From Methanoplanus endosymbiosus (lineage in GTDB: Archaea; Halobacteriota; Methanomicrobia; Methanomicrobiales; Methanomicrobiaceae): a stretch of 64,000 nt of DNA. The position numbers and the translations under genes were made by a program. Positions within the stretch are counted from its first letter, which is position 1. Every line of letters starts with the position of its first letter. Below, one piece after another: positions 1-64,000 of this stretch. The notes beneath the pieces were generated by a model. That model worked only from the letters and a program-made list of their open reading frames with translations. It was not told where the DNA came from and did not search any database. The stretch is from the NCBI RefSeq assembly GCF_024662215.1, contig NZ_CP096115.1:1674001-1738000 (forward strand). The letters run 5' to 3'.

Positions 1-361
1 AAAAGCTCCTCCTCCGGCACCTGTGCCGGGTCATTGATGTATACCTTGTCGGCCCTGCCGGAATGAGATTTTCAGAGTCAAGGTATGCAAAGAGCTTCTC
101 ATAAGCTGCCGGTACCCCTGATAAGGCCCGGTGTGAAAAACTGCTGCAAACCCCCCGCCTTCAAGATTTCTAACCTCAACTGCCGGATCGCTGATAGTAA
201 TCCTGCCGGGCACAGGTATTTCAGATTCAATATCGGTAACCTGTACATATATCCCTTTCAGAAGGCACAGGCAGGCCCTTCTCATCATAAATTCACAGCG
301 CTTTCTGCGAGAGATGAGCGATATACGAAAATGTCCCTGTCGGAATGTTATCTCCTGTCAT
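1..361 (-). pseudogene. Broken MerR-family regulator with GyrI-like effector-binding domain (runs off left edge)
   Basis: Read on the minus strand from ATG 361-359, which follows an AGGAG-like stretch. The first frame gives a MerR-type DNA-binding start (GTFSYIAHLSQKAL), then a TGA stop at 295-293 where MerR proteins carry the Arg of LRxYDEKG. The same frame continues IYDEKGLPVPSE and CTGYRY and then stops again. A second frame gives VEVRNLEGGGFAAVFHTGPYQ, the core of a GyrI-like small-molecule domain. A third frame (near 110-60) gives AAYEKLFAYLDSENLIPAG, and a fourth segment (near 50-1) gives ADKVYINDPAQVPEEEL, the family C-terminus. Restoring one G in each of two G-runs (near 114 and near 54) rejoins the GyrI parts. 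The linker helices of MerR are missing. I infer a decayed one-component drug or metabolite sensor. The two G-run shifts could instead be sequencing errors, but the stop and the missing linker could not. Confidence 0.72.
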
Positions 362-487
362 GGGTTACAGAATAATCTCTCCTCCCCGGATATATCAGAT
401 CATAGTCTGCCCCGGGTTAAGGAAATATCATTTCCGGGCCGGCCATCAAACAATAATTCTTATCTTCTGAGTAGCATATTCTTCTTC

Positions 488-850
488 ATGATCTGGACTG
501 AAGAACAGTTAAAACTGTCAAAAAAATACAAAAATCTTGAGGAAATCCCTGTGGAAGAGCGGAGATACAAGTGCCACACCTGCCACCATGTGGTTACAGA
601 AAATCCGTGCCCATGCTGCGGTGAGACAAACCTTGAGATAATGTGTCCTCTTGATCACTGCAACTGCCACCACAACATAATTGAGAAGATTGAGTACTGC
701 CCTCTCTGCGGCCAGGCAATATGCCCCGACTGCGGAAGCCACGATGTATCACAGGTTTCACGGGTAACAGGATACCTCGCTGATGTCTCAGGATGGAACA
801 AAGGCAAACAACAGGAATTAAAGGACAGAGCGAGATACTCTGTTGCATGA
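488..850 (+). CDS. Anaerobic ribonucleotide reductase C-terminal-domain-like Zn protein
   Basis: 120 aa. The start is ATG 488; the open frame extends upstream to 314, but that part looks non-coding. The protein is rich in CxxC motifs (CHTC, CPCC, CPLC, CPDC). It ends in RVTGYLADVSGWNKGKQQEL and a final DRARY, which matches the zinc-binding C-terminal tail of class III (NrdD) reductases, where this region lies beside the glycyl-radical loop. The catalytic ten-stranded barrel is absent, so this is a stand-alone domain and not an enzyme by itself. Methanogens commonly carry such short proteins under the NrdD name; their role is not established. The stop codon overlaps the cbiZ start (ATGA), so the two are probably co-translated. 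Confidence 0.75.
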   Translation: MIWTEEQLKLSKKYKNLEEIPVEERRYKCHTCHHVVTENPCPCCGETNLEIMCPLDHCNCHHNIIEKIEYCPLCGQAICPDCGSHDVSQVSRVTGYLADVSGWNKGKQQELKDRARYSVA

Positions 851-1770
851 AGTATTACATAAAAAATAAAACTCTTTTTTTACGCGGAAATTTCAGGGCA
901 GTCAGTTCAGGCGCAGGCGGCGGTCTCTCAGATGTCTCAACCATTATCAACCGGACGGTTGAGAAGAATTTCATGCACGACAGTCCTGAAACATTTATTG
1001 AGGAGATTGTCAGGGATGAGGGCTGCACAGGGGATTTTTACGGCCTGCTGACCGCCGTTGATATGAAGACTCTCTGTGTACTCATAAACCGCACCATAAC
1101 AGTATTCATCACCGCCGGAGTGAGCAACCCAAACCCGGAAAATCCCAGACTTCCGGGTACGATAAACATAATTGTACACAGCAGGGACGGCCTTTATGAC
1201 GAGGCAATGGCCGGACTTATCATCACTGCAACGGAGGCGAAGACAGAGGCCCTCTTCTCAATGGGCTATGACTTTGCCGGAACCACAACCGACGCAGTCG
1301 TCACATGCTGTAATAAGGAGAACCAGAAGGTACACAGATATGCCGGAAGAATGACCGGGATCGGCAAGTGGACCGCCGAAGCTGTCCTCTTCGGGGTGCA
1401 GGAAGCTATTGCAAGACACGACGGCAAAAAACCGGCAGATAAGCCCGCCCTGTATGTACTCAGCACAATCGGAGGGGACCACTGGATTGAATGGTCACCG
1501 GAAGGCTGCCCGTATTACCCCTGCCATTTCAGAGGACAGGTATGCAACTACTGTTACTGCCCGTTTTACCCGTGCAATGACGAAGAACTTGGATATTCTG
1601 TTGATACATCCACTGGCGGCACAGTCTGGGGGTGCACGAACTGCATACTGATGCACCACCCGGAGATTGTCAGCCATCTGAAGAAGAATCCTATGGCTGA
1701 AATCAGTGAACTTAAAAAAGTTGCAGAAGAGCTGGAACTCGAAATTAACGCAGAAAAACAGTCAGAATGA
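847..1770 (+). CDS. cbiZ: Adenosylcobinamide amidohydrolase (cobamide remodelling)
   Basis: 307 aa from the ATG at 847, which overlaps the previous stop; the frame also extends back to 793. CbiZ cleaves the aminopropanol side of adenosylcobinamide to adenosylcobyric acid so that imported corrinoids can enter archaeal cobamide synthesis. Recognised from the N-terminal SSGAGGGL with following INRTV, the central GLLTAVDM and GTINIIVHS, and the GTTTDAVV segment typical of the family. The C-terminal third (about residues 215-275) is a cysteine-rich extension with PYYPCHFRGQVCNYCYCPF and GCTNC, likely an Fe-S or Zn module seen in methanogen versions. Coupling to an RNR-like domain suggests a link between corrinoid supply and nucleotide reduction, but this is inference from adjacency only. 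Confidence 0.87.
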   Translation: MKYYIKNKTLFLRGNFRAVSSGAGGGLSDVSTIINRTVEKNFMHDSPETFIEEIVRDEGCTGDFYGLLTAVDMKTLCVLINRTITVFITAGVSNPNPENPRLPGTINIIVHSRDGLYDEAMAGLIITATEAKTEALFSMGYDFAGTTTDAVVTCCNKENQKVHRYAGRMTGIGKWTAEAVLFGVQEAIARHDGKKPADKPALYVLSTIGGDHWIEWSPEGCPYYPCHFRGQVCNYCYCPFYPCNDEELGYSVDTSTGGTVWGCTNCILMHHPEIVSHLKKNPMAEISELKKVAEELELEINAEKQSE

Positions 1771-1872
1771 ACAGTAATAACGCCTGAAATGGGAGTCAGT
1801 AATATCCCAGGCAAATCTCCGCGAGAGATGCCGGGCAAAAATAATTCCGGATTTAAATTCCGGACATTTACA

Positions 1873-2070
1873 TTACTCTTCTATGCCAAGTGCATCAAGA
1901 AGTTCTGCAAGAGGAATACCATGCCCTTCTGCTGCCTGCCTGATGTTCTCTCCGCTCGCAAGGGCGCAGCCTACACAGCCCATTCCAAAACGCATCAGTA
2001 TCCCTGCTGCTTCAGGTTTTTCCTGAAGAAGTTCTGACAGTAAACTGTCTGCTGTTAATACCATATTCAC
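1873..2070 (-). CDS. DUF1858 domain protein
   Basis: 65 aa, with ATG at 2070. The sequence has the DUF1858 pattern: a short helical N-terminus (ADSLLSELLQ), the GILMRFGMGCVGCA core with a conserved CxxC, then GENIRQAAEGHGI and a closing LLDALGI. The domain is found alone or fused to hybrid-cluster and di-iron repair (ScdA-like) proteins and probably holds a thiol-ligated metal or takes part in Fe-S or redox work; its exact role is unknown. It is convergent with cbiZ and has no operon partner. The region from 2071 to 2258 upstream contains only AT-rich sequence and the RPA promoter. Confidence 0.8.
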   Translation of the reverse strand: MNMVLTADSLLSELLQEKPEAAGILMRFGMGCVGCALASGENIRQAAEGHGIPLAELLDALGIEE

Positions 2071-2261
2071 CTGTTTTGAATTTATTTGTAATATACATTA
2101 TGATATTGCACGCATCCGGAGGAATAACTGCAATGCCTCAGAAAAAAGTGCAAAAATCAGGAAGAAAACCTGACACCACATAATAATCATACAGAATAGC
2201 AGTAATTACAAATATAAAGAAAAATTCATAGAGTTTTTACTTTCACCCCACGCGGCAACAG

Positions 2262-2269
2262 ATTATATA
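2262..2269 (+). promoter_or_regulatory. TATA box of first RPA operon
   Basis: The TTATATAG stretch sits about 40 bases before the chosen RPA start at 2307. This fits an archaeal TATA box with a leader of roughly 15-20 bases, inside which GGAG (2294-2297) acts as ribosome-binding site. The ATG at 2298 abuts that GGAG and therefore cannot use it, which favours 2307. Confidence 0.55.
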
Positions 2270-2306
2270 GAAAGAGGTTGCTGATACTTAACCGGAGATG
2301 TTTAAA

Positions 2307-3560
2307 ATGGACATTGATCCTGTTATTACAGAAAGAATCTCCCTTAAGATTAAGGAAAAAGGCATTGATGCCGGAGATGAAGAGATAGCCGCAAAACTTC
2401 GCATTCTTATCGAGGACTTCCATATCCCTCCGGAGGAAGCAGAAAAGACAGTTACTGACGAAATTCTGAAGGAGAATAAAATCAGGGATTTTTCCGGAGA
2501 AAAAACAGCTGAGATGACTGCCATTGCAGATGCGTTCCCGGGAGAGTGGGTGACAGTTGAAGGAAAAGTTGTATCTCTCTCAGATCACCCGTCAGAATCC
2601 ATAGCCCAGTCAGGCGTAATTGCAGACAAAACAGGTGCAATGAATTTTGTAATCTGGAAGAAAGCCGGCGCAGAAGAGCTTGAGGAACTTGAGTGGTACA
2701 GGTTTGAATCTGCTGTTGTGGATGAATTCCGGGGCGCGCCGAGCCTGAAGGTTCATTCCGGAACAACAGTCACAAAGACAGAACAGGAGACACCCCTGAT
2801 ACCAAATCAGGTCAGAATTTCAGATTTAAAACCCGGAGTTGCAACCCTTCGTGCAAAGGTTGTCAGGGACTTTGATGCCGGACATGAGAGAATGCTTCAG
2901 GCCGGACTGTTAGGTGATGAGACCGGAACAGTCAGATTCGTGACCTGGAAAGGCGGCAATAGTGAGGTCCTTGAGGAAGATAAGATCTACACAATATACT
3001 ATGCTGAAGTCAATGAATATCAGGGAAAGATCTCGCTTAATATCACCGGCTCAATGGTTCTTGAGGACGAAGATACAGAGATTGATGTATATGAAGGAGA
3101 TGCAGAGACATCAGGTGTATTCATTCATATGGGTGGTGGATCAGGGCTTATCAAGAGGTGCCCGGTTGAAGGCTGCAACAGGACCCTCTCAAGGCAGAAT
3201 TTCTGTACCATACATGAGGTGCAGAATGACTTCCGCTATGACCTCAGGATAACCGGAGTTATTGATGACGGAAAATCTGCAAAAAACATCATTATTCAGA
3301 GAGCAGAAGCAGAGAGGATAACCGGCATCACAATGGATGAAGCTGTAAAAACCGCAACAGACAGCCCACTGGGTTACGATGACGTAGTAATACAGATGAA
3401 AGATGCCCTGCTGGGCAGATACTTCACCTGCAAAGGAAATGATATGGACGGTACAATCCTTGTAAAATCCTGTACTTCCGGGAGATATGACTCATCCATC
3501 CATGCCGGACTCATAAACCGGACTGCGGAGATGCTTAAGGAGAATGGAGGTGACTGCTGA
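2307..3560 (+). CDS. rpa: Replication protein A (RPA), copy 1
   Basis: 417 aa. Single-stranded DNA-binding protein of archaeal replication and repair. A helical N-terminal region (about residues 1-65, with FHIPPEEAEKTVTDEIL) is followed by two OB folds. OB1 (about 75-165) has WVTVEGKVVSL and NFVIWKKAG; OB2 (about 175-265) has ISDLKPGVATLRAKV and VRFVTWKGG. A zinc-finger region begins near residue 290 (CPVEGCNRTLSRQNFCTIH, spacing C-x4-C-x8-C-x2-H), then a C-terminal OB-like part. The start at 2307 is preferred over 2298 because GGAG lies 9 bases before it. The stop overlaps the next gene (TGATG). A paralogue lies 0.95 kb downstream; see 4513-5868. Confidence 0.93.
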   Translation: MDIDPVITERISLKIKEKGIDAGDEEIAAKLRILIEDFHIPPEEAEKTVTDEILKENKIRDFSGEKTAEMTAIADAFPGEWVTVEGKVVSLSDHPSESIAQSGVIADKTGAMNFVIWKKAGAEELEELEWYRFESAVVDEFRGAPSLKVHSGTTVTKTEQETPLIPNQVRISDLKPGVATLRAKVVRDFDAGHERMLQAGLLGDETGTVRFVTWKGGNSEVLEEDKIYTIYYAEVNEYQGKISLNITGSMVLEDEDTEIDVYEGDAETSGVFIHMGGGSGLIKRCPVEGCNRTLSRQNFCTIHEVQNDFRYDLRITGVIDDGKSAKNIIIQRAEAERITGITMDEAVKTATDSPLGYDDVVIQMKDALLGRYFTCKGNDMDGTILVKSCTSGRYDSSIHAGLINRTAEMLKENGGDC

Positions 3561-4138
3561 TGAAAGAGAAAGAAGGCCAGTCCAGAAATTTTGAGAGGGA
3601 ACCTGCAAAGAGAGTCTTTGCAACCGAACTCAGGGAAGCCAGGGTTCAGTTTAAGGAGAGCACAGACGATATGAGTCCTTCATATATCATGCTGCCAACC
3701 GGCGAACGGTGCAACAGAATCTTCTTCTGCGGAGAGCTTAAGAATAAAGAGAAACGCGGGGACCAGAATGTCTTCTACACAGCGAGGGTGAAGGATGCAA
3801 CAGGACTCTTCTTCATAAACGCAGGAAGCTATCAGCAGGAAGCAATGCTTCAGATGACATCCCTTGAAAACGATTCATATGTGGCAGTAACCGGAAAACC
3901 GATAATAAAAGAGACGCAGGACGGCGGATTCTTTGTATCAGTCAGGGTGGAGAGCATATCAGCAGTTGATGATGAGACATACAGGCTATGGCTTGACGAC
4001 ACAGCCAAAGCTACCCTTGACAGAATTGAGATATTTGGTGAGACAGAGGACTCAGCAAAGGCAGGGGAATTTTACAGCACTGACATCAAAAAATACTTAA
4101 AAATAACCTACAACGCCCTTGCAGGAGAGAATTACTGA
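3560..4138 (+). CDS. RPA-associated protein (RPAP, COG3390 type), copy 1
   Basis: 192 aa; its ATG overlaps the RPA stop. Euryarchaea often encode this small partner directly after RPA, and it is reported to form a complex with it. It has an N-terminal basic segment (FEREPAKRVFATELREARVQ), the conserved SYIMLPTGERCNRIFFCG, an OB-fold-like core (FFINAGSY, VAVTGKP, FFVSVRVE) and a helical tail with a LDDTAKATLDRIEIFGETEDS block. Function is inferred from family and operon position. It is closely matched by the copy at 5869-6453. The operon is followed by a hairpin and T run at 4261-4283. Confidence 0.88.
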   Translation: MKEKEGQSRNFEREPAKRVFATELREARVQFKESTDDMSPSYIMLPTGERCNRIFFCGELKNKEKRGDQNVFYTARVKDATGLFFINAGSYQQEAMLQMTSLENDSYVAVTGKPIIKETQDGGFFVSVRVESISAVDDETYRLWLDDTAKATLDRIEIFGETEDSAKAGEFYSTDIKKYLKITYNALAGENY

Positions 4139-4260
4139 ATAATAAGAGACCAGTACATTTCAGAAAACCGGATAATACAGTGCAGCACCCAAAATTTCCA
4201 AAGAAACAGTGCATTGCAATCCGGAAAACATATACACAATAAAACCTCCAAAAACAGATA

Positions 4261-4283
4261 AAAACCTGCAAACAGGTTTTTTT
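4261..4283 (+). terminator. Hairpin plus T-run after first RPA operon
   Basis: An 8-bp perfect stem (AAAACCTG with CAGGTTTT, 4-base loop) is followed by three further T residues, and a run of eight T lies about 30 bases later. This resembles an intrinsic terminator 120 bases after the RPAP stop. Archaeal termination mainly needs the T run, so the hairpin may be incidental. The remainder of the 4139-4512 gap is AT-rich with no credible gene; the second operon's TATA-like CTTTAAATT lies at about 4468-4476. Confidence 0.45.
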
Positions 4284-4512
4284 CCGGACGACAAACCTTT
4301 TTTTTAACACCATAGAACCACAATATTCCCACTTCCGCTCAGGAAATGCCGCCACATCCATATACCACCATCCATATAAATCCAAAAATAGAAAGACCCT
4401 CAATTACAACAAACGAAAAAATAAGTAACTTACAAATCCAGAATAAATAACGGTTTTTTTACAGGCTTTAAATTCCGGAAAAAAACCCGGCGGAAATGAT
4501 GGTTAAAATACC

Positions 4513-5868
4513 ATGTCACAACCGGAATTAAGTACAATTCCGGGTGCCGGCAGAGATTTAAGAAAATTACTGATAAAACAGGAGATGTTTGGTGTGGATG
4601 AATATCCGGAAATAATAAAAAGAATCTCCCAGAAGATTGAAGAAAAAGGCATAACTGCCGAAGAAGACAGAATAGCTTCCAAATTACGGCTTCTCATAGA
4701 GGATTTCCATATCCCGCCTGAGGAAGCTGAAAAGACAGTCACAAATGAGATACTGAGGGAGAATAATGTATCCACCGTATCAAGGGAACCCTCATCCGAA
4801 ACCATCGGAATTGCGGATGCAAACCCCGGAGACTGGGTTACAATAGAGGGAAAAGTCGTGTCGGTATCTGCTCACCCCCATGAAGCCATTGCCCAGAAAG
4901 GAATTATTGCAGATGAATCAGGAGCAATAAGCTTCATTATCTGGGAAAAAGCCGGTGCAGAACCTCTTGAGGAACTCAGATGGTACAGGATAGAGTCCGC
5001 AGTCGTTGATGAATACCGTGGCGCACCGAGCATGAAGATTCATTCAGGAACTACGATCACAAAGTCAGAACAGGAAAAACCCCTGATGCCGACACCGGTC
5101 AAAATTGCGGATCTAAAGCCCGGAGTGGCGACAATAAGGGTTAAAATGATCCAGAACTGGGATCCCCGCCATGAAAATATGCTCCAGTCCGGACTTTTGG
5201 GTGATGAGACAGGCACTGTCAAATTCATCACATGGAAGGAGAGGAACAATGATTTCCTCGGTGAGAGCCGCGACAAACTTCTTGAAGAGAATAAAGTATA
5301 TTCAATATACTACGCAGTTGTGGATGAGTACAATGGAAATTATTCACTGAATATCAGTGACTCGATGGCACTTGAAGAGGAAGGTGCCGACATTGAAATT
5401 GCATCGAATGAAACCGGAGTTACAGGTGTATTTGTGAACTTCTCACCAAATATGGGTCTTATAAAGAGATGCCCTGTCGAAGGCTGCAACAGGGCACTCT
5501 CAAGACAGAACTACTGCCCGGTGCATGAGCTCCAGAACAACTCAAAATATGACCTGAGAATAATTGGTACTATAGATAACGGAAAAGAGGCACACAATGT
5601 TATCATCCAGAGGGAGGTGACCGAAAATATAACCGGCATGACACTTGAAAAGGCAATAGAGATGGCAGAAAACAATCCGCTTGGCCTTGATGATGTGATA
5701 CTGGAGATAAAGAAGGTCCTTACCGGAAGGTACTATACATGCACTGGCAGTGATATCAACGGAACAATTCTGGTTGAATCGTGCACCCCAAAGAGGTTTG
5801 ATTCAATGGAACATGCAGAACTGTTAAACCGTGCTGCACCCGAAGAAGAGGCAGGAGGCGAATTCTGA
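4513..5868 (+). CDS. rpa: Replication protein A, copy 2 (tandem paralogue)
   Basis: 451 aa, a clear paralogue of the 2307-3560 protein with the same order: helical N-terminus with DFHIPPEEAEKTVTNEIL, OB1 (WVTIEGKVVSV, SFIIWEKAG), OB2 (IADLKPGVATIRVKM, VKFITWKER), the same zinc finger (CPVEGCNRALSRQNYCPVH) and C-terminal domain. It differs by about 30 extra N-terminal residues (MSQPELSTIPGAGRDLRKLL) and a short insert in OB2 (FLGESRDKL). The extra segment resembles the start of a Rad51/RadA-type GxG helix-hairpin-helix, but it is too short to claim. Followed directly by an RPAP copy with no gap. The two copies are clearly alike yet well diverged, so the duplication is not recent. Confidence 0.92.
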   Translation: MSQPELSTIPGAGRDLRKLLIKQEMFGVDEYPEIIKRISQKIEEKGITAEEDRIASKLRLLIEDFHIPPEEAEKTVTNEILRENNVSTVSREPSSETIGIADANPGDWVTIEGKVVSVSAHPHEAIAQKGIIADESGAISFIIWEKAGAEPLEELRWYRIESAVVDEYRGAPSMKIHSGTTITKSEQEKPLMPTPVKIADLKPGVATIRVKMIQNWDPRHENMLQSGLLGDETGTVKFITWKERNNDFLGESRDKLLEENKVYSIYYAVVDEYNGNYSLNISDSMALEEEGADIEIASNETGVTGVFVNFSPNMGLIKRCPVEGCNRALSRQNYCPVHELQNNSKYDLRIIGTIDNGKEAHNVIIQREVTENITGMTLEKAIEMAENNPLGLDDVILEIKKVLTGRYYTCTGSDINGTILVESCTPKRFDSMEHAELLNRAAPEEEAGGEF

Positions 5869-6453
5869 ATGGCAGATGAAAACAGTAACTCAGAGAGAAG
5901 AAGATATTTCAGGGAGCCGGCAAAGCGTGTTTTAGCTTCAGAACTGCGTGAGACGAGGCTCCAGTTCAAAGGCGGAGAGGATGAGTACAGCCCCACATAT
6001 ATTATGCTCCCGACAGGGGAGAGATGCAACAGGATCTTCTTCTGCGGAATTCTCACCAATAAGGAGAGACGAGGCGAGGATAATAACTTCATCATTGCAA
6101 GGGTGAGGGACCCGACAGGGCTTTTCTTCATAAATGCCAGTAGTTACAATGAGAATGCCATGCATGAACTCTCATCAGTTGAAAACGATGCCTATGTTGC
6201 AGTAGTAGGCAAACCTGCCATACGCCAGACACCCGATGGAGCTGTCATGGTAAATATAAGGGTTGAGACTATAGCCGAGGTGGATGAAGAGACCTGCAGA
6301 ACCTGGCTTGATGACACAACAAAGGCAACCCTTGACAGGATAGAACTTTTCGGAGAGACAGAAGACTCAGAAAAAGCTTCAGAATTTTACAATACAGACC
6401 TTTCAGTGTACAGAAAAATTGTCTATGATGCACTGGCAGGACAAAAACTTTAA
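5869..6453 (+). CDS. RPA-associated protein (RPAP), copy 2
   Basis: 194 aa, starting at the base after the RPA copy 2 stop. It keeps the key segments of copy 1: FREPAKRVLASELRETRLQF, TYIMLPTGERCNRIFFCG, GLFFINASSY, YVAVVGKP and the LDDTTKATLDRIELFGETEDS tail. Copies 1 and 2 pair with their adjacent RPA genes, so the whole two-gene operon was duplicated as a unit. This suggests two distinct RPA-RPAP complexes. The T-rich stretch after 6470 may terminate the operon. Confidence 0.87.
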   Translation: MADENSNSERRRYFREPAKRVLASELRETRLQFKGGEDEYSPTYIMLPTGERCNRIFFCGILTNKERRGEDNNFIIARVRDPTGLFFINASSYNENAMHELSSVENDAYVAVVGKPAIRQTPDGAVMVNIRVETIAEVDEETCRTWLDDTTKATLDRIELFGETEDSEKASEFYNTDLSVYRKIVYDALAGQKL

Positions 6454-6585
6454 AAAAGGGACAGACCCTTATTTTAATAATAATTTTTGCTGTATTCAGA
6501 AAATTTACGGCAATTCTTCGGAACCGGTATAAAGTTATATCTACGGATAATCATTACTGGTACCGAGAACAGGGCGGATTAAAAT

Positions 6586-7035
6586 ATGGGGCACAAAAGA
6601 GGAATTCAGGATAAAATAAAGGCTCTCTCAGAATACCTCAATGTGAACCCGGCCAGAATTACAGAATCGGAAGGAACATTATACTCTTTTAAAGCACTCT
6701 ATTACGGCCCGAATACAGCATACCTTGTCCTGACCGACATTGAGGCAAATGTCGCCGCAAGACGCGCAATAAAAAGCAGACTGTGGGTAATCACACTTGA
6801 AGCCGCCTTTGAATATTTTGGGATAGAGTCATATCCGGCAGATGCCCTTGAAAAGCTGAAACACCAGGAGATCCGGGAGATAAATGCCGGCATATACAGG
6901 CTTGTTGAGGCCACATGCGGAGCGGAGATACTCTCTGAAAAGATGCTCTCTCTTGGGAACCGGGCAAATATCCTTGCAGATTACGATCAGACAGAGAGAA
7001 AGTCCGGAGAATATTATATATACAGACTTTTCTGA
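6586..7035 (+). CDS. Conserved hypothetical protein
   Basis: 149 aa, not recognised. It begins MGHKRGIQDKIKALSEYLNV and is predicted soluble and mixed alpha/beta, with no signal peptide, membrane segment or metal motif (one Cys only). A TATA-like GTTATATCT lies near 6533-6541, giving a leader of about 20 bases with no strong Shine-Dalgarno. Codon use is like its neighbours, and the acidic/basic balance looks like a real protein. It stands alone between the RPA operon and the chemoreceptor. Confidence 0.7.
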   Translation: MGHKRGIQDKIKALSEYLNVNPARITESEGTLYSFKALYYGPNTAYLVLTDIEANVAARRAIKSRLWVITLEAAFEYFGIESYPADALEKLKHQEIREINAGIYRLVEATCGAEILSEKMLSLGNRANILADYDQTERKSGEYYIYRLF

Positions 7036-7228
7036 AAACAATCAGAATAAGAGATGAAGCAAAGCCCTGCGAATCAACCAAAAATAATAGTAATCTGCAA
7101 AAAAATAAACCCAAAATAATTAACACACAGTTAGGAAAAAGAAATGGTTTTTATGCTCTCAATGCAATGCTTCAGATTAAAGAGATACCATAAATCTAAT
7201 CTTTTGTAAATTATTCCGGGTGCATCCA

Positions 7229-9238
7229 ATGAGCATAAGCTTAATAACAAAAATACTTAACAGGGCAATAGAGGGAGATTACTCAGAAAGGGTTGATACC
7301 AACCTTTTTGATGGTGAAGAAAGAGAACTTGCAGAGTCAGTAAATACGGCCATTGAGTTCATCATTGACAGCAGGAAAACCTGTGACAACGTAATGATGC
7401 TGATAGAGCAAAACCCCAAGCCCATGATAATTGTTGACCATAATTTTAATCCTGTTGACATGAACCGGGCATATTCAAAACTTATGGGAGCACCAAAATC
7501 AGAACTCATGCGGCAGGACACCTCGCAATATTCAATAAAAACCCTGAAAGGTGAATCTGCCTCAACACTTTTTTCAGATAAAAAAGAGACCGAATGTGAA
7601 CTTGAATTTACATTAAAAGACGGAACAAAAAAGATTCTGAGGCAGTTTGGAGCACCCCTGAAGGATGAGAGGGGCAGTGTCGAGATCGGGCTATTCGTAT
7701 ATGATGATGTCACCATAGAGAGAGAGGAAGAGAAAGAGATTGAGAAGCAGATCCAGACCATAAAAACCCTTCAGGAGAGGTCAGAGACTATAGTTCAGCA
7801 AAACCCCATGCCAATTATTCTCTGTGACAAACAGTTTAACATCCGCGTTGTCAATGACGCTTATGCACAGTTAAGCGGAATAAATTCTGATAAACTAAGA
7901 AAGATGACACTCCGGGACTTCTCAGTTATCAGGACAGAGGGAGATGGAATAAAATATGTACTGGAGGAGAAGAACCGGAGCTATGGCGAAGTTACCGTTA
8001 AATTCCCCACCGGAGAAAAAATTCTCGAACAGTATGGAATTCCGGTGCTGAACAACGACAAAGAGATTGCAAGCATACTGATAGTCTATAATGACATCAC
8101 AGAAATAAGGGAGAAGCAGCAGGAAGTCCTCAGAATGATGGAGGAAGAGAGGGCAAGGGCAAGGGTGCTCAACAAGAGTATTGGTGAAGTCGGAGAGGGC
8201 ATGGAATTTCTCAGAAAGGGCGATTTTACCAGTGAGATGAAGATAATAGAGGAAGACCCACTGATACAGATTAAAAAAGACTATAATGGAACTGTAAGTG
8301 AACTCAGGAATATCTTTTCCGGAGTGGTAACGGCTATGGGCGAAGTCGGGCAGCATATGAAGGATGCCGATGGCAGTTCAGAAGAGGTTGCAAAAGCCGC
8401 CGAACAGGTAGCAGTCGGAAGCCAGAAGTGTGCTGAGCTTACAAAAACCCTTCTGGATCAGATAGACGGAATTAACAGGGACATAGCAGATCTTTCAGCC
8501 TCAAATGAAGAGATCGCAGGTACATCACAGGAAGTTCTTTCTGAAGCTGACAGGCTCTCAGATATGGGCCATAGTGCCGAATCACTGGGAAAATCTGCCA
8601 ATGACAAGATGGGAGCTGTCATGGAGATAACCAGAAATACAGTGTTTGAGATGGAAGAGCTGAATGCTGAGATGCTTGAGATCAACAATGTCCTTAAGAT
8701 GATCAATGAGATCACAAACCAGATCAATATGCTTGCATTAAATGCCGCAATAGAAGCCGCAAGGGCAGGTGAGCATGGGAGAGGATTTGCTGTAGTGGCA
8801 GGCGAGGTAAAAAATCTTGCAACAGATGCAAAAAAAGCCACATCAAAGATTGACAAAGTGATAGAAAATATTCAGAAGAGCAGTTCGGAAACTGTCAGTT
8901 CAATAAAATCAGCCAATGACGAAGTGGAATTAGGGGTGAATATTGTAAATGAGACAATAGCATCCCTGAATAATATCGTGACAGGCGCAAACCATGTGAC
9001 AAGGGATATGGGGGAGATTGTGAGAGCCATTGAGGCTCAGGCAAATATCACAAACGAAATTGTGCATGAAACTGAAAAGAGTAATCAGGTTACAAAAGAA
9101 ACACAAAGAGAGATAGAAGAACTTGCAGCATTCTCAGAGGAGACAAGTGCATCTGTAGAGGAGATTTCAGGTGCAATCAGCGAAGTCAACAGTCTTGCAG
9201 ATAATATTAAACAGAATCTGAACAGGCTCAGAGTATAA
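7229..9238 (+). CDS. Soluble methyl-accepting chemotaxis protein with two PAS domains
   Basis: 669 aa from ATG 7229, preceded by GGGTG with suitable spacing; a GTG at 7220 is also in frame. No membrane segment is visible, so this is a cytoplasmic receptor. Order: short helical linker, PAS1 (about 55-170, VMMLIEQNPKPMIIVDHNFN), PAS2 (about 185-295, IVQQNPMPIILCDKQFN), HAMP-like linker, then a long coiled-coil signalling domain with the conserved hairpin tip (NQINMLALNAAIEAARAGEH, GRGFAVVAGEVKNLA) that contacts CheA and CheW. The ligand or redox input through PAS is unknown. cheW follows 13 bases later; no cheA or methylation genes are in the window. Confidence 0.93.
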   Translation: MSISLITKILNRAIEGDYSERVDTNLFDGEERELAESVNTAIEFIIDSRKTCDNVMMLIEQNPKPMIIVDHNFNPVDMNRAYSKLMGAPKSELMRQDTSQYSIKTLKGESASTLFSDKKETECELEFTLKDGTKKILRQFGAPLKDERGSVEIGLFVYDDVTIEREEEKEIEKQIQTIKTLQERSETIVQQNPMPIILCDKQFNIRVVNDAYAQLSGINSDKLRKMTLRDFSVIRTEGDGIKYVLEEKNRSYGEVTVKFPTGEKILEQYGIPVLNNDKEIASILIVYNDITEIREKQQEVLRMMEEERARARVLNKSIGEVGEGMEFLRKGDFTSEMKIIEEDPLIQIKKDYNGTVSELRNIFSGVVTAMGEVGQHMKDADGSSEEVAKAAEQVAVGSQKCAELTKTLLDQIDGINRDIADLSASNEEIAGTSQEVLSEADRLSDMGHSAESLGKSANDKMGAVMEITRNTVFEMEELNAEMLEINNVLKMINEITNQINMLALNAAIEAARAGEHGRGFAVVAGEVKNLATDAKKATSKIDKVIENIQKSSSETVSSIKSANDEVELGVNIVNETIASLNNIVTGANHVTRDMGEIVRAIEAQANITNEIVHETEKSNQVTKETQREIEELAAFSEETSASVEEISGAISEVNSLADNIKQNLNRLRV

Positions 9239-9251
9239 GTGGCAAAAGATT

Positions 9252-9725
9252 ATGGCAATAATAAATGTAGTGGAATTTGAGATAAACGGCGAGAGATATG
9301 CACTTGACATAGGACTATCAAGGGAGATCGTGGAGATGATACCCATAACACCTGTACCGAGGGCACCGTATCATATTGCCGGCATAATTAACCTCAGGGG
9401 AGAGATTACAAATATCATCAACCTGAACAGAATACTGGCCATACCCGATAGAGAAAACCGCGAAGAGCAGAAGATAATTGTCCTGATACCTGAGGCGGCA
9501 GAAGGATCAAATGTCGGGATTATTGTTGACAATGTCCACTCTGTTCTTCAGGTGAGCGAGGATCAGATAGAGGAGATCTCAAAGACCATCTCAAATGAAG
9601 CTTATATAAAAAATATAATTAAAATAGGTGAGGACAAAGAGGACGGAACAGAGAAGAAAAGACTCATAATGTGGCTTGATGTCGCCCAGATACTGCGGGA
9701 CATCCTTGAGGCCAACAGAGCCTGA
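9252..9725 (+). CDS. cheW: Chemotaxis coupling protein CheW
   Basis: 157 aa, the scaffold that links receptors to CheA. The CheW fold is evident: FEINGERYALDIGLSREIVEMI, the PVPRAPYHIAGIINLRGEI segment typical of the receptor/CheA interface, IIVLIPEAAEGSNVGIIVDNVHSVL, and a closing MWLDVAQIL. It follows the PAS receptor by 13 bases and is probably cotranscribed with it. A receptor plus CheW pair without CheA suggests that they plug into a complete chemotaxis cluster elsewhere or form a dedicated signalling array. Confidence 0.92.
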   Translation: MAIINVVEFEINGERYALDIGLSREIVEMIPITPVPRAPYHIAGIINLRGEITNIINLNRILAIPDRENREEQKIIVLIPEAAEGSNVGIIVDNVHSVLQVSEDQIEEISKTISNEAYIKNIIKIGEDKEDGTEKKRLIMWLDVAQILRDILEANRA

Positions 9726-9855
9726 ATGCAGAAATACTCCCTTCAGAAGATTATTCCGGCCATAAATGCCCAAAAGGCCACCATATAACCGGGAATATCC
9801 ATCAGGAAAAACAGAAATAATTATTTTTCGCCCAAAAATCAGACATAATATCGTT

Positions 9856-10989
9856 TCAGGCGGAGATTTTTCCTGTTTTAAGCCTTCTTTTTTCCCTGAA
9901 AATTTTTTTAATCCGGAATGAATACCGGCCCATAAATCCGCCTGTAAAAGACGTGATCAGGACGATCATTGCCACAGTTGTTGCGATAATCGGCGTGCCG
10001 TACATCGAGGCTATGGCAAGTGAAAATTCACCTCTGGCTGTGGTCTCAGACCACACTTCAATTCCGGAATACGGATTTTTATGAACATACATGCCTATTG
10101 CCATGGATGAAATCAGCTTTGAGGCTATTGCAAGGAGTGCAAGGATCACAACCGGAATTACAGGGAAGCCATCGGTGAGATCCACTGAAATTCCGAAGAA
10201 GACAAAGAATAATATCAGGAATACATCCCTGAATGGCTTGGCATGCCTCTCAAGCATTTCGGGGTTTGTAGATGATAAAGCAGAACCAAGTGCGATTGCC
10301 GTCAGGGTTGCAGGAATCTCTAAAAGCCCCGATATTCCCGCAGCAGCAATTACAGCAGTAAATGTAAAGAGGAGAGGTATATCATCATCCCTCTCAAGCA
10401 GTACCCTGATCTTTGAACCGAGAATTCTGACCGCAATAAAGAAGAAGGCAATCACTAAAGCAGCACTCAGAAGTATCTTTGCAGGGTTTGCTGAAGCCGC
10501 CGAGAAGGCAACTATGATGAAGAGCAGCATAATATCTTCGAAGACCATCAGCCAGAGTATAGTCTCGGATTCGGGCGAGGCAAGTTTCCTGTTCTCTATA
10601 AGGGAGGATACAGCCATTGCTGAGCTGCTTATGTAAAATGCTGCGGCAATTACAAAAGCTTCATAGACAGGAAAACCGAGAAGAACGGAGGCTGCAAATC
10701 CGATGAGTATATTCACTCCGAAATCCACCAGGCCGGAGAAGAAGAAGTTGCGTTTTTTCCCGGAAAATGCTGAGGGATTTAGCTCAAGCCCCATCATAAA
10801 GAGCAGGAATAAAAGGCCGAGCTGTGTCAGGAAATCCGAGACATCAGTCTCGTGAACGATATTAAGTCCGCTCACACCGATCGCAATGCCGCCAAGCATA
10901 TACATAGGTACAGGCGGGAAATTGAACCGCTTTGAGAATAATGCAAAACCCAGGCAGAGCAGAAGTGCAAGGGCTATTCCTTCCATCAT
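9856..10989 (-). CDS. KhtU-like K+/H+ antiporter membrane subunit (CPA2 family)
   Basis: 377 aa, almost entirely hydrophobic with about 11-12 membrane segments. CPA2 features are visible: GGIAIGVSGL near the N-terminus, GLLFLLFMMGLELNPSAF, SSSAMAVSSLIE and FFVFFGISVDL. There is no C-terminal RCK domain; that role is supplied by the separate protein at 10994-11470, four bases upstream. This two-gene layout (TrkA-C protein, then antiporter) matches Bacillus KhtT-KhtU, which exports potassium in exchange for protons. The ion specificity here is by analogy. It is convergent with cheW. Confidence 0.88.
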   Translation of the reverse strand: MMEGIALALLLCLGFALFSKRFNFPPVPMYMLGGIAIGVSGLNIVHETDVSDFLTQLGLLFLLFMMGLELNPSAFSGKKRNFFFSGLVDFGVNILIGFAASVLLGFPVYEAFVIAAAFYISSSAMAVSSLIENRKLASPESETILWLMVFEDIMLLFIIVAFSAASANPAKILLSAALVIAFFFIAVRILGSKIRVLLERDDDIPLLFTFTAVIAAAGISGLLEIPATLTAIALGSALSSTNPEMLERHAKPFRDVFLILFFVFFGISVDLTDGFPVIPVVILALLAIASKLISSMAIGMYVHKNPYSGIEVWSETTARGEFSLAIASMYGTPIIATTVAMIVLITSFTGGFMGRYSFRIKKIFREKRRLKTGKISA

Positions 10990-10993
10990 ATAA

Positions 10994-11470
10994 TCAGAGA
11001 AACCTCTCTTTAAAGGATGCTATCTGCTCCTCTTCTCCAATTACAAGCACAGAATCTCCTTCTTTAAATCTGAACTCAGGAGATGGATTCAGGATGCTGT
11101 TCCCCGAACTGCTTACAGCAACAACCGTTGCTCCGGTAATACTCCTGACATTGAGATCAGATATGGATTTTCCGGACGTTTTTGAACCAAGAGTGTAGGA
11201 ATGAATTTCTATCGGAAGGTCGGAGAGGGATGAGAAGACCATTGACACACCTTCATCCTCTGCCTTAAGCACAGGCCCGGCAAGGATATTTGAAACCCTT
11301 ATTGACTCAGAGAGGGTTAATTCAGCAGAACCGGATTCGCCATTTCTTGAGGAGACATACAGCTGCGCACCGCCGCTTTCAAGCTGTATCACTGAGACCC
11401 TGTCACCAAAGTCGGTGTCCAGTTCATATTTTTTCCCTATGCCGGGCATTTCACGAGATCTTATGCTCAT
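10994..11470 (-). CDS. KhtT-like regulatory subunit (TrkA-C domain)
   Basis: 158 aa; the start at 11470 could also be the Met eight codons in. The N-terminal half holds ELDTDFGDRVSVIQLESGG. The C-terminal half (about 85-158) is an RCK_C/TrkA-C domain with SDLNVRSITGATVVAVSS, FRFKEGDSVLVIGEEEQI and a final FKERF. In Bacillus, KhtT inhibits KhtU and is released by cyclic di-AMP and pH changes, so a nucleotide-gated antiporter is likely. It is the first gene of the pair and lies four bases from the antiporter. It is divergent from 11611, with a shared 140-base control region. Confidence 0.85.
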   Translation of the reverse strand: MSIRSREMPGIGKKYELDTDFGDRVSVIQLESGGAQLYVSSRNGESGSAELTLSESIRVSNILAGPVLKAEDEGVSMVFSSLSDLPIEIHSYTLGSKTSGKSISDLNVRSITGATVVAVSSSGNSILNPSPEFRFKEGDSVLVIGEEEQIASFKERFL

Positions 11471-11581
11471 TGATGACCTATTCTGAGATGAAAGGTTAAT
11501 TACATTGCGATCCTCTCCTCAATTCTGCCGGGTATTTATCCTGTAAGATGTCATATTAAAAAAGAGAGGGATTCTGTTCCC

Positions 11582-11590
11582 ATAATATAG
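11582..11590 (+). promoter_or_regulatory. TATA box giving a leaderless start at 11611
   Basis: ATAATATAG is centred about 25 bases before the ATG at 11611, the usual archaeal TATA-to-start distance. There is no Shine-Dalgarno sequence, so the transcript is probably leaderless. Confidence 0.5.
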
Positions 11591-11610
11591 ATCATCTTTG
11601 GTGTTTTTGA

Positions 11611-12402
11611 ATGAAGGAGAAACCATTAAAAGCGGCAGATATTGCAAAAATATCGGGACTGAGTGAGAAGGAGATTAAATCAGTAACTGAGGAATATCAT
11701 GAGATTGTTCCCTGCCGGAAATTCGGGCGGGTCAATCTGTATGAAGAGAATGCCGTATCAAAGATCACTGAAATCGTCCGGATGAAAAATGAGGGGAAGA
11801 GCAGGGATGAGATATATGCAGATTCAGGGAGGAGGCCGGATAAGAAGAGCACACATGAGAGGGTGAGGGAGAAGGTCAGAAAAGAGAGCAGCGGACTGCC
11901 CGGAAAAACCAGGCAGCCGGGAAAAACAGCCATAATTCCCGATTCATCGTCTGTAGCACGTACAGGTAAAAAGGAGAGTTCGGAGAGACTGAAGGAGCTT
12001 GCAGAATCGAGGAAAAATAGAGAAGACATTAATAATGTAGATAATATCGCCGCTCAGGCCCTTAAGACAGACCGCGCAATCGTCCGGATAGAAAAACTTG
12101 AATCAGAGATTACCTCCCTTAAAGAGAGAATTGAAAGTGACAGGGAGATAATCCGGTCGCATTTCGAGGACATTGAGAAGAAACTGAATATAATGTCGGA
12201 GTGGATGGAGTTCTTTGACGGCGAGAGAGAGAAGATAAGAGACGGAATTGAAGAGAGTCATTTAAACCGGAATTATGAACTTGATGCAATAAGAGAGGGG
12301 ATTGAGAAGAGCCGTTTAAGCCACGAAGATGATATTGCAAAGATAAAAGACGAGATTGAGATACTTAAACTTCCGTGGCTGAAGAGAAGGAAATATCTGT
12401 GA
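11611..12402 (+). CDS. MerR-like HTH protein with long coiled coil
   Basis: 263 aa. The N-terminus (residues 1-70) resembles a MerR-type winged helix: LKAADIAKISGLSEKEIKSV, GRVNLYEENAVSKI, and a helix with EIVRMKNEGKSRDEIY. A basic, Ser/Pro-rich linker follows (about 75-135), then a charged coiled coil (about 150-250, IVRIEKLESEITSLKERIES). The end is basic (KLPWLKRRKYL). No enzymatic motif is seen. It could be a DNA-binding structural or regulatory protein. It stands alone with its own promoter. The family is not recognised beyond the HTH. Confidence 0.7.
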   Translation: MKEKPLKAADIAKISGLSEKEIKSVTEEYHEIVPCRKFGRVNLYEENAVSKITEIVRMKNEGKSRDEIYADSGRRPDKKSTHERVREKVRKESSGLPGKTRQPGKTAIIPDSSSVARTGKKESSERLKELAESRKNREDINNVDNIAAQALKTDRAIVRIEKLESEITSLKERIESDREIIRSHFEDIEKKLNIMSEWMEFFDGEREKIRDGIEESHLNRNYELDAIREGIEKSRLSHEDDIAKIKDEIEILKLPWLKRRKYL

Positions 12403-12560
12403 GGCAGAGATCGTATTTTTCCGGTAACTTCCGGAAATCCCGAAGTCATCAGAGGATTTAAACAGGATTGTGCTCTATCTGTAGTTAAGGGGCACAGATA
12501 CGAACCGGATGTAATCCGGAATTCAGAAGTGCCACAGTATTACAAAGGAGATGAGAAATT

Positions 12561-12950
12561 ATGAAAATAACAGTAATAATGGTCGCAGGTATTGCGCTGG
12601 CTCTTGCACTTGTTGCCGGATGTACAGGCACATCCATCCAGTGGCTTTATGAAGGGGACAATGGCAGAACTGTTGATGTGCCTGCCGGAACTGAAATTAT
12701 AATTTCACTGCCGGAAAACCCGACAACAGGGTATTCATGGGAGATGAACGGCGGCGGACTTACAGCAACCGGAGATGAATATTATCCTGACAAGGTTCCG
12801 GAAGGAACTGTCGGCAGTGGCGGCACCCATGAATGGAAATACAAGGCAGAGAATGCCGGAACATATACAATAGAAGGTATATACAAGAGAGCCTGGGAAG
12901 AGACTGCCACAGATGACAAACGGTGGCAGGCAACCATCGTTGTAAAATAA
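12561..12950 (+). CDS. Chagasin-like (I42) cysteine protease inhibitor, lipoprotein
   Basis: 129 aa. Signal peptide with lipobox LALVAGC at about residue 21, so it is a surface-anchored lipoprotein. The mature part shows the chagasin family loops: NPTTGYSWEM (the main L4 papain-binding loop), a GGTHEWKYKAENAGTYTI segment and ending in WQATIVVK. Such proteins block papain-type cysteine proteases in parasites and bacteria; the archaeal target is unknown and no C1 protease is in the window. GGAG at 12549-12552 is the ribosome site, and a TATA-like ATTTAAAC lies near 12456. Confidence 0.87.
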   Translation: MKITVIMVAGIALALALVAGCTGTSIQWLYEGDNGRTVDVPAGTEIIISLPENPTTGYSWEMNGGGLTATGDEYYPDKVPEGTVGSGGTHEWKYKAENAGTYTIEGIYKRAWEETATDDKRWQATIVVK

Positions 12951-13120
12951 TCTTATTTTTCAGGGCAGGGTGTGACCAAATCTCACCGTTGCCCCTTTTC
13001 CTGCAGACATTGTGCTCAGCAATTTCAGGAGATACTATCCTGAACCAATCTCCCGGAGAGCGGAATTCACTTGAAAATCATTTCATAACAGATAAATTCT
13101 AAACAGTTCAAAATCTCGCT

Positions 13121-13924
13121 ATGGACAGAAGATTGTTATCCGTTCTGGTATTACTTGTTGCTGTTATTGCAGTGAGCATTGCAGGATGTACCGGAAGCAC
13201 TCCTGCTGAAAGCACACAGCAGACTGCTGATACAGCAACAGAGCTTTACAAAGTTGGTATTGATGGAGGCCCATACCCGCCATTTACAATGATCGATGAT
13301 CAGGGTAAGGCAACAGGTTTTGATGTTGAATCAATGAAATGGATCGCAGAAGACCAGGGATTTGAAGTAGAGTTCAATCCGATCTCATGGGACGGAATTA
13401 TTCCTGCACTTCAGGCAGGAAAGATAGATATGGTCTATTCAGGGATGACCATAACTGACGAGCGTAAGGAGAAGGTTAACTTTTCAAAACCATACTGGAC
13501 TGTAAATCAGGCAGTTGTTGCAAGGAAGGACTCCGGTGTAACCGTTGATGATTTAAAGGCAGGAAAATATGCAGTAGGTACACAGAGAGGATGTTCAGCA
13601 GGGATCTGGATGGAAGAGAATCTTGTAAATGAGGGCATCATGTCTGAAGACCAGATCAAATCATATGACAACACACCTCTGGCAGTAAATGATCTCGAAG
13701 CAGGAAGGATTGAAGCTGTAATGTATGACAGCACAGTGATGAGAGACATCATCGACGGCAAGGAGAACCTTGAGATCGTCGGATATATTGAGACAAACGA
13801 GGAGTTTGGAATTGCTGTCCGCAAGGATGATACAGAACTTCTCGGAAAGCTCAATGCAGGACTTGAAAAACTCATGGCATCTGACGACTGGCAGGAGCTC
13901 ATTGATAAGTACAAGATGAAATAG
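13121..13924 (+). CDS. Amino-acid-type ABC transporter substrate-binding lipoprotein (SBP_bac_3)
   Basis: 267 aa. Signal peptide with lipobox SIAGC near residue 23, then a Ser/Thr-rich tether. The mature domain is the polar amino acid binding fold: VGIDGGPYPPFTMIDDQGKA, TGFDVESMKWIAED, GIIPALQAGKIDMVYSGMTI and the characteristic TDERKEKVNFSKPY. The closing part has GIAVRKDDTELLGKLN. No permease or ATPase gene is adjacent, so it is an orphan binding protein; it could serve a transporter elsewhere or act as a sensor. A T-rich stretch after the stop (13935-13957) may end transcription. Confidence 0.9.
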   Translation: MDRRLLSVLVLLVAVIAVSIAGCTGSTPAESTQQTADTATELYKVGIDGGPYPPFTMIDDQGKATGFDVESMKWIAEDQGFEVEFNPISWDGIIPALQAGKIDMVYSGMTITDERKEKVNFSKPYWTVNQAVVARKDSGVTVDDLKAGKYAVGTQRGCSAGIWMEENLVNEGIMSEDQIKSYDNTPLAVNDLEAGRIEAVMYDSTVMRDIIDGKENLEIVGYIETNEEFGIAVRKDDTELLGKLNAGLEKLMASDDWQELIDKYKMK

Positions 13925-14020
13925 ATTCCAAACTTTTTTAAAATCTTTTTTTTTTAATTAAAAGGGAATGTCCCCTTTACCATTCCGCATCCGGCTGGGG
14001 TCATACACCGGATTTTAACA

Positions 14021-14053
14021 CGTGAACTACCTCTGGGCTAAAGACCAAGGGGA
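14021..14053 (-). mobile_element. Solo IS1341-type right-end (omega-RNA 3' end) relic
   Basis: The first 26 bases (14021-14046) are identical to 27903-27928, which lie just downstream of the tnpB fragment. Read on the minus strand the segment has the TTTAGCCCAGAGGTAGTTCAC signature typical of the right end of tnpB-only elements, but the partner arm of the hairpin is mutated. No tnpB is adjacent. I infer a fossil of an element that once sat here or a mobilised end. The rest of 13925-14225 has only AT-rich sequence. Confidence 0.6.
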
Positions 14054-14225
14054 TTTACTCTAAATTTTTAAAGCCGGTTATCAGATGTTGCAGAACCGGC
14101 CGGATATCAGAAACGGTTATCCGCAGAATTTCAGAATACAAAGGATAATGTTGACAGAAAGCACAGGTATATGAATCTTTTAAAACCGGAATTCCGGAAA
14201 AATAAAAGGTCTTGAGGCATTAATA

Positions 14226-15650
14226 TTGAGGGAAACAGAAGATGAAAGCAGAAATAACAGCAGATACTATAACACTGCCTTAGTCCTCTTCTGTCTCTGT
14301 ATTATCATACCTATGATAAGTGAGACTATGCTCATCGCGGCCCTGCCGGTTATTGAACATGAGTTCTCAGCTACAGGAATACTTGGCGCATGGATTCTGC
14401 CGGTAGTCCTGCTTGTCGGTGCGGCGTTTGCACCATTTGCCGGGACACTGGGGGACTGTTTCGGCCGTAAGAAGGTACTCTGCATATTTCTCTCATTTTA
14501 TGTTGCAGGGACATTTATGGGAGGTTTTGCCTGGGACATCTGGTCTCTGCTCTTCTTCCGGTTTTTGCAGGGTATAGGGATTGCAGCGTCACCTATTGCC
14601 TACGCACTGGTATCAGAACAGTTTCCACTGCATAAGGTTCCGATGGGGATTGCTTTTCTTGCGGCCTCATATGGTGCAGGGGCACTGACAGGTGTGCTAT
14701 TCGGAGCTTATATTATTGACTTCTTCGGCTGGAGGGCAACATATTACATATTATCTCCTGTCGTGGCGGCACATTTTATTGCAATGTTATGGTACATCAG
14801 GCCGTCATCTGAGACAAATTCCGGAGGTATAGACTGGAAGGGAACGCTATGTCTCTTTGTGTCGCTTCTCTCCCTGATGGTTTCGGCGACAGTTCTATAT
14901 GACAGCGGAAAAATCGATCTATGGTCACTGTCTGCAATAGCGGTCTGTCTCATCTCCGGGCTGCTCTTCTTTTACATTGAAAAGAGAACGGATTTTCCGG
15001 CGATAAACCTCTCAATGCTTAAATCCCCGTTGATGATAACGATATCGGCATCTGCGGTGCTTGTCAATATGCTCACATACCTGCTGATTCAGACTATGCC
15101 GTTTATCATTCAGAGTCCGACCGGACTTATGCTGGATGCAAGGTTTGTCGGACTTGTGATGATGCCCGGTGCTGTTGCAGATATGGTTGCAAGCCCGGTT
15201 GCCGGACGATGGATGAGGAAAAGGTCTGCAAAGGTTCCGATCTATCTTGGTGCGGTTATGATGGCTGCCGGATGTATGCTCTATTTTGTGCTGCCCCAGT
15301 CGATAATCTCCCTTGCTGTCATCTGGGTGCTCTTCTCCGGAGGAATGGGTATTGTTGCAACATGCTATATGATAATTATGATTAATTCTGTCCCGAAGGA
15401 GAGGACAGCCGGGGCTACCGGGCTTTTGCACAGTTCAATAAATGTCGGAGGGATGGCAGGGCCGATGATTGCCGGAATTTTCCTTGCGGCATATACGATG
15501 AACTTTACAATAGGCGGTGAAGTCTGGACCCTGCCGACAGAGCAGGCATTTGAACTTTCGTTTGGTTTTGGGGTTGTTGTTACGCTTGTAATCCTTGCCC
15601 TTATCTATCTGATCTGCCGTTTTTCCGGCCTGAATAAGACTCAGATTTGA
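14226..15650 (+). CDS. MFS transporter, DHA2-like 14-TM exporter
   Basis: 474 aa, starting at TTG 14226 with GAGG eight bases upstream; no in-frame ATG occurs before the first membrane segment. About 14 hydrophobic segments. MFS motif A is seen as GTLGDCFGRKKVL in the loop after segment 2, and motif C-like G-rich stretches (GAGALTGVLFGAYIID) in segment 5 mark it as an exporter. The substrate is unknown; multidrug or antiseptic efflux is the usual assignment. A 12-bp palindrome (14186-14197) next to a TATA-like TTTTAAAA could be an operator, though its words are common in this genome. Confidence 0.85.
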   Translation: MRETEDESRNNSRYYNTALVLFCLCIIIPMISETMLIAALPVIEHEFSATGILGAWILPVVLLVGAAFAPFAGTLGDCFGRKKVLCIFLSFYVAGTFMGGFAWDIWSLLFFRFLQGIGIAASPIAYALVSEQFPLHKVPMGIAFLAASYGAGALTGVLFGAYIIDFFGWRATYYILSPVVAAHFIAMLWYIRPSSETNSGGIDWKGTLCLFVSLLSLMVSATVLYDSGKIDLWSLSAIAVCLISGLLFFYIEKRTDFPAINLSMLKSPLMITISASAVLVNMLTYLLIQTMPFIIQSPTGLMLDARFVGLVMMPGAVADMVASPVAGRWMRKRSAKVPIYLGAVMMAAGCMLYFVLPQSIISLAVIWVLFSGGMGIVATCYMIIMINSVPKERTAGATGLLHSSINVGGMAGPMIAGIFLAAYTMNFTIGGEVWTLPTEQAFELSFGFGVVVTLVILALIYLICRFSGLNKTQI

Positions 15651-15729
15651 ACTGAAAAATAGAAAATAGTAGTATCAAAAAGTGCTCAGACAGATTATTA
15701 TGGCCCATTCAATATACTAATCACTCGCT

Positions 15730-18700
15730 TCAATGGGGACTCAAATTCCTAATAAATTTATCAACTTCATCGAATGCTTTTGGAAGCGCTCTAATTACCA
15801 TTTTATCTGACAAATAAAAAGTATTTGATTGATTTCCTGGAAGAACCCACATCGCAGGACACACCACAAATTCAATTGATTTATTTGGTAAAATCATTGA
15901 GATACAAGTACTATCACATTTAAATTTAATTCTTGGATGATCATCAACAATCAACCTTTTGAGTGGATAGATTAGATCAGACTGCTTATCAACACTCAAT
16001 GGTTCCGGCAGATCTCCATACATACCCCAGTTAAGGAGATCAAATGCAGCAAAACGATCTAATTTATCATGAACTCTCTGGTTCCAGTAATGTTTAAGAC
16101 ATGTGTGACACGCTGTATTACAAGGATTTTCTTCATCACAATTCAAAACATCCTGAACATTCTCAAGTAACGGGTCGATCATTTTCCAAAGGCCAGTTGC
16201 ATATCCTGCTCCACTTGACAGACTATCATAAATGTAAATATCAACAAAGGTTGTAGATCCAGTTCCGTGAATTCTGTGACCACCTTTAATATCTTTGAAA
16301 TCAACATCCAGAGTACGACTTGCAGCAAGTAAAAACGCCTCTGCAAGTGTTGTTGCAGCGTTTGAAATCCACATGCCAAGGGGATTTGTATTAATTCGAG
16401 ACTTATCCAACTCAAACTCAAAGACAATCATATCTGTTGCAAAGGTGTGCCCAAGATACAGATTTATTGGATTATGAGAACACTTCTTTGAAGTCACACC
16501 CGGGATTGCGTATGGTCGATCAATATCTTCCAACATTTTCGATCCGGAACCTTCACCAGTAAGTTGTTCTGCAACCTCTGCTGCACCACACTTCTGACAT
16601 ACATTAAATCCACGTCCTTTTACACCCTTGTTAATGATCCTGATCTTATCTGAACGAACTGCTGCCATTATGTGCTGACAACCAATATCCTTCATGTCCC
16701 TACGGTCAGGTGTTGCAAAGTAACATGGCTCTTCTGCATAAGACTGTTCAAATTCTGCGTGTGCTTCAGGAATTGGCCTTCCATTTACGGGAGCAAAACC
16801 CCACGGTCGGAGCAACTTCTGTTTTTTGTTTTCAGAGACAGGTTTTCCACAGAATGGGCATACCCCATCCATTGGATAGTCTGTATCAGTCCATCCACAA
16901 TACGGATCAGGACAAAGATACAAATCCGAAAGATAATTTGGATCCTCAAAATATGGTTGTGCCTGATTCTCACGTTTATTGCCTTTTCTAAACTTTGAGT
17001 GAAAACTGTAAATTCCACCAACTTTGTAGGTTTCCTTGTTTACAACGAGAACTTTCCCCGGAGCATACTCACTAATCGCAATGTCAAGTGAGCGGTCTGG
17101 TCTTTGGAGAATTTTACTTCCATATCTGTCCTCAATAAAGAATCCTACTACATCTTGTGGGAAAGAGTAGGTTGGCAAGATTCCCTCAAAACTCAAATGA
17201 TCAAGAAGACTTATTTTATGTCCTTTTTCAACCTGCGCCTCATACAGTTCACGATTTTGGAGCACATCATCCCGGATTCTCTGTAATTCAGGTGTAAGAC
17301 CATCTACTATATTTTTATAATAAATGTCATCTATTTTTTTAGCAGAAAAAATGGTTGCCTCAAGGTCTGGTTTAAACCGGAATGTATTCAGAAAATCGAT
17401 GAAATCATCATAGAAATTATCAAAGAACGATAATACCGGATATTCATACAAGTCAGTCCTATTTTCACTCAAAAATTCACTTAAGATAAGCAAATTGACA
17501 TGCCGCTGAAGTAATGTGAAATTATCTACATCAATCCATGGACTACTGGCATCTCCTGAAATTATTTTATCGGGATGAGTGAAGTACCACCCATCATGGG
17601 GACCATTATGAGCATAGGTTACAATGGTTGAAATTGATGTTCCGCGTCTTCCCGCACGTCCGGCTCTCTGTTGATAATTCTCCCGCATCGGGGGAACATT
17701 TCGAAGGCTGATGGCAGTCAAAGAACCGATATCAATACCAACTTCCATCGTTGTTGTACAGCTCAATACATCAACTGGGTAATCATCATCAAATAGAAGA
17801 TTCTGAAACCCCATCTCATAACTTTCCGTCGTAGACCAGATGTCAAACTGTTGATCTTTGTAGGAAAGTTGTGCTGTGTGTTCTTCGGTATTAATGGTAC
17901 GAATTGATTTCCCTGAACCTTCAGTGATCGCATCAATAACTGGTTCTCTCCAGAACTTGTATCGTTCAAGATCCTCCTCACCCATATCATAGATGTCAGA
18001 GGAACCACAATCAGCACATTTTCCAAACAGGGTATATGGAAAAATATTAGAACATGTCTTACAACGGTACCAGTTATGGTTGTCCCGGTATTTTAACGCA
18101 ATTTTATCTAGGACAAGAAAATAGCTGCCATTTTCCTCACCTCTTCCGCGACGAAGGAACGTTTTGAACAATTTAAGCAAGATCAGATCAATCTGTTTCG
18201 AAGTATATTTTTCCTTCAAAACATTCTTGAATCGTGAGGGTAGTTTATTTTGATCTTTCTCTTCTACACCAAATCTGCCATATTTACGAAGGGCAATATT
18301 ATACCTAATCTGATCGGAAATCAGGGTTCCAATAGCATATGAGTTTGTACAATGATACTGGGCCCATGCAGCAAAAAGAGCAATGAACTCCCCTTCAGAC
18401 ATCTCAATATCATGTTCCTCAAATGATTCAAGACATTCTTCAATATCATCTTTGTAGCAAGGTTCCATCCAACCCAGTCCAAGATCTGTCAAAGACCTGA
18501 AGGACGAGCAGAGATTTTTCAGGAGTTGTTCTGAAAACAATCCCGGTATATCATCAAAATCTTTGACAAGCCGATCGTATTTTAATGATTGGTTACGTTT
18601 TTCTGCTTTTTTGATAGCAACTTTGATGATTTCCAGATCTTCTTTAAAGCGAGCCTTGTTCCCCCCATAGAACAGGCGTAAATGATTGTGAGATGCGATC

Positions 18701-21066
18701 TCCAAAAATGCAGGGTAAAGCATCTCAAGTGTCACAATATTCCCCGTATCTTCAGCCCACTCCTGCAAATGGATAGCTGCCAGAACCAAAACAGCTCTTG
18801 CAGCATAAGCATCTGCTGCCCGGGTCATATCTTTGGCAAGTAAAGCAGCTCTTTGCCTGCTGTCAGAAAATACCAGTACTTTTCTCCCGGCATTTGGTTG
18901 TTGTTTGATTTTTTCTTCATCAAATATTGTAGGTGGCTGTACGGACAATTGTGATGAAACAATGTTGTAAAATGGTTCATTTCCTTTTGTAGAAAAATCC
19001 GAAAAAGAGTAGTACGTCAGTCTTTTTTTACATTTTGGACATTTACTAAATGTAAACTGATCCGGTTTTCCTTTTACCGGATTAAGAGAATAACAAACCT
19101 GTAGGAATTCATCTTCTTCAGCATGAATATTGTTGAAATGGATGAAACCAGTCTTTGTATCAAGCCATCCATTACGAATATTCTCCTTCCCCATATTCCC
19201 GGACCAATTCTTAGGGACAACGTAAAGATGTACTTCCTTCAATTCATCTCCAAATACCTCGCCCGGAGTTTTCCAAAGGTATTTTTTCTCCACAAAATTT
19301 TCTGCATTATGCAAATATCCTTTGATGAACAGGGCTCCACATCTTCTATCGTTGATTAACTCATAGATTTTCCCACCACAAGAACAAGTATCCCGTCCAT
19401 TGTCTGAGTAGATCTTCCCAAGTGTGATACCGTCACCGGTGTGTTTTTCAGAACATTTCGGATTTGTACAGGCGTACAACCCCTGTAGGCCACGGAAAAA
19501 CATGTGAAGTCGTGCAGGGAAAAGAACCTGCCCATCTTTTTTGGCAAGTGGTAGAAGCGAGAGAAGAACCTGAGTTGCGGGGAGTGCAGTTTCGATGTCA
19601 TAATCGGGGAAAACAATTCCTGCAAGTTCATTGATCTCGGTAGCGTTTCCAGCGGTTTGATTTATTATCCGTTGAACTGGACCATATTTTGGCAATGTTT
19701 CAAACAACCATGCTTCCAGTTCTTTGATTGTATCATACGGTGGTCTGGTTCCGTCAAGTAACCGGAAAAATTTGTGGACTGCCAATATCTTTGTCGTATT
19801 ATCCAATTGGAAATCATCGAGAGGGAAGTCACGAATCTTTTTTGCGGAAATATCAATCGAATTAGGAGAATTATACTCCTTATTTTCTCCAACAATTATC
19901 GAGAATGTATCTTCTTTGCATGAAGTGATTTCCCTGAGAAAATGTTTAAGTTCAATTTTACTGCCCTCATCATCAGCCGGAATACTGGCACTGGTGAGGA
20001 TAAACCGAACTTTATCACGTGTAATTCCCAACTTGTACATTAACCGACGAATGAGAAGGGCAACCTCTCCCCCGGCAGAACCGTGATACATATGTGCTTC
20101 ATCAATGACTAACAGAAGTTTGTTATCGGGAAACTCGTTCAACCAATCGCGGGTATTCGACCAGAATGGCTGTTCAATCTGCCGAATCAGCATGTACTGA
20201 AGCATCGAATAATTTGTGACAAGAATATCAGGACAATTATCCTGCATCTCTTTACGTGTGATTAATTCCGCATCTTGTAACGTTGTTTTATGGTTACCCT
20301 CATTCAGATTTGCAATATAGGTTTCCAGATTATATTTTGAAGGATACTTCCCCATTGATTTGAGTTCCGCAATCAACTCAGGGCTATGGTTGATTAGATT
20401 ACATTCCAGTGTTTTTGCCAGATTTACATCCTTCTTTTTCACAGGCTGACCCGGATAAGGTGTTCTGCCGGTATACATCCCAAACTGGGGAGAACGGATG
20501 TTTATATCACCCGTATACTCTGTAAAGAGTGTGTGAAAATCTCCATCATAATCCCCAATCATTTTACGCAAACGGCCGATCTGATCCGCGACCAGTGCAT
20601 TCATGGGGTAAAGTAACAACGCCCTGACACCTCGTTTTTTCCAAGAATCAGGATGTGTTTTTGCTTCATTTGCAAGGTTTGCAATAAGGGGCCACATGAA
20701 GCACTCTGTCTTTCCAGAACCGGTGCCTGTCGTTACCAGAATGTCATTCCCATGATAAAAATCCTCAAGTGCTTTAACCTGGTGACAGTAGGGATTTTTG
20801 AAAACACCTAAATTTTTGTCACTCATCTGGCAAAGGAAATCTTTGATTTTTTCCGGGATATTAGCATCAACCAGTCCGTTTTTTTGTAAGTGGTATGTCT
20901 GATTTGATTCAATATAGGGATCCCTGTAGATAGAATTTTTTTCATCCAGAAGATCTTTACATGCACCCAAAAGAAGATCATTTTCACCAAAGTATTGTGC
21001 CTGAATGTAGTCTTTCAGTTTTTCCACAAGTTCACGGTGTGTACTTTGAACGCTGTATTCAGCCAT
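15730..21066 (-). CDS. Giant DEAD/DEAH helicase with DUF1998 (DruE/MrfA-like), putative defence effector
   Basis: 1778 aa. Superfamily 2 helicase: motif I VTTGTGSGKTECF near residue 110; a long insertion; motif II VIDEAHMYHGSAGGE (DEAH) near 325; LTSASIP near 360; second RecA domain with VFSDSRQRAALLA near 730 and VGIDIGSLTAI followed by QQRAGRAGRRG near 1120. Zinc-ribbon-like pairs occur near 545, 1020 (CKTCS..CADCG) and 1410 (CPDPYCG..CPFCG). The C-terminal DUF1998 region ends in CNTACHTCLKHYWNQRVHDK, a cluster linked to Fe-S or Zn binding in MrfB/DrmB relatives. Size and order recall DruE of Druantia. Last gene of a four-gene operon; its ATG overlaps the previous stop by eight bases. Relatives also include DpdJ and YprA/MrfA. 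Confidence 0.85.
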   Translation of the reverse strand: MAEYSVQSTHRELVEKLKDYIQAQYFGENDLLLGACKDLLDEKNSIYRDPYIESNQTYHLQKNGLVDANIPEKIKDFLCQMSDKNLGVFKNPYCHQVKALEDFYHGNDILVTTGTGSGKTECFMWPLIANLANEAKTHPDSWKKRGVRALLLYPMNALVADQIGRLRKMIGDYDGDFHTLFTEYTGDINIRSPQFGMYTGRTPYPGQPVKKKDVNLAKTLECNLINHSPELIAELKSMGKYPSKYNLETYIANLNEGNHKTTLQDAELITRKEMQDNCPDILVTNYSMLQYMLIRQIEQPFWSNTRDWLNEFPDNKLLLVIDEAHMYHGSAGGEVALLIRRLMYKLGITRDKVRFILTSASIPADDEGSKIELKHFLREITSCKEDTFSIIVGENKEYNSPNSIDISAKKIRDFPLDDFQLDNTTKILAVHKFFRLLDGTRPPYDTIKELEAWLFETLPKYGPVQRIINQTAGNATEINELAGIVFPDYDIETALPATQVLLSLLPLAKKDGQVLFPARLHMFFRGLQGLYACTNPKCSEKHTGDGITLGKIYSDNGRDTCSCGGKIYELINDRRCGALFIKGYLHNAENFVEKKYLWKTPGEVFGDELKEVHLYVVPKNWSGNMGKENIRNGWLDTKTGFIHFNNIHAEEDEFLQVCYSLNPVKGKPDQFTFSKCPKCKKRLTYYSFSDFSTKGNEPFYNIVSSQLSVQPPTIFDEEKIKQQPNAGRKVLVFSDSRQRAALLAKDMTRAADAYAARAVLVLAAIHLQEWAEDTGNIVTLEMLYPAFLEIASHNHLRLFYGGNKARFKEDLEIIKVAIKKAEKRNQSLKYDRLVKDFDDIPGLFSEQLLKNLCSSFRSLTDLGLGWMEPCYKDDIEECLESFEEHDIEMSEGEFIALFAAWAQYHCTNSYAIGTLISDQIRYNIALRKYGRFGVEEKDQNKLPSRFKNVLKEKYTSKQIDLILLKLFKTFLRRGRGEENGSYFLVLDKIALKYRDNHNWYRCKTCSNIFPYTLFGKCADCGSSDIYDMGEEDLERYKFWREPVIDAITEGSGKSIRTINTEEHTAQLSYKDQQFDIWSTTESYEMGFQNLLFDDDYPVDVLSCTTTMEVGIDIGSLTAISLRNVPPMRENYQQRAGRAGRRGTSISTIVTYAHNGPHDGWYFTHPDKIISGDASSPWIDVDNFTLLQRHVNLLILSEFLSENRTDLYEYPVLSFFDNFYDDFIDFLNTFRFKPDLEATIFSAKKIDDIYYKNIVDGLTPELQRIRDDVLQNRELYEAQVEKGHKISLLDHLSFEGILPTYSFPQDVVGFFIEDRYGSKILQRPDRSLDIAISEYAPGKVLVVNKETYKVGGIYSFHSKFRKGNKRENQAQPYFEDPNYLSDLYLCPDPYCGWTDTDYPMDGVCPFCGKPVSENKKQKLLRPWGFAPVNGRPIPEAHAEFEQSYAEEPCYFATPDRRDMKDIGCQHIMAAVRSDKIRIINKGVKGRGFNVCQKCGAAEVAEQLTGEGSGSKMLEDIDRPYAIPGVTSKKCSHNPINLYLGHTFATDMIVFEFELDKSRINTNPLGMWISNAATTLAEAFLLAASRTLDVDFKDIKGGHRIHGTGSTTFVDIYIYDSLSSGAGYATGLWKMIDPLLENVQDVLNCDEENPCNTACHTCLKHYWNQRVHDKLDRFAAFDLLNWGMYGDLPEPLSVDKQSDLIYPLKRLIVDDHPRIKFKCDSTCISMILPNKSIEFVVCPAMWVLPGNQSNTFYLSDKMVIRALPKAFDEVDKFIRNLSPH

Positions 21067-22099
21067 TTTGTAACACCTTAATGTTCAAATTTTCCAGAAG
21101 TTCTATAATAATTAGAAGAAAAACCGGTGATGTAATAAATTCAGTTCTGTCCAGAATATTACGAACTGGCCAAGTTATCATGTAGAACAACATTCCCTCC
21201 CTTCCTGGAAGAAAAGAGTTCAATTTGATTTTGATTGCATCGTTGTAGATTGTTATTTTGGCATGTTCCGAATTTTGACTCAGATACCGAAGACCATACA
21301 TAAATCTGCGAACATCCTGCAGCTTTATGATATGATCCGGAAATGCAAGTGTGTATATCTCTCCGTTTTCTTGTTTAGCAAGTCCATAATCAAACAAATT
21401 ATTCCGATACACAGTTAGTTCCCAAGGATGACAAAGCAATTGTTCCCATGACTCAGAAAAAACCCGCCTTGATAATGGATCAAAATACCTTTGGACATCA
21501 GATATAACAGAATTCAGTGTGAATTTTCCCTCCGCAAATCTGCTGTACTCAAGGACAGTATCTTTTGCATCAATTTGCGGAATCAAAAAAAGTTCTTCAA
21601 GAGAATACGCATTCTGTTCTGAAATCCTATTGACATACCATCCGAGACCATGTATTTCCCCATCTTTACCAAATGATGTTCCACGTAGCAAATATAAGTC
21701 TTCAGAAACTTTTGCGTATTTATCAGGGGGTAACTGAATGATATTTTCAGGTCCGGGAACAATAAATCCAGAGAATTCCAGTCTTTCCTGAATTACTTTT
21801 GTTGGCTGAATTTCTGGTTCATCCTTGGGATAAAACCACTTTTTCACATCCGGATAGATATCTAAATATGCGGAAAGGATGAGATTACATTTTCTGGTCA
21901 CGTGATGTTTTGTGTAACGTATATTTCCTGCATCCCAGTTCTCACTTTCAATATCAATACTTCGATCCAAGACAGTTGTTTTTGTCCACTCGGAAATGGC
22001 AGAGTAAAGTATTCGGGCAATATAGGCATTCTCGTCTTCACAGGAAAAACGTGACATCCCCATCCCCTGTGCCATAATTTCATGGGGGTCTTGCCCCAT
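21059..22099 (-). CDS. Unknown protein of the helicase operon (about 350 aa)
   Basis: 346 aa from ATG 22099, which follows GGAGG (22116-22112) overlapping the end of the upstream gene; a TTG at 22117 is also in frame. No family is recognised. It is soluble and rich in aromatic residues, with features such as GTSFGKDGEIHGLGWYVNRI in the middle and a hydrophobic helix near the C-terminus (SPVFLLIIIELLENLNI). No catalytic motif is visible. Its size (about 350 aa), and its place between an 828-aa protein and a DUF1998 helicase, resemble DruD in Druantia type I, but I cannot show sequence similarity. Translationally coupled on both sides (overlaps of 8 bases with the helicase, a few bases' gap before). 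Confidence 0.72.
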   Translation of the reverse strand: MGQDPHEIMAQGMGMSRFSCEDENAYIARILYSAISEWTKTTVLDRSIDIESENWDAGNIRYTKHHVTRKCNLILSAYLDIYPDVKKWFYPKDEPEIQPTKVIQERLEFSGFIVPGPENIIQLPPDKYAKVSEDLYLLRGTSFGKDGEIHGLGWYVNRISEQNAYSLEELFLIPQIDAKDTVLEYSRFAEGKFTLNSVISDVQRYFDPLSRRVFSESWEQLLCHPWELTVYRNNLFDYGLAKQENGEIYTLAFPDHIIKLQDVRRFMYGLRYLSQNSEHAKITIYNDAIKIKLNSFLPGREGMLFYMITWPVRNILDRTEFITSPVFLLIIIELLENLNIKVLQNG

Positions 22100-22103
22100 G
22101 AAG

Positions 22104-24590
22104 TTATTTCCCTCCAAGAAGTTTCTCTACGATCTCTTTGAGGTCTCCTCTACTAAGATATTCTAATCTTTGATTCAGTTCATCCGCAGTTCCCAGTAAT
22201 TTACAATAAGTTCCAAGCTCCAGAATCAGCGCAGCATCTTCATTATTTCTGTCCTTCTTTGCAACCGCCGAAAATATCGCCGCTCTGGTTAGATTATAAC
22301 CATTTGTTACACTAGTACCACGTGAAAGATCAACAATCCTCCCGTATAGAGTCTTTACTTCCTCTAAGTTTCTTTCAACAGGTACAGCTATAGCACAGTT
22401 ACCAGGATCCAAAATTTCTGTTTTAATAGAAGTAATAACATCCTCAGAATTGATGAGGGCCATGTATCCCAGTACACTTGAAGGAAGTATTCGTATGTTT
22501 TCTGCGAAATCAAGTGAGAATATAATATATTTTTCGGGATTTTCATCATGAATATCTCTTGCAAGATGTGTATAGCAGTATTCATCAATGGATCCAATTA
22601 CATTTTGAAGAATTACAACATTACCGCAAGCATTTTTCACGATATTTATAAGAGAAGAATAGTCGTTGTAGCCAGTTGGAACTGATATAACTTCAGGAGT
22701 TTGTGAGCAAAGAGTAACTGAGATTGCCTGAGCCATGAGATTTGCATTACATCCTGTTAGGAGGAGTGGAGTTCTCGTGAAATATGCTCCTGCAATGAAC
22801 TCAGCAAGGATTCCAGAATATTCGTAACTTACTCCAATGTTCAAGAGATTATCAATCAGATAATCTATCAATTCCTTAGGATTAATAATTTCAGACGGAT
22901 CTGAACCATATTTTTTTGCTGATTGAACAAAAAGATTTGAATTTGGTGATGAGGCAACACTTGTTTTTTCAGGCACTCCGGATTGCATCAGACCTTTGAA
23001 TAATGCCAAATCTCCAAGGAATTCCCCAGGATTCTCCTGAATATTCCTGAGTTTCAGCTCACAAGAGGACTTTAATTGCTCATTTATTTCTTCTAAAGTA
23101 CTTTTATTCTGCTCAAGTTTAGATAATTCTTCCCGAATGTATTGATTATCAGATATATCATTCTGCAATTGTTCTTTGGAAACCCTCAATAAGGCTATGT
23201 CATTTTGGACATTGTCATATTCCTCACGGAGAAACTTAATATCATTCAGGATGATATTACGTTGATCAGCTCTAAATTCTTCACACTCTTTATCGAGTGC
23301 CTGCATTTGTTCCTTTTTTAAGGTCTCAATTTCTCCAACAGCACTCTTTTTTAGATCTTTTTCAAACTCTTTTAGTTCCTGTTCAATCTGGATCTTTAAA
23401 GCTGCTCTTTCTCGATCGCCTTCAGATTCAACAGTTTTTCTGAGTGATTTTAAGGCATCAGTTTCAGCGGTTTTTTCCGCTTTGATTACAAGAATTTCTC
23501 CATTAAGTTCATCTATTGCAACATTAAGGTTAGAAATTTCACTTTCTAAAGCCACTTTTTGCTCAAGCAATACTTGGTTAAGTTCAGGTTGCATTTTGGC
23601 AACATATTCTTCATTGATCTTCGGGAAGTGAGTAATTACTCCGCTTACAAACTCCTCAACTTTATCGTCTGTGTTAAGATACGAGTTTATAATCTTTATT
23701 TGATATTCAAGCCGTTGCTTATTTTCTGTTGATTCTGTCAAAATGGGTTGTAATTTTAAATTTGATAGGGCTTCAGTGGTTATTTTATTTACTAATTTTT
23801 TCTCATTTTCTGAATAGTTCAAGCGAGTGGCAATATGGTAAAAATATCTTGCAAAACGGGCTGAATCAGTATGGAGGGATAAAGAATCCAACTTATCATT
23901 TTGACTAATTTTCATCTTGGTGTAGATGAGTCTTCGGTTCAGATCTACGGAATTTTCAGATAATAAATCATTATATTTCGGATCAAACGAATCAATAACA
24001 TCAGTTCTTTTGATATTGTATCGATTCAATGACTTTTTATCAATTACAAAGAGCAACTGATTATATCGTATACAGGACGTTGCTTTATTAATTTCAACAC
24101 AGAAGAAATCTTCTTCATTGTAATCGTAGATTACAAGGAGGTTGTCTGAAAACGTATCCGGAACAACAATCCCATTTTCCAGTACACGTGCAAACTCATC
24201 ATCAGAACCCACCAATAACCTCAGATTTTCTGGTGATTCCGGAGTTTTTAAGAAGATGAGTTCATAATAAGTGTATTTGAAATTAATTTTTTTATGAAGG
24301 ACTGAATAAGGGACTGCATCATAACCCTCAGAACTATCATTTTCTTTCCACACCCAGAGGCCAACATTGTCATGGTCAGATTGAACAGGGGTTTTCTCCA
24401 TATTAACTGGTATGAGCATGGTTCCCCCATCTGGATCAGTGTAGATTTTACCAATGGAATTCACTCTGTTTTTATTCCAATCTGCTGTAGAAATATCTGC
24501 AATTCTTAAAATTTTGATGTCATCGTCACTAAACTTCACCGGAATTCCGATGCAGCAATGTAAATTGGAATATTTTTTTAAATTAGTCAT
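22104..24590 (-). CDS. Coiled-coil protein with C-terminal AAA-like ATPase fold (helicase operon)
   Basis: 828 aa. Three parts: an N-terminal globular region (1-330) of unknown family; a long charged coiled coil (about 345-540, LEQKVALESEISNLNVAIDE onward); and a C-terminal domain (about 560-800) with an AAA+-like arrangement. In that domain TPLLLTGCNANLMAQAI sits where Walker A should be but lacks the GK[ST] signature. It is followed by VVILQNVIGSIDEY in the Walker B position (Asp lost; SIDE may substitute) and YIIFSLDFAENIRILP like a sensor 1 strand. I infer a degenerate or inactive ATPase that may bind nucleotide weakly or act as scaffold. Fourteen bases separate it from the CoiA-like gene upstream. 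Confidence 0.75.
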   Translation of the reverse strand: MTNLKKYSNLHCCIGIPVKFSDDDIKILRIADISTADWNKNRVNSIGKIYTDPDGGTMLIPVNMEKTPVQSDHDNVGLWVWKENDSSEGYDAVPYSVLHKKINFKYTYYELIFLKTPESPENLRLLVGSDDEFARVLENGIVVPDTFSDNLLVIYDYNEEDFFCVEINKATSCIRYNQLLFVIDKKSLNRYNIKRTDVIDSFDPKYNDLLSENSVDLNRRLIYTKMKISQNDKLDSLSLHTDSARFARYFYHIATRLNYSENEKKLVNKITTEALSNLKLQPILTESTENKQRLEYQIKIINSYLNTDDKVEEFVSGVITHFPKINEEYVAKMQPELNQVLLEQKVALESEISNLNVAIDELNGEILVIKAEKTAETDALKSLRKTVESEGDRERAALKIQIEQELKEFEKDLKKSAVGEIETLKKEQMQALDKECEEFRADQRNIILNDIKFLREEYDNVQNDIALLRVSKEQLQNDISDNQYIREELSKLEQNKSTLEEINEQLKSSCELKLRNIQENPGEFLGDLALFKGLMQSGVPEKTSVASSPNSNLFVQSAKKYGSDPSEIINPKELIDYLIDNLLNIGVSYEYSGILAEFIAGAYFTRTPLLLTGCNANLMAQAISVTLCSQTPEVISVPTGYNDYSSLINIVKNACGNVVILQNVIGSIDEYCYTHLARDIHDENPEKYIIFSLDFAENIRILPSSVLGYMALINSEDVITSIKTEILDPGNCAIAVPVERNLEEVKTLYGRIVDLSRGTSVTNGYNLTRAAIFSAVAKKDRNNEDAALILELGTYCKLLGTADELNQRLEYLSRGDLKEIVEKLLGGK

Positions 24591-24604
24591 TACTTTTCAA
24601 CTCT

Positions 24605-26200
24605 TCAGAATAATTCAGAGATAAGATAATCATATGCGTGTTTTGGTATTTTCCCAGATTTTAGTGTTTGACGGAGATAGCTACTGACTTTAGGATACTT
24701 CCCCAGATCACTCAGAATATACTTAATTTTTACAGGCGTTGCTATAAACGTGCCCCCCAACAGAACAAGTATATTATAGAGATCATCTTCGTTATTTACT
24801 GATCCACTTATTTGTTTTGGAATTTGTTTTGGAATGCCTACCTGATAGACTACATCCATCCCATGAAGGACACAAATCCAGTCTCCTTTAGAAAGGCCAA
24901 AAAATTCAAGAATAGACATTTCATTCCAGTGAATGTTTTTCAGTTGCCTTTCAGAATAGTGATAAATGTTACACTTAATGTCCGATTTGAATGATAAATA
25001 TGGTTTTTCTTTGAGGAGGAAGAGTTCACCATTTTCAAGGGGTTTTTTTTCGTACTCCAGTGTTATTTCCGGGGGGAAATATTGGAAGATTTCTTCAGGA
25101 CATTCACATGTGAGGTGTGATTCATATTCTCCAAAAGAAGATGTTATGCGTATTGGACTCTTAACAGAGAGAGATAGTAACCATCCATCATTAATTTGAA
25201 CTTTTGGAATCGATCGAGGCGTTTGTGTATCTGTTTCCTGAAAATAAATAGATTCATCGGATTTTGCTGCAAGATTGAGGACTTTTGTTGGCATACTATA
25301 AATTTGCCTGTCTCCAAACTGCACATGAGGAGGCCAAAGAGGAATTAATGGAGGGTGCCATTCAATAAGTTTGACTCTCATTAAGTCTGCAAATTCATGG
25401 GCATTTTCTGTGACTTTAGTAAACTGTACTCGATAGATCATCCATTTAGATTCATATCCAATGGTTCTACCCTCCAGTTTTCCCACAAACTCATAATCGA
25501 GAAAATCGTTATAGCTATCCGGAATTTCAGTGGCTGTTGCAAAATAATAGTATTTGTCTGGGGTAATTACTCCATAATCAGATATACTCCGAGCATAATC
25601 TTTGCTGTATGCAAACAATGCACCAGATTCTGGAAGTCCCAATAGATCTTCATCCCAGATTTTTATTATATCATTGCTGACTGAACATTCGCTATATTTT
25701 AGAGAATATTTGTCATATATCCACATTAACCGAATGAAAGTGGTTTCTCTTGGAATTACCTGATTAATGAGAATTTTGTTTTCTTTGATTTCTGCGTCGT
25801 TTGGATTAATGATTTGTATTACAAGGTTTTCCTTTCTGGCGGCTACAACAGTCTCCTCATCTAATGGAGGAAAACCAAGAAAAAGCCCAAAGGTCCCCCC
25901 ACCCTTTGAAATATAAATCCACTTTGAACTTAGACCAAATTTGCGCGACTCCTGCTGTTGCCGATATTGCTCCGCGTATTTGCTATCTGAATAGTTGGGA
26001 CAATCATGAGTATTAGGATTATTTGGTGAATGCCTAAAATAGATTCTATCAGGTCCACCTATGAATATAACCTCTTCTTTACATACAGGACAAATAAGTC
26101 TATAATTTCGAATAGAGTGCTCATCCACATAATTTACAAATTCTTTCGCGTAGACAAGCTCTTCAAAACCGGAAGTACACTTTTTTAATGCAAAATCCAT
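24605..26200 (-). CDS. CoiA-like Zn-finger protein, first gene of helicase operon
   Basis: 531 aa, with ATG at 26200 behind AGGGGATT. Residues 30-70 carry a CoiA-like nuclease-associated Zn motif: CPVCKEEVIFIGG (C37, C40), YFRHSPNN (His57) and HDCPNY (C67). In CoiA-like proteins this N-terminal finger precedes a restriction-endonuclease-like domain. Here the remaining ~460 residues match nothing I know and show no obvious PD-(D/E)xK triad. The region looks mostly beta (WIYISKGGGTFGLFLGFPPL). The protein could recognise DNA and load the helicase. Four-gene operon order: this gene, coiled-coil ATPase-like, 346-aa unknown, helicase. No methylase or phospholipase D gene is present. Confidence 0.75.
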   Translation of the reverse strand: MDFALKKCTSGFEELVYAKEFVNYVDEHSIRNYRLICPVCKEEVIFIGGPDRIYFRHSPNNPNTHDCPNYSDSKYAEQYRQQQESRKFGLSSKWIYISKGGGTFGLFLGFPPLDEETVVAARKENLVIQIINPNDAEIKENKILINQVIPRETTFIRLMWIYDKYSLKYSECSVSNDIIKIWDEDLLGLPESGALFAYSKDYARSISDYGVITPDKYYYFATATEIPDSYNDFLDYEFVGKLEGRTIGYESKWMIYRVQFTKVTENAHEFADLMRVKLIEWHPPLIPLWPPHVQFGDRQIYSMPTKVLNLAAKSDESIYFQETDTQTPRSIPKVQINDGWLLSLSVKSPIRITSSFGEYESHLTCECPEEIFQYFPPEITLEYEKKPLENGELFLLKEKPYLSFKSDIKCNIYHYSERQLKNIHWNEMSILEFFGLSKGDWICVLHGMDVVYQVGIPKQIPKQISGSVNNEDDLYNILVLLGGTFIATPVKIKYILSDLGKYPKVSSYLRQTLKSGKIPKHAYDYLISELF

Positions 26201-26649
26201 TTAATCCCCTATAATAATATTGTTCTTAAGGAAAGATATTATTTTAGGCATATTTATTTGTCTCAAGAGATTGTTGCAAGAATGAAATTATCCTATAACC
26301 CTATGAAAAATAGTCACGCAATAGCCACAAATCATCCCATTTAACCAGTAAAAGTGCCAAAAATACATCCATCATCAGAATAAAACTGAAATTCAGATCT
26401 TAGACCTGAAATTATTCCAGTAACCGTTTGAATAAAATGCCATAATCCTTCCCGTGCTATCATAAAAACCGTCTCTATTAACGGCACTGTCTGAAAATCC
26501 AGTTATGACTGATCATTTATACTGACCAGTTCCTTTTCCGGTTAATTTGGGCAGGCATAATCAGTTTCCTACTTATGCATCACTGAAAAATCCGCCTGTG
26601 CCCTATTAACACAGGAGGAAATTTCCGTTTTGAAAATTAAAACAAGGAT
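26201..26649 (+). other. Intergenic region without recognisable gene
   Basis: About 450 bases of AT-rich sequence between the helicase operon's start and the lipoprotein stop. It contains the operon promoter region (no unambiguous TATA box) and many in-frame stops in all frames. No tRNA, repeat array or credible short gene was seen. Confidence 0.5.
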
Positions 26650-27636
26650 TTAAAGGTCTTTTAAGACCTCTTCAAGCAGTTTGTCATAAGCCATCGTCAG
26701 ACTGTCAACCTCCTTTTCAAAGGCATCCAGTGCGTTTTCTGAGACCATTCCATCGATCTCAAACTCGGCAAACATAACATATGCAGCATTCTCCATTCTG
26801 CCCTTAGCACTCATTACACTTGTGTATGCCGCAAGTTTGGCTTTGTTCTCATATTCACCAAGATAATCATCTATAACAAAGGCATTTGCAGCATCATCGA
26901 ACTTCTCTATATTTGCTGCAAACTCCTCCTTCTCAATAGATTCATTGAGCAGCACATAGCCAAAGGCCTCCTCAACACTCTCTATCATATAGTGGTGCAT
27001 AGAGAGCAGATCAAATGCAGCAGCTGCATGTCTGTTGTTATCCAGGTCTTCCTTACTGACCATTGCAAAATAATTCTTCGTAAACGGCCCGAATTCTGAT
27101 GTGAAACCATCAATGGAATCTTCAAAGACAATCACATCTTCGTATATGACTGTACCGTTCTTCTCATATACAGCAAAAAAGTTCATGGCATCTGCAACGA
27201 GATCATTCTTCTTTGAGATTATGGATTCATACGAAGCTTTCAAATCTGCATTTTCAGGCCTGTCAAGTCCGGCCTGTTTCTCAAACATAATGGCAAGAAG
27301 ATCAAAATCCTTTATTTTGGACTCAAAATCAGCCTTCTCTACGGGGTCTTTCAATACCGGATACGCAAGTGCCTCTTCAATTGCCTCCAGCATAACACCG
27401 TGCATCCTGCCAAGAGTAAACGTAGAATCTATATAATTCATAGCCCTTTCAGGAGTCTGAACAGCAGTCGGCGAAACAGTCTGAGAAGAAACCACAGTTG
27501 CCATCGGTGTTGCTGCCGGAGTAGGTGCCGCCGTCACCGCCGGAGTTACCTGTACTTCAGGTGTGGTTTCCGTGCATCCTGCAATCAAAACCAGACCAAC
27601 CAAAACCAGAGAAATAAATAAAATCAGTGAACGCAT
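26650..27636 (-). CDS. Lipoprotein with two helical repeats, unknown function
   Basis: 328 aa. Signal peptide with lipobox LVLIAGC at about residue 21, a Thr/Ala/Pro-rich tether (to about 60), then two similar helical domains. Each has the pattern [GRM/SMH]HxxMxEs[IV]EEAxxYxxLxxxxEkxxFxxxIxxFDxxAxxF: first near 77-120 (MHGVMLEAIEEALAYPVLK), second near 210-255 (MHHYMIESVEEAFGYVLLN). This suggests an internal duplication of a four-helix unit, perhaps ligand-binding like chemoreceptor sensors. No family is recognised. Upstream AT-rich sequence (27690-27760) probably holds the promoter. Confidence 0.72.
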   Translation of the reverse strand: MRSLILFISLVLVGLVLIAGCTETTPEVQVTPAVTAAPTPAATPMATVVSSQTVSPTAVQTPERAMNYIDSTFTLGRMHGVMLEAIEEALAYPVLKDPVEKADFESKIKDFDLLAIMFEKQAGLDRPENADLKASYESIISKKNDLVADAMNFFAVYEKNGTVIYEDVIVFEDSIDGFTSEFGPFTKNYFAMVSKEDLDNNRHAAAAFDLLSMHHYMIESVEEAFGYVLLNESIEKEEFAANIEKFDDAANAFVIDDYLGEYENKAKLAAYTSVMSAKGRMENAAYVMFAEFEIDGMVSENALDAFEKEVDSLTMAYDKLLEEVLKDL

Positions 27637-27902
27637 ATCTCACATCCCCTATGAAAGATACTATACAACCAGACCAGATAATAATTCCGCCAATGAATTG
27701 GCAGGATGAATAAAAAATATAAATGCATTTTAAATTATACTACTTTAAAAATAATATGGGCTATTATCGCATATCTCCGGCACAGGCACAGACACCTTCA
27801 CAGAATGCCTGAAAACTAAGAGAATTATTTCTTTCTGCAACCATGTGACGTGAAATCCTGCCCGCAACCTCCAGTTTTGGCAGTCTTCCGGAATACTCTT
27901 TT

Positions 27903-28008
27903 CGTGAACTACCTCTGGGCTAAAGACCCAGAGGCTTCCTGCTTCATACCCCGAATCATTGTTCGTAAGTCCACAGGCCCTTCCCCTCGTTCCAAGGGTG
28001 CAAAGATA
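27903..28008 (-). ncRNA. Predicted omega-RNA/right end of tnpB element
   Basis: Downstream of the tnpB fragment on the minus strand lies a GC-rich structured stretch ending in a perfect 8-bp hairpin (CCTCTGGG with CCCAGAGG, 7-base loop, 27914-27936) and then TAGTTCAC. This ending is the hallmark of IS1341/IS605-type right ends, where the reRNA scaffold stops and the guide starts. The guide would read leftward from about 27902. Assigned by sequence pattern; expression cannot be judged. Confidence 0.6.
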
Positions 28009-28581
28009 TTATATTCCAATTAGATTCTGTCTATCTAAAGCAAATTTCCTGATATTTATTGCGGCATTTATATCCCGGTCATGATGTATCCCACAATCCG
28101 GACAAATCCAGTCTCTATCAGATAAAGTCAAATCCCTGTTGTAATATCCACATTCACTACAGATTTTTGTAGATGGTTCAAATTGTCCTATCTGTAAGAT
28201 AATTTTACCTTGTTTTTGTGCCTTATATTCCAATTGAGTAACAAATGAACTCCATGATGCATCAGCAATATGTTGTGCCAGTTTATGATTTTTTAGCATC
28301 CCTTCAACATTCAAAGTTTCCAGTGCAATTGCTTGGTTCTCGCATACTAATCTAAAAGATAGTTTGTGCTGGAAATCGCTTCTTTGATTATGAATTTTTT
28401 CATGGATTTTTGCTACTGCATTTTTTGCTTTATTTCTGTTGTTAGAACCTTTTTGTTTTCTACTCAATCGTTTTTGCAACACTTTCATTCGGAGAATTGA
28501 CTGTTTCAAATATCGGGGATTCTCAATCTTTTCCCCATTGGAAAGTATTGCAAAATCTTTGATACCTACATCAACACCCAT
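28009..28581 (-). pseudogene. tnpB: TnpB (IS200/IS605 OrfB) C-terminal fragment
   Basis: 190 aa with the RuvC nuclease parts of TnpB. The first Asp is in GVDVGIKDFA, the Glu in ALETLNVEGM, and the last Asp in DRDINAAINI. The zinc ribbon CSECGYYNRD...CPDCG is also present. Full TnpB proteins are about 370-400 aa, so the N-terminal recognition and wedge region (roughly half) is missing. The reading frame runs upstream without a stop into the ATPase fragment at 28582-28738, forming an in-frame junction near 28585. All catalytic residues remain, but guide-RNA and target binding are probably lost, so I call it a relic. Confidence 0.8.
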
Positions 28582-28738
28582 GGTTGTATTTACATCAAAA
28601 ATTGTTGATTTGCCGCTTCCATTAGGACCAAGAAAAACCGTAAAAGGGGGTGAGTTCCTTCAGTTCAAGATCACGCAAAGCACGATAATTTTTTACGGTA
28701 AGTTCCTCAATTCGTGGAACGGATAATTCCGGATTCAT
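28582..28738 (-). pseudogene. N-terminal fragment of an AAA/SMC-like ATPase (P-loop)
   Basis: ATG at 28738 behind a good AAAGGGA site gives NPELSVPRIEELTVKNYRAL and RDLELKEL, the start of RecF/OLD-type AAA ATPases. After one extra base in a T run near 28640 the frame shifts to FTVFLGPNGSGKSTIFDV, a full Walker A. The protein then stops being ATPase and becomes TnpB. The family is common in nuclease-linked defence systems. The upstream region still has a plausible promoter. Confidence 0.7.
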
Positions 28739-28801
28739 TACAATTCCCTTTAATTATCTGATAGATATCAGACAATTGTCTGCATTTATATAAATAAACT
28801 A

Positions 28802-29044
28802 TTGGGTTTGAAAATACCTGCTCCCGATGGTAAAATGGGAATTACAGATGTTGCCAACGCAGAACAGCTTTTTTAGCTTATTCAGTCAGTACCATCACCA
28901 AAAGCCAAACCCTTCAAAATCTGGCTTGCAGAAGTTGGAAACGAGAGAGTAAATGAAATTGCTGATCCAGAACTAACTATTGACAGAGCACCATGTACAT
29001 ATCGAAAAAAGGTCACTCTAAAAAGATTACAATACGGAGGCTAA
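28802..29044 (+). pseudogene. Phage antirepressor / BRO-like relic
   Basis: One frame gives LKIPAPDGKMGITDVANAEQ, LF, an amber TAG (28874-28876), then LIQSVPSPKAKPFKIWLAEV, GNERVNEIADPELTIDRA and TYRKK. The block from LIQS to DRA is the diagnostic core of a well-known phage/BRO-N antirepressor family (usual wording RLIQSIPSPKAEPFKxWLAxVG). The protein then diverges and ends at TAA 29042, well short of full length. The stop, missing start and truncation mark it as a dead gene. It shows that phage-type DNA once lay here. Confidence 0.75.
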
Positions 29045-29067
29045 ATTAAAAAATAAAACTAAAATAA

Positions 29068-29141
29068 TGGACTCGTCGAGATTCGAACTCGAGACCTCTG
29101 CCGTGTGAAGGCAACGTCATGACCAGCTAGACCACGAGTCC
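29068..29141 (-). tRNA. tRNA-Val (anticodon CAC)
   Basis: 74 bases on the minus strand. Acceptor GGACTCG pairs with CGAGTCC plus discriminator A (29068, CCA not encoded). The T arm is TCGAG-TTCGAAT-CTCGA, and the anticodon stem TTGCC/GGCAG (closed by a T-G pair) surrounds loop TTCACAC with CAC at 29107-29105. A paralogue lies at 35761-35834 and differs at two stem positions only. Confidence 0.9.
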
Positions 29142-29256
29142 CATTAAATATTCAGCCAGGATAAAACCATGGCTTTCTTCGGAGATCAGACAGATGTTCC
29201 CTGCCGGAATTATCCAGATACTATTGCCTCCCATTAAATATTAAGTAGCTGTAATT

Positions 29257-30486
29257 TTATAAGTCGTCCACGACATAGTAACATTCATCCTTTGGAGCAA
29301 TAGTATAATTCCATTCACCATGAAATTGATTTGGGAGAAGGAACAATTCGTTCATCTCTTCTTTTGATACTTTCCTTCCAAGAGGATATGAATTGTTATC
29401 AACACAACATTGAACCGTCAATCCCTTAGATGTTCTTGTATTGGCGATTAAATTTACTATTGTCTCCATATTAATCAATGGTCTTCCTCTCCAATTTTTA
29501 GAGATTGCAGAAAATAAGCGATGCTCAATTTTATTCCACTTGCTTGTTCCTGGCGGAAAGTGGCAGACTGACACCATAAGGTTAAATTCGTCACAAAATT
29601 TTTGCAATTCAACTTTCCATGCTTTTCTCCTATAACCATTACTACCTCCAGAATCTGCTGTTATAAGAAGAGATTCTGCATTGGGGTATATTTCCTGACC
29701 CATAGTTATCCACCATCTCCTGATGCTTTCAACTGCAAATTCTGATGTTTCATGATCTACACCTACATTGACCCAACCGGAGTTATTGCTGATATCATAA
29801 ATTCCATATGGTATTGCTTTCCCAAGTTCTTTATCAATAAAATCATGATCCTTGACTTTGACAGGCTTACCCTTAGGACGCCATTCCTGCCCTTTATTTG
29901 TGTAATTCCCAATATTTTCCTTCTTTTTGCAATCAACAGAAATTACTGGTTGGTTATGGGTCTGATACTTTTTGACAAATTCATTAATGAATTCAAATTG
30001 TTTGTTTCTGTCCTCATGGGATTTGCCTTCTTCAGTTTTCCTTGGTGCCTGAAGGCTGTAACCCGAATAATTCAATAGCTTTGAAACACAAGTATGGCTT
30101 ACATTATGCCCTTTATTTATTAATTCCTCAGCTAAATTCCTTGTACTTAGACATGTCCACCTTAGAGGTGATTCGGGATCTCCTCTCGAAGTTGGCTCAA
30201 TAAGAAAGTCTAGATCATTAATTAATTCAGGATCAATCTCTGTTATTTTTTTCCTTCCAGCTCCTTCAGATCTAACTTTGTCATATGGATAAATCTCTCC
30301 AGAATCTAATTGTTTTCTTCCAATATTTATTGTAGATCTTGACATCCCTGTTATTTTAGAAACATTTGTAACTCCACCACGACCATATGAATTAGCCATA
30401 GTTGAAGCAAAGATCCTTATTTGCCTCTCATTTAGATGAGGTGTTAGGTCCTCGTAAATATTTGCAATGAAAGCATCCAGATCCAT
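29257..30486 (-). CDS. ISAzo13-family transposase
   Basis: 409 aa, ATG at 30486. It matches the ISAzo13 family pattern throughout: RSEGAGRKKITEIDPELI, SLRWTCLSTRNLAEEL-like region, ISVDCKKKENIGNY (first catalytic Asp), ESIRRWWITMGQEIYP, SLLITADSGGSNGYR (second Asp), VCHFPPGTSKWNKIEHRLFS (Glu in IEHRLF), ISKNWRGRPL and the tail FHGEWNYTIAP. Length is close to the usual for the family, so the gene may be intact. I did not find convincing terminal inverted repeats in 29142-29256 or 30487-30532. It sits directly after the 1142-aa gene in the same direction. Confidence 0.9.
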   Translation of the reverse strand: MDLDAFIANIYEDLTPHLNERQIRIFASTMANSYGRGGVTNVSKITGMSRSTINIGRKQLDSGEIYPYDKVRSEGAGRKKITEIDPELINDLDFLIEPTSRGDPESPLRWTCLSTRNLAEELINKGHNVSHTCVSKLLNYSGYSLQAPRKTEEGKSHEDRNKQFEFINEFVKKYQTHNQPVISVDCKKKENIGNYTNKGQEWRPKGKPVKVKDHDFIDKELGKAIPYGIYDISNNSGWVNVGVDHETSEFAVESIRRWWITMGQEIYPNAESLLITADSGGSNGYRRKAWKVELQKFCDEFNLMVSVCHFPPGTSKWNKIEHRLFSAISKNWRGRPLINMETIVNLIANTRTSKGLTVQCCVDNNSYPLGRKVSKEEMNELFLLPNQFHGEWNYTIAPKDECYYVVDDL

Positions 30487-30532
30487 ATATTATAATGATG
30501 CACATAATAAATTAAATGATCGGTTTATTAAT

Positions 30533-33500
30533 TTACGATGCCTTAGGTTCAGAGAATTTATGAGAAACTTCCGGAAGCAATTCTGCCAGATAATATCCAT
30601 AACGATAATCTTCTCCTAACAAATGATTAAAAATACGTTTTTTTAGGTATATTGAAGATCTTGAAAGATCTTCTTTTTCGAAAATACCCAGATTCAATAA
30701 AATATTATATGCTTTTTTGAAGTTTCCAGTATGATAATTCAGGATCGCAAAATGCCTCAAAAGGTTTTCATTGTTTTCAAAGCCAATATGAGTACCATTG
30801 CTAACCTGAATCAGAACCTCTCTTAATTCGGTTTTAGCTGCCTCTAACTTGATAATTGCATTTTCTCTTTCTTTATTTATCATTGAGATAAGATTTGGAT
30901 CTTTTTTTATAATCCGCGAGTTTGTTAGTTGACAATATTTTTCAACAGCTAAAGAATAATTCCCTTTTTTAAATGAATCTCGTGCTAAATTTAGCAACTC
31001 TGAGTGGGGCCTATATTTTTTTATTTTCTTCAAAGTTGCAGAATATGCCTTCTCAGATTTTAGCTCCTTGTGAAGAGAACCGAGCAACAGATATGCATTG
31101 ATATTTAATTGGTCGGATTTTATCGCCTGATTACATAACCACCTTGCGCGACTCGTTTGTTTTTTCTTAATAGAAATTTCGGCTAGTTTAGTTAATACAT
31201 CGGAATCCAGAGGCAATATTTCATCAGGAGATAGCAATGTGTTAAAAAGTAATTTGAGCAATTGGTTAACCAAATCTACTGCTGAATTCCATTCAGATCT
31301 TAATTCAAATTGATTAATTATCCGTCCATGGGAAACTGAATTACGAGTATAAGCAATTTTATTTAATACTTCCCCTATTTCAGTAAGGGTTTCCAGAGGA
31401 TATTTTAAAAGAAGTGCATCAGTGAATAATTGAAAATTTTTCTCCGGAACATGCATGTCCCTTAAAACATATCCTGCAAACTGACCAGAAGACATTGTTC
31501 TCTTATTATTATCCAGCCAATTATTAATAAAAAAAGGTAAATCGTTTGGAGAATAAGTTTTCCTTAATTTTGAACCAATTTCAGATTTAACAGGATCCAT
31601 AATTAATTTATTAACTAAAAGTTCTACTCCTTTCCCAATCATAGTCAAAACTGGAGAGTAATCAAATTCCTCCGACCTATCAAATTCTTTTGTAAATTTC
31701 AATTGCAGAGTTTCAGCTGTAAAAAATGCTGTTTTAGCATCATCACAATTAACAATGAGATCACTTTGAATATGGGATTGAGACAAATAGTCTTCTACTA
31801 CAATAAATGTCTCAAAAACGTCTGAATATTCACCCCTATGTATTTCAGAATAATTTAAAACATATCCATATTTTCCAAGTTTATTCAGACTCTTTCGGAC
31901 TCCTGAAAAATCTTTAATTTCAAGCAAAGCATTAGTTTCATTTATCAAAAGAGTATCCTGGTCACTCCAATCTTCTGCATAAAGATCAGGCAGACCCAAC
32001 AAATCCTTTTCACTGAATATCTCCACATATGAACCATTTACTGCCGAATTTACGGGAAATGGGGGAATAAAGTTTATAAGCATATCATGACGATATATTT
32101 CTTCAGCCATATTTTGAGCATCACTAAAAGCAGTAAGTGCGTCCTCTGTTTTACCTTCTAAAAATTCCAATTTCCCTTTTGCCAGAATAAGAGAGGCCTT
32201 CTCATAACTGTCTTTAAGTTTTGATATATTTTCATCGCACCATATTCTCCCATCATTAAATAAAGCAAGTTCAGCATAAATGCCAATTATCTTTTGCAAA
32301 TTTTTCGAAGAATCTAAAAATAGATGTGTACAAAGCGGGTTCAGATATTGGATAGGATCTTTTTCAAGAGTGATCAATTCATATCCAAATATCTTTAAAA
32401 ATTCAATATCAGTAAGTTTATTGTTCTTTATGGAAGAACATAAATCAGTGATAATATCAAGTCCTTTTTCACTATCCAATGCAATATAACTCAAAGCATG
32501 ATAAATTAAAAACTGAAAATATTCAGGTTTAAGCTGATACTCTGAAAATGATTCATTAAAACTCTGGATCGCACCATCATAATCACCGGTATAATATTGA
32601 AAAACACCAACATATGCCCCAATTTTTTTATCATTCTTTTGTTTTATGCTTATTTCATTGAGTTGGTGTGCAAACTGCAATTTATTTTCAAACTGGAAAT
32701 CCCTGATAATTTTGGACGGTGGAGTATCAAATCTTTTTAAAACATCATCATATTTTCTCTCAAAAAAAGTGCCAGACAACACACAATCACAATATTCCTG
32801 ATACAGATCATTGAAATATTGTGCATCAGGCAAACCACTTTCTATAAAATTTAAAGTTACTGGCAAGTCATGCTCAACACAGTACTGATATAAGGGTTTT
32901 GTATCGACAATCTGACGATTTCCATCAGTTATTGCTATATCAATAAGGGCCTTTGGCATGTCATCCAAAAGATCATTGTCATATCTGAATGGATAGGATT
33001 TGTTTAATAGTTTACATCTTTCATCGTGGTTAAATTGAGAAAACCATAATTCACAAAGTATAGAAAGTGTATGTGTTGAAAATGCCAAATCCTGAAGATT
33101 TCTGGAATTTACTTCCATAGTACAGGAATCAGGATTACTCTCAGACCATATTGAATCATAAATCCATTTGTTTTCGGGAAAACCGCAATTAAAACTCTCA
33201 TTTATTTTTTTTCGGAGATCCTTCAGGAAAGGAATATTGCCTTGATGACCAGCAATTTTTTTATCAAAAGGTTCTTTTTCGCCAGTATCTTCCCTGCGCT
33301 GATTCTTATTGTACTCAATAAATGGTGAGGATACAGCGTTTAAAGGATAGTAATTGTAAAGACGGACAATATTTTGAAGGGAATAGTTAATCCATTTCTT
33401 TTTAAAAGTATGGCTGAATCCTACATCATAAGCGGAGAGCAAAAATTCATCTCCACCAGGAGATTCATGTCTGATCAAATATGTTGCCGCTTTTTTATTC

Positions 33501-33961
33501 TCAAAATCTTCTTTCGAATTGATAAAAGAATAATTAATAGCTTTTTTTAGGATCCCATCACCAAATGGCCGAAGGTAATAATATCCAAACCTGAACTTCT
33601 CAATTTCATCATTATTAATTTCCGAGATAACTTCATTTGGGACCATATCTGATGATGATTTCAAAGAGAACTTATATAGACCTGAATAATTAAAGCACCA
33701 TTCTGATTTTAATGCATGGACATATTCAATAGCAGATGAAATTAACTTCTCATCTTTCCTTATTTCATCAAGGACATAGCGACAAAACCCAGGATCCTGC
33801 CGCATTCTTATTATAAATAGAGATAATAAATTAGCATCACGATAAAATTCCCATTTTTCTTCATCACTCCATTTAGAAACCTCATGACCAAATGTAATAG
33901 CCTTTTTCAAACGGTGAATATCATATACACACAGATAAAAAATTGATTCTGGTAATTTCAT
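30533..33961 (-). CDS. TPR-repeat protein with HEPN-like RNase motif, cotranscribed with viperin
   Basis: 1142 aa, starting 13 bases after the viperin stop. Residues 1-400 are an unknown alpha/beta region. About 440-640 is helical with TPR-like pairs (VGVFQYYTGDYDGAIQSFNE). About 770-905 looks like a HEPN fold: SPVLTMIGKGVELLVNKL, a long gap, then NKIAYTRNSVSHGRIINQF, which contains R873-N-S-V-S-H878, an RX4H motif with the polar residue after Arg as in HEPN nucleases. About 930-1130 is a second TPR set (AYLLLGSLHKEL, NYHTGNFKKAYNILLNLGI). HEPN domains of this type cleave RNA in abortive-infection systems. I infer an RNase effector or sensor paired with viperin. No membrane segments were seen. 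Confidence 0.72.
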   Translation of the reverse strand: MKLPESIFYLCVYDIHRLKKAITFGHEVSKWSDEEKWEFYRDANLLSLFIIRMRQDPGFCRYVLDEIRKDEKLISSAIEYVHALKSEWCFNYSGLYKFSLKSSSDMVPNEVISEINNDEIEKFRFGYYYLRPFGDGILKKAINYSFINSKEDFENKKAATYLIRHESPGGDEFLLSAYDVGFSHTFKKKWINYSLQNIVRLYNYYPLNAVSSPFIEYNKNQRREDTGEKEPFDKKIAGHQGNIPFLKDLRKKINESFNCGFPENKWIYDSIWSESNPDSCTMEVNSRNLQDLAFSTHTLSILCELWFSQFNHDERCKLLNKSYPFRYDNDLLDDMPKALIDIAITDGNRQIVDTKPLYQYCVEHDLPVTLNFIESGLPDAQYFNDLYQEYCDCVLSGTFFERKYDDVLKRFDTPPSKIIRDFQFENKLQFAHQLNEISIKQKNDKKIGAYVGVFQYYTGDYDGAIQSFNESFSEYQLKPEYFQFLIYHALSYIALDSEKGLDIITDLCSSIKNNKLTDIEFLKIFGYELITLEKDPIQYLNPLCTHLFLDSSKNLQKIIGIYAELALFNDGRIWCDENISKLKDSYEKASLILAKGKLEFLEGKTEDALTAFSDAQNMAEEIYRHDMLINFIPPFPVNSAVNGSYVEIFSEKDLLGLPDLYAEDWSDQDTLLINETNALLEIKDFSGVRKSLNKLGKYGYVLNYSEIHRGEYSDVFETFIVVEDYLSQSHIQSDLIVNCDDAKTAFFTAETLQLKFTKEFDRSEEFDYSPVLTMIGKGVELLVNKLIMDPVKSEIGSKLRKTYSPNDLPFFINNWLDNNKRTMSSGQFAGYVLRDMHVPEKNFQLFTDALLLKYPLETLTEIGEVLNKIAYTRNSVSHGRIINQFELRSEWNSAVDLVNQLLKLLFNTLLSPDEILPLDSDVLTKLAEISIKKKQTSRARWLCNQAIKSDQLNINAYLLLGSLHKELKSEKAYSATLKKIKKYRPHSELLNLARDSFKKGNYSLAVEKYCQLTNSRIIKKDPNLISMINKERENAIIKLEAAKTELREVLIQVSNGTHIGFENNENLLRHFAILNYHTGNFKKAYNILLNLGIFEKEDLSRSSIYLKKRIFNHLLGEDYRYGYYLAELLPEVSHKFSEPKAS

Positions 33962-33974
33962 ATTAGATTTCCCC

Positions 33975-34808
33975 TTATGCCCAGTTATAGATGGCTCCTC
34001 GTCCCTGGTATTTCATCTCTGAAATAAAATTGTCTATTCCAATTGAAACAACCTTTAAAAGAGGAGTTAAAGTTATTTTTCTATCCTTATCGGTTTTCAC
34101 CATGCCGCTAGGAGTAAGCATAAAATATGAACATTCCATATCTTCTGCGGATTCAAAAACAGGTGAAGTAAAGTTTTCAAGAACTACATTTCTATGCCGT
34201 TCTACAAAATATCTGAAATCAGAATGAGATATTTCCAGATCCCTTGCAAAATCGTTTTCCCCATCAATGTGCATCATCTGTAAAACCTTCCACCGATCAG
34301 GATTTAACATTCTAATCAAGGGAATCATATTCTCCTGATAAGTCAGTGAATTTACACAGGTATTAACTTTAAGTTTTATTCCGACCTGATGGATATAATA
34401 AGCTGATTCAAGACTTTTAGTGACATGATCCCCTAAACCTCTGCCAAGTTTCCGCTCAATTTCATCAAGACAAGAATCAATCGAAAGACCAATCCAATCT
34501 ACACTTCCAATCATATTTCTGATTAAATCTTGTGTGAGTTTAGAACCGTTTGTTGTGATTGAAACTGTAAATCCAAGTTTTTTCGCACATTTACAATAAT
34601 CCAGAATATTCGGATGAAGAAGAGGTTCTCCCCCGGCAAAATTAATTTTGGTCATACCCATTTCTGCAAGAATTTTTAGAATTTCAACGCCTTTTTCAAA
34701 CTTTATTGGTTTATCAGGGAAGTTTTGAGCAAAGCAAAATCTGCAACGATAATTACAATATGGTGTAACATGCCAATTGACCGATTTGATGACAGGCTCT
34801 TTGAACAT
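33975..34808 (-). CDS. Prokaryotic viperin (radical SAM ddh-nucleotide synthase)
   Basis: 277 aa, ATG at 34808. Viperins use a [4Fe-4S] cluster and SAM to convert CTP, GTP or UTP into 3'-deoxy-3',4'-didehydro nucleotides that terminate phage RNA synthesis. The match is specific, not just radical SAM: SVNWHVTPYCNYRCRFCF (CxxxCxxC cluster motif), KINFAGGEPLL, VSITTNGS, LSIDS, LGRGLG, NPDRWKVLQMMHIDGEN, FRYFVERHRNVVLENF, CSYFMLTPSGMV and the closing YQGRGAIYNWA, which is the viperin C-terminal signature. First gene of a two-gene operon with the TPR/HEPN protein. Divergent from a CARF-like regulator. Which nucleotide it uses cannot be told from the sequence. Confidence 0.9.
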   Translation of the reverse strand: MFKEPVIKSVNWHVTPYCNYRCRFCFAQNFPDKPIKFEKGVEILKILAEMGMTKINFAGGEPLLHPNILDYCKCAKKLGFTVSITTNGSKLTQDLIRNMIGSVDWIGLSIDSCLDEIERKLGRGLGDHVTKSLESAYYIHQVGIKLKVNTCVNSLTYQENMIPLIRMLNPDRWKVLQMMHIDGENDFARDLEISHSDFRYFVERHRNVVLENFTSPVFESAEDMECSYFMLTPSGMVKTDKDRKITLTPLLKVVSIGIDNFISEMKYQGRGAIYNWA

Positions 34809-34845
34809 GAATCATAGGTCAACAAGCGAAGTGATAACTGTATTT

Positions 34846-34858
34846 TGTAACCGTTACA
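34846..34858. promoter_or_regulatory. 13-bp palindrome between viperin operon and CARF-like regulator
   Basis: TGTAAC-C-GTTACA is a perfect 6+6 inverted repeat with a one-base centre. It lies 38 bases before the viperin ATG and 44 before the regulator ATG, and directly upstream of AT-rich TATA candidates on both sides (TTTATGAT near 34862 for the plus strand, AAAATACA-like near 34843 for the minus strand). Its position fits a shared operator for the winged-helix regulator. Confidence 0.5.
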
Positions 34859-34901
34859 GAATTTATGATACTATTTTTGTGTGTGGAGCTAATATTAAGA
34901 T

Positions 34902-35660
34902 ATGCCTGATCATCGCCAGGAGCATTTGCTGATCATAAGTGCAGGTGAACACATCCATAACACCTATTCAATTACTGTCCAAAAATACGACCCTTCACAT
35001 GTTTTCGTATTAGTCGAAGATGAAATACTTAATAATCATAAAGATGATTCTGAAATCCTAAAAAAGAGAAAAGCTAACATTAAAAAATCAATTGCAGAAG
35101 TGAAAAATCGCGTTGACTCTGATAACCGGAGAGAATTTAAACTCGTTCGTCTTTCAGAACTTCATCAGGATGTAATTCGAGATACTATCCTTAAGATTCG
35201 CAATGAACACAGGGATGCAGCTTTTTCATTTAATGTCACTGCCGGAACTGCCCTTTTTTCCACAAGTCTCTTTCTAATGGCTGTATGGCTTGGAGGAAAT
35301 GTTTGTATTACCAGAACTTCTGATTCTCTGATTGAATTAAAAATTCCTAAAATGTCAGTTACTGAACTGGAAAATTATCCGAATCTTATAAGAGTTGTAC
35401 TGGTACTTGGAAAAAAAGTCCGTAACAAGAACGATGATATCAGTGACGGATGGATAAAAAACAAGGATATCTTAATCAAGCTTGGTGTGATTAAGTCCAG
35501 TTCGGATCGCCCGAGTGGTAGTGACAAGGTAAACCAATCACGAGATATGAAGAGGCTCAAATCATGGGATCTCGTTGAAGAAAAAAGATCGGGAAGAGAT
35601 GTTCTGTACCGGCTTACTTCCAATGGGATATTTGCATATAATATCTTTAAAGAGCAGTGA
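34902..35660 (+). CDS. CARF-like/winged-helix regulator (Csa3-type architecture)
   Basis: 252 aa. Residues 1-155 form a Rossmann-like domain: LLIISAGEHIHNT in strand 1, then HVFVLVEDEI, and the hallmark FNVTAGTALFSTSLFLMAVW (about 110-129), comparable with the D/N-x-T-G-G-T ligand loop of CARF proteins. A winged-helix domain follows (about 160-250) with RDMKRLKSWDLVEEKR (recognition helix) and VLYRLTSNGIFAY (wing and end). CARF domains bind cyclic or linear nucleotides, and Csa3 proteins regulate CRISPR genes, but no CRISPR is here. I infer that it controls the divergent viperin operon in response to a nucleotide. Proteins of this build are also annotated DUF6293. Confidence 0.78.
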   Translation: MPDHRQEHLLIISAGEHIHNTYSITVQKYDPSHVFVLVEDEILNNHKDDSEILKKRKANIKKSIAEVKNRVDSDNRREFKLVRLSELHQDVIRDTILKIRNEHRDAAFSFNVTAGTALFSTSLFLMAVWLGGNVCITRTSDSLIELKIPKMSVTELENYPNLIRVVLVLGKKVRNKNDDISDGWIKNKDILIKLGVIKSSSDRPSGSDKVNQSRDMKRLKSWDLVEEKRSGRDVLYRLTSNGIFAYNIFKEQ

Positions 35661-35760
35661 TAAGAGGTTCAAATATTATAATTAGTCCTAATTTATAGAG
35701 AATACCTTTAAAAAACTCAGAACAAAATTAGACCATATATTCAAAAATACAAAAAAATAA

Positions 35761-35834
35761 TGGACTCGTCGAGATTCGAACTCGAGACCTCCGCCGTGTG
35801 AAGGCGACGTCATGACCAGCTAGACCACGAGTCC
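35761..35834 (-). tRNA. tRNA-Val (anticodon CAC), second copy
   Basis: 74 bases on the minus strand. Acceptor GGACTCG/CGAGTCC with discriminator A, the same T arm as the copy at 29068, and anticodon stem TCGCC/GGCGG around TTCACAC. Compared with the first copy it differs by a T-to-C and a matching A-to-G change, which keep one stem base pair. The upstream block near 35908-35932 resembles the block near 29214-29243 upstream of the first copy. Confidence 0.9.
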
Positions 35835-36008
35835 AGATAGATATATAAGCCTGCATCAGGCATTTCCGGAATTTCTGCGGCATCTTCTTAGCCTGAAATA
35901 CCCAGATAGTATTGCCTCTATCAAATATTAAGGCTTCTTAATCTTACCTGCCCGGGCAGCAGTCCATTCTCCTATGATCCTTGTAAATACCCTCCTCTCA
36001 GAAGACCA

Positions 36009-36020
36009 TTTATATAAAAG
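36009..36020 (+). promoter_or_regulatory. TATA box for leaderless MFS gene
   Basis: TTTATATAAAAG is a near-consensus archaeal TATA box centred about 26 bases before ATG 36040. It fixes that ATG as the likely leaderless start and argues against the in-frame start at 35974, which lies upstream of the promoter. The rest of 35661-36039 holds the tRNA and a short AT-rich spacer. Confidence 0.7.
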
Positions 36021-36039
36021 CCGGATTCAATCTGTTAGT

Positions 36040-37425
36040 ATGGGCGACAAACAGGTAGGTATAGACAGAAGAATTATTCTTCTGATAACCTCCCTTGGAT
36101 CTTTTCTTACACCCTTTATGGGTTCATCAATAAATATTGCAATACCTGAGATTGGATCAGAGTTTCTCTCCGATGCCATACTCCTCTCATGGGTTCCAAC
36201 GGCCTACCTTCTTGCATCTGCTGTAATGATAGTCCCGATGGGCAGGCTTGCTGATATGAGGGGCAGGGCTAAGATCTTCCTCGCCGGAATTATAATCTAC
36301 ACCATTGGCTCGCTCCTCTCAACAATGGTGCCCTCAATAGAAGCCCTGATAATGTTCAGAATCTTTCAGGGAATCGGTGGCGCTATGATATTCGGAACAT
36401 CAGTTGCCATAATCACAAGCGTATTTCCGGCAAGAAAAAGAGGTTGGGCAATTGGCATCAATGTCGCGTTTGTGTACTCCGGACTGACAGTCGGACCTGT
36501 GGTAGGAGGACTTCTGACAGAGTTCTTCGGATGGAGAAGTATATTCTATGCAAATGTAATAATCGGACTATTCATCATAATTGCCGGGTTAAAATACCTT
36601 AGAATAGAAGAGATTACCGACAGTGAAGCAACATTTGACATGCTGGGTTCTGTCCTGTATGCTGCAACAATATTTTTTGTGATGCTCGGATTTCAGGAGT
36701 TATCAGAAACACCCGGAATTATCCTTATCACTGCCGGAATAATATCAGCAGGCATCTTCTTCATGTGGGAGAAGAGGACAAAACATCCGGTATTCAACAT
36801 AACCCTCCTAACCGAAAACAGGGTCTTTGCCCTCTCAAGCCTTGCAGCGTTCATAAACTACAGTGCGACCTTTGCAATCGGATTTCTGCTCTCGATTTAC
36901 CTTCAGTTAATCAGGGGATTTTCACCACTGAGCGCCGGACTTATCCTGATAGCTCAGCCGCTCTTACAGGTTATCCTCTCACCAACAGCCGGAAAACTCT
37001 CTGACAGAGTTGAGTCGAGGATTCCTGCCACCATAGGAATGGCAATGATAACTGCCGGGCTGTTATTATTCACCTTCTTATCAGATGAAACTCCGGTTAT
37101 GATAATCATTGCAAACCTTGCATTCTTAGGTATTGGTTATGCACTCTTCTCATCACCAAACACCCACGCAGTTATGGACAGTGTCAGCGAGAGGTATTAT
37201 GGGGTTGCATCCGGAATGCTAGGCACGACAAGGCTCTGTGGAATGATGGCATCCATGGGAATATCAATGATGGTCTTTGCAATTATCATGCAGAGATTAC
37301 CACTTGCGGAAGTAGCACCTGAACTTATAACAGAATCGGTAAACCTTGCGTTTATGGTGTTTGTCATCCTCTGTGCCATAGGTACGGTTGCATCCTACAT
37401 CAGAAATCCGAAAAAAACTGAATAA
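36040..37425 (+). CDS. MFS transporter, DHA2 family (14-TM)
   Basis: 461 aa from ATG 36040. About 14 hydrophobic segments. Motif A appears as GRLADMRGRAKIF after segment 2, and segment 5 carries GLTVGPVVGGLLTEFFGWR, the drug/H+ antiporter motif C pattern. Related in plan to the transporter at 14226 but clearly different in sequence. Probably a proton-driven exporter of toxic compounds; the substrate is unknown. It starts just outside the tRNA-bracketed segment and looks like normal host sequence. Confidence 0.87.
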   Translation: MGDKQVGIDRRIILLITSLGSFLTPFMGSSINIAIPEIGSEFLSDAILLSWVPTAYLLASAVMIVPMGRLADMRGRAKIFLAGIIIYTIGSLLSTMVPSIEALIMFRIFQGIGGAMIFGTSVAIITSVFPARKRGWAIGINVAFVYSGLTVGPVVGGLLTEFFGWRSIFYANVIIGLFIIIAGLKYLRIEEITDSEATFDMLGSVLYAATIFFVMLGFQELSETPGIILITAGIISAGIFFMWEKRTKHPVFNITLLTENRVFALSSLAAFINYSATFAIGFLLSIYLQLIRGFSPLSAGLILIAQPLLQVILSPTAGKLSDRVESRIPATIGMAMITAGLLLFTFLSDETPVMIIIANLAFLGIGYALFSSPNTHAVMDSVSERYYGVASGMLGTTRLCGMMASMGISMMVFAIIMQRLPLAEVAPELITESVNLAFMVFVILCAIGTVASYIRNPKKTE

Positions 37426-37561
37426 AATTCACAGCTCCACATATCCCCAATTAACACCGGGAATCAGGCAGCAAAGGATAAATATCCGGTAATTTTTTCG
37501 GAAAACTATCAGACAGTTACATTAAATAACCGTAAAATTCAATTTTCATTAGCTGATTCCT

Positions 37562-38443
37562 ATGAAAACAGAACACTTCACCTTAAAAGACGGACGGACA
37601 ATTGCATACAGTGAATTCGGATATCCGGATGGAACACCGATATTTCATGCACACGGGGGCCCTGGTTCACGAGTGGAGGGCAGAATTTTTGATGAAACTG
37701 CAACAAAGAGAGGGTACAGAATTATTGCAACAGACAGGCCGGGAATGGGTGAATCAACATACCTTAAAGGGCGAAAACTCCTTGATTATCCGAAGGATAT
37801 TGCAGAGCTTGCAGATGCCCTGAAAATAGATAAATTCGGTGTTACAGGCTGGTCAGGTGGCGGTGCACACACAACAGCCTGTGCCTATGCAATTCCTGAG
37901 AGGCTATTGTTCAATATGAGCTTTGCAGGGTACACAAATTTTGCAGAGATGCCCGGCGCTGAGAAGTATCTCAGATCAAAGATGGACCAGACATCAGTAA
38001 GTCTTTCAAAGAGCCATCCGGGGATGTTTAAATTCTTCTTTGACATAATGGGTGTTAGTGAAAAGTATATGCCTGAAACATTCTACAAAGCCATGATGAA
38101 AGAACTCTGTGAATCAGATAAAAAGATCTCAGCAGATCCCGCGTTCAAAGAAATCTTCATGGAGGAAGGAAATGAGGCATTCAGGCAGGGCAGCCAGGGT
38201 GTCACCACCGATGCAGCAGTGCATTATGTGGACTGGGGATTCAGGCTGAAAGAGATAGAATGTAAAGTGCACGTATTCCACGGCACAGAAGATCATCTGG
38301 TTCCGTTTGAATACGGAAAGCATCTCGGGGAAAACATACCCAAATGCAGACTTCATGTCCTCGAAGGTGAAGGGCATCTCTTCCCGTACAAATACCAGGA
38401 TCTCATCTTCGACACTGCTGATGAAGAAATGAACAGAAAATAA
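37562..38443 (+). CDS. Alpha/beta hydrolase
   Basis: 293 aa, cytoplasmic (no signal peptide). Classic fold markers: oxyanion HAHGGPGSR (HGGPG), IIATDRPGMGES, nucleophile elbow GVTGWSGGGAHT (GWSGG), acid in VFHGTEDHLVPFEYG and His in LEGEGHLFPY. The HGGPG motif and a cap region of about 80 residues are typical of proline iminopeptidase-like and related hydrolases, but the substrate cannot be assigned. A TATA-like TTAAATAA lies at about 37522-37529. Confidence 0.85.
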   Translation: MKTEHFTLKDGRTIAYSEFGYPDGTPIFHAHGGPGSRVEGRIFDETATKRGYRIIATDRPGMGESTYLKGRKLLDYPKDIAELADALKIDKFGVTGWSGGGAHTTACAYAIPERLLFNMSFAGYTNFAEMPGAEKYLRSKMDQTSVSLSKSHPGMFKFFFDIMGVSEKYMPETFYKAMMKELCESDKKISADPAFKEIFMEEGNEAFRQGSQGVTTDAAVHYVDWGFRLKEIECKVHVFHGTEDHLVPFEYGKHLGENIPKCRLHVLEGEGHLFPYKYQDLIFDTADEEMNRK

Positions 38444-38508
38444 TGTTTTCACCCGACAGAAGATATAAGTAAACATGACTATCAATATAAACTTATGGAG
38501 CTGTTTTA

Positions 38509-39468
38509 ATGGAAAAATTACAGAACAAAGTGCACTGTAAATCTGCCCTATATTTCCTGACTTCGCTGATACTTGCTGCATGTCTTCTTTCAGCAGGTTG
38601 TACTGATGGTACAGCCACTGTTCAGGAACAGGAACCGGGTGCTGTAGAAACGGTTGGTGCCACTCCCGGTACAGATAAGGAAAAAATCGCGCTTGGCATG
38701 CCCAACTGGCCCGGCGTGACGGTCAAAACCCATGTGGTAAAAAATATCCTTGAATCTGAAGGTTATGATGTAGAAATTGTCACCCGTACAGACCCCGGCC
38801 TGATCTATACATCTATGGCTGAGGGTGACGATGTGGATGTCCTCCTCGGTGCCTGGCTGCCAACTACACAGAAACCATATTGGGATAAATACCAGGACAA
38901 ACTCGAACTGATCAGCATCAATGTCAATGAGACCTGGCTGGGCCTTGGTGTACCCGATTATGTCTATGAGGCCGGCATCCATTCCATTCCCGACTTAAAA
39001 GATTATGCCGATGAATTTGGCGGAGATATCGTGACGCTTGAAGCCGGTAACGGGATGACTATAGCGTCCGAAAACTCCATTAAAGAATATGGTCTCGAAG
39101 GCTTTACAACCCAGATCAGCAACACCTCTGCCATGCTCGATGAAGTGATGAAAGCCGAGCAAAGCGGTGACTGGATCGTGTTCTGCGCATGGGAACCACA
39201 TTACATGATGAACGACTACAAGGTAAAAAAACTCGAAGATCCAAAGGCCCTCTTCGGCAATAATGAAGATGTCGTCTACACCGTCGCACGCAAAGACTTT
39301 GGTGACGATTATCCATGGGTCTATCAGTTCCTGAAGAAGTTCCAGATCCCGGTCGAGGAGCAGAGCCTTTGGATCGCGGAATACGGCAAGAACGAACGTG
39401 ACCCTGATGATGTGGCGAAAGAATGGATCGAGAACAACCCCGGGCTCGTGCAGAGTTGGATGCCCTGA
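38509..39468 (+). CDS. Glycine betaine/choline-type ABC substrate-binding lipoprotein (OpuAC)
   Basis: 319 aa. Long signal peptide with lipobox LLSAGC near residue 31. The mature part is OpuAC-like: KIALGMPNWPGVTVKTHVVK, DVDVLLGAWLPTTQKPYWDK, LELISINVNETWLGLGVPDY, IVTLEAGNGMTIASENS and WIVFCAWEPHYMM, with the Trp and Tyr residues that form the aromatic cage for quaternary amines. No permease or ATPase is adjacent, so it is an orphan component. From about 38680 the codon use looks more GC-rich than its neighbours, a possible sign of transfer. Function in osmolyte uptake is inferred from the family. Confidence 0.88.
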   Translation: MEKLQNKVHCKSALYFLTSLILAACLLSAGCTDGTATVQEQEPGAVETVGATPGTDKEKIALGMPNWPGVTVKTHVVKNILESEGYDVEIVTRTDPGLIYTSMAEGDDVDVLLGAWLPTTQKPYWDKYQDKLELISINVNETWLGLGVPDYVYEAGIHSIPDLKDYADEFGGDIVTLEAGNGMTIASENSIKEYGLEGFTTQISNTSAMLDEVMKAEQSGDWIVFCAWEPHYMMNDYKVKKLEDPKALFGNNEDVVYTVARKDFGDDYPWVYQFLKKFQIPVEEQSLWIAEYGKNERDPDDVAKEWIENNPGLVQSWMP

Positions 39469-39601
39469 TCACCCCGGTACCTGAACAAGCCGCCAAAATG
39501 ATGTGGCTCTTCAAATCCGACTAAACTTTTTTGATAGTCTGATTAACTGTCCATAACGTTGCATGCATTTTTTCAGCATTTTACAGAACAACATAATATT
39601 A

Positions 39602-39922
39602 TCAGGAACATCCTTTTTTTAGTTCTGTCAGCAGCAGACCAACATTTGAACCAAGATTAAATTCAAGTTCATCCGGATTTTCACAAAATAAATGCTCATT
39701 GATAATAGCATCTTCAACTTTGTCTATCAGTCTCTCAAATGGCAGATTATTCTTCCTGTATTCCGGAAGTTCTTTTTTCACTTCAGCTTCCAGAAAACAT
39801 TTATTTCTGTTAATTTTCCTGTTCTCATACATCTTATTCCGGTCAAGTTCATGAATTACCGATAAATGCATCAGAATCCATAATTCAAAGCAGGGATTTG
39901 AGACATATAACTGCCATTTCAC
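39602..39922 (-). pseudogene. RloB-like C-terminal fragment
   Basis: 106 aa beginning MKWQLYVSNPCFELWILMHL. SNPCFELWxLxHL is the diagnostic core of RloB proteins (about 200 aa), a Toprim-related family found with restriction and abortive-infection loci. The N-terminal Toprim half is absent; upstream sequence (39923-40000) gives no match in any frame. No RloA ATPase is adjacent. It lies 190 bases from a tRNA-Gly, a usual site for integration, and I take it for a remnant of a lost defence cassette. Confidence 0.68.
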
Positions 39923-40109
39923 TGATCCGGGATCCTAAATTAGAGATTGATACAAATGTCCTAATTTGCCACACATTTCACCCAAAAAAGATATCAGATT
40001 TCCAGAGGTGAGAAGTAAAACCAGAACACCTCTAAAAAGACAAAAAAAGAATCTCTACCAAAAATCATAAACAGCACTAGAAATAACAAAAAAATATCAG
40101 AAAAACGAG

Positions 40110-40180
40110 TGCACCGACCGGGAATTGAACCCGGGCTATTGGCTTGGAAGGCCAAAGTCATGCCACTAGACCATCGGTGC
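40110..40180 (-). tRNA. tRNA-Gly (anticodon TCC)
   Basis: 71 bases on the minus strand. Acceptor GCACCGA pairs with TCGGTGC plus discriminator A. Anticodon stem TTGGC/GCCAA with loop CTTCCAA and anticodon TCC; T arm CCGGG-TTCAATT-CCCGG. No CCA is encoded. Confidence 0.92.
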
Positions 40181-40196
40181 AGGACACATAGTCGTG

Positions 40197-40616
40197 CTAT
40201 ATTAGATTATCACTAATCCTTATTAAGAATAGTGATATGGATCTGTGGCTGATCCTTCTCATCCCATCCGGACATCTCTGAATAAGATGCAGTCCGCCCG
40301 CCGCATACAGGTTTCGGGTAAGGATCCTATCATTCCCGCAGAGCATACATAGAGGTTCTGCCTTATCAGAATCAGGATCTCCGTCAGCAGATACAAACTC
40401 ATCATTCATCGCCACATAACTCACTTTACCGATTGTAATGGAAAAATTCTCCCTTAAAATCTCCTCCTCTAAAAAGCATTCAGTCCAGCCGCCAGAACCC
40501 TCAGTTCCCGGCGGTGAGACCGTCTTTGAAGCCCTATTCAAAAGCCCGGCATTCTCAAACTTATCAGTTTCCGGAGGATAACGCCCTGAACATAACATCA
40601 CCTCCTCAATAATCAA
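40197..40616 (-). CDS. Uncertain open frame, no family recognised
   Basis: 139 aa, following the hydrolase at 40633-41604 by 16 bases and ending next to the tRNA-Gly. The composition is plausible in the middle (NFSITIGKVSYVAMNDEFVS) but odd at the C-terminus. No motif other than a lone CMLC is seen. It could be a degraded gene or a spurious frame. I keep it because its size exceeds chance expectation and no competing gene occupies the region. Confidence 0.3.
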   Translation of the reverse strand: MIIEEVMLCSGRYPPETDKFENAGLLNRASKTVSPPGTEGSGGWTECFLEEEILRENFSITIGKVSYVAMNDEFVSADGDPDSDKAEPLCMLCGNDRILTRNLYAAGGLHLIQRCPDGMRRISHRSISLFLIRISDNLI

Positions 40617-40632
40617 CGCGGGAGAAATATTA

Positions 40633-41604
40633 CTATTTTACGTAAACTCCCCCGTCTAAGAAGAATTCAACAATTCTCACAAACTCCGCCGGGTACTGGT
40701 ACATCAGTCCGTGCCCGCTGTCCGGCACCTGAATTACCCATGCACCGGGGATTTTTTCGCCGAGAATAAATGAATTTGCAGGAGGAGTGAGAATATCCTC
40801 TGCTCCGGTCAGTAGAAGTGTCGGGGATTCAATCTCGGAAAGGCGGGAGTATGTTCCGTTCCATGAGACCATTGCCTCAGTCTGACGTTCATAGCTTTCT
40901 GTTGTCGATGTTTCCTTAGGAATCGGGAAGTATGTCATTGGATTTGGATTTTTACTGAACCAGTCTGCCGGGAATAAAAGTGAGAGAAGCCTCTCACCCT
41001 GTTCAGCTGCCGATCCTGAATTATCTGTGAGCTTTTCGAGAACTTCAGGCGAGGATAAAATGCTCTCATTCCCGCCGCATGAACTGCCATAAAGGATGAG
41101 TCTGCCCACCTTGTCCGGATGCCTGATTGCAAGTTCCTGTGCGGTATCGGCACCCATCGACCAGCCAAGAACGTCTGCCCTGTCGATATCCAGGGCATCA
41201 ATTAATCCTGCCGTGTCATCTGCAAAAAGTTCAAGTGAGAAAGGTTTGTCCGATGACGTTGTAAGCCCCATCCCGCGGTTATCAAAGATTATTACACGGT
41301 ATTTTGAAGAGAGATTTAAGAGAACCTCCGGCGGCCAGAGATCCATTGTTGATTTGTATCCCATGATGAAGATGAGAGGCTCTCCTTCTCCGAATTCCTT
41401 ATATGCAATTTCAATGTCATCAACCTGCACAGTTTTGACCGGGATCTCATCAATAAGGTTTTGCGGAGATTCAGAGTTATTAAGAATGTTTCCGGATGAA
41501 GATTGGATTATATTCTCAGATTGTGGCCCGGATGTGGTACAGCCCGGAATAATAATGAACAGAGCAAGGATGATGATGATTGCAAAGGGTAGGAGTAAAC
41601 GCAT
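40633..41604 (-). CDS. Alpha/beta hydrolase, lipoprotein form
   Basis: 323 aa. Signal peptide with lipobox FIIPGC near residue 22 and a Ser/Asn-rich tether to about 55. The hydrolase core shows FIMGYKSTMDLW (oxyanion region), VIIFDNRGMGLTT, nucleophile elbow VLGWSMGADTAQ (GWSMG), acid near LLTGAEDILTPP and His in VPDSGHGLMYQYP. Close in style to alpha/beta hydrolases of the haloperoxidase/lipase group; the substrate is unknown. Membrane-anchored outside the cell. It differs from the soluble hydrolase at 37562. Confidence 0.86.
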   Translation of the reverse strand: MRLLLPFAIIIILALFIIIPGCTTSGPQSENIIQSSSGNILNNSESPQNLIDEIPVKTVQVDDIEIAYKEFGEGEPLIFIMGYKSTMDLWPPEVLLNLSSKYRVIIFDNRGMGLTTSSDKPFSLELFADDTAGLIDALDIDRADVLGWSMGADTAQELAIRHPDKVGRLILYGSSCGGNESILSSPEVLEKLTDNSGSAAEQGERLLSLLFPADWFSKNPNPMTYFPIPKETSTTESYERQTEAMVSWNGTYSRLSEIESPTLLLTGAEDILTPPANSFILGEKIPGAWVIQVPDSGHGLMYQYPAEFVRIVEFFLDGGVYVK

Positions 41605-41786
41605 ATAGCACTTATAGACACAGTAGAATAAATAATAATGTATATTTTAATAAAAAAGAGGCACTTTTAAAATATTCATTGCTAACCATTGGATTCTTCA
41701 GATTTTTTTGCCCCGATATACTCATATCAAAAGCAGCAACAGAGACAAATTAAATTTAAGTACATGCTATTTCATCAACGGTATAC

Positions 41787-42112
41787 ATTTTAAAAAACAC
41801 TATCTCAGATTGCCGGCTATTCTTATGGCATTTGTAGTCCTGAGAGCAGAGGTGTACAGGAACGACTCCTGCAACACCGGTCAGAGCTACAGAAACTGTC
41901 TCACCTGAGATCACATCTTCATCCATCCCTGAACCTGTCGGAGTCTGAACAGGAACAGTAAAAACCGTGGATTTATCGATTCCGGCTCACCATGGTGGAA
42001 CATAACAGAACAGAAAGGACAGGCTTTCACCGGTTATAGAAAGTATACCGGTACGGACGGAACAGAGGTAAAGGAGAATTTTTCCGGTGTTATTTCTCAT
42101 ATATCCTCATAA
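41787..42112 (+). pseudogene. Decayed lipoprotein gene
   Basis: Three frames together rebuild a typical methanogen lipoprotein. The signal part (KKHYLRLPAILMAFVVL) lies in one frame. A shift near 41850 leads into a lipobox-type CTGTTPATPVRATETVSPE tether from TGT 41853, which ends at TGA 41946. After a further shift the frame from 41993 to TAA 42110 gives WWNITEQKGQAFTGYRKYTG and TDGTEVKENFSGVIS, a pattern found in secreted beta-rich methanogen proteins. The shifts and stop mark it as dead. The rest of the 41605-42201 gap holds only AT-rich promoter-like sequence. Confidence 0.6.
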
Positions 42113-42201
42113 TTTATCTTACCAGATAAAAGATCTGATACACTCTTTTTTTGATTTTATAATTATTCTGTTGTAGTTTTAAGACAGAAAAAAAGAGTGA
42201 T

Positions 42202-43731
42202 TTAATCACTCTTCACCGTCATTGTCTCATTAATGTCGAGATACAGGCCACTCTCACCGGTGTACTGCGGCCATGTCATATCCATCCCGCCGTTCGGGTT
42301 CCCCGTTTTTGCAAATCGTGTCCAGAGATCTATCAGGTTATCGGCAACCAAATCAGTCGCCTGATCACGTGGTATGGGAACCCCGAATAACAGCAGGGTT
42401 TCACTGCCGTGGAATGCCCCGTACGGCTGTCCGGGAAGTACATAAGAATACCGGTACAGGTAGGTATCCGGTTCGAGTTCTGCCATCGATCCCGCCACAA
42501 ACTTTGATGCATCAGAGAAGTCATAGTCGGTCATTATCTGCTCAAGCCGGAGCTGAACTTCTTCAGTAGAACTGGCAGGATATTGTGCAAGAACCGCATC
42601 TGCATCCTCACCAAACCGGTTCTGGAGATATGTTTTGTATTCCGGAACTGTCATGTTCGCATCCGCAGCAAGTGTTGTTCCGTCATCAGCGTTGTTTCCG
42701 ATGATAAGGGGAACCGGATTCTCCTGGTGTTGGAGAAACAGTTTGTCCGGTGAGTCAGGGATTACCCAACCGTCAATAGTAGGCTCGAAATGTCTGGAGT
42801 TCACCATCTTAAACGGGGATGTCGGCCAGGGTGTGGCATTGACAATCTCCTGGTAACTCAGTTTTCGCATCTGTGTAATCGCATCCGGACCTGAGTATCC
42901 GAGGCTCTGTGCGAAAGTTACTCCCAGCTTTTCGGCGTCGGCTTTTGAATTGAGTGCATCTATCTCCGCTCCGTTTGTCCAGAAAGTACCGCTTTCAGAA
43001 ATTGCCTGGCTGTAGAGTCCTTTGCTTTCAGGACTGACAAGATGTATAAGAACACTCTCCGCTCCTGCGGACTGCCCGAATATGGTCACCCGGTCCGGGT
43101 CGCCGCCAAACGCCCCGATGTTTTTCCGGACCCACTGCATAGCGGCAATCTGATCGAGAAGTCCGTAATTTCCAGAGCTGTTATGTGGAGACTCTGCGTC
43201 CAGCTCCGGATGGGCAAGGAACCCAAGAGCACCGACCCGGTAATTGGCCGTAACAACGATGACTCCTTTCTCTGCAAGGGCTGTACCGTTATACAGCTGC
43301 ATGGAGCCGGCAATCTTTCCAAATGCCCCTCCATAGAAAAAGATCATTACCGGCAGTTTTTCGTCAGCACTCTTTGCCGGTGTCCAGACATTGAGGTACA
43401 GGCAGTCCTCACTCATATTGAGAGAAACTCCGGGATCCGCAGCAGCCGGCTGAGGACAGGCCGGTGAGAACACCCTTGTCTCCTTAACGCCTTCCCATGG
43501 CTCCACAGATGCAGGCGGTTTCCACCGCAGATCTCCGGTCGGAGGAGCCGCAAACGGGATACCGAAGAAAACCCGGAGTTCGTCCTGCTGTAGTCCAGAA
43601 ACATATCCGGCGTCAGTATTTACAACATCGGATTCCGGTTCCTGCTGGGTACATCCTGCAAGAAAAGAAAATCCGATGAGGACCACGCAGATTACCAGTA
43701 TATTACGTATTACTTTACCCTTTTTTTGCAT
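42202..43731 (-). CDS. Type B carboxylesterase, lipoprotein form
   Basis: 509 aa. Signal peptide with lipobox FLAGC near residue 27. Carboxylesterase/cholinesterase family features in order: VFFGIPFAAPPTGDLRWKPP, SEDCLYLNVWTP, MIFFYGGAFGKIAGS (oxyanion loop), GNYGLLDQIAAMQWVRKNI, FGGDPDRVTIFGQSAGAESV (catalytic Ser in GQSAGA), NADDGTTLAAD, and YGAFHGSE with the catalytic His. Full-length for the family, which hydrolyses carboxylic esters. It is much rarer in archaea than in bacteria or fungi, so horizontal gain is plausible. It would act on the outer cell face. The host substrate is unknown. Confidence 0.93.
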   Translation of the reverse strand: MQKKGKVIRNILVICVVLIGFSFLAGCTQQEPESDVVNTDAGYVSGLQQDELRVFFGIPFAAPPTGDLRWKPPASVEPWEGVKETRVFSPACPQPAAADPGVSLNMSEDCLYLNVWTPAKSADEKLPVMIFFYGGAFGKIAGSMQLYNGTALAEKGVIVVTANYRVGALGFLAHPELDAESPHNSSGNYGLLDQIAAMQWVRKNIGAFGGDPDRVTIFGQSAGAESVLIHLVSPESKGLYSQAISESGTFWTNGAEIDALNSKADAEKLGVTFAQSLGYSGPDAITQMRKLSYQEIVNATPWPTSPFKMVNSRHFEPTIDGWVIPDSPDKLFLQHQENPVPLIIGNNADDGTTLAADANMTVPEYKTYLQNRFGEDADAVLAQYPASSTEEVQLRLEQIMTDYDFSDASKFVAGSMAELEPDTYLYRYSYVLPGQPYGAFHGSETLLLFGVPIPRDQATDLVADNLIDLWTRFAKTGNPNGGMDMTWPQYTGESGLYLDINETMTVKSD

Positions 43732-44173
43732 ACGATTTCATCTCCATTTGCCTTTTTGACAAAAAACCGGGTTCCCAAAAATGAAAGGCCGATCATTATA
43801 GAATCCGGCATCTCCATCTCATCCGGGTATACACCTGAGAAATTCAGTTAATATTATTCTATAATGGTTTAATGCTATGTACCTTCCTCAATCTGACGAA
43901 AGACTCACCGCTATTCTTTCTGTATATCTCACAAAAGATCTCTCTGTTGCTTCGTTCTTCCCTTGTTTATATTTAAGGAAAGCCCGCCTCCACTCTCCCG
44001 TTTTCCGGGCATACCCCTGGCCGGGAAAGAACGGACCACGGTTGCCGGATGTCCAGAGTGAGATGCCTGAATGGGCAAAGAAGAAATGCGTAAGTCCTAT
44101 TTAAAAAACTGAGAATAGAACACTTCCGATTTTATTTGGAACTATCGACAATAACACATTAATTTTGGAATTT
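43732..44173 (+). other. Intergenic region between esterase and htpX
   Basis: About 440 bases. The 43877-44104 frame (75 aa, rich in Pro and Arg) has no recognisable features or ribosome site and I do not accept it as a gene. AT-rich sequence near 43845-43875 may hold the esterase promoter on the minus strand or be neutral. No tRNA or repeat array is seen. Confidence 0.4.
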
Positions 44174-44230
44174 ATGACCGGATTGTGCCCATATAGATAT
44201 GGAACCACCATAGGGCACCTGACCGGTCAT
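44174..44230. repeat. 57-bp imperfect inverted repeat
   Basis: Outer arms ATGACCGG and CCGGTCAT (8 bp) and inner arms GTGCCC and GGGCAC (6 bp) pair around a 22-base loop. It lies 39 bases beyond the htpX stop, with an A/T-rich tail. It could be a terminator structure or a small palindromic mobile relic. No second copy was noticed in the window. Confidence 0.5.
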
Positions 44231-44269
44231 TAAAAAACATAATAAGAAAAATAAAATTAAAAAAATGGA

Positions 44270-45157
44270 TTAATATCCTTTTAATTCACTCTCAAACTTC
44301 TCAAGAGCTGCAATTCTCTTCTCAAGAGGGGGATGTGTAGCAAGAAGCTCAGTTAAGCTCTTACCTGAAATTGCCGGAATGATATAGAAAGCGTTTGCAC
44401 CCTCAATCTCCTGCTTCTTCTTTGGATTTACGTATTCCATCTTTCCGCTGATCTTCTTTAAAGCCGAGATAAGCGCCTGTGGATTATTGGTTATCATCGC
44501 ACTGCCACGATCAGCCGCAAACTCACGGTATCTTGAGAGCATAAGCATCAGCAGAGTTGCTGCAATCCATACGACAATTGATACAATCCAGATTACAATC
44601 CATGCACCATTGTTCTCCCTTCCGTCAAAGAGATTCATAAAGAGCGCATTCTGCATAATCATGGACGCAAGCATTGCAATGAAACTTGCAACCGTCATAG
44701 TCAGAATATCCCTGTTTTTAACATGCGAAAGCTCATGCGCAAGGACAGCCTCAAGCTCTTCCTTATTCAGCGTACTGACGATAGAGTCAGTCACCGCAAC
44801 CACTGCATGATTAGGGCTTCTTCCGGTTGCGAAAGCATTAGGAACCGGAGAAGGCATAACAGCAATCCTTGGCTTTGGCAGATTTGCCTCCGCACAGAGC
44901 TTCTCAATCATCGCATGGAGTTCAGGCTCTTCATCCTCGGCAACAATCCTTGATCTTGTGGTCGCAAGAACCAGCCTGTCAGAGAAGAAATACTGGCCAA
45001 AGGCGAAGAGAAATGCCAGCCCCGCAAGCATATAGAAATATCCGGGGAAAAAGAAATTGAGGATACCGAAAAATATCAGATATACCGCAAGAAGCAGCGC
45101 CCAGGTGATAAATACCCTTCCGGTAAGACCCCAGTCTCTCTTCCATTTTGTGATCAT
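44270..45157 (-). CDS. htpX: HtpX-like membrane metalloprotease (M48)
   Basis: 295 aa. Two N-terminal membrane segments (about 15-60), then a zinc protease domain with AVLAHELSHVKNRD (HExxH at about 140), two further hydrophobic segments (FIAMLASMIMQNALF and WIVIWIVSIVVWIAATLL), and the third zinc ligand in REFAADRGSAMI. It ends with the family's LLATHPPLEKRIAALEKF. HtpX removes damaged membrane proteins under stress. Full-length for the family. Divergent from thi4 across a 140-base spacer. Confidence 0.94.
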   Translation of the reverse strand: MITKWKRDWGLTGRVFITWALLLAVYLIFFGILNFFFPGYFYMLAGLAFLFAFGQYFFSDRLVLATTRSRIVAEDEEPELHAMIEKLCAEANLPKPRIAVMPSPVPNAFATGRSPNHAVVAVTDSIVSTLNKEELEAVLAHELSHVKNRDILTMTVASFIAMLASMIMQNALFMNLFDGRENNGAWIVIWIVSIVVWIAATLLMLMLSRYREFAADRGSAMITNNPQALISALKKISGKMEYVNPKKKQEIEGANAFYIIPAISGKSLTELLATHPPLEKRIAALEKFESELKGY

Positions 45158-45296
45158 TAACTTGTATTATACGCAATCCAGAGATAAAAATATCGCCCAT
45201 CCGGAAAGTTGGATGAAATAACTTCCCGGTTACACAGGAGCGTTTCAAGACCGGTTAATAGAGATGGAAACAAAGATGTAAGAGAGTGAAAATAAG

Positions 45297-46061
45297 ATGA
45301 AACTCGATGAAGTTACGATATCAAGGGCCATAGTCTCCGAACAGAGCAGAATAATGCTTGACTATTATGACCTTGACTGCGCCATAGTCGGTGCCGGTCC
45401 TTCAGGACTCACCTGCGCCGCACTGCTTGGAGAAGAAGGACTTAAAGTCGGGGTAATCGAGAAGAAACTGTCAGTCGGCGGAGGCATGTGGGGCGGAGGT
45501 ATGATGTTTCCGAGAATTGTCGTTCAGGAAGAGGCACGCCGCCTTCTCGACCACTTTGATATAAAATACAAAGAGTATGAATCAGGCTATTTCGTCTCAT
45601 CCTCAGTTGAAGCTGTCGCAAAGATAACATCCGCCGCCTGTGATGCCGGTGCGGAATTCTTCAACCTGACCTATGTCGAAGATGTCGTGATAAAAGGCGA
45701 CAACAGGGTAAGCGGACTTGTTATCAACCAGACACCCATCCAGATGACCGGACTGCATATAGACCCCCTCACACTTGCCACAAAGGTCACCATTGATGCA
45801 ACAGGGCACGACTCCGTTGTCGCACACCTTGTCAGAGACAAAGGCGGCAGTGTGGATATAAAAGGTGAGGGTTTCATGTGGGCTGACCGTGCGGAATCCA
45901 ACATCCTCAGCCACACAAAAGAGATCTTCCCCGGACTTATCGTAACCGGAATGGCGGCAAACGCAGTCGGCGGTGAGAGAAGAATGGGGCCGGTGTTTGG
46001 CGGAATGCTCCTTTCCGGAGAGAAAGCCGCAAAGCTAGCCAAAGCAATGCTCAAAAAATAA
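45297..46061 (+). CDS. thi4: Thiamine thiazole synthase Thi4 (sulfide-dependent type)
   Basis: 254 aa. Builds the thiazole of thiamine from NAD and glycine. Dinucleotide-binding motif DCAIVGAGPSGLTCAALLGE near residue 28, then GGGMWGGGMMFPRIVV, and the C-terminal MAANAVGGERRMGPVFGGML. At the site where fungal and plant Thi4 donate the sulfur of a Cys, this protein has His in TGLHIDPLTLATK, as in Methanocaldococcus, so it should use sulfide and turn over many times instead of being a single-use enzyme. Monocistronic. Confidence 0.93.
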   Translation: MKLDEVTISRAIVSEQSRIMLDYYDLDCAIVGAGPSGLTCAALLGEEGLKVGVIEKKLSVGGGMWGGGMMFPRIVVQEEARRLLDHFDIKYKEYESGYFVSSSVEAVAKITSAACDAGAEFFNLTYVEDVVIKGDNRVSGLVINQTPIQMTGLHIDPLTLATKVTIDATGHDSVVAHLVRDKGGSVDIKGEGFMWADRAESNILSHTKEIFPGLIVTGMAANAVGGERRMGPVFGGMLLSGEKAAKLAKAMLKK

Positions 46062-46158
46062 ACCCTTTTTTATCGGAAATAATCCAGAAACCCGGTCAGG
46101 AAAAAATCCCGACAGCAAATAATAAATTATTATTGCAATATCTGTGAATAAAGATATT

Positions 46159-46815
46159 ATGACTGAAGAAGATGCCCCTGAAGATGCACTCAGGGAAGCC
46201 GCACATGGTATCTTCGAGATAATCCTGAATAAAGAGCTTAAGAGGAGAGGGAGTTATCTCTTTGAGAGAGTTGAGAACGGGGAGGACTTTTCAGAGGACT
46301 TTAAGGAGATATTCTCAGAATTTTCAGCAGACTATCCCGAACTCGCCGGAGCACTGAATAGTTGTTCAACTGTTACAGACAGGATATACACAAAGATCTG
46401 CGAAGGTGAAGGTGTTTTTCCGACAAAGACTGAATTAATGTACTGGATTGTACAGGACAGACCTGGATATATACCAGCACCTGATGAAGATGAGAAGGCC
46501 GGAAAATGGCTCATATTCCTTGAAAAGGAAGAAACTGACGGGATATGGATTAAAATCCGGAACGCCACAACAGAGGGTCTGCTTGGATTCTCATCAAAAG
46601 TCAGCACAGCAAAGGAAAATCCTGATTCACGTGATGAGCGGTTTGTGATCTACATATATACTCCGGACTGGAGCAATGAAGAAGATGTCATGAATATCCG
46701 CGAAGAACTGAAAAAACTTGGTGTAAAGCAACGCATAGGCTATAAGAGAAATATAGAAACATACCACGGCGATTACAGCACCACCGGAAACAAAGTCACC
46801 TATTACAGCGTATAA
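46159..46815 (+). CDS. DUF1917 (Bles03-like) protein
   Basis: 218 aa from ATG 46159; a GTG at 46144 is also in frame and the AT-rich TATA region near 46117-46134 allows either. Residues about 115-220 carry the DUF1917 domain: GKWLIFLEKEETDGIWIKI, GLLGFSSKVSTAKENP, ERFVIYIYTPDWSNEEDVM, IREELKKLGV and the tail YKRNIETYHGDYS. The domain occurs in archaea and in animal C11orf68; its biochemical role is unknown. The N-terminal ~110 residues are helical and acidic. Confidence 0.8.
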   Translation: MTEEDAPEDALREAAHGIFEIILNKELKRRGSYLFERVENGEDFSEDFKEIFSEFSADYPELAGALNSCSTVTDRIYTKICEGEGVFPTKTELMYWIVQDRPGYIPAPDEDEKAGKWLIFLEKEETDGIWIKIRNATTEGLLGFSSKVSTAKENPDSRDERFVIYIYTPDWSNEEDVMNIREELKKLGVKQRIGYKRNIETYHGDYSTTGNKVTYYSV

Positions 46816-46885
46816 AAAGAATTCCGGCATAAAATATTCAGATATTCTGAATATTAAATCGTGCATAAAACACGAAAAGAAAATA

Positions 46886-47032
46886 TTATCCTTTTCTTTC
46901 CTTTGATTTCGGTCTTAACTGAGACGAACCGCATTTGCGGCACTTACTTGCGCGAACAGCGTTCCTAGCATTGCATGTCATGCAAATCTTAACATTGAGG
47001 TTTCTTGCTTCTGCCTCTGCGAATCTTGCCAT
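46886..47032 (-). CDS. rpl40e: Ribosomal protein L40e
   Basis: 48 aa, shorter than most gene callers' limit. [20 protein letters not shown], then [15 protein letters not shown] and a basic tail ([10 protein letters not shown]). Two CxxC pairs (C17/C20 and C31/C34) form the zinc ribbon. This is the archaeal form of L40, which eukaryotes make as a ubiquitin fusion. It follows the XTP pyrophosphatase gene by 78 bases on the same strand, a common archaeal arrangement. Confidence 0.93.
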
Positions 47033-47110
47033 TTTGTAATACCCCTGAATATCAGTTCTATATACGTTGATGTCTGCAATATTAAGATTTTGGATTGTAA
47101 CCCGGCCGGA

Positions 47111-47671
47111 TCAGAAACCGTGTTCATACCTGAACCAGTCAGAAAAAGCCAGAAGTGCCAGTCCCCTGTGAGAAATCTTTGACTTCTCCTCAATCAAAAT
47201 CTCAGCAAAGGTCCTGCCTTCAACCTCGAATATCGGGTCATAACCAAATCCACCATCTCCTCTGGCACTTTCAGTGATCAAACCGTCAACACGCCCTCTA
47301 AAAAGCCTCTCAACATCCCCACTCTTATAAGCAATGGCAGTCTCAAAATATGCACTCCGGTCAGAGACACCACTCATAAGTTTCAGTATCCCGTCCATTC
47401 CTATTGTATCAAGAACATATGCAGCATATGCCCCCGGAAAACCATTTAAGGCAGCGATATAAAACCCGGTATCATCCACAATAACCGGTCTGCCTACTGC
47501 CTCATACGCAGCCTCTGCCTTCAGGGCGGCAATTTTACCCACATCATTATCCCGGTATTCAGGAAGATCAAGTTTCACATGAGCCACATTCACCTGATCT
47601 CCAAAGAATGCCGCAACCTCTTTTGCCTTATTTGGATTTCCGGTGACAACCGTCAGATCAGCCTCGGCCAT
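47111..47671 (-). CDS. rdgB: XTP/dITP pyrophosphatase (Ham1/RdgB)
   Basis: 186 aa. Hydrolyses deaminated purine nucleotides (dITP, XTP) to monophosphates to keep them out of DNA and RNA. Family motifs: VVTGNPNKAKEVAAFFG at the N-terminus, IVDDTGFYIAALNGFPGAYA, and ARGDGGFGYDPIFEVEGRTF, then EEKSKISHRGLAL. Full-length. Upstream of L40e on the same strand. Confidence 0.94.
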   Translation of the reverse strand: MAEADLTVVTGNPNKAKEVAAFFGDQVNVAHVKLDLPEYRDNDVGKIAALKAEAAYEAVGRPVIVDDTGFYIAALNGFPGAYAAYVLDTIGMDGILKLMSGVSDRSAYFETAIAYKSGDVERLFRGRVDGLITESARGDGGFGYDPIFEVEGRTFAEILIEEKSKISHRGLALLAFSDWFRYEHGF

Positions 47672-47760
47672 AATAACAGTAATTATTCATATTAAGTTAT
47701 ATTAGTAATACCCACATAACAACAAAAACAGAGAGAGAGAATCTAAAAGAAGAATAACTG

Positions 47761-48363
47761 TCATTCAGACCATTTTTCATTCAGATATGTGGCGTAATGC
47801 TCATCCAGAGAGTCCTTTAACAGACCGTAGAGAACCTGATCATAATACCCAATGCGTGCATGCCAGTACTTCTTTCTGCGCCCCTCAAAAGTAAAACCAC
47901 ACCTCTCCATGATCTTCCATGAAGAAGAATTTTCATAGACGGCATCCCCGTTTAAGCGGTAAGCACCGGCACAATTAAACGCATAATAGACGAGAAACTC
48001 ACATGCCTCAGTGCCAAAACCCAGGCCCTGAAAACCATCATCAATCTGATACCCTATGAGATATGCGCCCGGACTGAAGTCCACCGGAAGAATGGCACAC
48101 TGCCCTGCGAAATCACCGGTCTCCTTTGAGCGGATTGTAAATACAGGGGATTCAGGAATTTCACAGTCAGACAACCCCTGCATTACTGACTCAATGAGCG
48201 GCGTGAAATAGACTTCCGTCACCTCATAACTGTTAGGGCCAAAAAATAGCCACCTGCATACCGACTCCTTTGCAAGCATCTCACATATATCCCCAAGATC
48301 CTCCATGGCAATATATGAGACTGTTATCTTCTCACCTGACCATTCCTTCTTCATATCTTTCAC
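47761..48363 (-). CDS. GNAT family N-acetyltransferase
   Basis: 200 aa. RimJ/RimL-like acetyltransferase: SVCRWLFFGPNSYEV, FTIRSKETGDFAGQCAILPV, acetyl-CoA loop GYQIDDGFQGLGFGTEACEF (QxxGxG) and YENSSSWKIMERCGFTFEGR. The target could be a ribosomal protein N-terminus, an antibiotic or a metabolite; sequence alone does not decide. Stands alone between the pyrophosphatase and the permease. Confidence 0.88.
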   Translation of the reverse strand: MKDMKKEWSGEKITVSYIAMEDLGDICEMLAKESVCRWLFFGPNSYEVTEVYFTPLIESVMQGLSDCEIPESPVFTIRSKETGDFAGQCAILPVDFSPGAYLIGYQIDDGFQGLGFGTEACEFLVYYAFNCAGAYRLNGDAVYENSSSWKIMERCGFTFEGRRKKYWHARIGYYDQVLYGLLKDSLDEHYATYLNEKWSE

Positions 48364-48469
48364 CAGGAATAATTATTCAACAGTTAATAACCAGACAGGA
48401 TAAAAATTCCGGAGAGAAACAAAATTTCCAGCCAGAAATACAGGGGCTTAACAGGGCACAAATCCCCGG

Positions 48470-49753
48470 TCATACGTCTCCAAAATATTTAGCGCCTGCA
48501 AAAGCAACAGCAGTCATAATAACCCCAATCATGAGAATTACAGGGTCCATCTGAAACAGAAAGAAGAGACAGGCTGCAATACCCATAACAGGAATAAAGG
48601 GAAGTCTGCCAAAACTGAGAGGCACTTTAAAAGGCCTTCTCCTCTCAGGAATCCTGAATCTTAATGCAATAACTGAGGCATTGATGACTGTAAAGGTAAA
48701 ATAAAGCGTAAAATTCGTAACAGAAGCAACGTCCCTGATATTTCCCAGTGACAGAAAAATAAGAGAGAGAAAACCCGCTACAAGAACAGCATAAGCAGGA
48801 GTCCTTGTTCTCTCATGTACACGGCTAAGAACCGCAGGCAGGCGGCCCTCCTTTGCCATGCCATAGATTATCCTTGATGAGGAGAGAAGCATCAGAAGGA
48901 CTGTATTTGCGGTTGCGAAAAGGGCAATGACAGTAAAGACCTGATAACCACCATCAAAGACCTCACCGGCGATCATGGCAAAAGGGTTTTCTGAACCGGC
49001 AACTGCCTCCCAACCGGAGATACTCACAACCGAGACTGAGACGAGAACATAAAGCAGAATTGTCACAGAGAGTGCAATAAGGAGTCCCAGAGGTATAGTA
49101 TTTTCAGGGTTCTTCGTCTCCTCTGACAATTTCACAATCTCCTCAAAACCCTGGTATGCAAAAAATATCAGTGCCGCTGCCTGAAAGACACCCGCCATTC
49201 CAAGCGGCATATAAAAGTAATCAACCGAACCGATATAGGGCAGGCCAATAAGTATAATCCCGACAAGACCGCCTGCCTCAATGAGAGTAAAAACAATTGC
49301 AACCATAGCCGACTGTTTTATCCCAACAAAGAGAAGGGCCGAGAGTAGCAGAATCAAAACAGTTGAGATCAGGAGAACGGGCAGATCAAAGATGCCCCTG
49401 AAATACCCGGAAAAACCAAGAGCAACGGTTGACGCACCGACAATTCCGGAGAGTATGACCATAATTCCGGTCATAAAAGCGAGATTACTGCCGAAAGAAT
49501 GCTTTGTATATTCATATTCCGCACTTGCCCGCGGAAACATTGACGACAGTTCCATATATGACAGGCCGGTAAACGAGGCAATCAGGGCAGAGAATACAAA
49601 AGAGAGCCAGAGTGCATCTCCGGCAGTAGCTGCCGCCTCACCTATAAGGGCATAGATTCCTGCACCAAGAATTACCCCGATTCCTGAGAGAACGACCTCA
49701 GGCAGTGAGAGTGTCCTCATAAGCTTTGTATCGCCCCTGTCATCACCTGTCAT
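48470..49753 (-). CDS. APC family amino acid permease
   Basis: 427 aa with 12 hydrophobic segments. The start of segment 1 carries VVLSGIGVILGAGIYALIGEAA, the helix-breaking GxG motif of APC transporters, and segment 6 has FFAYQGFEEIVKLSEETKNP with the family's charged pair. It imports amino acids or polyamines; the substrate cannot be assigned. A conserved loop SSRIIYGMAKEGRLP precedes segment 9. A short leader upstream separates it from the histidine kinase gene's end. Confidence 0.9.
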   Translation of the reverse strand: MTGDDRGDTKLMRTLSLPEVVLSGIGVILGAGIYALIGEAAATAGDALWLSFVFSALIASFTGLSYMELSSMFPRASAEYEYTKHSFGSNLAFMTGIMVILSGIVGASTVALGFSGYFRGIFDLPVLLISTVLILLLSALLFVGIKQSAMVAIVFTLIEAGGLVGIILIGLPYIGSVDYFYMPLGMAGVFQAAALIFFAYQGFEEIVKLSEETKNPENTIPLGLLIALSVTILLYVLVSVSVVSISGWEAVAGSENPFAMIAGEVFDGGYQVFTVIALFATANTVLLMLLSSSRIIYGMAKEGRLPAVLSRVHERTRTPAYAVLVAGFLSLIFLSLGNIRDVASVTNFTLYFTFTVINASVIALRFRIPERRRPFKVPLSFGRLPFIPVMGIAACLFFLFQMDPVILMIGVIMTAVAFAGAKYFGDV

Positions 49754-49934
49754 TTCAAAGAATCCACGCGTTAAAGATGATATACCCTTCCGGAGTTAAA
49801 AAATAGCGTGAAGCAGAGCAATGCCGGAAAAATAACGGACAAAAAAATTCCTGTTTTCAGCAGAACGCGGATTTGGGTTTTTTACCCACGATGACTGCAC
49901 ATCACTGATCAGCCCGATATGCGGTAAACTGACT

Positions 49935-52900
49935 TCATAAACAGTAATCTTCCGAATATCTCCATTTACCTTTGGGGACAGAGATCTCAAACCTTGCACC
50001 CTCTCCATAAATACCATTCTCCTCAACCAAAATTCCGGTAATATCCAGAATCTCCTTAGTCAGGAAGAGGCCAAGTCCGGTATTGCTGCCAACACCTTTG
50101 TAAAAGATCTTCTCTTTCATATCAGGAGAAACACCGCAACCGTCATCGGTATATATTACCTTACAGAGATCACCGTCATCAATACACCGGACTGAAATTT
50201 CAGAGACTTCTCCACCGTGCCTCAGGGAATTGTCAATAAGATTGAAGAATATCTTCTCAAACATAGGATCTGCCAGAACTTCCAGACGGCAGCAGAGATC
50301 AGAACCAACAACAGATACAGAAGATATTCCGGCATTTAAACCCGCATTATCCAGCACAGTGCCGACATTCTGCCACTGCGGACTTTTAAGCCCCAAGTCC
50401 TGATAGTCTTTTGTAAAGGATATCTGAGTTGTGACATCATTCACCGATTTTTCCATGAAATTAAGATACTCCGTCACCTTATCGTCACCTTCGCACAACT
50501 CCCTAATCATTTCCAGATACATCAGCGTAGGAGTTACCCGGTTTAAAATATCATGCCTTGTAATACTTGAGAGGAGATTCAGTTTTTTATTGGCCATTAT
50601 AAGGGCAAGCTCACCCTCCTTTGATTCAGTGATGTCCTGAATAACGCCTGCAAGATGTGTCGCAAAGCCCTCATCATCCCTCTTTTTCGCCTTACCAAGA
50701 ACCCTTATCCATCTCCATTCACCACCGGCAGACAGAATCCTGTATTCATTTGAATAATAATTCTCACTGCCGATGATAGTGAGACTTAATTTATCCCTCC
50801 TCTCATTCCGGTCTTCGGGATGAATAAGGGACTCCCACCAGACTGAATCAACAGTATTGCCGCAGGAGTATCCAAGACCTTTCAGCAGGTTATGGTCCCA
50901 GAAAACCTTATTTTCCCCGACCATATACTCCCAGACAAACAGTTCAGCGCTCTTCAGTGCAATGTTGAGCCTTTCCCCTGATTCACGCAGTGCCTCCTCG
51001 GCAATAACTCTTGAAAGTGTATTTCCAATGAGATCATTTACCGATTCAAGAATATCCTTTGAAAACAGTGTGACTTCCGGGTCATCGCGTGAAAAGAGGA
51101 AATAGGCCCCGATAATTTCCGCACCGGCAACAATAGGAAGATAAGCAAAGGATTTAATCCCTTCATGCCGGGAGATATCCTTCAGGTTCGGACTTATATC
51201 ATCAAAAACACCATATACAGGTTTTTTATGAGCCAGACGACCAAAACACGGACTTTCAGGCCTGATACTGCTCACAGCTGATTTATATTCCCCGGAGATG
51301 CCTCTGTGCAGGGTCAGTGACAGTCCGCCGTTCAGCCTGTCACTCAGATAGAGCATACCCGAGTTCATCCCTGAAGTACCCGTCAGACTCTCAAATATCA
51401 TCTTCAGGGCATCCTGCAGGGAGGACGTTGCACTTAACTTCTCAGCAAGATTATGCTGAAACACCGTTCTTCTTTCGGACTGCCTGCTGCTGGTAACATT
51501 TCTGGTCATCTCAACAACTGAAGAATATCTCCCTGAATAATCCTTTATCGGGATAGATGTCTTCTCCCAGTAACTGTCACCTACACCCGCAACACCCCTG
51601 TGGAAGATAGTCTTACTCCTAATCTCGCCGGACTCCATAGATTTTAAGGCATTGCAGTCATCGCAGACTTTCTCACAACCCAGAAATGCTTCATAACAGG
51701 TCTTACCGACAATATCCGGATTCATCTTTTTTGCAGTAGCATTTGCCCACAATATCCGGAGTTCAGGATCTTTGTGAACAACAACATCAGGAAGACTGTC
51801 AAGTATTGTTTTTAATTTATTTTCGCTCTCACTGAGTTGCCTCTGGACCGTCTTCTGGGCAGTGATATCAATTAAATTGCAGACAACATTGCTGCTCCCC
51901 ACAATACGTTCAAATATTAAAAGAATATCATGAATTCTGCCGGAGCGGTCAACAAACCTGAACTCATAGGAGTCATGGTAAAATTCCCCGCCTTTTGGTC
52001 TCCGGGAATATTTATCAAGCATAAAACTGAGATCGTCCTCATGAACAAAATCAGTCCATCTCATCCTGCCTTCAACTTCAGCCCTGCTGTAGCCGGAGAG
52101 TTTTTCATACCCGGAATTTACAAGGAGGAGGATATTGTCAGGGCCGTAAATCACAGTTGCAGCCCCTGTGGAGTTAAACAGTGCCCGGTATCTGGCTTCA
52201 GAGTCCTTCAGAAGCTTCTCGGATTTCTTCCTCTCCGAAATCTCCCGGAATACAATTACGGCACCATTTATCTTTCCGTCAAATCCGACAATAGGGGCAC
52301 CACTGTCATCAATGGGCCAGATTTCACCCGATTTTCCGGTGAGAACCGTATGGTTTGCAAGCCCCACAACCCTGCCTTCCTTAATTACCTTCTCAGCCGG
52401 ACTTTCAACAACATCTCCGGTTGATTCATTTGTAATATTAAAAATTTCACTAAGGGGTCTGTTCTTTGCCTCCTTAAGGCTCCATCCGGTCAGGTGCTCA
52501 GAGACAGGATTCATGTATGTAACATTGCAGTCACGATCAGTTGCAATGATTGCATCGCCAATGCTCTTTAAGACAGTTGAATTCCACTCGTAACTCTCCT
52601 TCAGCTTATGTCTGGACTTAATAATATCACTAACATCACGTGATATGGTTGAAATACCGGTTATTTTGCCATTAATATCAGTAATTGGCGAAATTGTCAG
52701 AGAAACATCAATAATCTGTCCATCTTTTCTCATCCTGCGGGCCGTATGATGTTTAATCTTTTCTCCCAGGCTGATTTTATCCATAATCGATTTGAGATCA
52801 TCTGCATCCTCTTCCAAAACCAGCAGATTGATCTTCTTTCCAACAACCTCCTCTTCAGAATAACCAAAGATCTCCTCCGCACCTTTATTCCAGCTTGTTA

Positions 52901-54146
52901 TAGTGCCATCGGTATTTTTGCTGATTATTGCATCATCCGCCGAATCAATAATAGAAGCAAGCCTCATCTGGTAATCCTGCGCCTCTTTCTCCTTTGTAAT
53001 GTCGCGGAAGACAATTACTGATCCCCGAACCTCCGAATTCTGATCCTTAATCGGTGCGGCACTGTCCCCGATGATATATTTTGAGCCGTCTTTTGATTCA
53101 AGCTGAATATTATCGGAGAGGTTCACTATTTTTCCTGACCGGATGGCTTCCTCAGCGGGATTTACCCTAACCTCTCCGGTGAGAAGATCTGACAAACTGA
53201 ATACATCAAGAACATGCATGCCCTTTGCATCATCTTCCCTCCACCCCGTAAGTTCTTCTGCAACACGGTTCAATGCAGTGATATTTGTATGCTCATCTGT
53301 TACTATCACACCATCTCCGATCGATTTGAGAGTGACATCCAGATGCTCCTTCGCTGCTGCAAGAGAATCCTCAGCATTCTGCTGAGCAGTTATATCCTTT
53401 GAAAAAACTGCATATGAAACAATATTCCCGGAAATATCCGCCAAAGGACTTATTGTATTATTATAGTATCTGCCTTTGGAGATCTCTTCATAGAACAACT
53501 GCCCGGAACTATCAGAAGAGGAGGAAAAAATAATCTCTTGCAGATTAAAAAGCCCCAAAGGCAGGGATTCAAATGCACTGGCACCAAGAAGGAATTTGGG
53601 ATCCCTTCCAAACCGCTCTGCCATAAGACTGTTTATTGCAAGTATCCCCCCTTCCGGCGATATAAGCATCTCTGCCTCACTTGCAGCATTCAGAAGTGCA
53701 ATCATCTGTTTCTTTCCGGCTTCGATCTCAGATTCAGCTTTCTTTCTTCTGACAGCCTGGCTTATTTTACTGGTAAGTTCAGCAAACTGGGCTTTCGGCT
53801 GACCACCCTTCTGAAGGTAAAAATCCGCACCGTTATTCAGGGCATCTATAACAACATCTTCACGCCCTCTTCCGGTAAAGATGATAAACGGGATATCGTT
53901 ACCTGTGGATCTCACTTTGCTTAAAAACTCAACGCCGTTCATCTCAGGCATTTCATAATCGGAGACAACTGCATCATAATTATTACCATATATTTTATTC
54001 AGCCCCTCATCTGCTGAAGATGCTGTGTCAACCACAAACTCTCCGGAATGTTCCAGATATAGCTTAGTCGCGGTTAAGAGAATCTCTTCATCATCAACAT
54101 AGAGAATATTATACATATTATTTGCAGCCATCCGATTACCAGACAT
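49935..54146 (-). CDS. Multi-PAS hybrid histidine kinase with N-terminal receiver
   Basis: 1403 aa from ATG 54146, placed as a leaderless start by the TATATATA box about 25 bases upstream; an ATG at 54167 is also in frame. Order: receiver domain (about 15-130; ILYVDDEE, VVSDYEMPEMNG with the phospho-Asp, and FTGRGRED); six or seven PAS/PAC repeats (about 150-870); a Cys-containing PAS near 870 with DDCNALKS; a GAF-like region (about 950-1080); another PAS; then the kinase part: H-box SSITRHDILNRVTPTLMYLE, N-box FNLIDNSLRHGG, DDGCGVS and NTGLGLFLTKEIL. No membrane segment is visible, so it is cytoplasmic. The N-terminal receiver suggests it is itself a phosphorelay target. Confidence 0.9.
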   Translation of the reverse strand: MSGNRMAANNMYNILYVDDEEILLTATKLYLEHSGEFVVDTASSADEGLNKIYGNNYDAVVSDYEMPEMNGVEFLSKVRSTGNDIPFIIFTGRGREDVVIDALNNGADFYLQKGGQPKAQFAELTSKISQAVRRKKAESEIEAGKKQMIALLNAASEAEMLISPEGGILAINSLMAERFGRDPKFLLGASAFESLPLGLFNLQEIIFSSSSDSSGQLFYEEISKGRYYNNTISPLADISGNIVSYAVFSKDITAQQNAEDSLAAAKEHLDVTLKSIGDGVIVTDEHTNITALNRVAEELTGWREDDAKGMHVLDVFSLSDLLTGEVRVNPAEEAIRSGKIVNLSDNIQLESKDGSKYIIGDSAAPIKDQNSEVRGSVIVFRDITKEKEAQDYQMRLASIIDSADDAIISKNTDGTITSWNKGAEEIFGYSEEEVVGKKINLLVLEEDADDLKSIMDKISLGEKIKHHTARRMRKDGQIIDVSLTISPITDINGKITGISTISRDVSDIIKSRHKLKESYEWNSTVLKSIGDAIIATDRDCNVTYMNPVSEHLTGWSLKEAKNRPLSEIFNITNESTGDVVESPAEKVIKEGRVVGLANHTVLTGKSGEIWPIDDSGAPIVGFDGKINGAVIVFREISERKKSEKLLKDSEARYRALFNSTGAATVIYGPDNILLLVNSGYEKLSGYSRAEVEGRMRWTDFVHEDDLSFMLDKYSRRPKGGEFYHDSYEFRFVDRSGRIHDILLIFERIVGSSNVVCNLIDITAQKTVQRQLSESENKLKTILDSLPDVVVHKDPELRILWANATAKKMNPDIVGKTCYEAFLGCEKVCDDCNALKSMESGEIRSKTIFHRGVAGVGDSYWEKTSIPIKDYSGRYSSVVEMTRNVTSSRQSERRTVFQHNLAEKLSATSSLQDALKMIFESLTGTSGMNSGMLYLSDRLNGGLSLTLHRGISGEYKSAVSSIRPESPCFGRLAHKKPVYGVFDDISPNLKDISRHEGIKSFAYLPIVAGAEIIGAYFLFSRDDPEVTLFSKDILESVNDLIGNTLSRVIAEEALRESGERLNIALKSAELFVWEYMVGENKVFWDHNLLKGLGYSCGNTVDSVWWESLIHPEDRNERRDKLSLTIIGSENYYSNEYRILSAGGEWRWIRVLGKAKKRDDEGFATHLAGVIQDITESKEGELALIMANKKLNLLSSITRHDILNRVTPTLMYLEMIRELCEGDDKVTEYLNFMEKSVNDVTTQISFTKDYQDLGLKSPQWQNVGTVLDNAGLNAGISSVSVVGSDLCCRLEVLADPMFEKIFFNLIDNSLRHGGEVSEISVRCIDDGDLCKVIYTDDGCGVSPDMKEKIFYKGVGSNTGLGLFLTKEILDITGILVEENGIYGEGARFEISVPKGKWRYSEDYCL

Positions 54147-54159
54147 ACAGTTTGAAATC

Positions 54160-54176
54160 CGGAACATATATATATG
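54160..54176 (-). promoter_or_regulatory. TATA box of the multi-PAS kinase
   Basis: TATATATA around 54165-54175 lies about 25 bases before ATG 54146, supporting leaderless translation from that codon. The remaining 54177-54547 gap is AT-rich with no credible gene; a frame at 54332-54514 has no recognisable features. Confidence 0.5.
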
Positions 54177-54547
54177 CCGACACAGGACAAAAAATATAAT
54201 AAGCCAACAATAGAGAATTTAAATCAAAATAAAGATGAATAAGAGAGATTCATATGTTGAGGAACAGATTAAGCACAACACATAAGCACAACATACCTGT
54301 ATATTGATGTACACACCAATAAGGAGGAGATATGCCCCACCCTTATCCCACAATATATCAGATCAGTGGGACAGACAGAACGGACAATCTTTTGGAGTCT
54401 GCGCAAACCCGGAGTTACAGAAAGTGCCTGCATACGAAAGACAGCCAAATCAGGGTCAGAAAAAACAGCACAATATTTAAAAACAAATATTGTTTGAAGC
54501 GACACACAATATAATATTATATTTATGAAAAAAAGAGCAGATGGTTA

Positions 54548-56140
54548 TCAGTGAAGATAACGGCCCCGGAGCCTTATCTCCTCAACCCTCTCCAGAACCG
54601 TGTCGCCCTCTGCAAAACTCTCTTTATATCCGGTGCAGAAGGCATCCCTCAGTTCATAATGGTCAGGTGCAGTGCTCTCAAGGGTCTGGAAGAAGACATG
54701 CAGGTCCACGCCCCTTGACTCCACCTCCGATGATATATATGCAAGACCGAAGTCAATGAGCACACACCTGCCATCAGATTCACGGACCATAATATTGGAG
54801 GTCGTCAGATCACCGTGGATGATTCCGGCATCATGGAGCCTGCCGACAATTCTTCCGGCATCCATGACATTGTCTGCATTGAGCAGATGCTTCAGCATCA
54901 GACCTGTTACCTTCTCCATAACAACAGAATCACTGGTTATGTCATAGATCACAGGCGTAGGCACACCTGACCTCCGGGAGAGGGAGATTAACCTCGCCTC
55001 TGCCTTTGTACGCTCAGATATAAGCCTCTTATCAAGAGAAGGAGAGCGGTATCTCTTGGAGAGGCGCTTCTTAATCACATAATCGCCCCTCTCACTGACA
55101 AGTGCCTCCGCCCCCCGTGCAAAACCGTCAGAGAGCATATTGGCAGACCTGTATGGCAGGTCCCCTGTATCCTTCCGCCATAAAACCTCCACCTCATCAG
55201 AACGGAAGGAAGGGTTAACAGCCGAATCTTTAACAGCTATCGTCTGACCTGCCTCAAGCATGATCTTTCCGGTCAGCGCGATCATAGCACCATTATCCCC
55301 GATATACTGCCTCTCAGGTACAAAGAATTCAGCTCCCCTCTCCTCACACATGCACGCAAGCATCTCGCGGAGGCGTGTATTCGCACCCACACCTCCGACA
55401 AGCAAAACCTCATTCTTTCCGGCATGCGCAAGCGCCCTCTCGGTCACCTCAACACACATTGCAAAGGCGCTCTCCTGAAAACCGGCACAGACATCTTCAA
55501 TCGGAGCATTGCAGCTTTTTGCGGCGGACATCAGCCCGGAAAAAGCAAGATCCATACCCTTCACAGTATAGGGCAGATCTACAGGACTGCCCTCAAGTGC
55601 ATATTTCTCAATCAGAGGGCCGCCGGGATGGGGCAGTCCCTTACTGCGTGCAAACTTATCAAGAGCATTGCCAAGGCCGATATCAAGAGTCTCACCAAAT
55701 ATCCTGTACCGTGATTTTAAAAAACCAAGTACCTGCGTATTCGCTCCGCTGGCATAGAGGACAACCGGGTCATCACATCCGCACTGCCACCTGCCAATCT
55801 CAACGTGGGCAACGCAGTGATTGACACCAATCAGAGGCACACCAAGGGAGAGAGACAACGTCCTTGCAGCAGTACCGACTGTCCTCAGACACGGTCCAAG
55901 ACCCGGCCCCTGCGAGAAGGCAATGCCTGAAATATCAGCCGGGTTATGCCCCTCAAGAACTCTGGATATAACATCCTTTAAAACAGATGCGTGATGCTGA
56001 GCAGCCTCGCGCGGGTGAATGCCACCGCTCGGCGGGCTGTATGGTCTGGAATGCAGAGAGAGTACATCCTCTCCAAAAATTGCGGCACTAAGGTTCCAGG
56101 CAGTCCCCTCAATACCCAGTATAAGCCCTGGTTCAGGCAT
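54548..56140 (-). CDS. kae1-bud32: Kae1-Bud32 fusion (KEOPS tRNA t6A synthesis)
   Basis: 530 aa. N-terminal Kae1/TsaD domain (about 1-325): LGIEGTAWNLSAAI, AFSQGPGLGPCLR, metal site NHCVAHVEIG (HxxxH), SGANTQV, GNALDKFARSKGL, and DNGAMIALTG. C-terminal Bud32 atypical kinase/ATPase (about 335-530): AEALVSERGDYVIKKRLSKR, RTKAEARLI, VMEKVTG, IIHGDLTTSNIM and LIDFGLAY (DFG). Together they transfer threonylcarbamoyl to A37 of ANN-reading tRNAs. The fused form is usual in methanogens. Last gene of the informational operon starting at 59548, five bases after S27ae. Confidence 0.97.
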   Translation of the reverse strand: MPEPGLILGIEGTAWNLSAAIFGEDVLSLHSRPYSPPSGGIHPREAAQHHASVLKDVISRVLEGHNPADISGIAFSQGPGLGPCLRTVGTAARTLSLSLGVPLIGVNHCVAHVEIGRWQCGCDDPVVLYASGANTQVLGFLKSRYRIFGETLDIGLGNALDKFARSKGLPHPGGPLIEKYALEGSPVDLPYTVKGMDLAFSGLMSAAKSCNAPIEDVCAGFQESAFAMCVEVTERALAHAGKNEVLLVGGVGANTRLREMLACMCEERGAEFFVPERQYIGDNGAMIALTGKIMLEAGQTIAVKDSAVNPSFRSDEVEVLWRKDTGDLPYRSANMLSDGFARGAEALVSERGDYVIKKRLSKRYRSPSLDKRLISERTKAEARLISLSRRSGVPTPVIYDITSDSVVMEKVTGLMLKHLLNADNVMDAGRIVGRLHDAGIIHGDLTTSNIMVRESDGRCVLIDFGLAYISSEVESRGVDLHVFFQTLESTAPDHYELRDAFCTGYKESFAEGDTVLERVEEIRLRGRYLH

Positions 56141-56145
56141 TATTC

Positions 56146-56298
56146 TTATTTATTGAATTCGGTATATCCGCACTTGCCACAGGACACACGATCCTTGTGT
56201 TCAGCCATATAGACTCCGGGTCCACAGCGTGGGCAGTTCTTCTTCTGCACTTCTGCCTTATCGCCCTCAACATTATAATATTTATAGCGGCTCACCAT
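56146..56298 (-). CDS. rps27ae: Ribosomal protein S27ae
   Basis: 50 aa, below normal gene-caller limits. [36 protein letters not shown] and CGKCGYTEF give the C2-C2 zinc ribbon (CxxC...CxxC) of archaeal S27ae. It lies five bases from S24e upstream and from kae1-bud32 downstream, so it is cotranscribed. The stop is TAA 56148-56146. Confidence 0.95.
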
Positions 56299-56303
56299 AA
56301 TAC

Positions 56304-56603
56304 TCAGGCCTCCTCTTCTGCCTCAGTCTCAGGATTATTGCGTTTTACCAGATAGTCAAGCTCAGTTGACTTAAGAGCCTCTGCATCTGTATAAATGCGT
56401 GCCTTTGCAATGATCTCCTGCTTACCGAATTCACTCTTAAGTGAATCAATGACACAGACTGTCACCGGCACATTGCGGAGTGCACAGAGTTTGCCCAGTA
56501 TCTCTTTTCTTGAAGGTGTAGCGCCTTCATAATTAATAACAAAATCAAGCTCAGTGCGGTTAAGAAGCTTGTTTTCCTCTTCTTTTACGAATACAAAGTC
56601 CAT
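56304..56603 (-). CDS. rps24e: Ribosomal protein S24e
   Basis: 99 aa. [36 protein letters not shown] and [12 protein letters not shown] match the S24e fold (residues 1-85), with an acidic tail ([10 protein letters not shown]). Binds the small subunit. Fifth-to-last position in the operon between dephospho-CoA kinase and S27ae. Confidence 0.95.
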
Positions 56604-56644
56604 CGATATCCCTCAAATATTGTTCGCAGATTTATTTAAATATA

Positions 56645-57151
56645 TCAACCGGAAGAATCCGGAATTTCCTTCTTAACAAAGAGTGAAAAAAGCTCTTCTG
56701 CAACTTTTCTTGATTCAGAATCAACTATTCTGACCACAACACCCTCACCAGGCTGACCATAGAAGACTGCCGAACCCAGAGGGGCATACATCACCATAGG
56801 AATTACTGCAAGATCCTCCTCACCAATGACATAGACAAGAACAGGCGGACTCACTATGGCAGATAAAAGCACATCTATAAGCTTATCTGTAATTGTCCCT
56901 GCCGGATTTTCAACCTCAATCAGTTCTGCAGGAAGAATGGGTGTCTTGGTACAGATCTTTCTCATGGTTATGCCGTCAATAACCGCCACTTCAGGCACAA
57001 CTCCGTTTTTGGCAAGGTTATAGGTCACAACATCACCGACCGCATACACCGGAGATTCACCTGAAAAGTTCAGAGCCGAAACTATATCCGGGAAAAGCTC
57101 CCCAAAAGGTTCTTTAAACCTGCCGCGATGCTCTTCTGGAAGATACCACAT
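56645..57151 (-). CDS. GTP-dependent dephospho-CoA kinase (DUF359)
   Basis: 168 aa. Archaeal-type enzyme that phosphorylates dephospho-CoA with GTP as the last CoA step, formerly DUF359. Evidence: VYAVGDVVTYNLAKNGVVPE, VAVIDGITMRK (the core Asp-containing loop), IEVENPAGTITDKL (the E-NP-A-G-T-I region), VYVIGEEDLAVIPMVMYAPL and a final GQPGEGVVVRI. It stands in the ribosomal operon one base after spt4, as in many euryarchaea. It is unrelated in sequence to bacterial CoaE. Confidence 0.9.
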   Translation of the reverse strand: MWYLPEEHRGRFKEPFGELFPDIVSALNFSGESPVYAVGDVVTYNLAKNGVVPEVAVIDGITMRKICTKTPILPAELIEVENPAGTITDKLIDVLLSAIVSPPVLVYVIGEEDLAVIPMVMYAPLGSAVFYGQPGEGVVVRIVDSESRKVAEELFSLFVKKEIPDSSG

Positions 57152-57152
57152 T

Positions 57153-57356
57153 TTAGCGAACTTTCAGGGCATACCTTCCGGGCATGTCAATATTCATCTT
57201 TTTTGCGATATCAGAATTTTTGGGATCCACAATATAGAGATAGCCAGCCCAGTCATCGCTGAGGTTTGAACTGCCGCAGGTCACGCATGACTCACCATCA
57301 ACTACGTGGTGACAGTTGCGGCATACTTTAACGGATTTCTTATTGCGAGGAGCCAT
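57153..57356 (-). CDS. spt4: Transcription elongation factor Spt4 (RpoE'')
   Basis: 67 aa from ATG 57356 (a TTG six codons earlier is in frame and overlaps the rpoE end). MAPRNKKSVKVCRNCHHVV and CVTCGSSNLSDDWAGYLYIV carry two CxxC pairs for zinc, as in archaeal Spt4, which pairs with Spt5 to clamp RNA polymerase on DNA. It overlaps rpoE by 17 bases, so the two are translationally coupled. It ends with GRYALKVR, typical of the family. Confidence 0.95.
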   Translation of the reverse strand: MAPRNKKSVKVCRNCHHVVDGESCVTCGSSNLSDDWAGYLYIVDPKNSDIAKKMNIDMPGRYALKVR

Positions 57357-57912
57357 CTGCTGTCTCTCCCTCAACCTCTTCCTTCAGCCAGGTCTCTGTT
57401 CCAAGCCCTGCCTGTCTCATGGTAAGGCCGATTTTGCTCTCCCTTGGGTCTCTTTCCGAGAGCGAGAGCGAAACAACACGTGCACGAAGGCCATCTCCGA
57501 CTGCGATCTGTCTGCGGCTCTCCTGGCAGACAAGCCTTCCGTTCTTCTCATCATAATTGATATATTCATCAGATATCTGGCTGACATGAAGCATTGCATC
57601 AATCGGACCAAGAGAGACAAAAGCGCCAAAACTTGTGGTTTCAACAACCTCACCCTCAATAATTTCCTGCATTGAAAGCCTCATTACAACAGAATCAAAA
57701 ATTACAGAGTAGTAAACAGCGCCGTCACCCGGGATAATATCTCCTTCTCCGATCTCCTTTATCTCAGTTACTGCAATAAAAATTCCAATATCCTTGTCTA
57801 TACTGCCCTCAAGCTGTTTCTGAAGTTCGTCCATCACAACAATTTCAAGGTCTTCACCAAGGCGGATAGGGGGCACACGCACCTTGTCCTCAAGCGTCAT
57901 TCTAAAATACAT
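57340..57912 (-). CDS. rpoE: RNA polymerase subunit E' (Rpo7, Rpb7 homologue)
   Basis: 190 aa. N-terminal RNP-like tip domain (about 1-80; YFRMTLEDKVRVPPIRLGED, GDGAVYYSVIFD) and C-terminal S1 RNA-binding domain (about 82-165; GEVVETTSFGAFVSLGPIDA, MLHVSQIS). It forms the polymerase stalk with Rpo4. Full-length for the family. Located after the PIN gene by 23 bases, followed by overlapping spt4. Standard archaeal gene order. Confidence 0.96.
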   Translation of the reverse strand: MYFRMTLEDKVRVPPIRLGEDLEIVVMDELQKQLEGSIDKDIGIFIAVTEIKEIGEGDIIPGDGAVYYSVIFDSVVMRLSMQEIIEGEVVETTSFGAFVSLGPIDAMLHVSQISDEYINYDEKNGRLVCQESRRQIAVGDGLRARVVSLSLSERDPRESKIGLTMRQAGLGTETWLKEEVEGETADGSSQ

Positions 57913-57935
57913 AAATTAAATCTCCGGTGATTATT

Positions 57936-58349
57936 TCAGGCCTTAATGATCTCAAATGTCTTCTGTTTCCTTAAGGTTATTACATCAATATTCTTATCTA
58001 AGAGGCGCTTTTTCAGTCCCCGGTCATTTGTTGCGACAATCCCTCCGCAGTCTTCAGCAAAAGAGATTATTCTGTCATCAACAGTTAAGCCGGAATAAGG
58101 CCCGCCTGCGACTCTGCATCTCCGTGAAAGCATTATACCGACACGTGCCGCAGATGAATCACGCCCCTTTCCGGTGGATATTCCCTTCAGTTCAGAGAGA
58201 ACATCTTCAAGAGTTAAAGGTTCATATGAACCCAAAATCCCTTCTATCCCAGAGAATATATCCACGCCGAACTGCCCCGGAATCATCAGGGCATTGGCAT
58301 CAAAGATTACCTTTATTCTACCAGTGTTCCCATTCCGATCAGGCGCCAC
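57936..58349 (-). CDS. PIN-domain rRNA-processing-type nuclease
   Basis: 137 aa. PIN domain with [17 protein letters not shown] (first Asp), [11 protein letters not shown] (Glu), [12 protein letters not shown] (Asp) and [13 protein letters not shown] (Asp), the four acidic residues that bind Mg. Archaeal members of this group (VapC9/FCF1-like) sit between aIF2-gamma and rpoE and are thought to process rRNA. The ATG at 58349 overlaps the aIF2-gamma end by 37 bases, and no later good start exists before the fold begins, so the overlap is probably real. Not a toxin: there is no antitoxin gene next to it. Confidence 0.9.
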
Positions 58350-59548
58350 CTGCCACCGACCTGCCTGCTAATTGCAATTCTTGAGCCAACAGCGACACAG
58401 ACCGGCCTTTTGAGCACAACTTCCACTACATCCTTTTTGGTATTGGTAACAACACCAACAGTGACAGCTGTTCCGACAGAGAGCATAAGCGGCTCCTTGT
58501 GTTTCAGCGGATCAATAGTGAACTCGTCATCTGCACCGACAACACGCTCCATAAGAACAACCTTAAACGAGAGTTTGTTCCATACCGGAGGAAGCCTGCC
58601 GACATGACCTGCAACCTGTCCGGAGAGTGCATCACTCTTGGTGATTGCCGGATCAAGCTTTGTACCTATACCAAGAAGTCCTCCGGGTGTTGCCTCAGTA
58701 ACCTTCCTTGAACCGGAATTCATAGTAGTTACTTTGGTCTGAATTGATTCCCATCTGACCTGGTTTTCTGCCTCGACCTTCCTTCCGGGACGTATCTCAA
58801 TATCATCACCTTCATTGAAGACACCCTGGGTAAGAGAACCTCCAATAACGCCTCCTTTAACATCCCGCCAGCTGCATCCCGGCTTGTTGATATCAAAAGA
58901 ACGGGCAACAAGCATCAGAGGGTCATCTTTGGGATCCCTTTCAGGCACTGGAATATGCTTATTGATCGCCTCAATAAGGGCACCCATATTAATACCCTTC
59001 TGCGCTGAAACAGGAATTACCGGAGCATCCTCAGCGACAGTGCCCTTTACAAATTTTTTAATCTGCTGGTAGTGAGCAAGTGCTGCTTCCTGGGAAACAA
59101 CATCTATCTTATTCTGAACAATTACAATATTTTTTATTCCGACAAGTTCAAGAGCCATAAGATGCTCTTTTGTCTGAGGCTGGGGGCACTTCTCATTGGC
59201 TGCAATTACAAGCATTGCACCGTCCATGAGTGCGGACCCTGACAGCATCGTTGCCATAAGAGTCTCGTGGCCGGGTGCATCCACAAATGAAATTGTTCTG
59301 AAAGGTTCGGTTTTACCGTTGCATACCTGACACTCCTTATCTGTCGAATATGATTCAGAACCTTCACATTCAGGGCATTTATAAAATGTTGCATCGGCAT
59401 AGCCAAGCCTGATTGATATTCCGCGTTTTATCTCTTCACTGTGACGGTCTGTCCACTGGCCGGTCAGATGTGACACCAGGGTTGTCTTTCCATGGTCAAC
59501 ATGACCAACAAGACCGATATTTACACTTGGGATTAATGGATCGCTCAC
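58313..59548 (-). CDS. eif2g: Translation initiation factor aIF2 gamma subunit
   Basis: 411 aa. GTPase that delivers initiator Met-tRNA. G1 [14 protein letters not shown], switch region [12 protein letters not shown], zinc knuckle CPECEG..CQVCNG (about 58-80), G3 [13 protein letters not shown]4 VQNKIDVV, then two beta-barrel domains with [12 protein letters not shown] and [15 protein letters not shown]. Full-length. First gene of the operon that runs through PIN, rpoE, spt4, dephospho-CoA kinase, S24e, S27ae and kae1-bud32. Divergent from nikR across 335 bases that hold no other gene. Confidence 0.97.
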
Positions 59549-59846
59549 TACTACTCAAACCTCCTTATAAATATATGACAATATTACTTATACCTGATCT
59601 GTGGTAAATGAAAGCTCATAAAAGTACTGATGAACACACAAATCCGGCAAAAAAAGAGAGAAATCGTTAATTTAACAGCACATATGATTATTTTGGAGAA
59701 ATAGCCGGTACTTTTTGCTCTTCACTCCGGTTTATTGACATGAGAGAAAAAACCAGACTTTTTTTTATCACCGGCATTCATAACAGCATAAAAGTTAAGA
59801 AATATTCTCAATAATTCACTCAAATAGTAAAACTTCCGAAAGAAAT

Positions 59847-59878
59847 TATTTATAATAATTACAATAGTTAAACGGAGA
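59847..59878 (+). promoter_or_regulatory. nikR TATA box and ribosome site
   Basis: TTTATAATA-like sequence near 59847-59856 and GGAGAG at 59875-59880 give a short leader before the nikR ATG at 59884. The AT-rich, partly symmetric stretch from 59842 to 59862 may include an autoregulatory operator, since NikR often binds its own promoter. The remainder of the 59549-59846 gap is non-coding. Confidence 0.45.
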
Positions 59879-59883
59879 GTAAA

Positions 59884-60306
59884 ATGTCACAGGAATCAGA
59901 CCTTTCAAGAATAGGAATATCGCTCCCAAAAAACCTTCTGGATAAATTTGATGAAATTCTGGAATACAGAGGATATTCATCCCGTTCAGAGGGGATACGC
60001 GATGCAATAAGAAATTACATCACATATTACAGATGGATGTCTGATGTTACAGGAGAGAGACAGGGAGTAATTACAATGGTTTATGACCATGAACACCGGG
60101 GTCTCCTTCAGACACTGACTGAAATACAGCATGAACATACTGATATAATCCAGTCATCCCTGCACAGCCATGTCTCACATGACAAATGCCTGGAGATCAT
60201 TCTTGTCCGCGGCGATGCGGGTGACATCAAGAAAATTGCTGAAAGCCTGATGGCGCAGAAGGGTGTTGAATCGGTGAAACTGACAACAATAGCGATTGAA
60301 GATTAA
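59884..60306 (+). CDS. nikR: NikR-type nickel-responsive regulator
   Basis: 140 aa. Ribbon-helix-helix DNA-binding domain (about 1-50; RIGISLPKNLLDKFDEIL, SRSEGIRDAIRNYI), then the ACT-like metal domain. Nickel ligands expected from the family are present: His in QHEHTDIIQSS, LHSHVSHDKCLEIILV (two His and Cys), and a GDAGDIKKIAE segment. With excess Ni(II) it would repress nickel uptake. Methanogens need nickel for methyl-CoM reductase F430 and hydrogenases, and a McrA-modifying gene follows at 60758. Monocistronic. Confidence 0.93.
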   Translation: MSQESDLSRIGISLPKNLLDKFDEILEYRGYSSRSEGIRDAIRNYITYYRWMSDVTGERQGVITMVYDHEHRGLLQTLTEIQHEHTDIIQSSLHSHVSHDKCLEIILVRGDAGDIKKIAESLMAQKGVESVKLTTIAIED

Positions 60307-60363
60307 ATAATCAGTTAACAGAGTAATTGCGGCTGAAAAACACAAAAATATTTTTTTAAGATA

Positions 60364-60642
60364 TTATCCCGCACCAACACCATCCACATGATCAAACGCA
60401 TCTTTGATCTCGTCTGAATCAAGGCGCTTTTCATATTTCAGCCTTTCAATGCCGGAATTTTCGCCACGCTCAGCTTTCTTCTCATACTTATCCGTGATTA
60501 TCAGGGTATCTGTCCGGTAATACAGGCCGGTCTCCTCAATCCTTGCAAATTCCTCTCCGTCAAAGAATTCAACTGAGTCAACTCTGCCTGATGTGCCGGT
60601 CTTTGGATACCTGACAAATGAACCTACAGCAAATGATCCCAT
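60364..60642 (-). CDS. DUF2098 methanogen protein
   Basis: 92 aa. The long open frame begins at 60828, but an archaeal TATA-like ACCATATATTATAG lies at about 60664-60677, 25 bases before ATG 60642, so the gene is probably leaderless from that codon. This also removes the overlap with the divergent YcaO gene. The body has FAVGSFVRYPKTGTSGRVDS, FFDGEEFARIEETGLYYRTD and TLIITDKYE, matching DUF2098, a short beta-barrel family found only in methanogens. Acidic helical tail. Function unknown; its link to methanogenesis is by distribution. Confidence 0.82.
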   Translation of the reverse strand: MGSFAVGSFVRYPKTGTSGRVDSVEFFDGEEFARIEETGLYYRTDTLIITDKYEKKAERGENSGIERLKYEKRLDSDEIKDAFDHVDGVGAG

Positions 60643-60757
60643 ACCTGTAATGAACTTTGTGTCGGCTATAATATATGGTTGTTTTTCCAATTTTTCAGTA
60701 ATGTACAGTGCCGAACCAATAGCTATCGGAAATGTTAAAAAAACAGACCAAAGCATA

Positions 60758-61882
60758 ATGCACAGGTCAGAAGATACTGAAAAGACCTTAAATCTGCTAA
60801 AACAGATTCTTTCTGATATCGGAGTCACAGAAGTCAGGGATTTGACAGCCTGTGACAGAGTGAAAATCCCGGTTTACTCCGCCATAACTCCGGATAACAG
60901 GCCCGGCGCACCAAGGGAGCATACAGGTAAAGGAGTTACTCCGGCAGATGCCGAAACTGCGGCAATAATGAATGCTGTGGAGAGTTACTGCGCAGAATAC
61001 AGAGGGGAGAGGCTTATCACCGGAAGTTACGAAAATTTCGGGCCGGCAAGGGCCGTTGATCCAAGGGAGCTGATTCTGCCGCAGGAGCCTGAGAACAACC
61101 AGCTGCTGTACTGGAGTCCGGTATGGGACATCTTAAACGAGGAGGAGGTTCTGATTCCGGCAAATGCCATATATCACCCGTATGATCCTCCCGGAATGGC
61201 TAACCAGCTCTTCAAAAGCAGCACAACCGGCCTTGCAGCCGGAAATAATATGGAGGAAGCAATACTCCATGCCATGTATCAGATCATAGAAAAGGATGCC
61301 ATAAGCATTGCCGAGAGCAAAAGGATGCTTGGCAGAAGACTTGTGATCGATACAGAAGGCACTGCAAAAGATCTCCTGAATAAATTTAAGGAAAACGGGA
61401 TAGAGATTCACCTGTGGCTCTTAGACGGAAAAACATCCGTGCCTGTGGTCGCCGCAGCAGCGGACGATACAGAGACAAAAGATCCTGCAATGCTTGTGAC
61501 AGGAACCGGTGCGCACCTCAGTCCTGAGATTGCGGTTATAAGGGCGCTCACCGGCATTGCAAAAAGCCGCGCTTCACTGATAGCAGATAAGAATGAGAAT
61601 GCCGCCAAAAATCTTATGATTCAGAAGGCCGGATATGAGAGGCTTAAAAGGATAAACAAAATGTGGTTTAAGGAGAATGAGGATACAATAAAAATCTCTG
61701 ACATTCCCGACAGCAGCACAGACTCCATTGATGGTGATATTAAGAGGGTGACAGAAGAGGTTGAGAGGCATGCTGACCGGATATGTGCCTGCGATCTCAC
61801 TAAGACCAGCATTCCGGTGGTAAAACTAGTAATACCCGGATTTGAAGTCACCCACATGGACCCGACAAGAATTAAAAAATAA
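60758..61882 (+). CDS. YcaO-type McrA thioglycine-forming enzyme (methanogenesis marker 1)
   Basis: 374 aa from ATG 60758 (frame open back to 60593). YcaO proteins bind ATP and install a backbone thioamide; the methanogen type modifies a glycine of methyl-CoM reductase McrA. The start at HRSEDTEKTLNLL matches the family's N-terminus. Core features: GVTEVRDLTACDRVKIPVYS, GKGVTPADAETAAIMNAVES (the ATP-binding Glu region), STTGLAAGNNMEEAILHAMY, QIIEKDAISI and the C-terminal TSIPVVKLVIPGFEVTHMDP. No tfuA partner gene is next to it. Divergent from DUF2098 with 115 bases between. Confidence 0.9.
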   Translation: MHRSEDTEKTLNLLKQILSDIGVTEVRDLTACDRVKIPVYSAITPDNRPGAPREHTGKGVTPADAETAAIMNAVESYCAEYRGERLITGSYENFGPARAVDPRELILPQEPENNQLLYWSPVWDILNEEEVLIPANAIYHPYDPPGMANQLFKSSTTGLAAGNNMEEAILHAMYQIIEKDAISIAESKRMLGRRLVIDTEGTAKDLLNKFKENGIEIHLWLLDGKTSVPVVAAAADDTETKDPAMLVTGTGAHLSPEIAVIRALTGIAKSRASLIADKNENAAKNLMIQKAGYERLKRINKMWFKENEDTIKISDIPDSSTDSIDGDIKRVTEEVERHADRICACDLTKTSIPVVKLVIPGFEVTHMDPTRIKK

Positions 61883-62046
61883 CTACTATTTTTCCGGATG
61901 CACAATGTCCGGGCTGTCTCACTGATATTCAGGCACTCATAACCGGGGCTCAACAGCAGCCATCATCATAGAACAGACAATTAACATCCAGTCTCATTTC
62001 AGGAACAATTGTCTCAAAAAAGTTTTTAAAAAGGGAATATCAGATT

Positions 62047-64000
62047 TCAGTTGATATAAAGGCCGTTCATCACAGCATCCTCTGAAACCTTAAATGTCTC
62101 TCCGGTATCTATGACTGTATAATCCGAGAGAACCCTGGTTCCGTAATTATCGCCACCGGTAGAATAAGGAACAGTGAATTCACCGTTTACGCTCTCCTGC
62201 ATATATGTGAACTTTCTGCCCTGATCTGACTCAAGGTTTACTGCAATTATTCCGTCACCACGGATTATTGCACCGGGCACATACTCAAATGTCTTGACAT
62301 ATTTCAGATCGGCTCCACCCTGTCCGCTGAGAACATTTGTCGGCGACTCATGCACAAGCCTGTAATGCTGAAGTGCCGGCACCTTTGTTGAAGGCTGAAT
62401 AACATTAGGACTTAGGAGGGCAGCGCCTGCTTTCGCATTATTCCCGTTAAATGCTGCAACCGCAGATTCAGCGGCATCATAAGGCATATACTCAGCCTTT
62501 GATATTATCGGCAGTGGTGCGCCGTACATGTCTCCGCTGACATATTCGACATACAGCACCTCAGACGGAATAACAAGTGAACCGTCAAAGTTGTGCAGCT
62601 TTGAGATCATTGTCTCAAAATATTCGTCCCTGTACAGTGTGGCCGGGGTGAGTGAGCCGTCCTCCTGGTGCTGGTACAGGTTCATCACATATGGAGACTG
62701 CTGAAGCTCCGGATTGAACCATGTTGCCATTGCCCAGAATTTGGCTGTATCCATCTCGACATCGGTTATGACAAACCTTGTGTCAAGGTTGTCAAGCACA
62801 AGGTTTGAACCAGCCTCATCTGTCTGAACAAAGAATGCGGCGGAACCGTTTGGACCTGCAACCCCCTCCTGGAAGGGGTTTGCATTAGGCATCCTCTTGG
62901 CATTGAAGGTTATCCAGTGGCCGTAGTCCCACCATGACATAACGCCGTAGGCTTCCTCAGGATATTCAAAGGAGTCTTTTTCATATAGTTTGTAGTAATC
63001 AACTCCGGTTTCAGGAGTATTTGCACCCATCCACTCAAGGGATTCCATCCAGTCGCCGTTAATCCCGCCTACATTATTTGATACAGCAAGATCGACATTT
63101 ACTGAGAAATAACTGAAGAGGAGCAGAAAAATTACACCAACAACTGCAATTCCGGCAGGGAATGCTTTTGGCTTTGCTGCATGTGCTTTTTTAACCGGTT
63201 TTTTCTTCTTCGCCGATGAACCCTCAGATTTCTTCTTTTTTCCCGTCTTTTCTTCTTCAGGCATCTCCTCTAAAATTTTATCCTGAGGCTTTATTCCGGC
63301 AAATCCAAGTATATCTTTCAGACCATAATCAAGTGTCCATGATATGAAGTATGCAGACATAAGAGCGATATTTGCACCGAGATAATACTCATACCTCAGC
63401 TGCACAGTTGTAGCATAGAGAATTACCAGCGACCAGACAATGGTGAAGATGAGCTCCGGTTTATGCTCACGGATAAACTGATAGACCATCACAAAGAATG
63501 CAAGGACCATCATTATCAGGCCGAAGTTAAACGCATTCCAGGCATTCTCAAAACTCCAGTGGTTTGCCTCCTGGATTGTTGATAGTGTTGTCTTATAGCC
63601 GAAAAAGCTCCAGAGGCCGTTAACAATTATAGTGTACAGATCAGGCAGAACAACCATAAGCCCAAGCAGACCTGCTATTGCAAGGCCGAATATTGCTCCG
63701 ACATAGTAATATGAAGGTTTCTCTGAGAGATAGGTTGAAAGAGCATAAAGAACCACAGTTCCGGCAATAAGGGCAAGATATGCAAATATATGGCCGACAG
63801 AGTACCTTGCCATATCAAAGCCGTCAAATCTGATGCCGATGAGTGCAGCATAAAGAACTATCGCTGTCAGAAATGCAACCACATTGAAGAGAAGAAGAAA
63901 GTCTGATGTTTTATTCTTGATATGGTCATAAATGAACTGAATTCCGGTATAAATAGCCATAATAAATGCAAATAGAAGCATTGTCGGCATTACAGCAAGG
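62047..64000 (-). CDS. aglB: Oligosaccharyltransferase AglB (STT3), C-terminal part; runs off right edge
   Basis: At least 647 aa; the frame is open to the window end, so the N-terminal part (including the first catalytic loops) is missing. Eight or more membrane segments occupy the visible first half, then a Lys/Ser-rich linker (KKKKSEGSSAKKKKPVKKA) and the extracellular domain. The latter carries WWDYGHWITFNAKRMPNANP, where WWDYG is the invariant motif that recognises the +2 Thr/Ser of the N-glycosylation sequon. AglB transfers lipid-linked glycans to S-layer and archaellin proteins. An unrelated gene (YcaO) converges on it. Confidence 0.93.
   Translation of the reverse strand, partial: LAVMPTMLLFAFIMAIYTGIQFIYDHIKNKTSDFLLLFNVVAFLTAIVLYAALIGIRFDGFDMARYSVGHIFAYLALIAGTVVLYALSTYLSEKPSYYYVGAIFGLAIAGLLGLMVVLPDLYTIIVNGLWSFFGYKTTLSTIQEANHWSFENAWNAFNFGLIMMVLAFFVMVYQFIREHKPELIFTIVWSLVILYATTVQLRYEYYLGANIALMSAYFISWTLDYGLKDILGFAGIKPQDKILEEMPEEEKTGKKKKSEGSSAKKKKPVKKAHAAKPKAFPAGIAVVGVIFLLLFSYFSVNVDLAVSNNVGGINGDWMESLEWMGANTPETGVDYYKLYEKDSFEYPEEAYGVMSWWDYGHWITFNAKRMPNANPFQEGVAGPNGSAAFFVQTDEAGSNLVLDNLDTRFVITDVEMDTAKFWAMATWFNPELQQSPYVMNLYQHQEDGSLTPATLYRDEYFETMISKLHNFDGSLVIPSEVLYVEYVSGDMYGAPLPIISKAEYMPYDAAESAVAAFNGNNAKAGAALLSPNVIQPSTKVPALQHYRLVHESPTNVLSGQGGADLKYVKTFEYVPGAIIRGDGIIAVNLESDQGRKFTYMQESVNGEFTVPYSTGGDNYGTRVLSDYTVIDTGETFKVSEDAVMNGLYIN

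Follow-up and report, generated by a model that had tools for sequence, protein, structure and literature searches.

A two-site palindromic array between a viperin operon and a csa3 gene of Methanoplanus endosymbiosus as a probable Csa3 operator

The window analysed, a stretch of 64,000 nucleotides from Methanoplanus endosymbiosus, carries a viperin gene and a divergently oriented gene for a Csa3-type regulator, with the gene of a TPR protein placed behind the viperin (Table 1). The viperin sequence contains the radical SAM cysteines (CNYRCRFC) and scores above the curated cut-off for prokaryotic viperins (pVip). The TPR gene beside it, presumably co-transcribed with it, assigns the pair to the viperin-TPR system, which has been described as restricted to archaea (PMC12988326). 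The regulator had been called CARF-like in the original prediction, and this description is borne out by the PADLOC match, the AlphaFold model (pLDDT 85) and the Foldseek comparison of this model with the Csa3 structure of Saccharolobus (2wte; TMq 0.57, match over its length), which together predict an N-terminal CARF Rossmann domain and a C-terminal winged HTH of the Csa3 type. No cas genes, and hence no CRISPR-Cas linkage, were found among the ORFs and families examined between window positions 28000 and 42000; Cas1 is encoded elsewhere in the genome. Within window positions 28009–30486, a 409-aa transposase (DDE_Tnp_ISAZ013) is found directly behind the TPR gene and, beyond it, a shortened TnpB/IS605 OrfB-like frame (28009–28581), so that mobile elements stand on the flank of the defence unit.

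Table 1. Coordinates of the genes and predicted sites at the viperin–csa3 locus (window positions)
Feature	Position	Strand	Evidence or remark
TPR protein, 1142 aa	30533..33961	-	PADLOC TPR PDLC02907, E 1.9e-32; 13 bp behind viperin
Viperin (radical SAM, pVip)	33975..34808	-	NF038283, 259 bits against a cut-off of 180; PADLOC pVip, E 7.1e-76
Divergent promoter spacer viperin/csa3, 93 bp	34809..34901	.	
Operator site 1 (predicted), core GTAACCGTTAC	34847..34857	.	38 bp to viperin ATG; 55 bp (first base to A of ATG) to csa3 ATG
Operator site 2 (predicted), GATACTATTTT	34867..34877	.	Weaker copy of site 1, 20 bp from it; overlaps presumed csa3 BRE/TATA
Csa3-type regulator, CARF + winged HTH, 252 aa	34902..35660	+	PADLOC Csa3, E 2.6e-75

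The two start codons (viperin ATG at 34808 on the minus strand, csa3 ATG at 34902) enclose a spacer of the length originally claimed, and the perfect 6+1+6 palindrome TGTAAC-C-GTTACA reported within it was found as described when the sequence was re-read (TGTAACCGTTACA, 34846–34858). It can be extended to 10+10 with one mismatch (ATTTTGTAACcGTTACAGAAT, 34842–34862). TGTAACNGTTACA has a single exact match in the one-contig genome of 3,163,021 bp, and one-mismatch versions of the single site are found at 25 other positions, against 14 for the reversed control pattern. Taken alone, this palindrome is weak evidence, being only mildly unusual: of the dinucleotide-preserving shuffles of the spacer, 3.1% contain a perfect 6+1+6 palindrome and 25% an inverted repeat with 6-bp arms and a loop of 0–10. 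The statement that such a repeat is hard to explain otherwise was therefore too strong for this sequence by itself.

The relatives are far more informative. The search for Csa3-like genes covered 232 genomes of the order, 393 of the phylum and 112 of family f8. More than 30 loci, from Methanomicrobiales and another archaeal family, have a csa3 adjoining a viperin gene, nearly always divergently; among the carriers with a name are Methanocorpusculum parvum, Methanoculleus sp. UBA303, a Methanofollis and Methanocalculus taiwanensis. Almost every Methanomicrobiales spacer of this kind holds a palindrome of the GTAACnGTTAC or GAAACnGTTTC type, the exceptions being locus L010, with no clear palindrome in its spacer, and L020, with a degenerate site only. 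Of the 18 Methanomicrobiales loci in which the palindrome is recognisable, 13 have its end exactly 38 bp from the viperin ATG, three have it at 39 bp and two at 40 bp, loci of one genus not being independent and L065 and L066 being near copies of L007. Its first base lies 52–56 bp from the csa3 ATG (61–62 bp in three loci), start codons and core promoters being predictions and the distances for L014, L016 and L019 being measured from the conserved M-x-x-P-H start. The half-site itself varies by lineage (GTAAC, GAAAC or TAGATTA-like) and, between lineages with GTAAC/GTTAC and with GAAAC/GTTTC, both arms of the palindrome change symmetrically. An RNA hairpin or terminator was discarded on the grounds that its loop would be 1 nt and that these changes are symmetric on DNA. 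Absence from orthologous loci had been named beforehand as a result that would refute the prediction, and the palindrome proves to be kept by almost every viperin locus of the order that is linked to Csa3. Two of the loci (L065, L066) stand on contigs filed as Acholeplasmataceae and as a Bacteroidales MAG and are nearly identical to the Methanocorpusculum locus L007, a filing that probably reflects binning contamination. In genome G591 (L074) two viperin-like genes (5–499 and 528–1370) are arranged in tandem on one strand and adjoin Csa3.

In two relatives (L008 and L009) the arrangement is changed, csa3 and viperin lie in tandem, and the palindrome is present twice per locus. The copy before viperin (GTAACTGTTAC, GTAACAATTAC) stands 38 bp away from that gene's ATG in both, and the copy before csa3 (GTAATCATTAC, GTAATTATTAC) at 55 and 54 bp from the csa3 ATG; one copy per gene at the usual distance is what would be expected if one regulator acts on both promoters. 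Among the 26 viperin loci of the order, five are without a Csa3-like neighbour, and the palindrome is absent from the 38-bp position in all five (0, 0, 0, 3 and 1 of 5 pairs). Since the relatives keep the palindrome at a near-constant distance from both genes, even after rearrangement, it very probably represents a genuine control element. Csa3 genes of family f6, which have no viperin beside them, differ in their upstream sequence; those of L021–L034, L048, L050 and L055 share a conserved promoter, approximately ccgga..caaccatttatc..tccgga, immediately ahead of the ATG, which seems to be a separate operator belonging to another group of Csa3 proteins.

Regulator and effector differ in their histories when L006, L008 and L009 are compared with window 33975–35660, as if modules were swapped at the viperin start codon. 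L006 has 83% of Csa3 residues and 57% of viperin residues in common with the window, whereas L008 and L009 share about 75% in viperin and about 45% in Csa3. The spacer follows csa3 more than viperin, as seen in the nucleotide identities between L005 and L006 (spacer 77%, csa3 85%, viperin 69%), and regulator and operator seem to travel together. Genome G120, of the same genus as the window, carries two Csa3-viperin units (L008 and L063) with operators of the GTAAC and GAAAC classes, a possible case of insulated paralogous regulation.

The spacers also contain a second copy 19–20 bp from site 1 towards csa3, which is evident only through the relatives and not from the window alone. It reads GAAACTATTAT in L007 and GAAACAATTTA in L014, and forms a full palindrome in L047 (GAAACTATTTC). 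Across relatives the repeat identity peaks at lags 19–20 among lags 12–35, and the combined two-site score over 17 clusters of loci is 318, against 271 ± 6.5 in shuffles, none of 300 of which reaches that value. The 20-bp spacing, as judged by eye, is also present in the f8 loci with the TAGATTA-like half-site. In a genome search the two-site pattern, written from these same loci, matched once in each of four genomes, at csa3 every time, and the reversed control pattern gave no match; a global regulon marked by this two-site pattern was accordingly rejected. In most loci site 2 stands 34–36 bp ahead of the csa3 ATG, where it probably overlaps the csa3 BRE/TATA, and some of its conservation may therefore stem from the core promoter rather than from an operator. 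The symmetric placement between two promoters claimed originally does not hold in the presence of site 2, as the strong site borders the presumed core promoter of viperin, the weak one sitting on that of csa3. The original proposal of an operator is thus supported by the relatives' spacers, with two sites in place of a single palindrome and a half-site that differs between lineages.

The spacer is best read (probability about 0.82, judged from sequence comparison) as an operator at which Csa3 would bind both sites, repress csa3 and control the viperin-TPR operon, in other words as the shared operator-promoter of a self-contained defence unit. In this model the Csa3-type regulator, as a CARF dimer with two winged helices, would bind the palindromic site 1 and then, cooperatively, the weaker site 2, which lies some two turns of the helix further on and faces the same side of the DNA. 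Occupation of site 2 would repress csa3, an autoregulation suggested by the position of this site on the presumed csa3 BRE/TATA, and site 1, just upstream of the presumed viperin BRE/TATA and 38 bp before the ATG, would set transcription of viperin and TPR. The Ser, Thr or Asn of the recognition helix appears to track the half-site class, a suggestive correspondence seen in two independent pairs, with L063 and L078 as exceptions. By analogy, the proposed operator is favoured by the palindromes of Csa3a upstream of the BRE in Sulfolobales (PMC8699464) and by a Methanosarcina CARF protein that binds its own promoter (PMC7465815); the promoter binding of Saccharolobus Csa3a in vitro, which was non-specific or cA4-independent (PMC8699464, PMC8844856), would count against it.

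Given an operator, the sign of its action on viperin is finely poised, with activation from site 1 at about even odds. Archaeal activators often bind directly upstream of the BRE, and several loci have a poor viperin TATA region. Together with the palindromes placed upstream of the BRE for Csa3a of Sulfolobales, CAPPa at 12 bp (PMC8699464), these points lean slightly to activation by analogy, and repression relieved by an infection signal, with a chance somewhat under one half, fits nearly as well. In the latter case Csa3 would repress both promoters from the same operator until a ligand releases it during infection, which is quite possible: the presumed viperin BRE is partly covered by the extended palindrome, and regulators in defence islands commonly repress a divergent target. 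Csa3b is a repressor in Sulfolobus (PMC8844856). Such a derepression switch fits less well with a site 1 core that lies upstream of the presumed viperin TATA and not on top of it, and the poor TATA regions agree slightly better with an activator-dependent promoter.

It is improbable that the palindrome serves another, unlinked transcription factor, for instance a global stress or redox regulator, and not the adjacent Csa3. The 25 further one-mismatch sites would suit such a factor, but the two-site pattern, in the four genomes where it was found, occurs only at csa3, the viperins without Csa3 have no palindrome, the class of the site shifts between lineages along with the adjacent regulator, and csa3 retains the palindrome when parted from the viperin promoter. 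That both sites are mere core promoter elements, in the form of back-to-back BRE/TATA, is very improbable; the GAAAC of site 2 followed by A/T-rich DNA at its distance from the csa3 ATG does resemble a BRE plus TATA, but about 7 bp separate site 1 from the viperin TATA-like region in L007, site 1 is palindromic with symmetrically changing arms, and it is absent from viperin promoters without Csa3. A chance palindrome without function, which the frequency of loosely defined inverted repeats in shuffled spacers (25%) might suggest, has a negligible probability in view of a position that is held with base-pair precision in different genera and persists through gene rearrangement, and of the shuffle test over the 17 clusters.

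If Csa3 is the regulator of this operator, the signal perceived by its CARF domain is probably not a cyclic oligoadenylate made by Cas10, as this enzyme is absent and the equivalent of a ligand-contacting arginine is replaced. Cas10 is the maker of the usual CARF ligand in type III CRISPR signalling, and its palm2 domain (PF22335) was not found in the genome of the window. The same domain is absent from 22 of the 25 genomes with a Csa3-viperin pair and present in three, whereas Cas1 is encoded in all 25; as a control, the search gave matches in 5 of 14 named genomes, including Methanosarcina acetivorans. In motif 2 for cA4 binding (L-x2-G-h-R) the window Csa3 reads V-TA-G-T-A, with Ala117 at the basic position. 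Most relatives read SGGTK, the window TAGTA and its clade TGGTA or TAGTA, the outer relatives having Lys. Ala117 is the motif equivalent of Arg98 in Csa3Sso, which contacts cA4 and whose replacement (R98A) abolishes cA4 binding (PMC8844856); a cA4-responsive function is therefore not claimed. A CBASS cyclase (PF18144) as the source of a ligand gave no match in the genome of the window, and the matches in other genomes, near or below the cut-off and mostly to frames of about 460 aa resembling CCA-adding enzymes (an identity deduced from this resemblance), were rejected. It is conceivable, though unlikely, that this is an archaeal CARF regulator uncoupled from type III CRISPR, a stand-alone sensor of the viperin operon for a non-Cas10 ligand such as ddhNTP (a viperin product) or an infection-altered nucleotide, in which case viperin chemistry may feed back. 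That CARF regulators stand beside viperin genes in organisms which for the most part lack Cas10 raises the question of the molecule sensed.

With respect to known systems, the locus agrees with the archaeal viperin-TPR system in the order viperin then TPR protein, the PADLOC models for pVip, TPR and Csa3 all matching it (PMC12988326). The literature searched, mostly outside subscription journals, describes no operator or regulation for this system and no control of prokaryotic viperins in general, a topic little explored. A defined 40-bp operator with a candidate regulator makes archaeal viperin control directly testable, and natural variants are at hand in the three half-site classes, the tandem rearrangement and the two units in one genome. 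A close parallel is Csa3a with CAPPa in Saccharolobus and other Sulfolobales (PMC8699464, PMC8844856), likewise a CARF-wHTH dimer regulator with a palindrome just upstream of the BRE/TATA of a defence operon, for which published docking studies likewise assume that each binding region holds two copies of the palindrome. CAPPa, however, reads TCCCN8GGGA and is located at cas adaptation genes and CRISPR leaders, whereas the array GTAACnGTTAC described here lies at a viperin operon and csa3; Csa3a contacts its ligand through Arg98, where the present protein has Ala117 in a genome without Cas10. MM_0565 of Methanosarcina mazei is also a methanogen CARF-wHTH protein and binds its own promoter around the BRE/TATA, a property proposed here for the Csa3 of the window, but no distinct motif was found for it, it is CRISPR-linked, it affects the casposon cas1-solo and it has no viperin (PMC7465815). 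The WYL-domain regulators of phage-defence islands of the BrxR type (PMC9122601) resemble the present case as local regulators of an adjoining defence operon, WYL and CARF both being predicted ligand sensors fused to wHTH (PMC4012209), and differ from it in their sensor domain and in acting at bacterial promoters.
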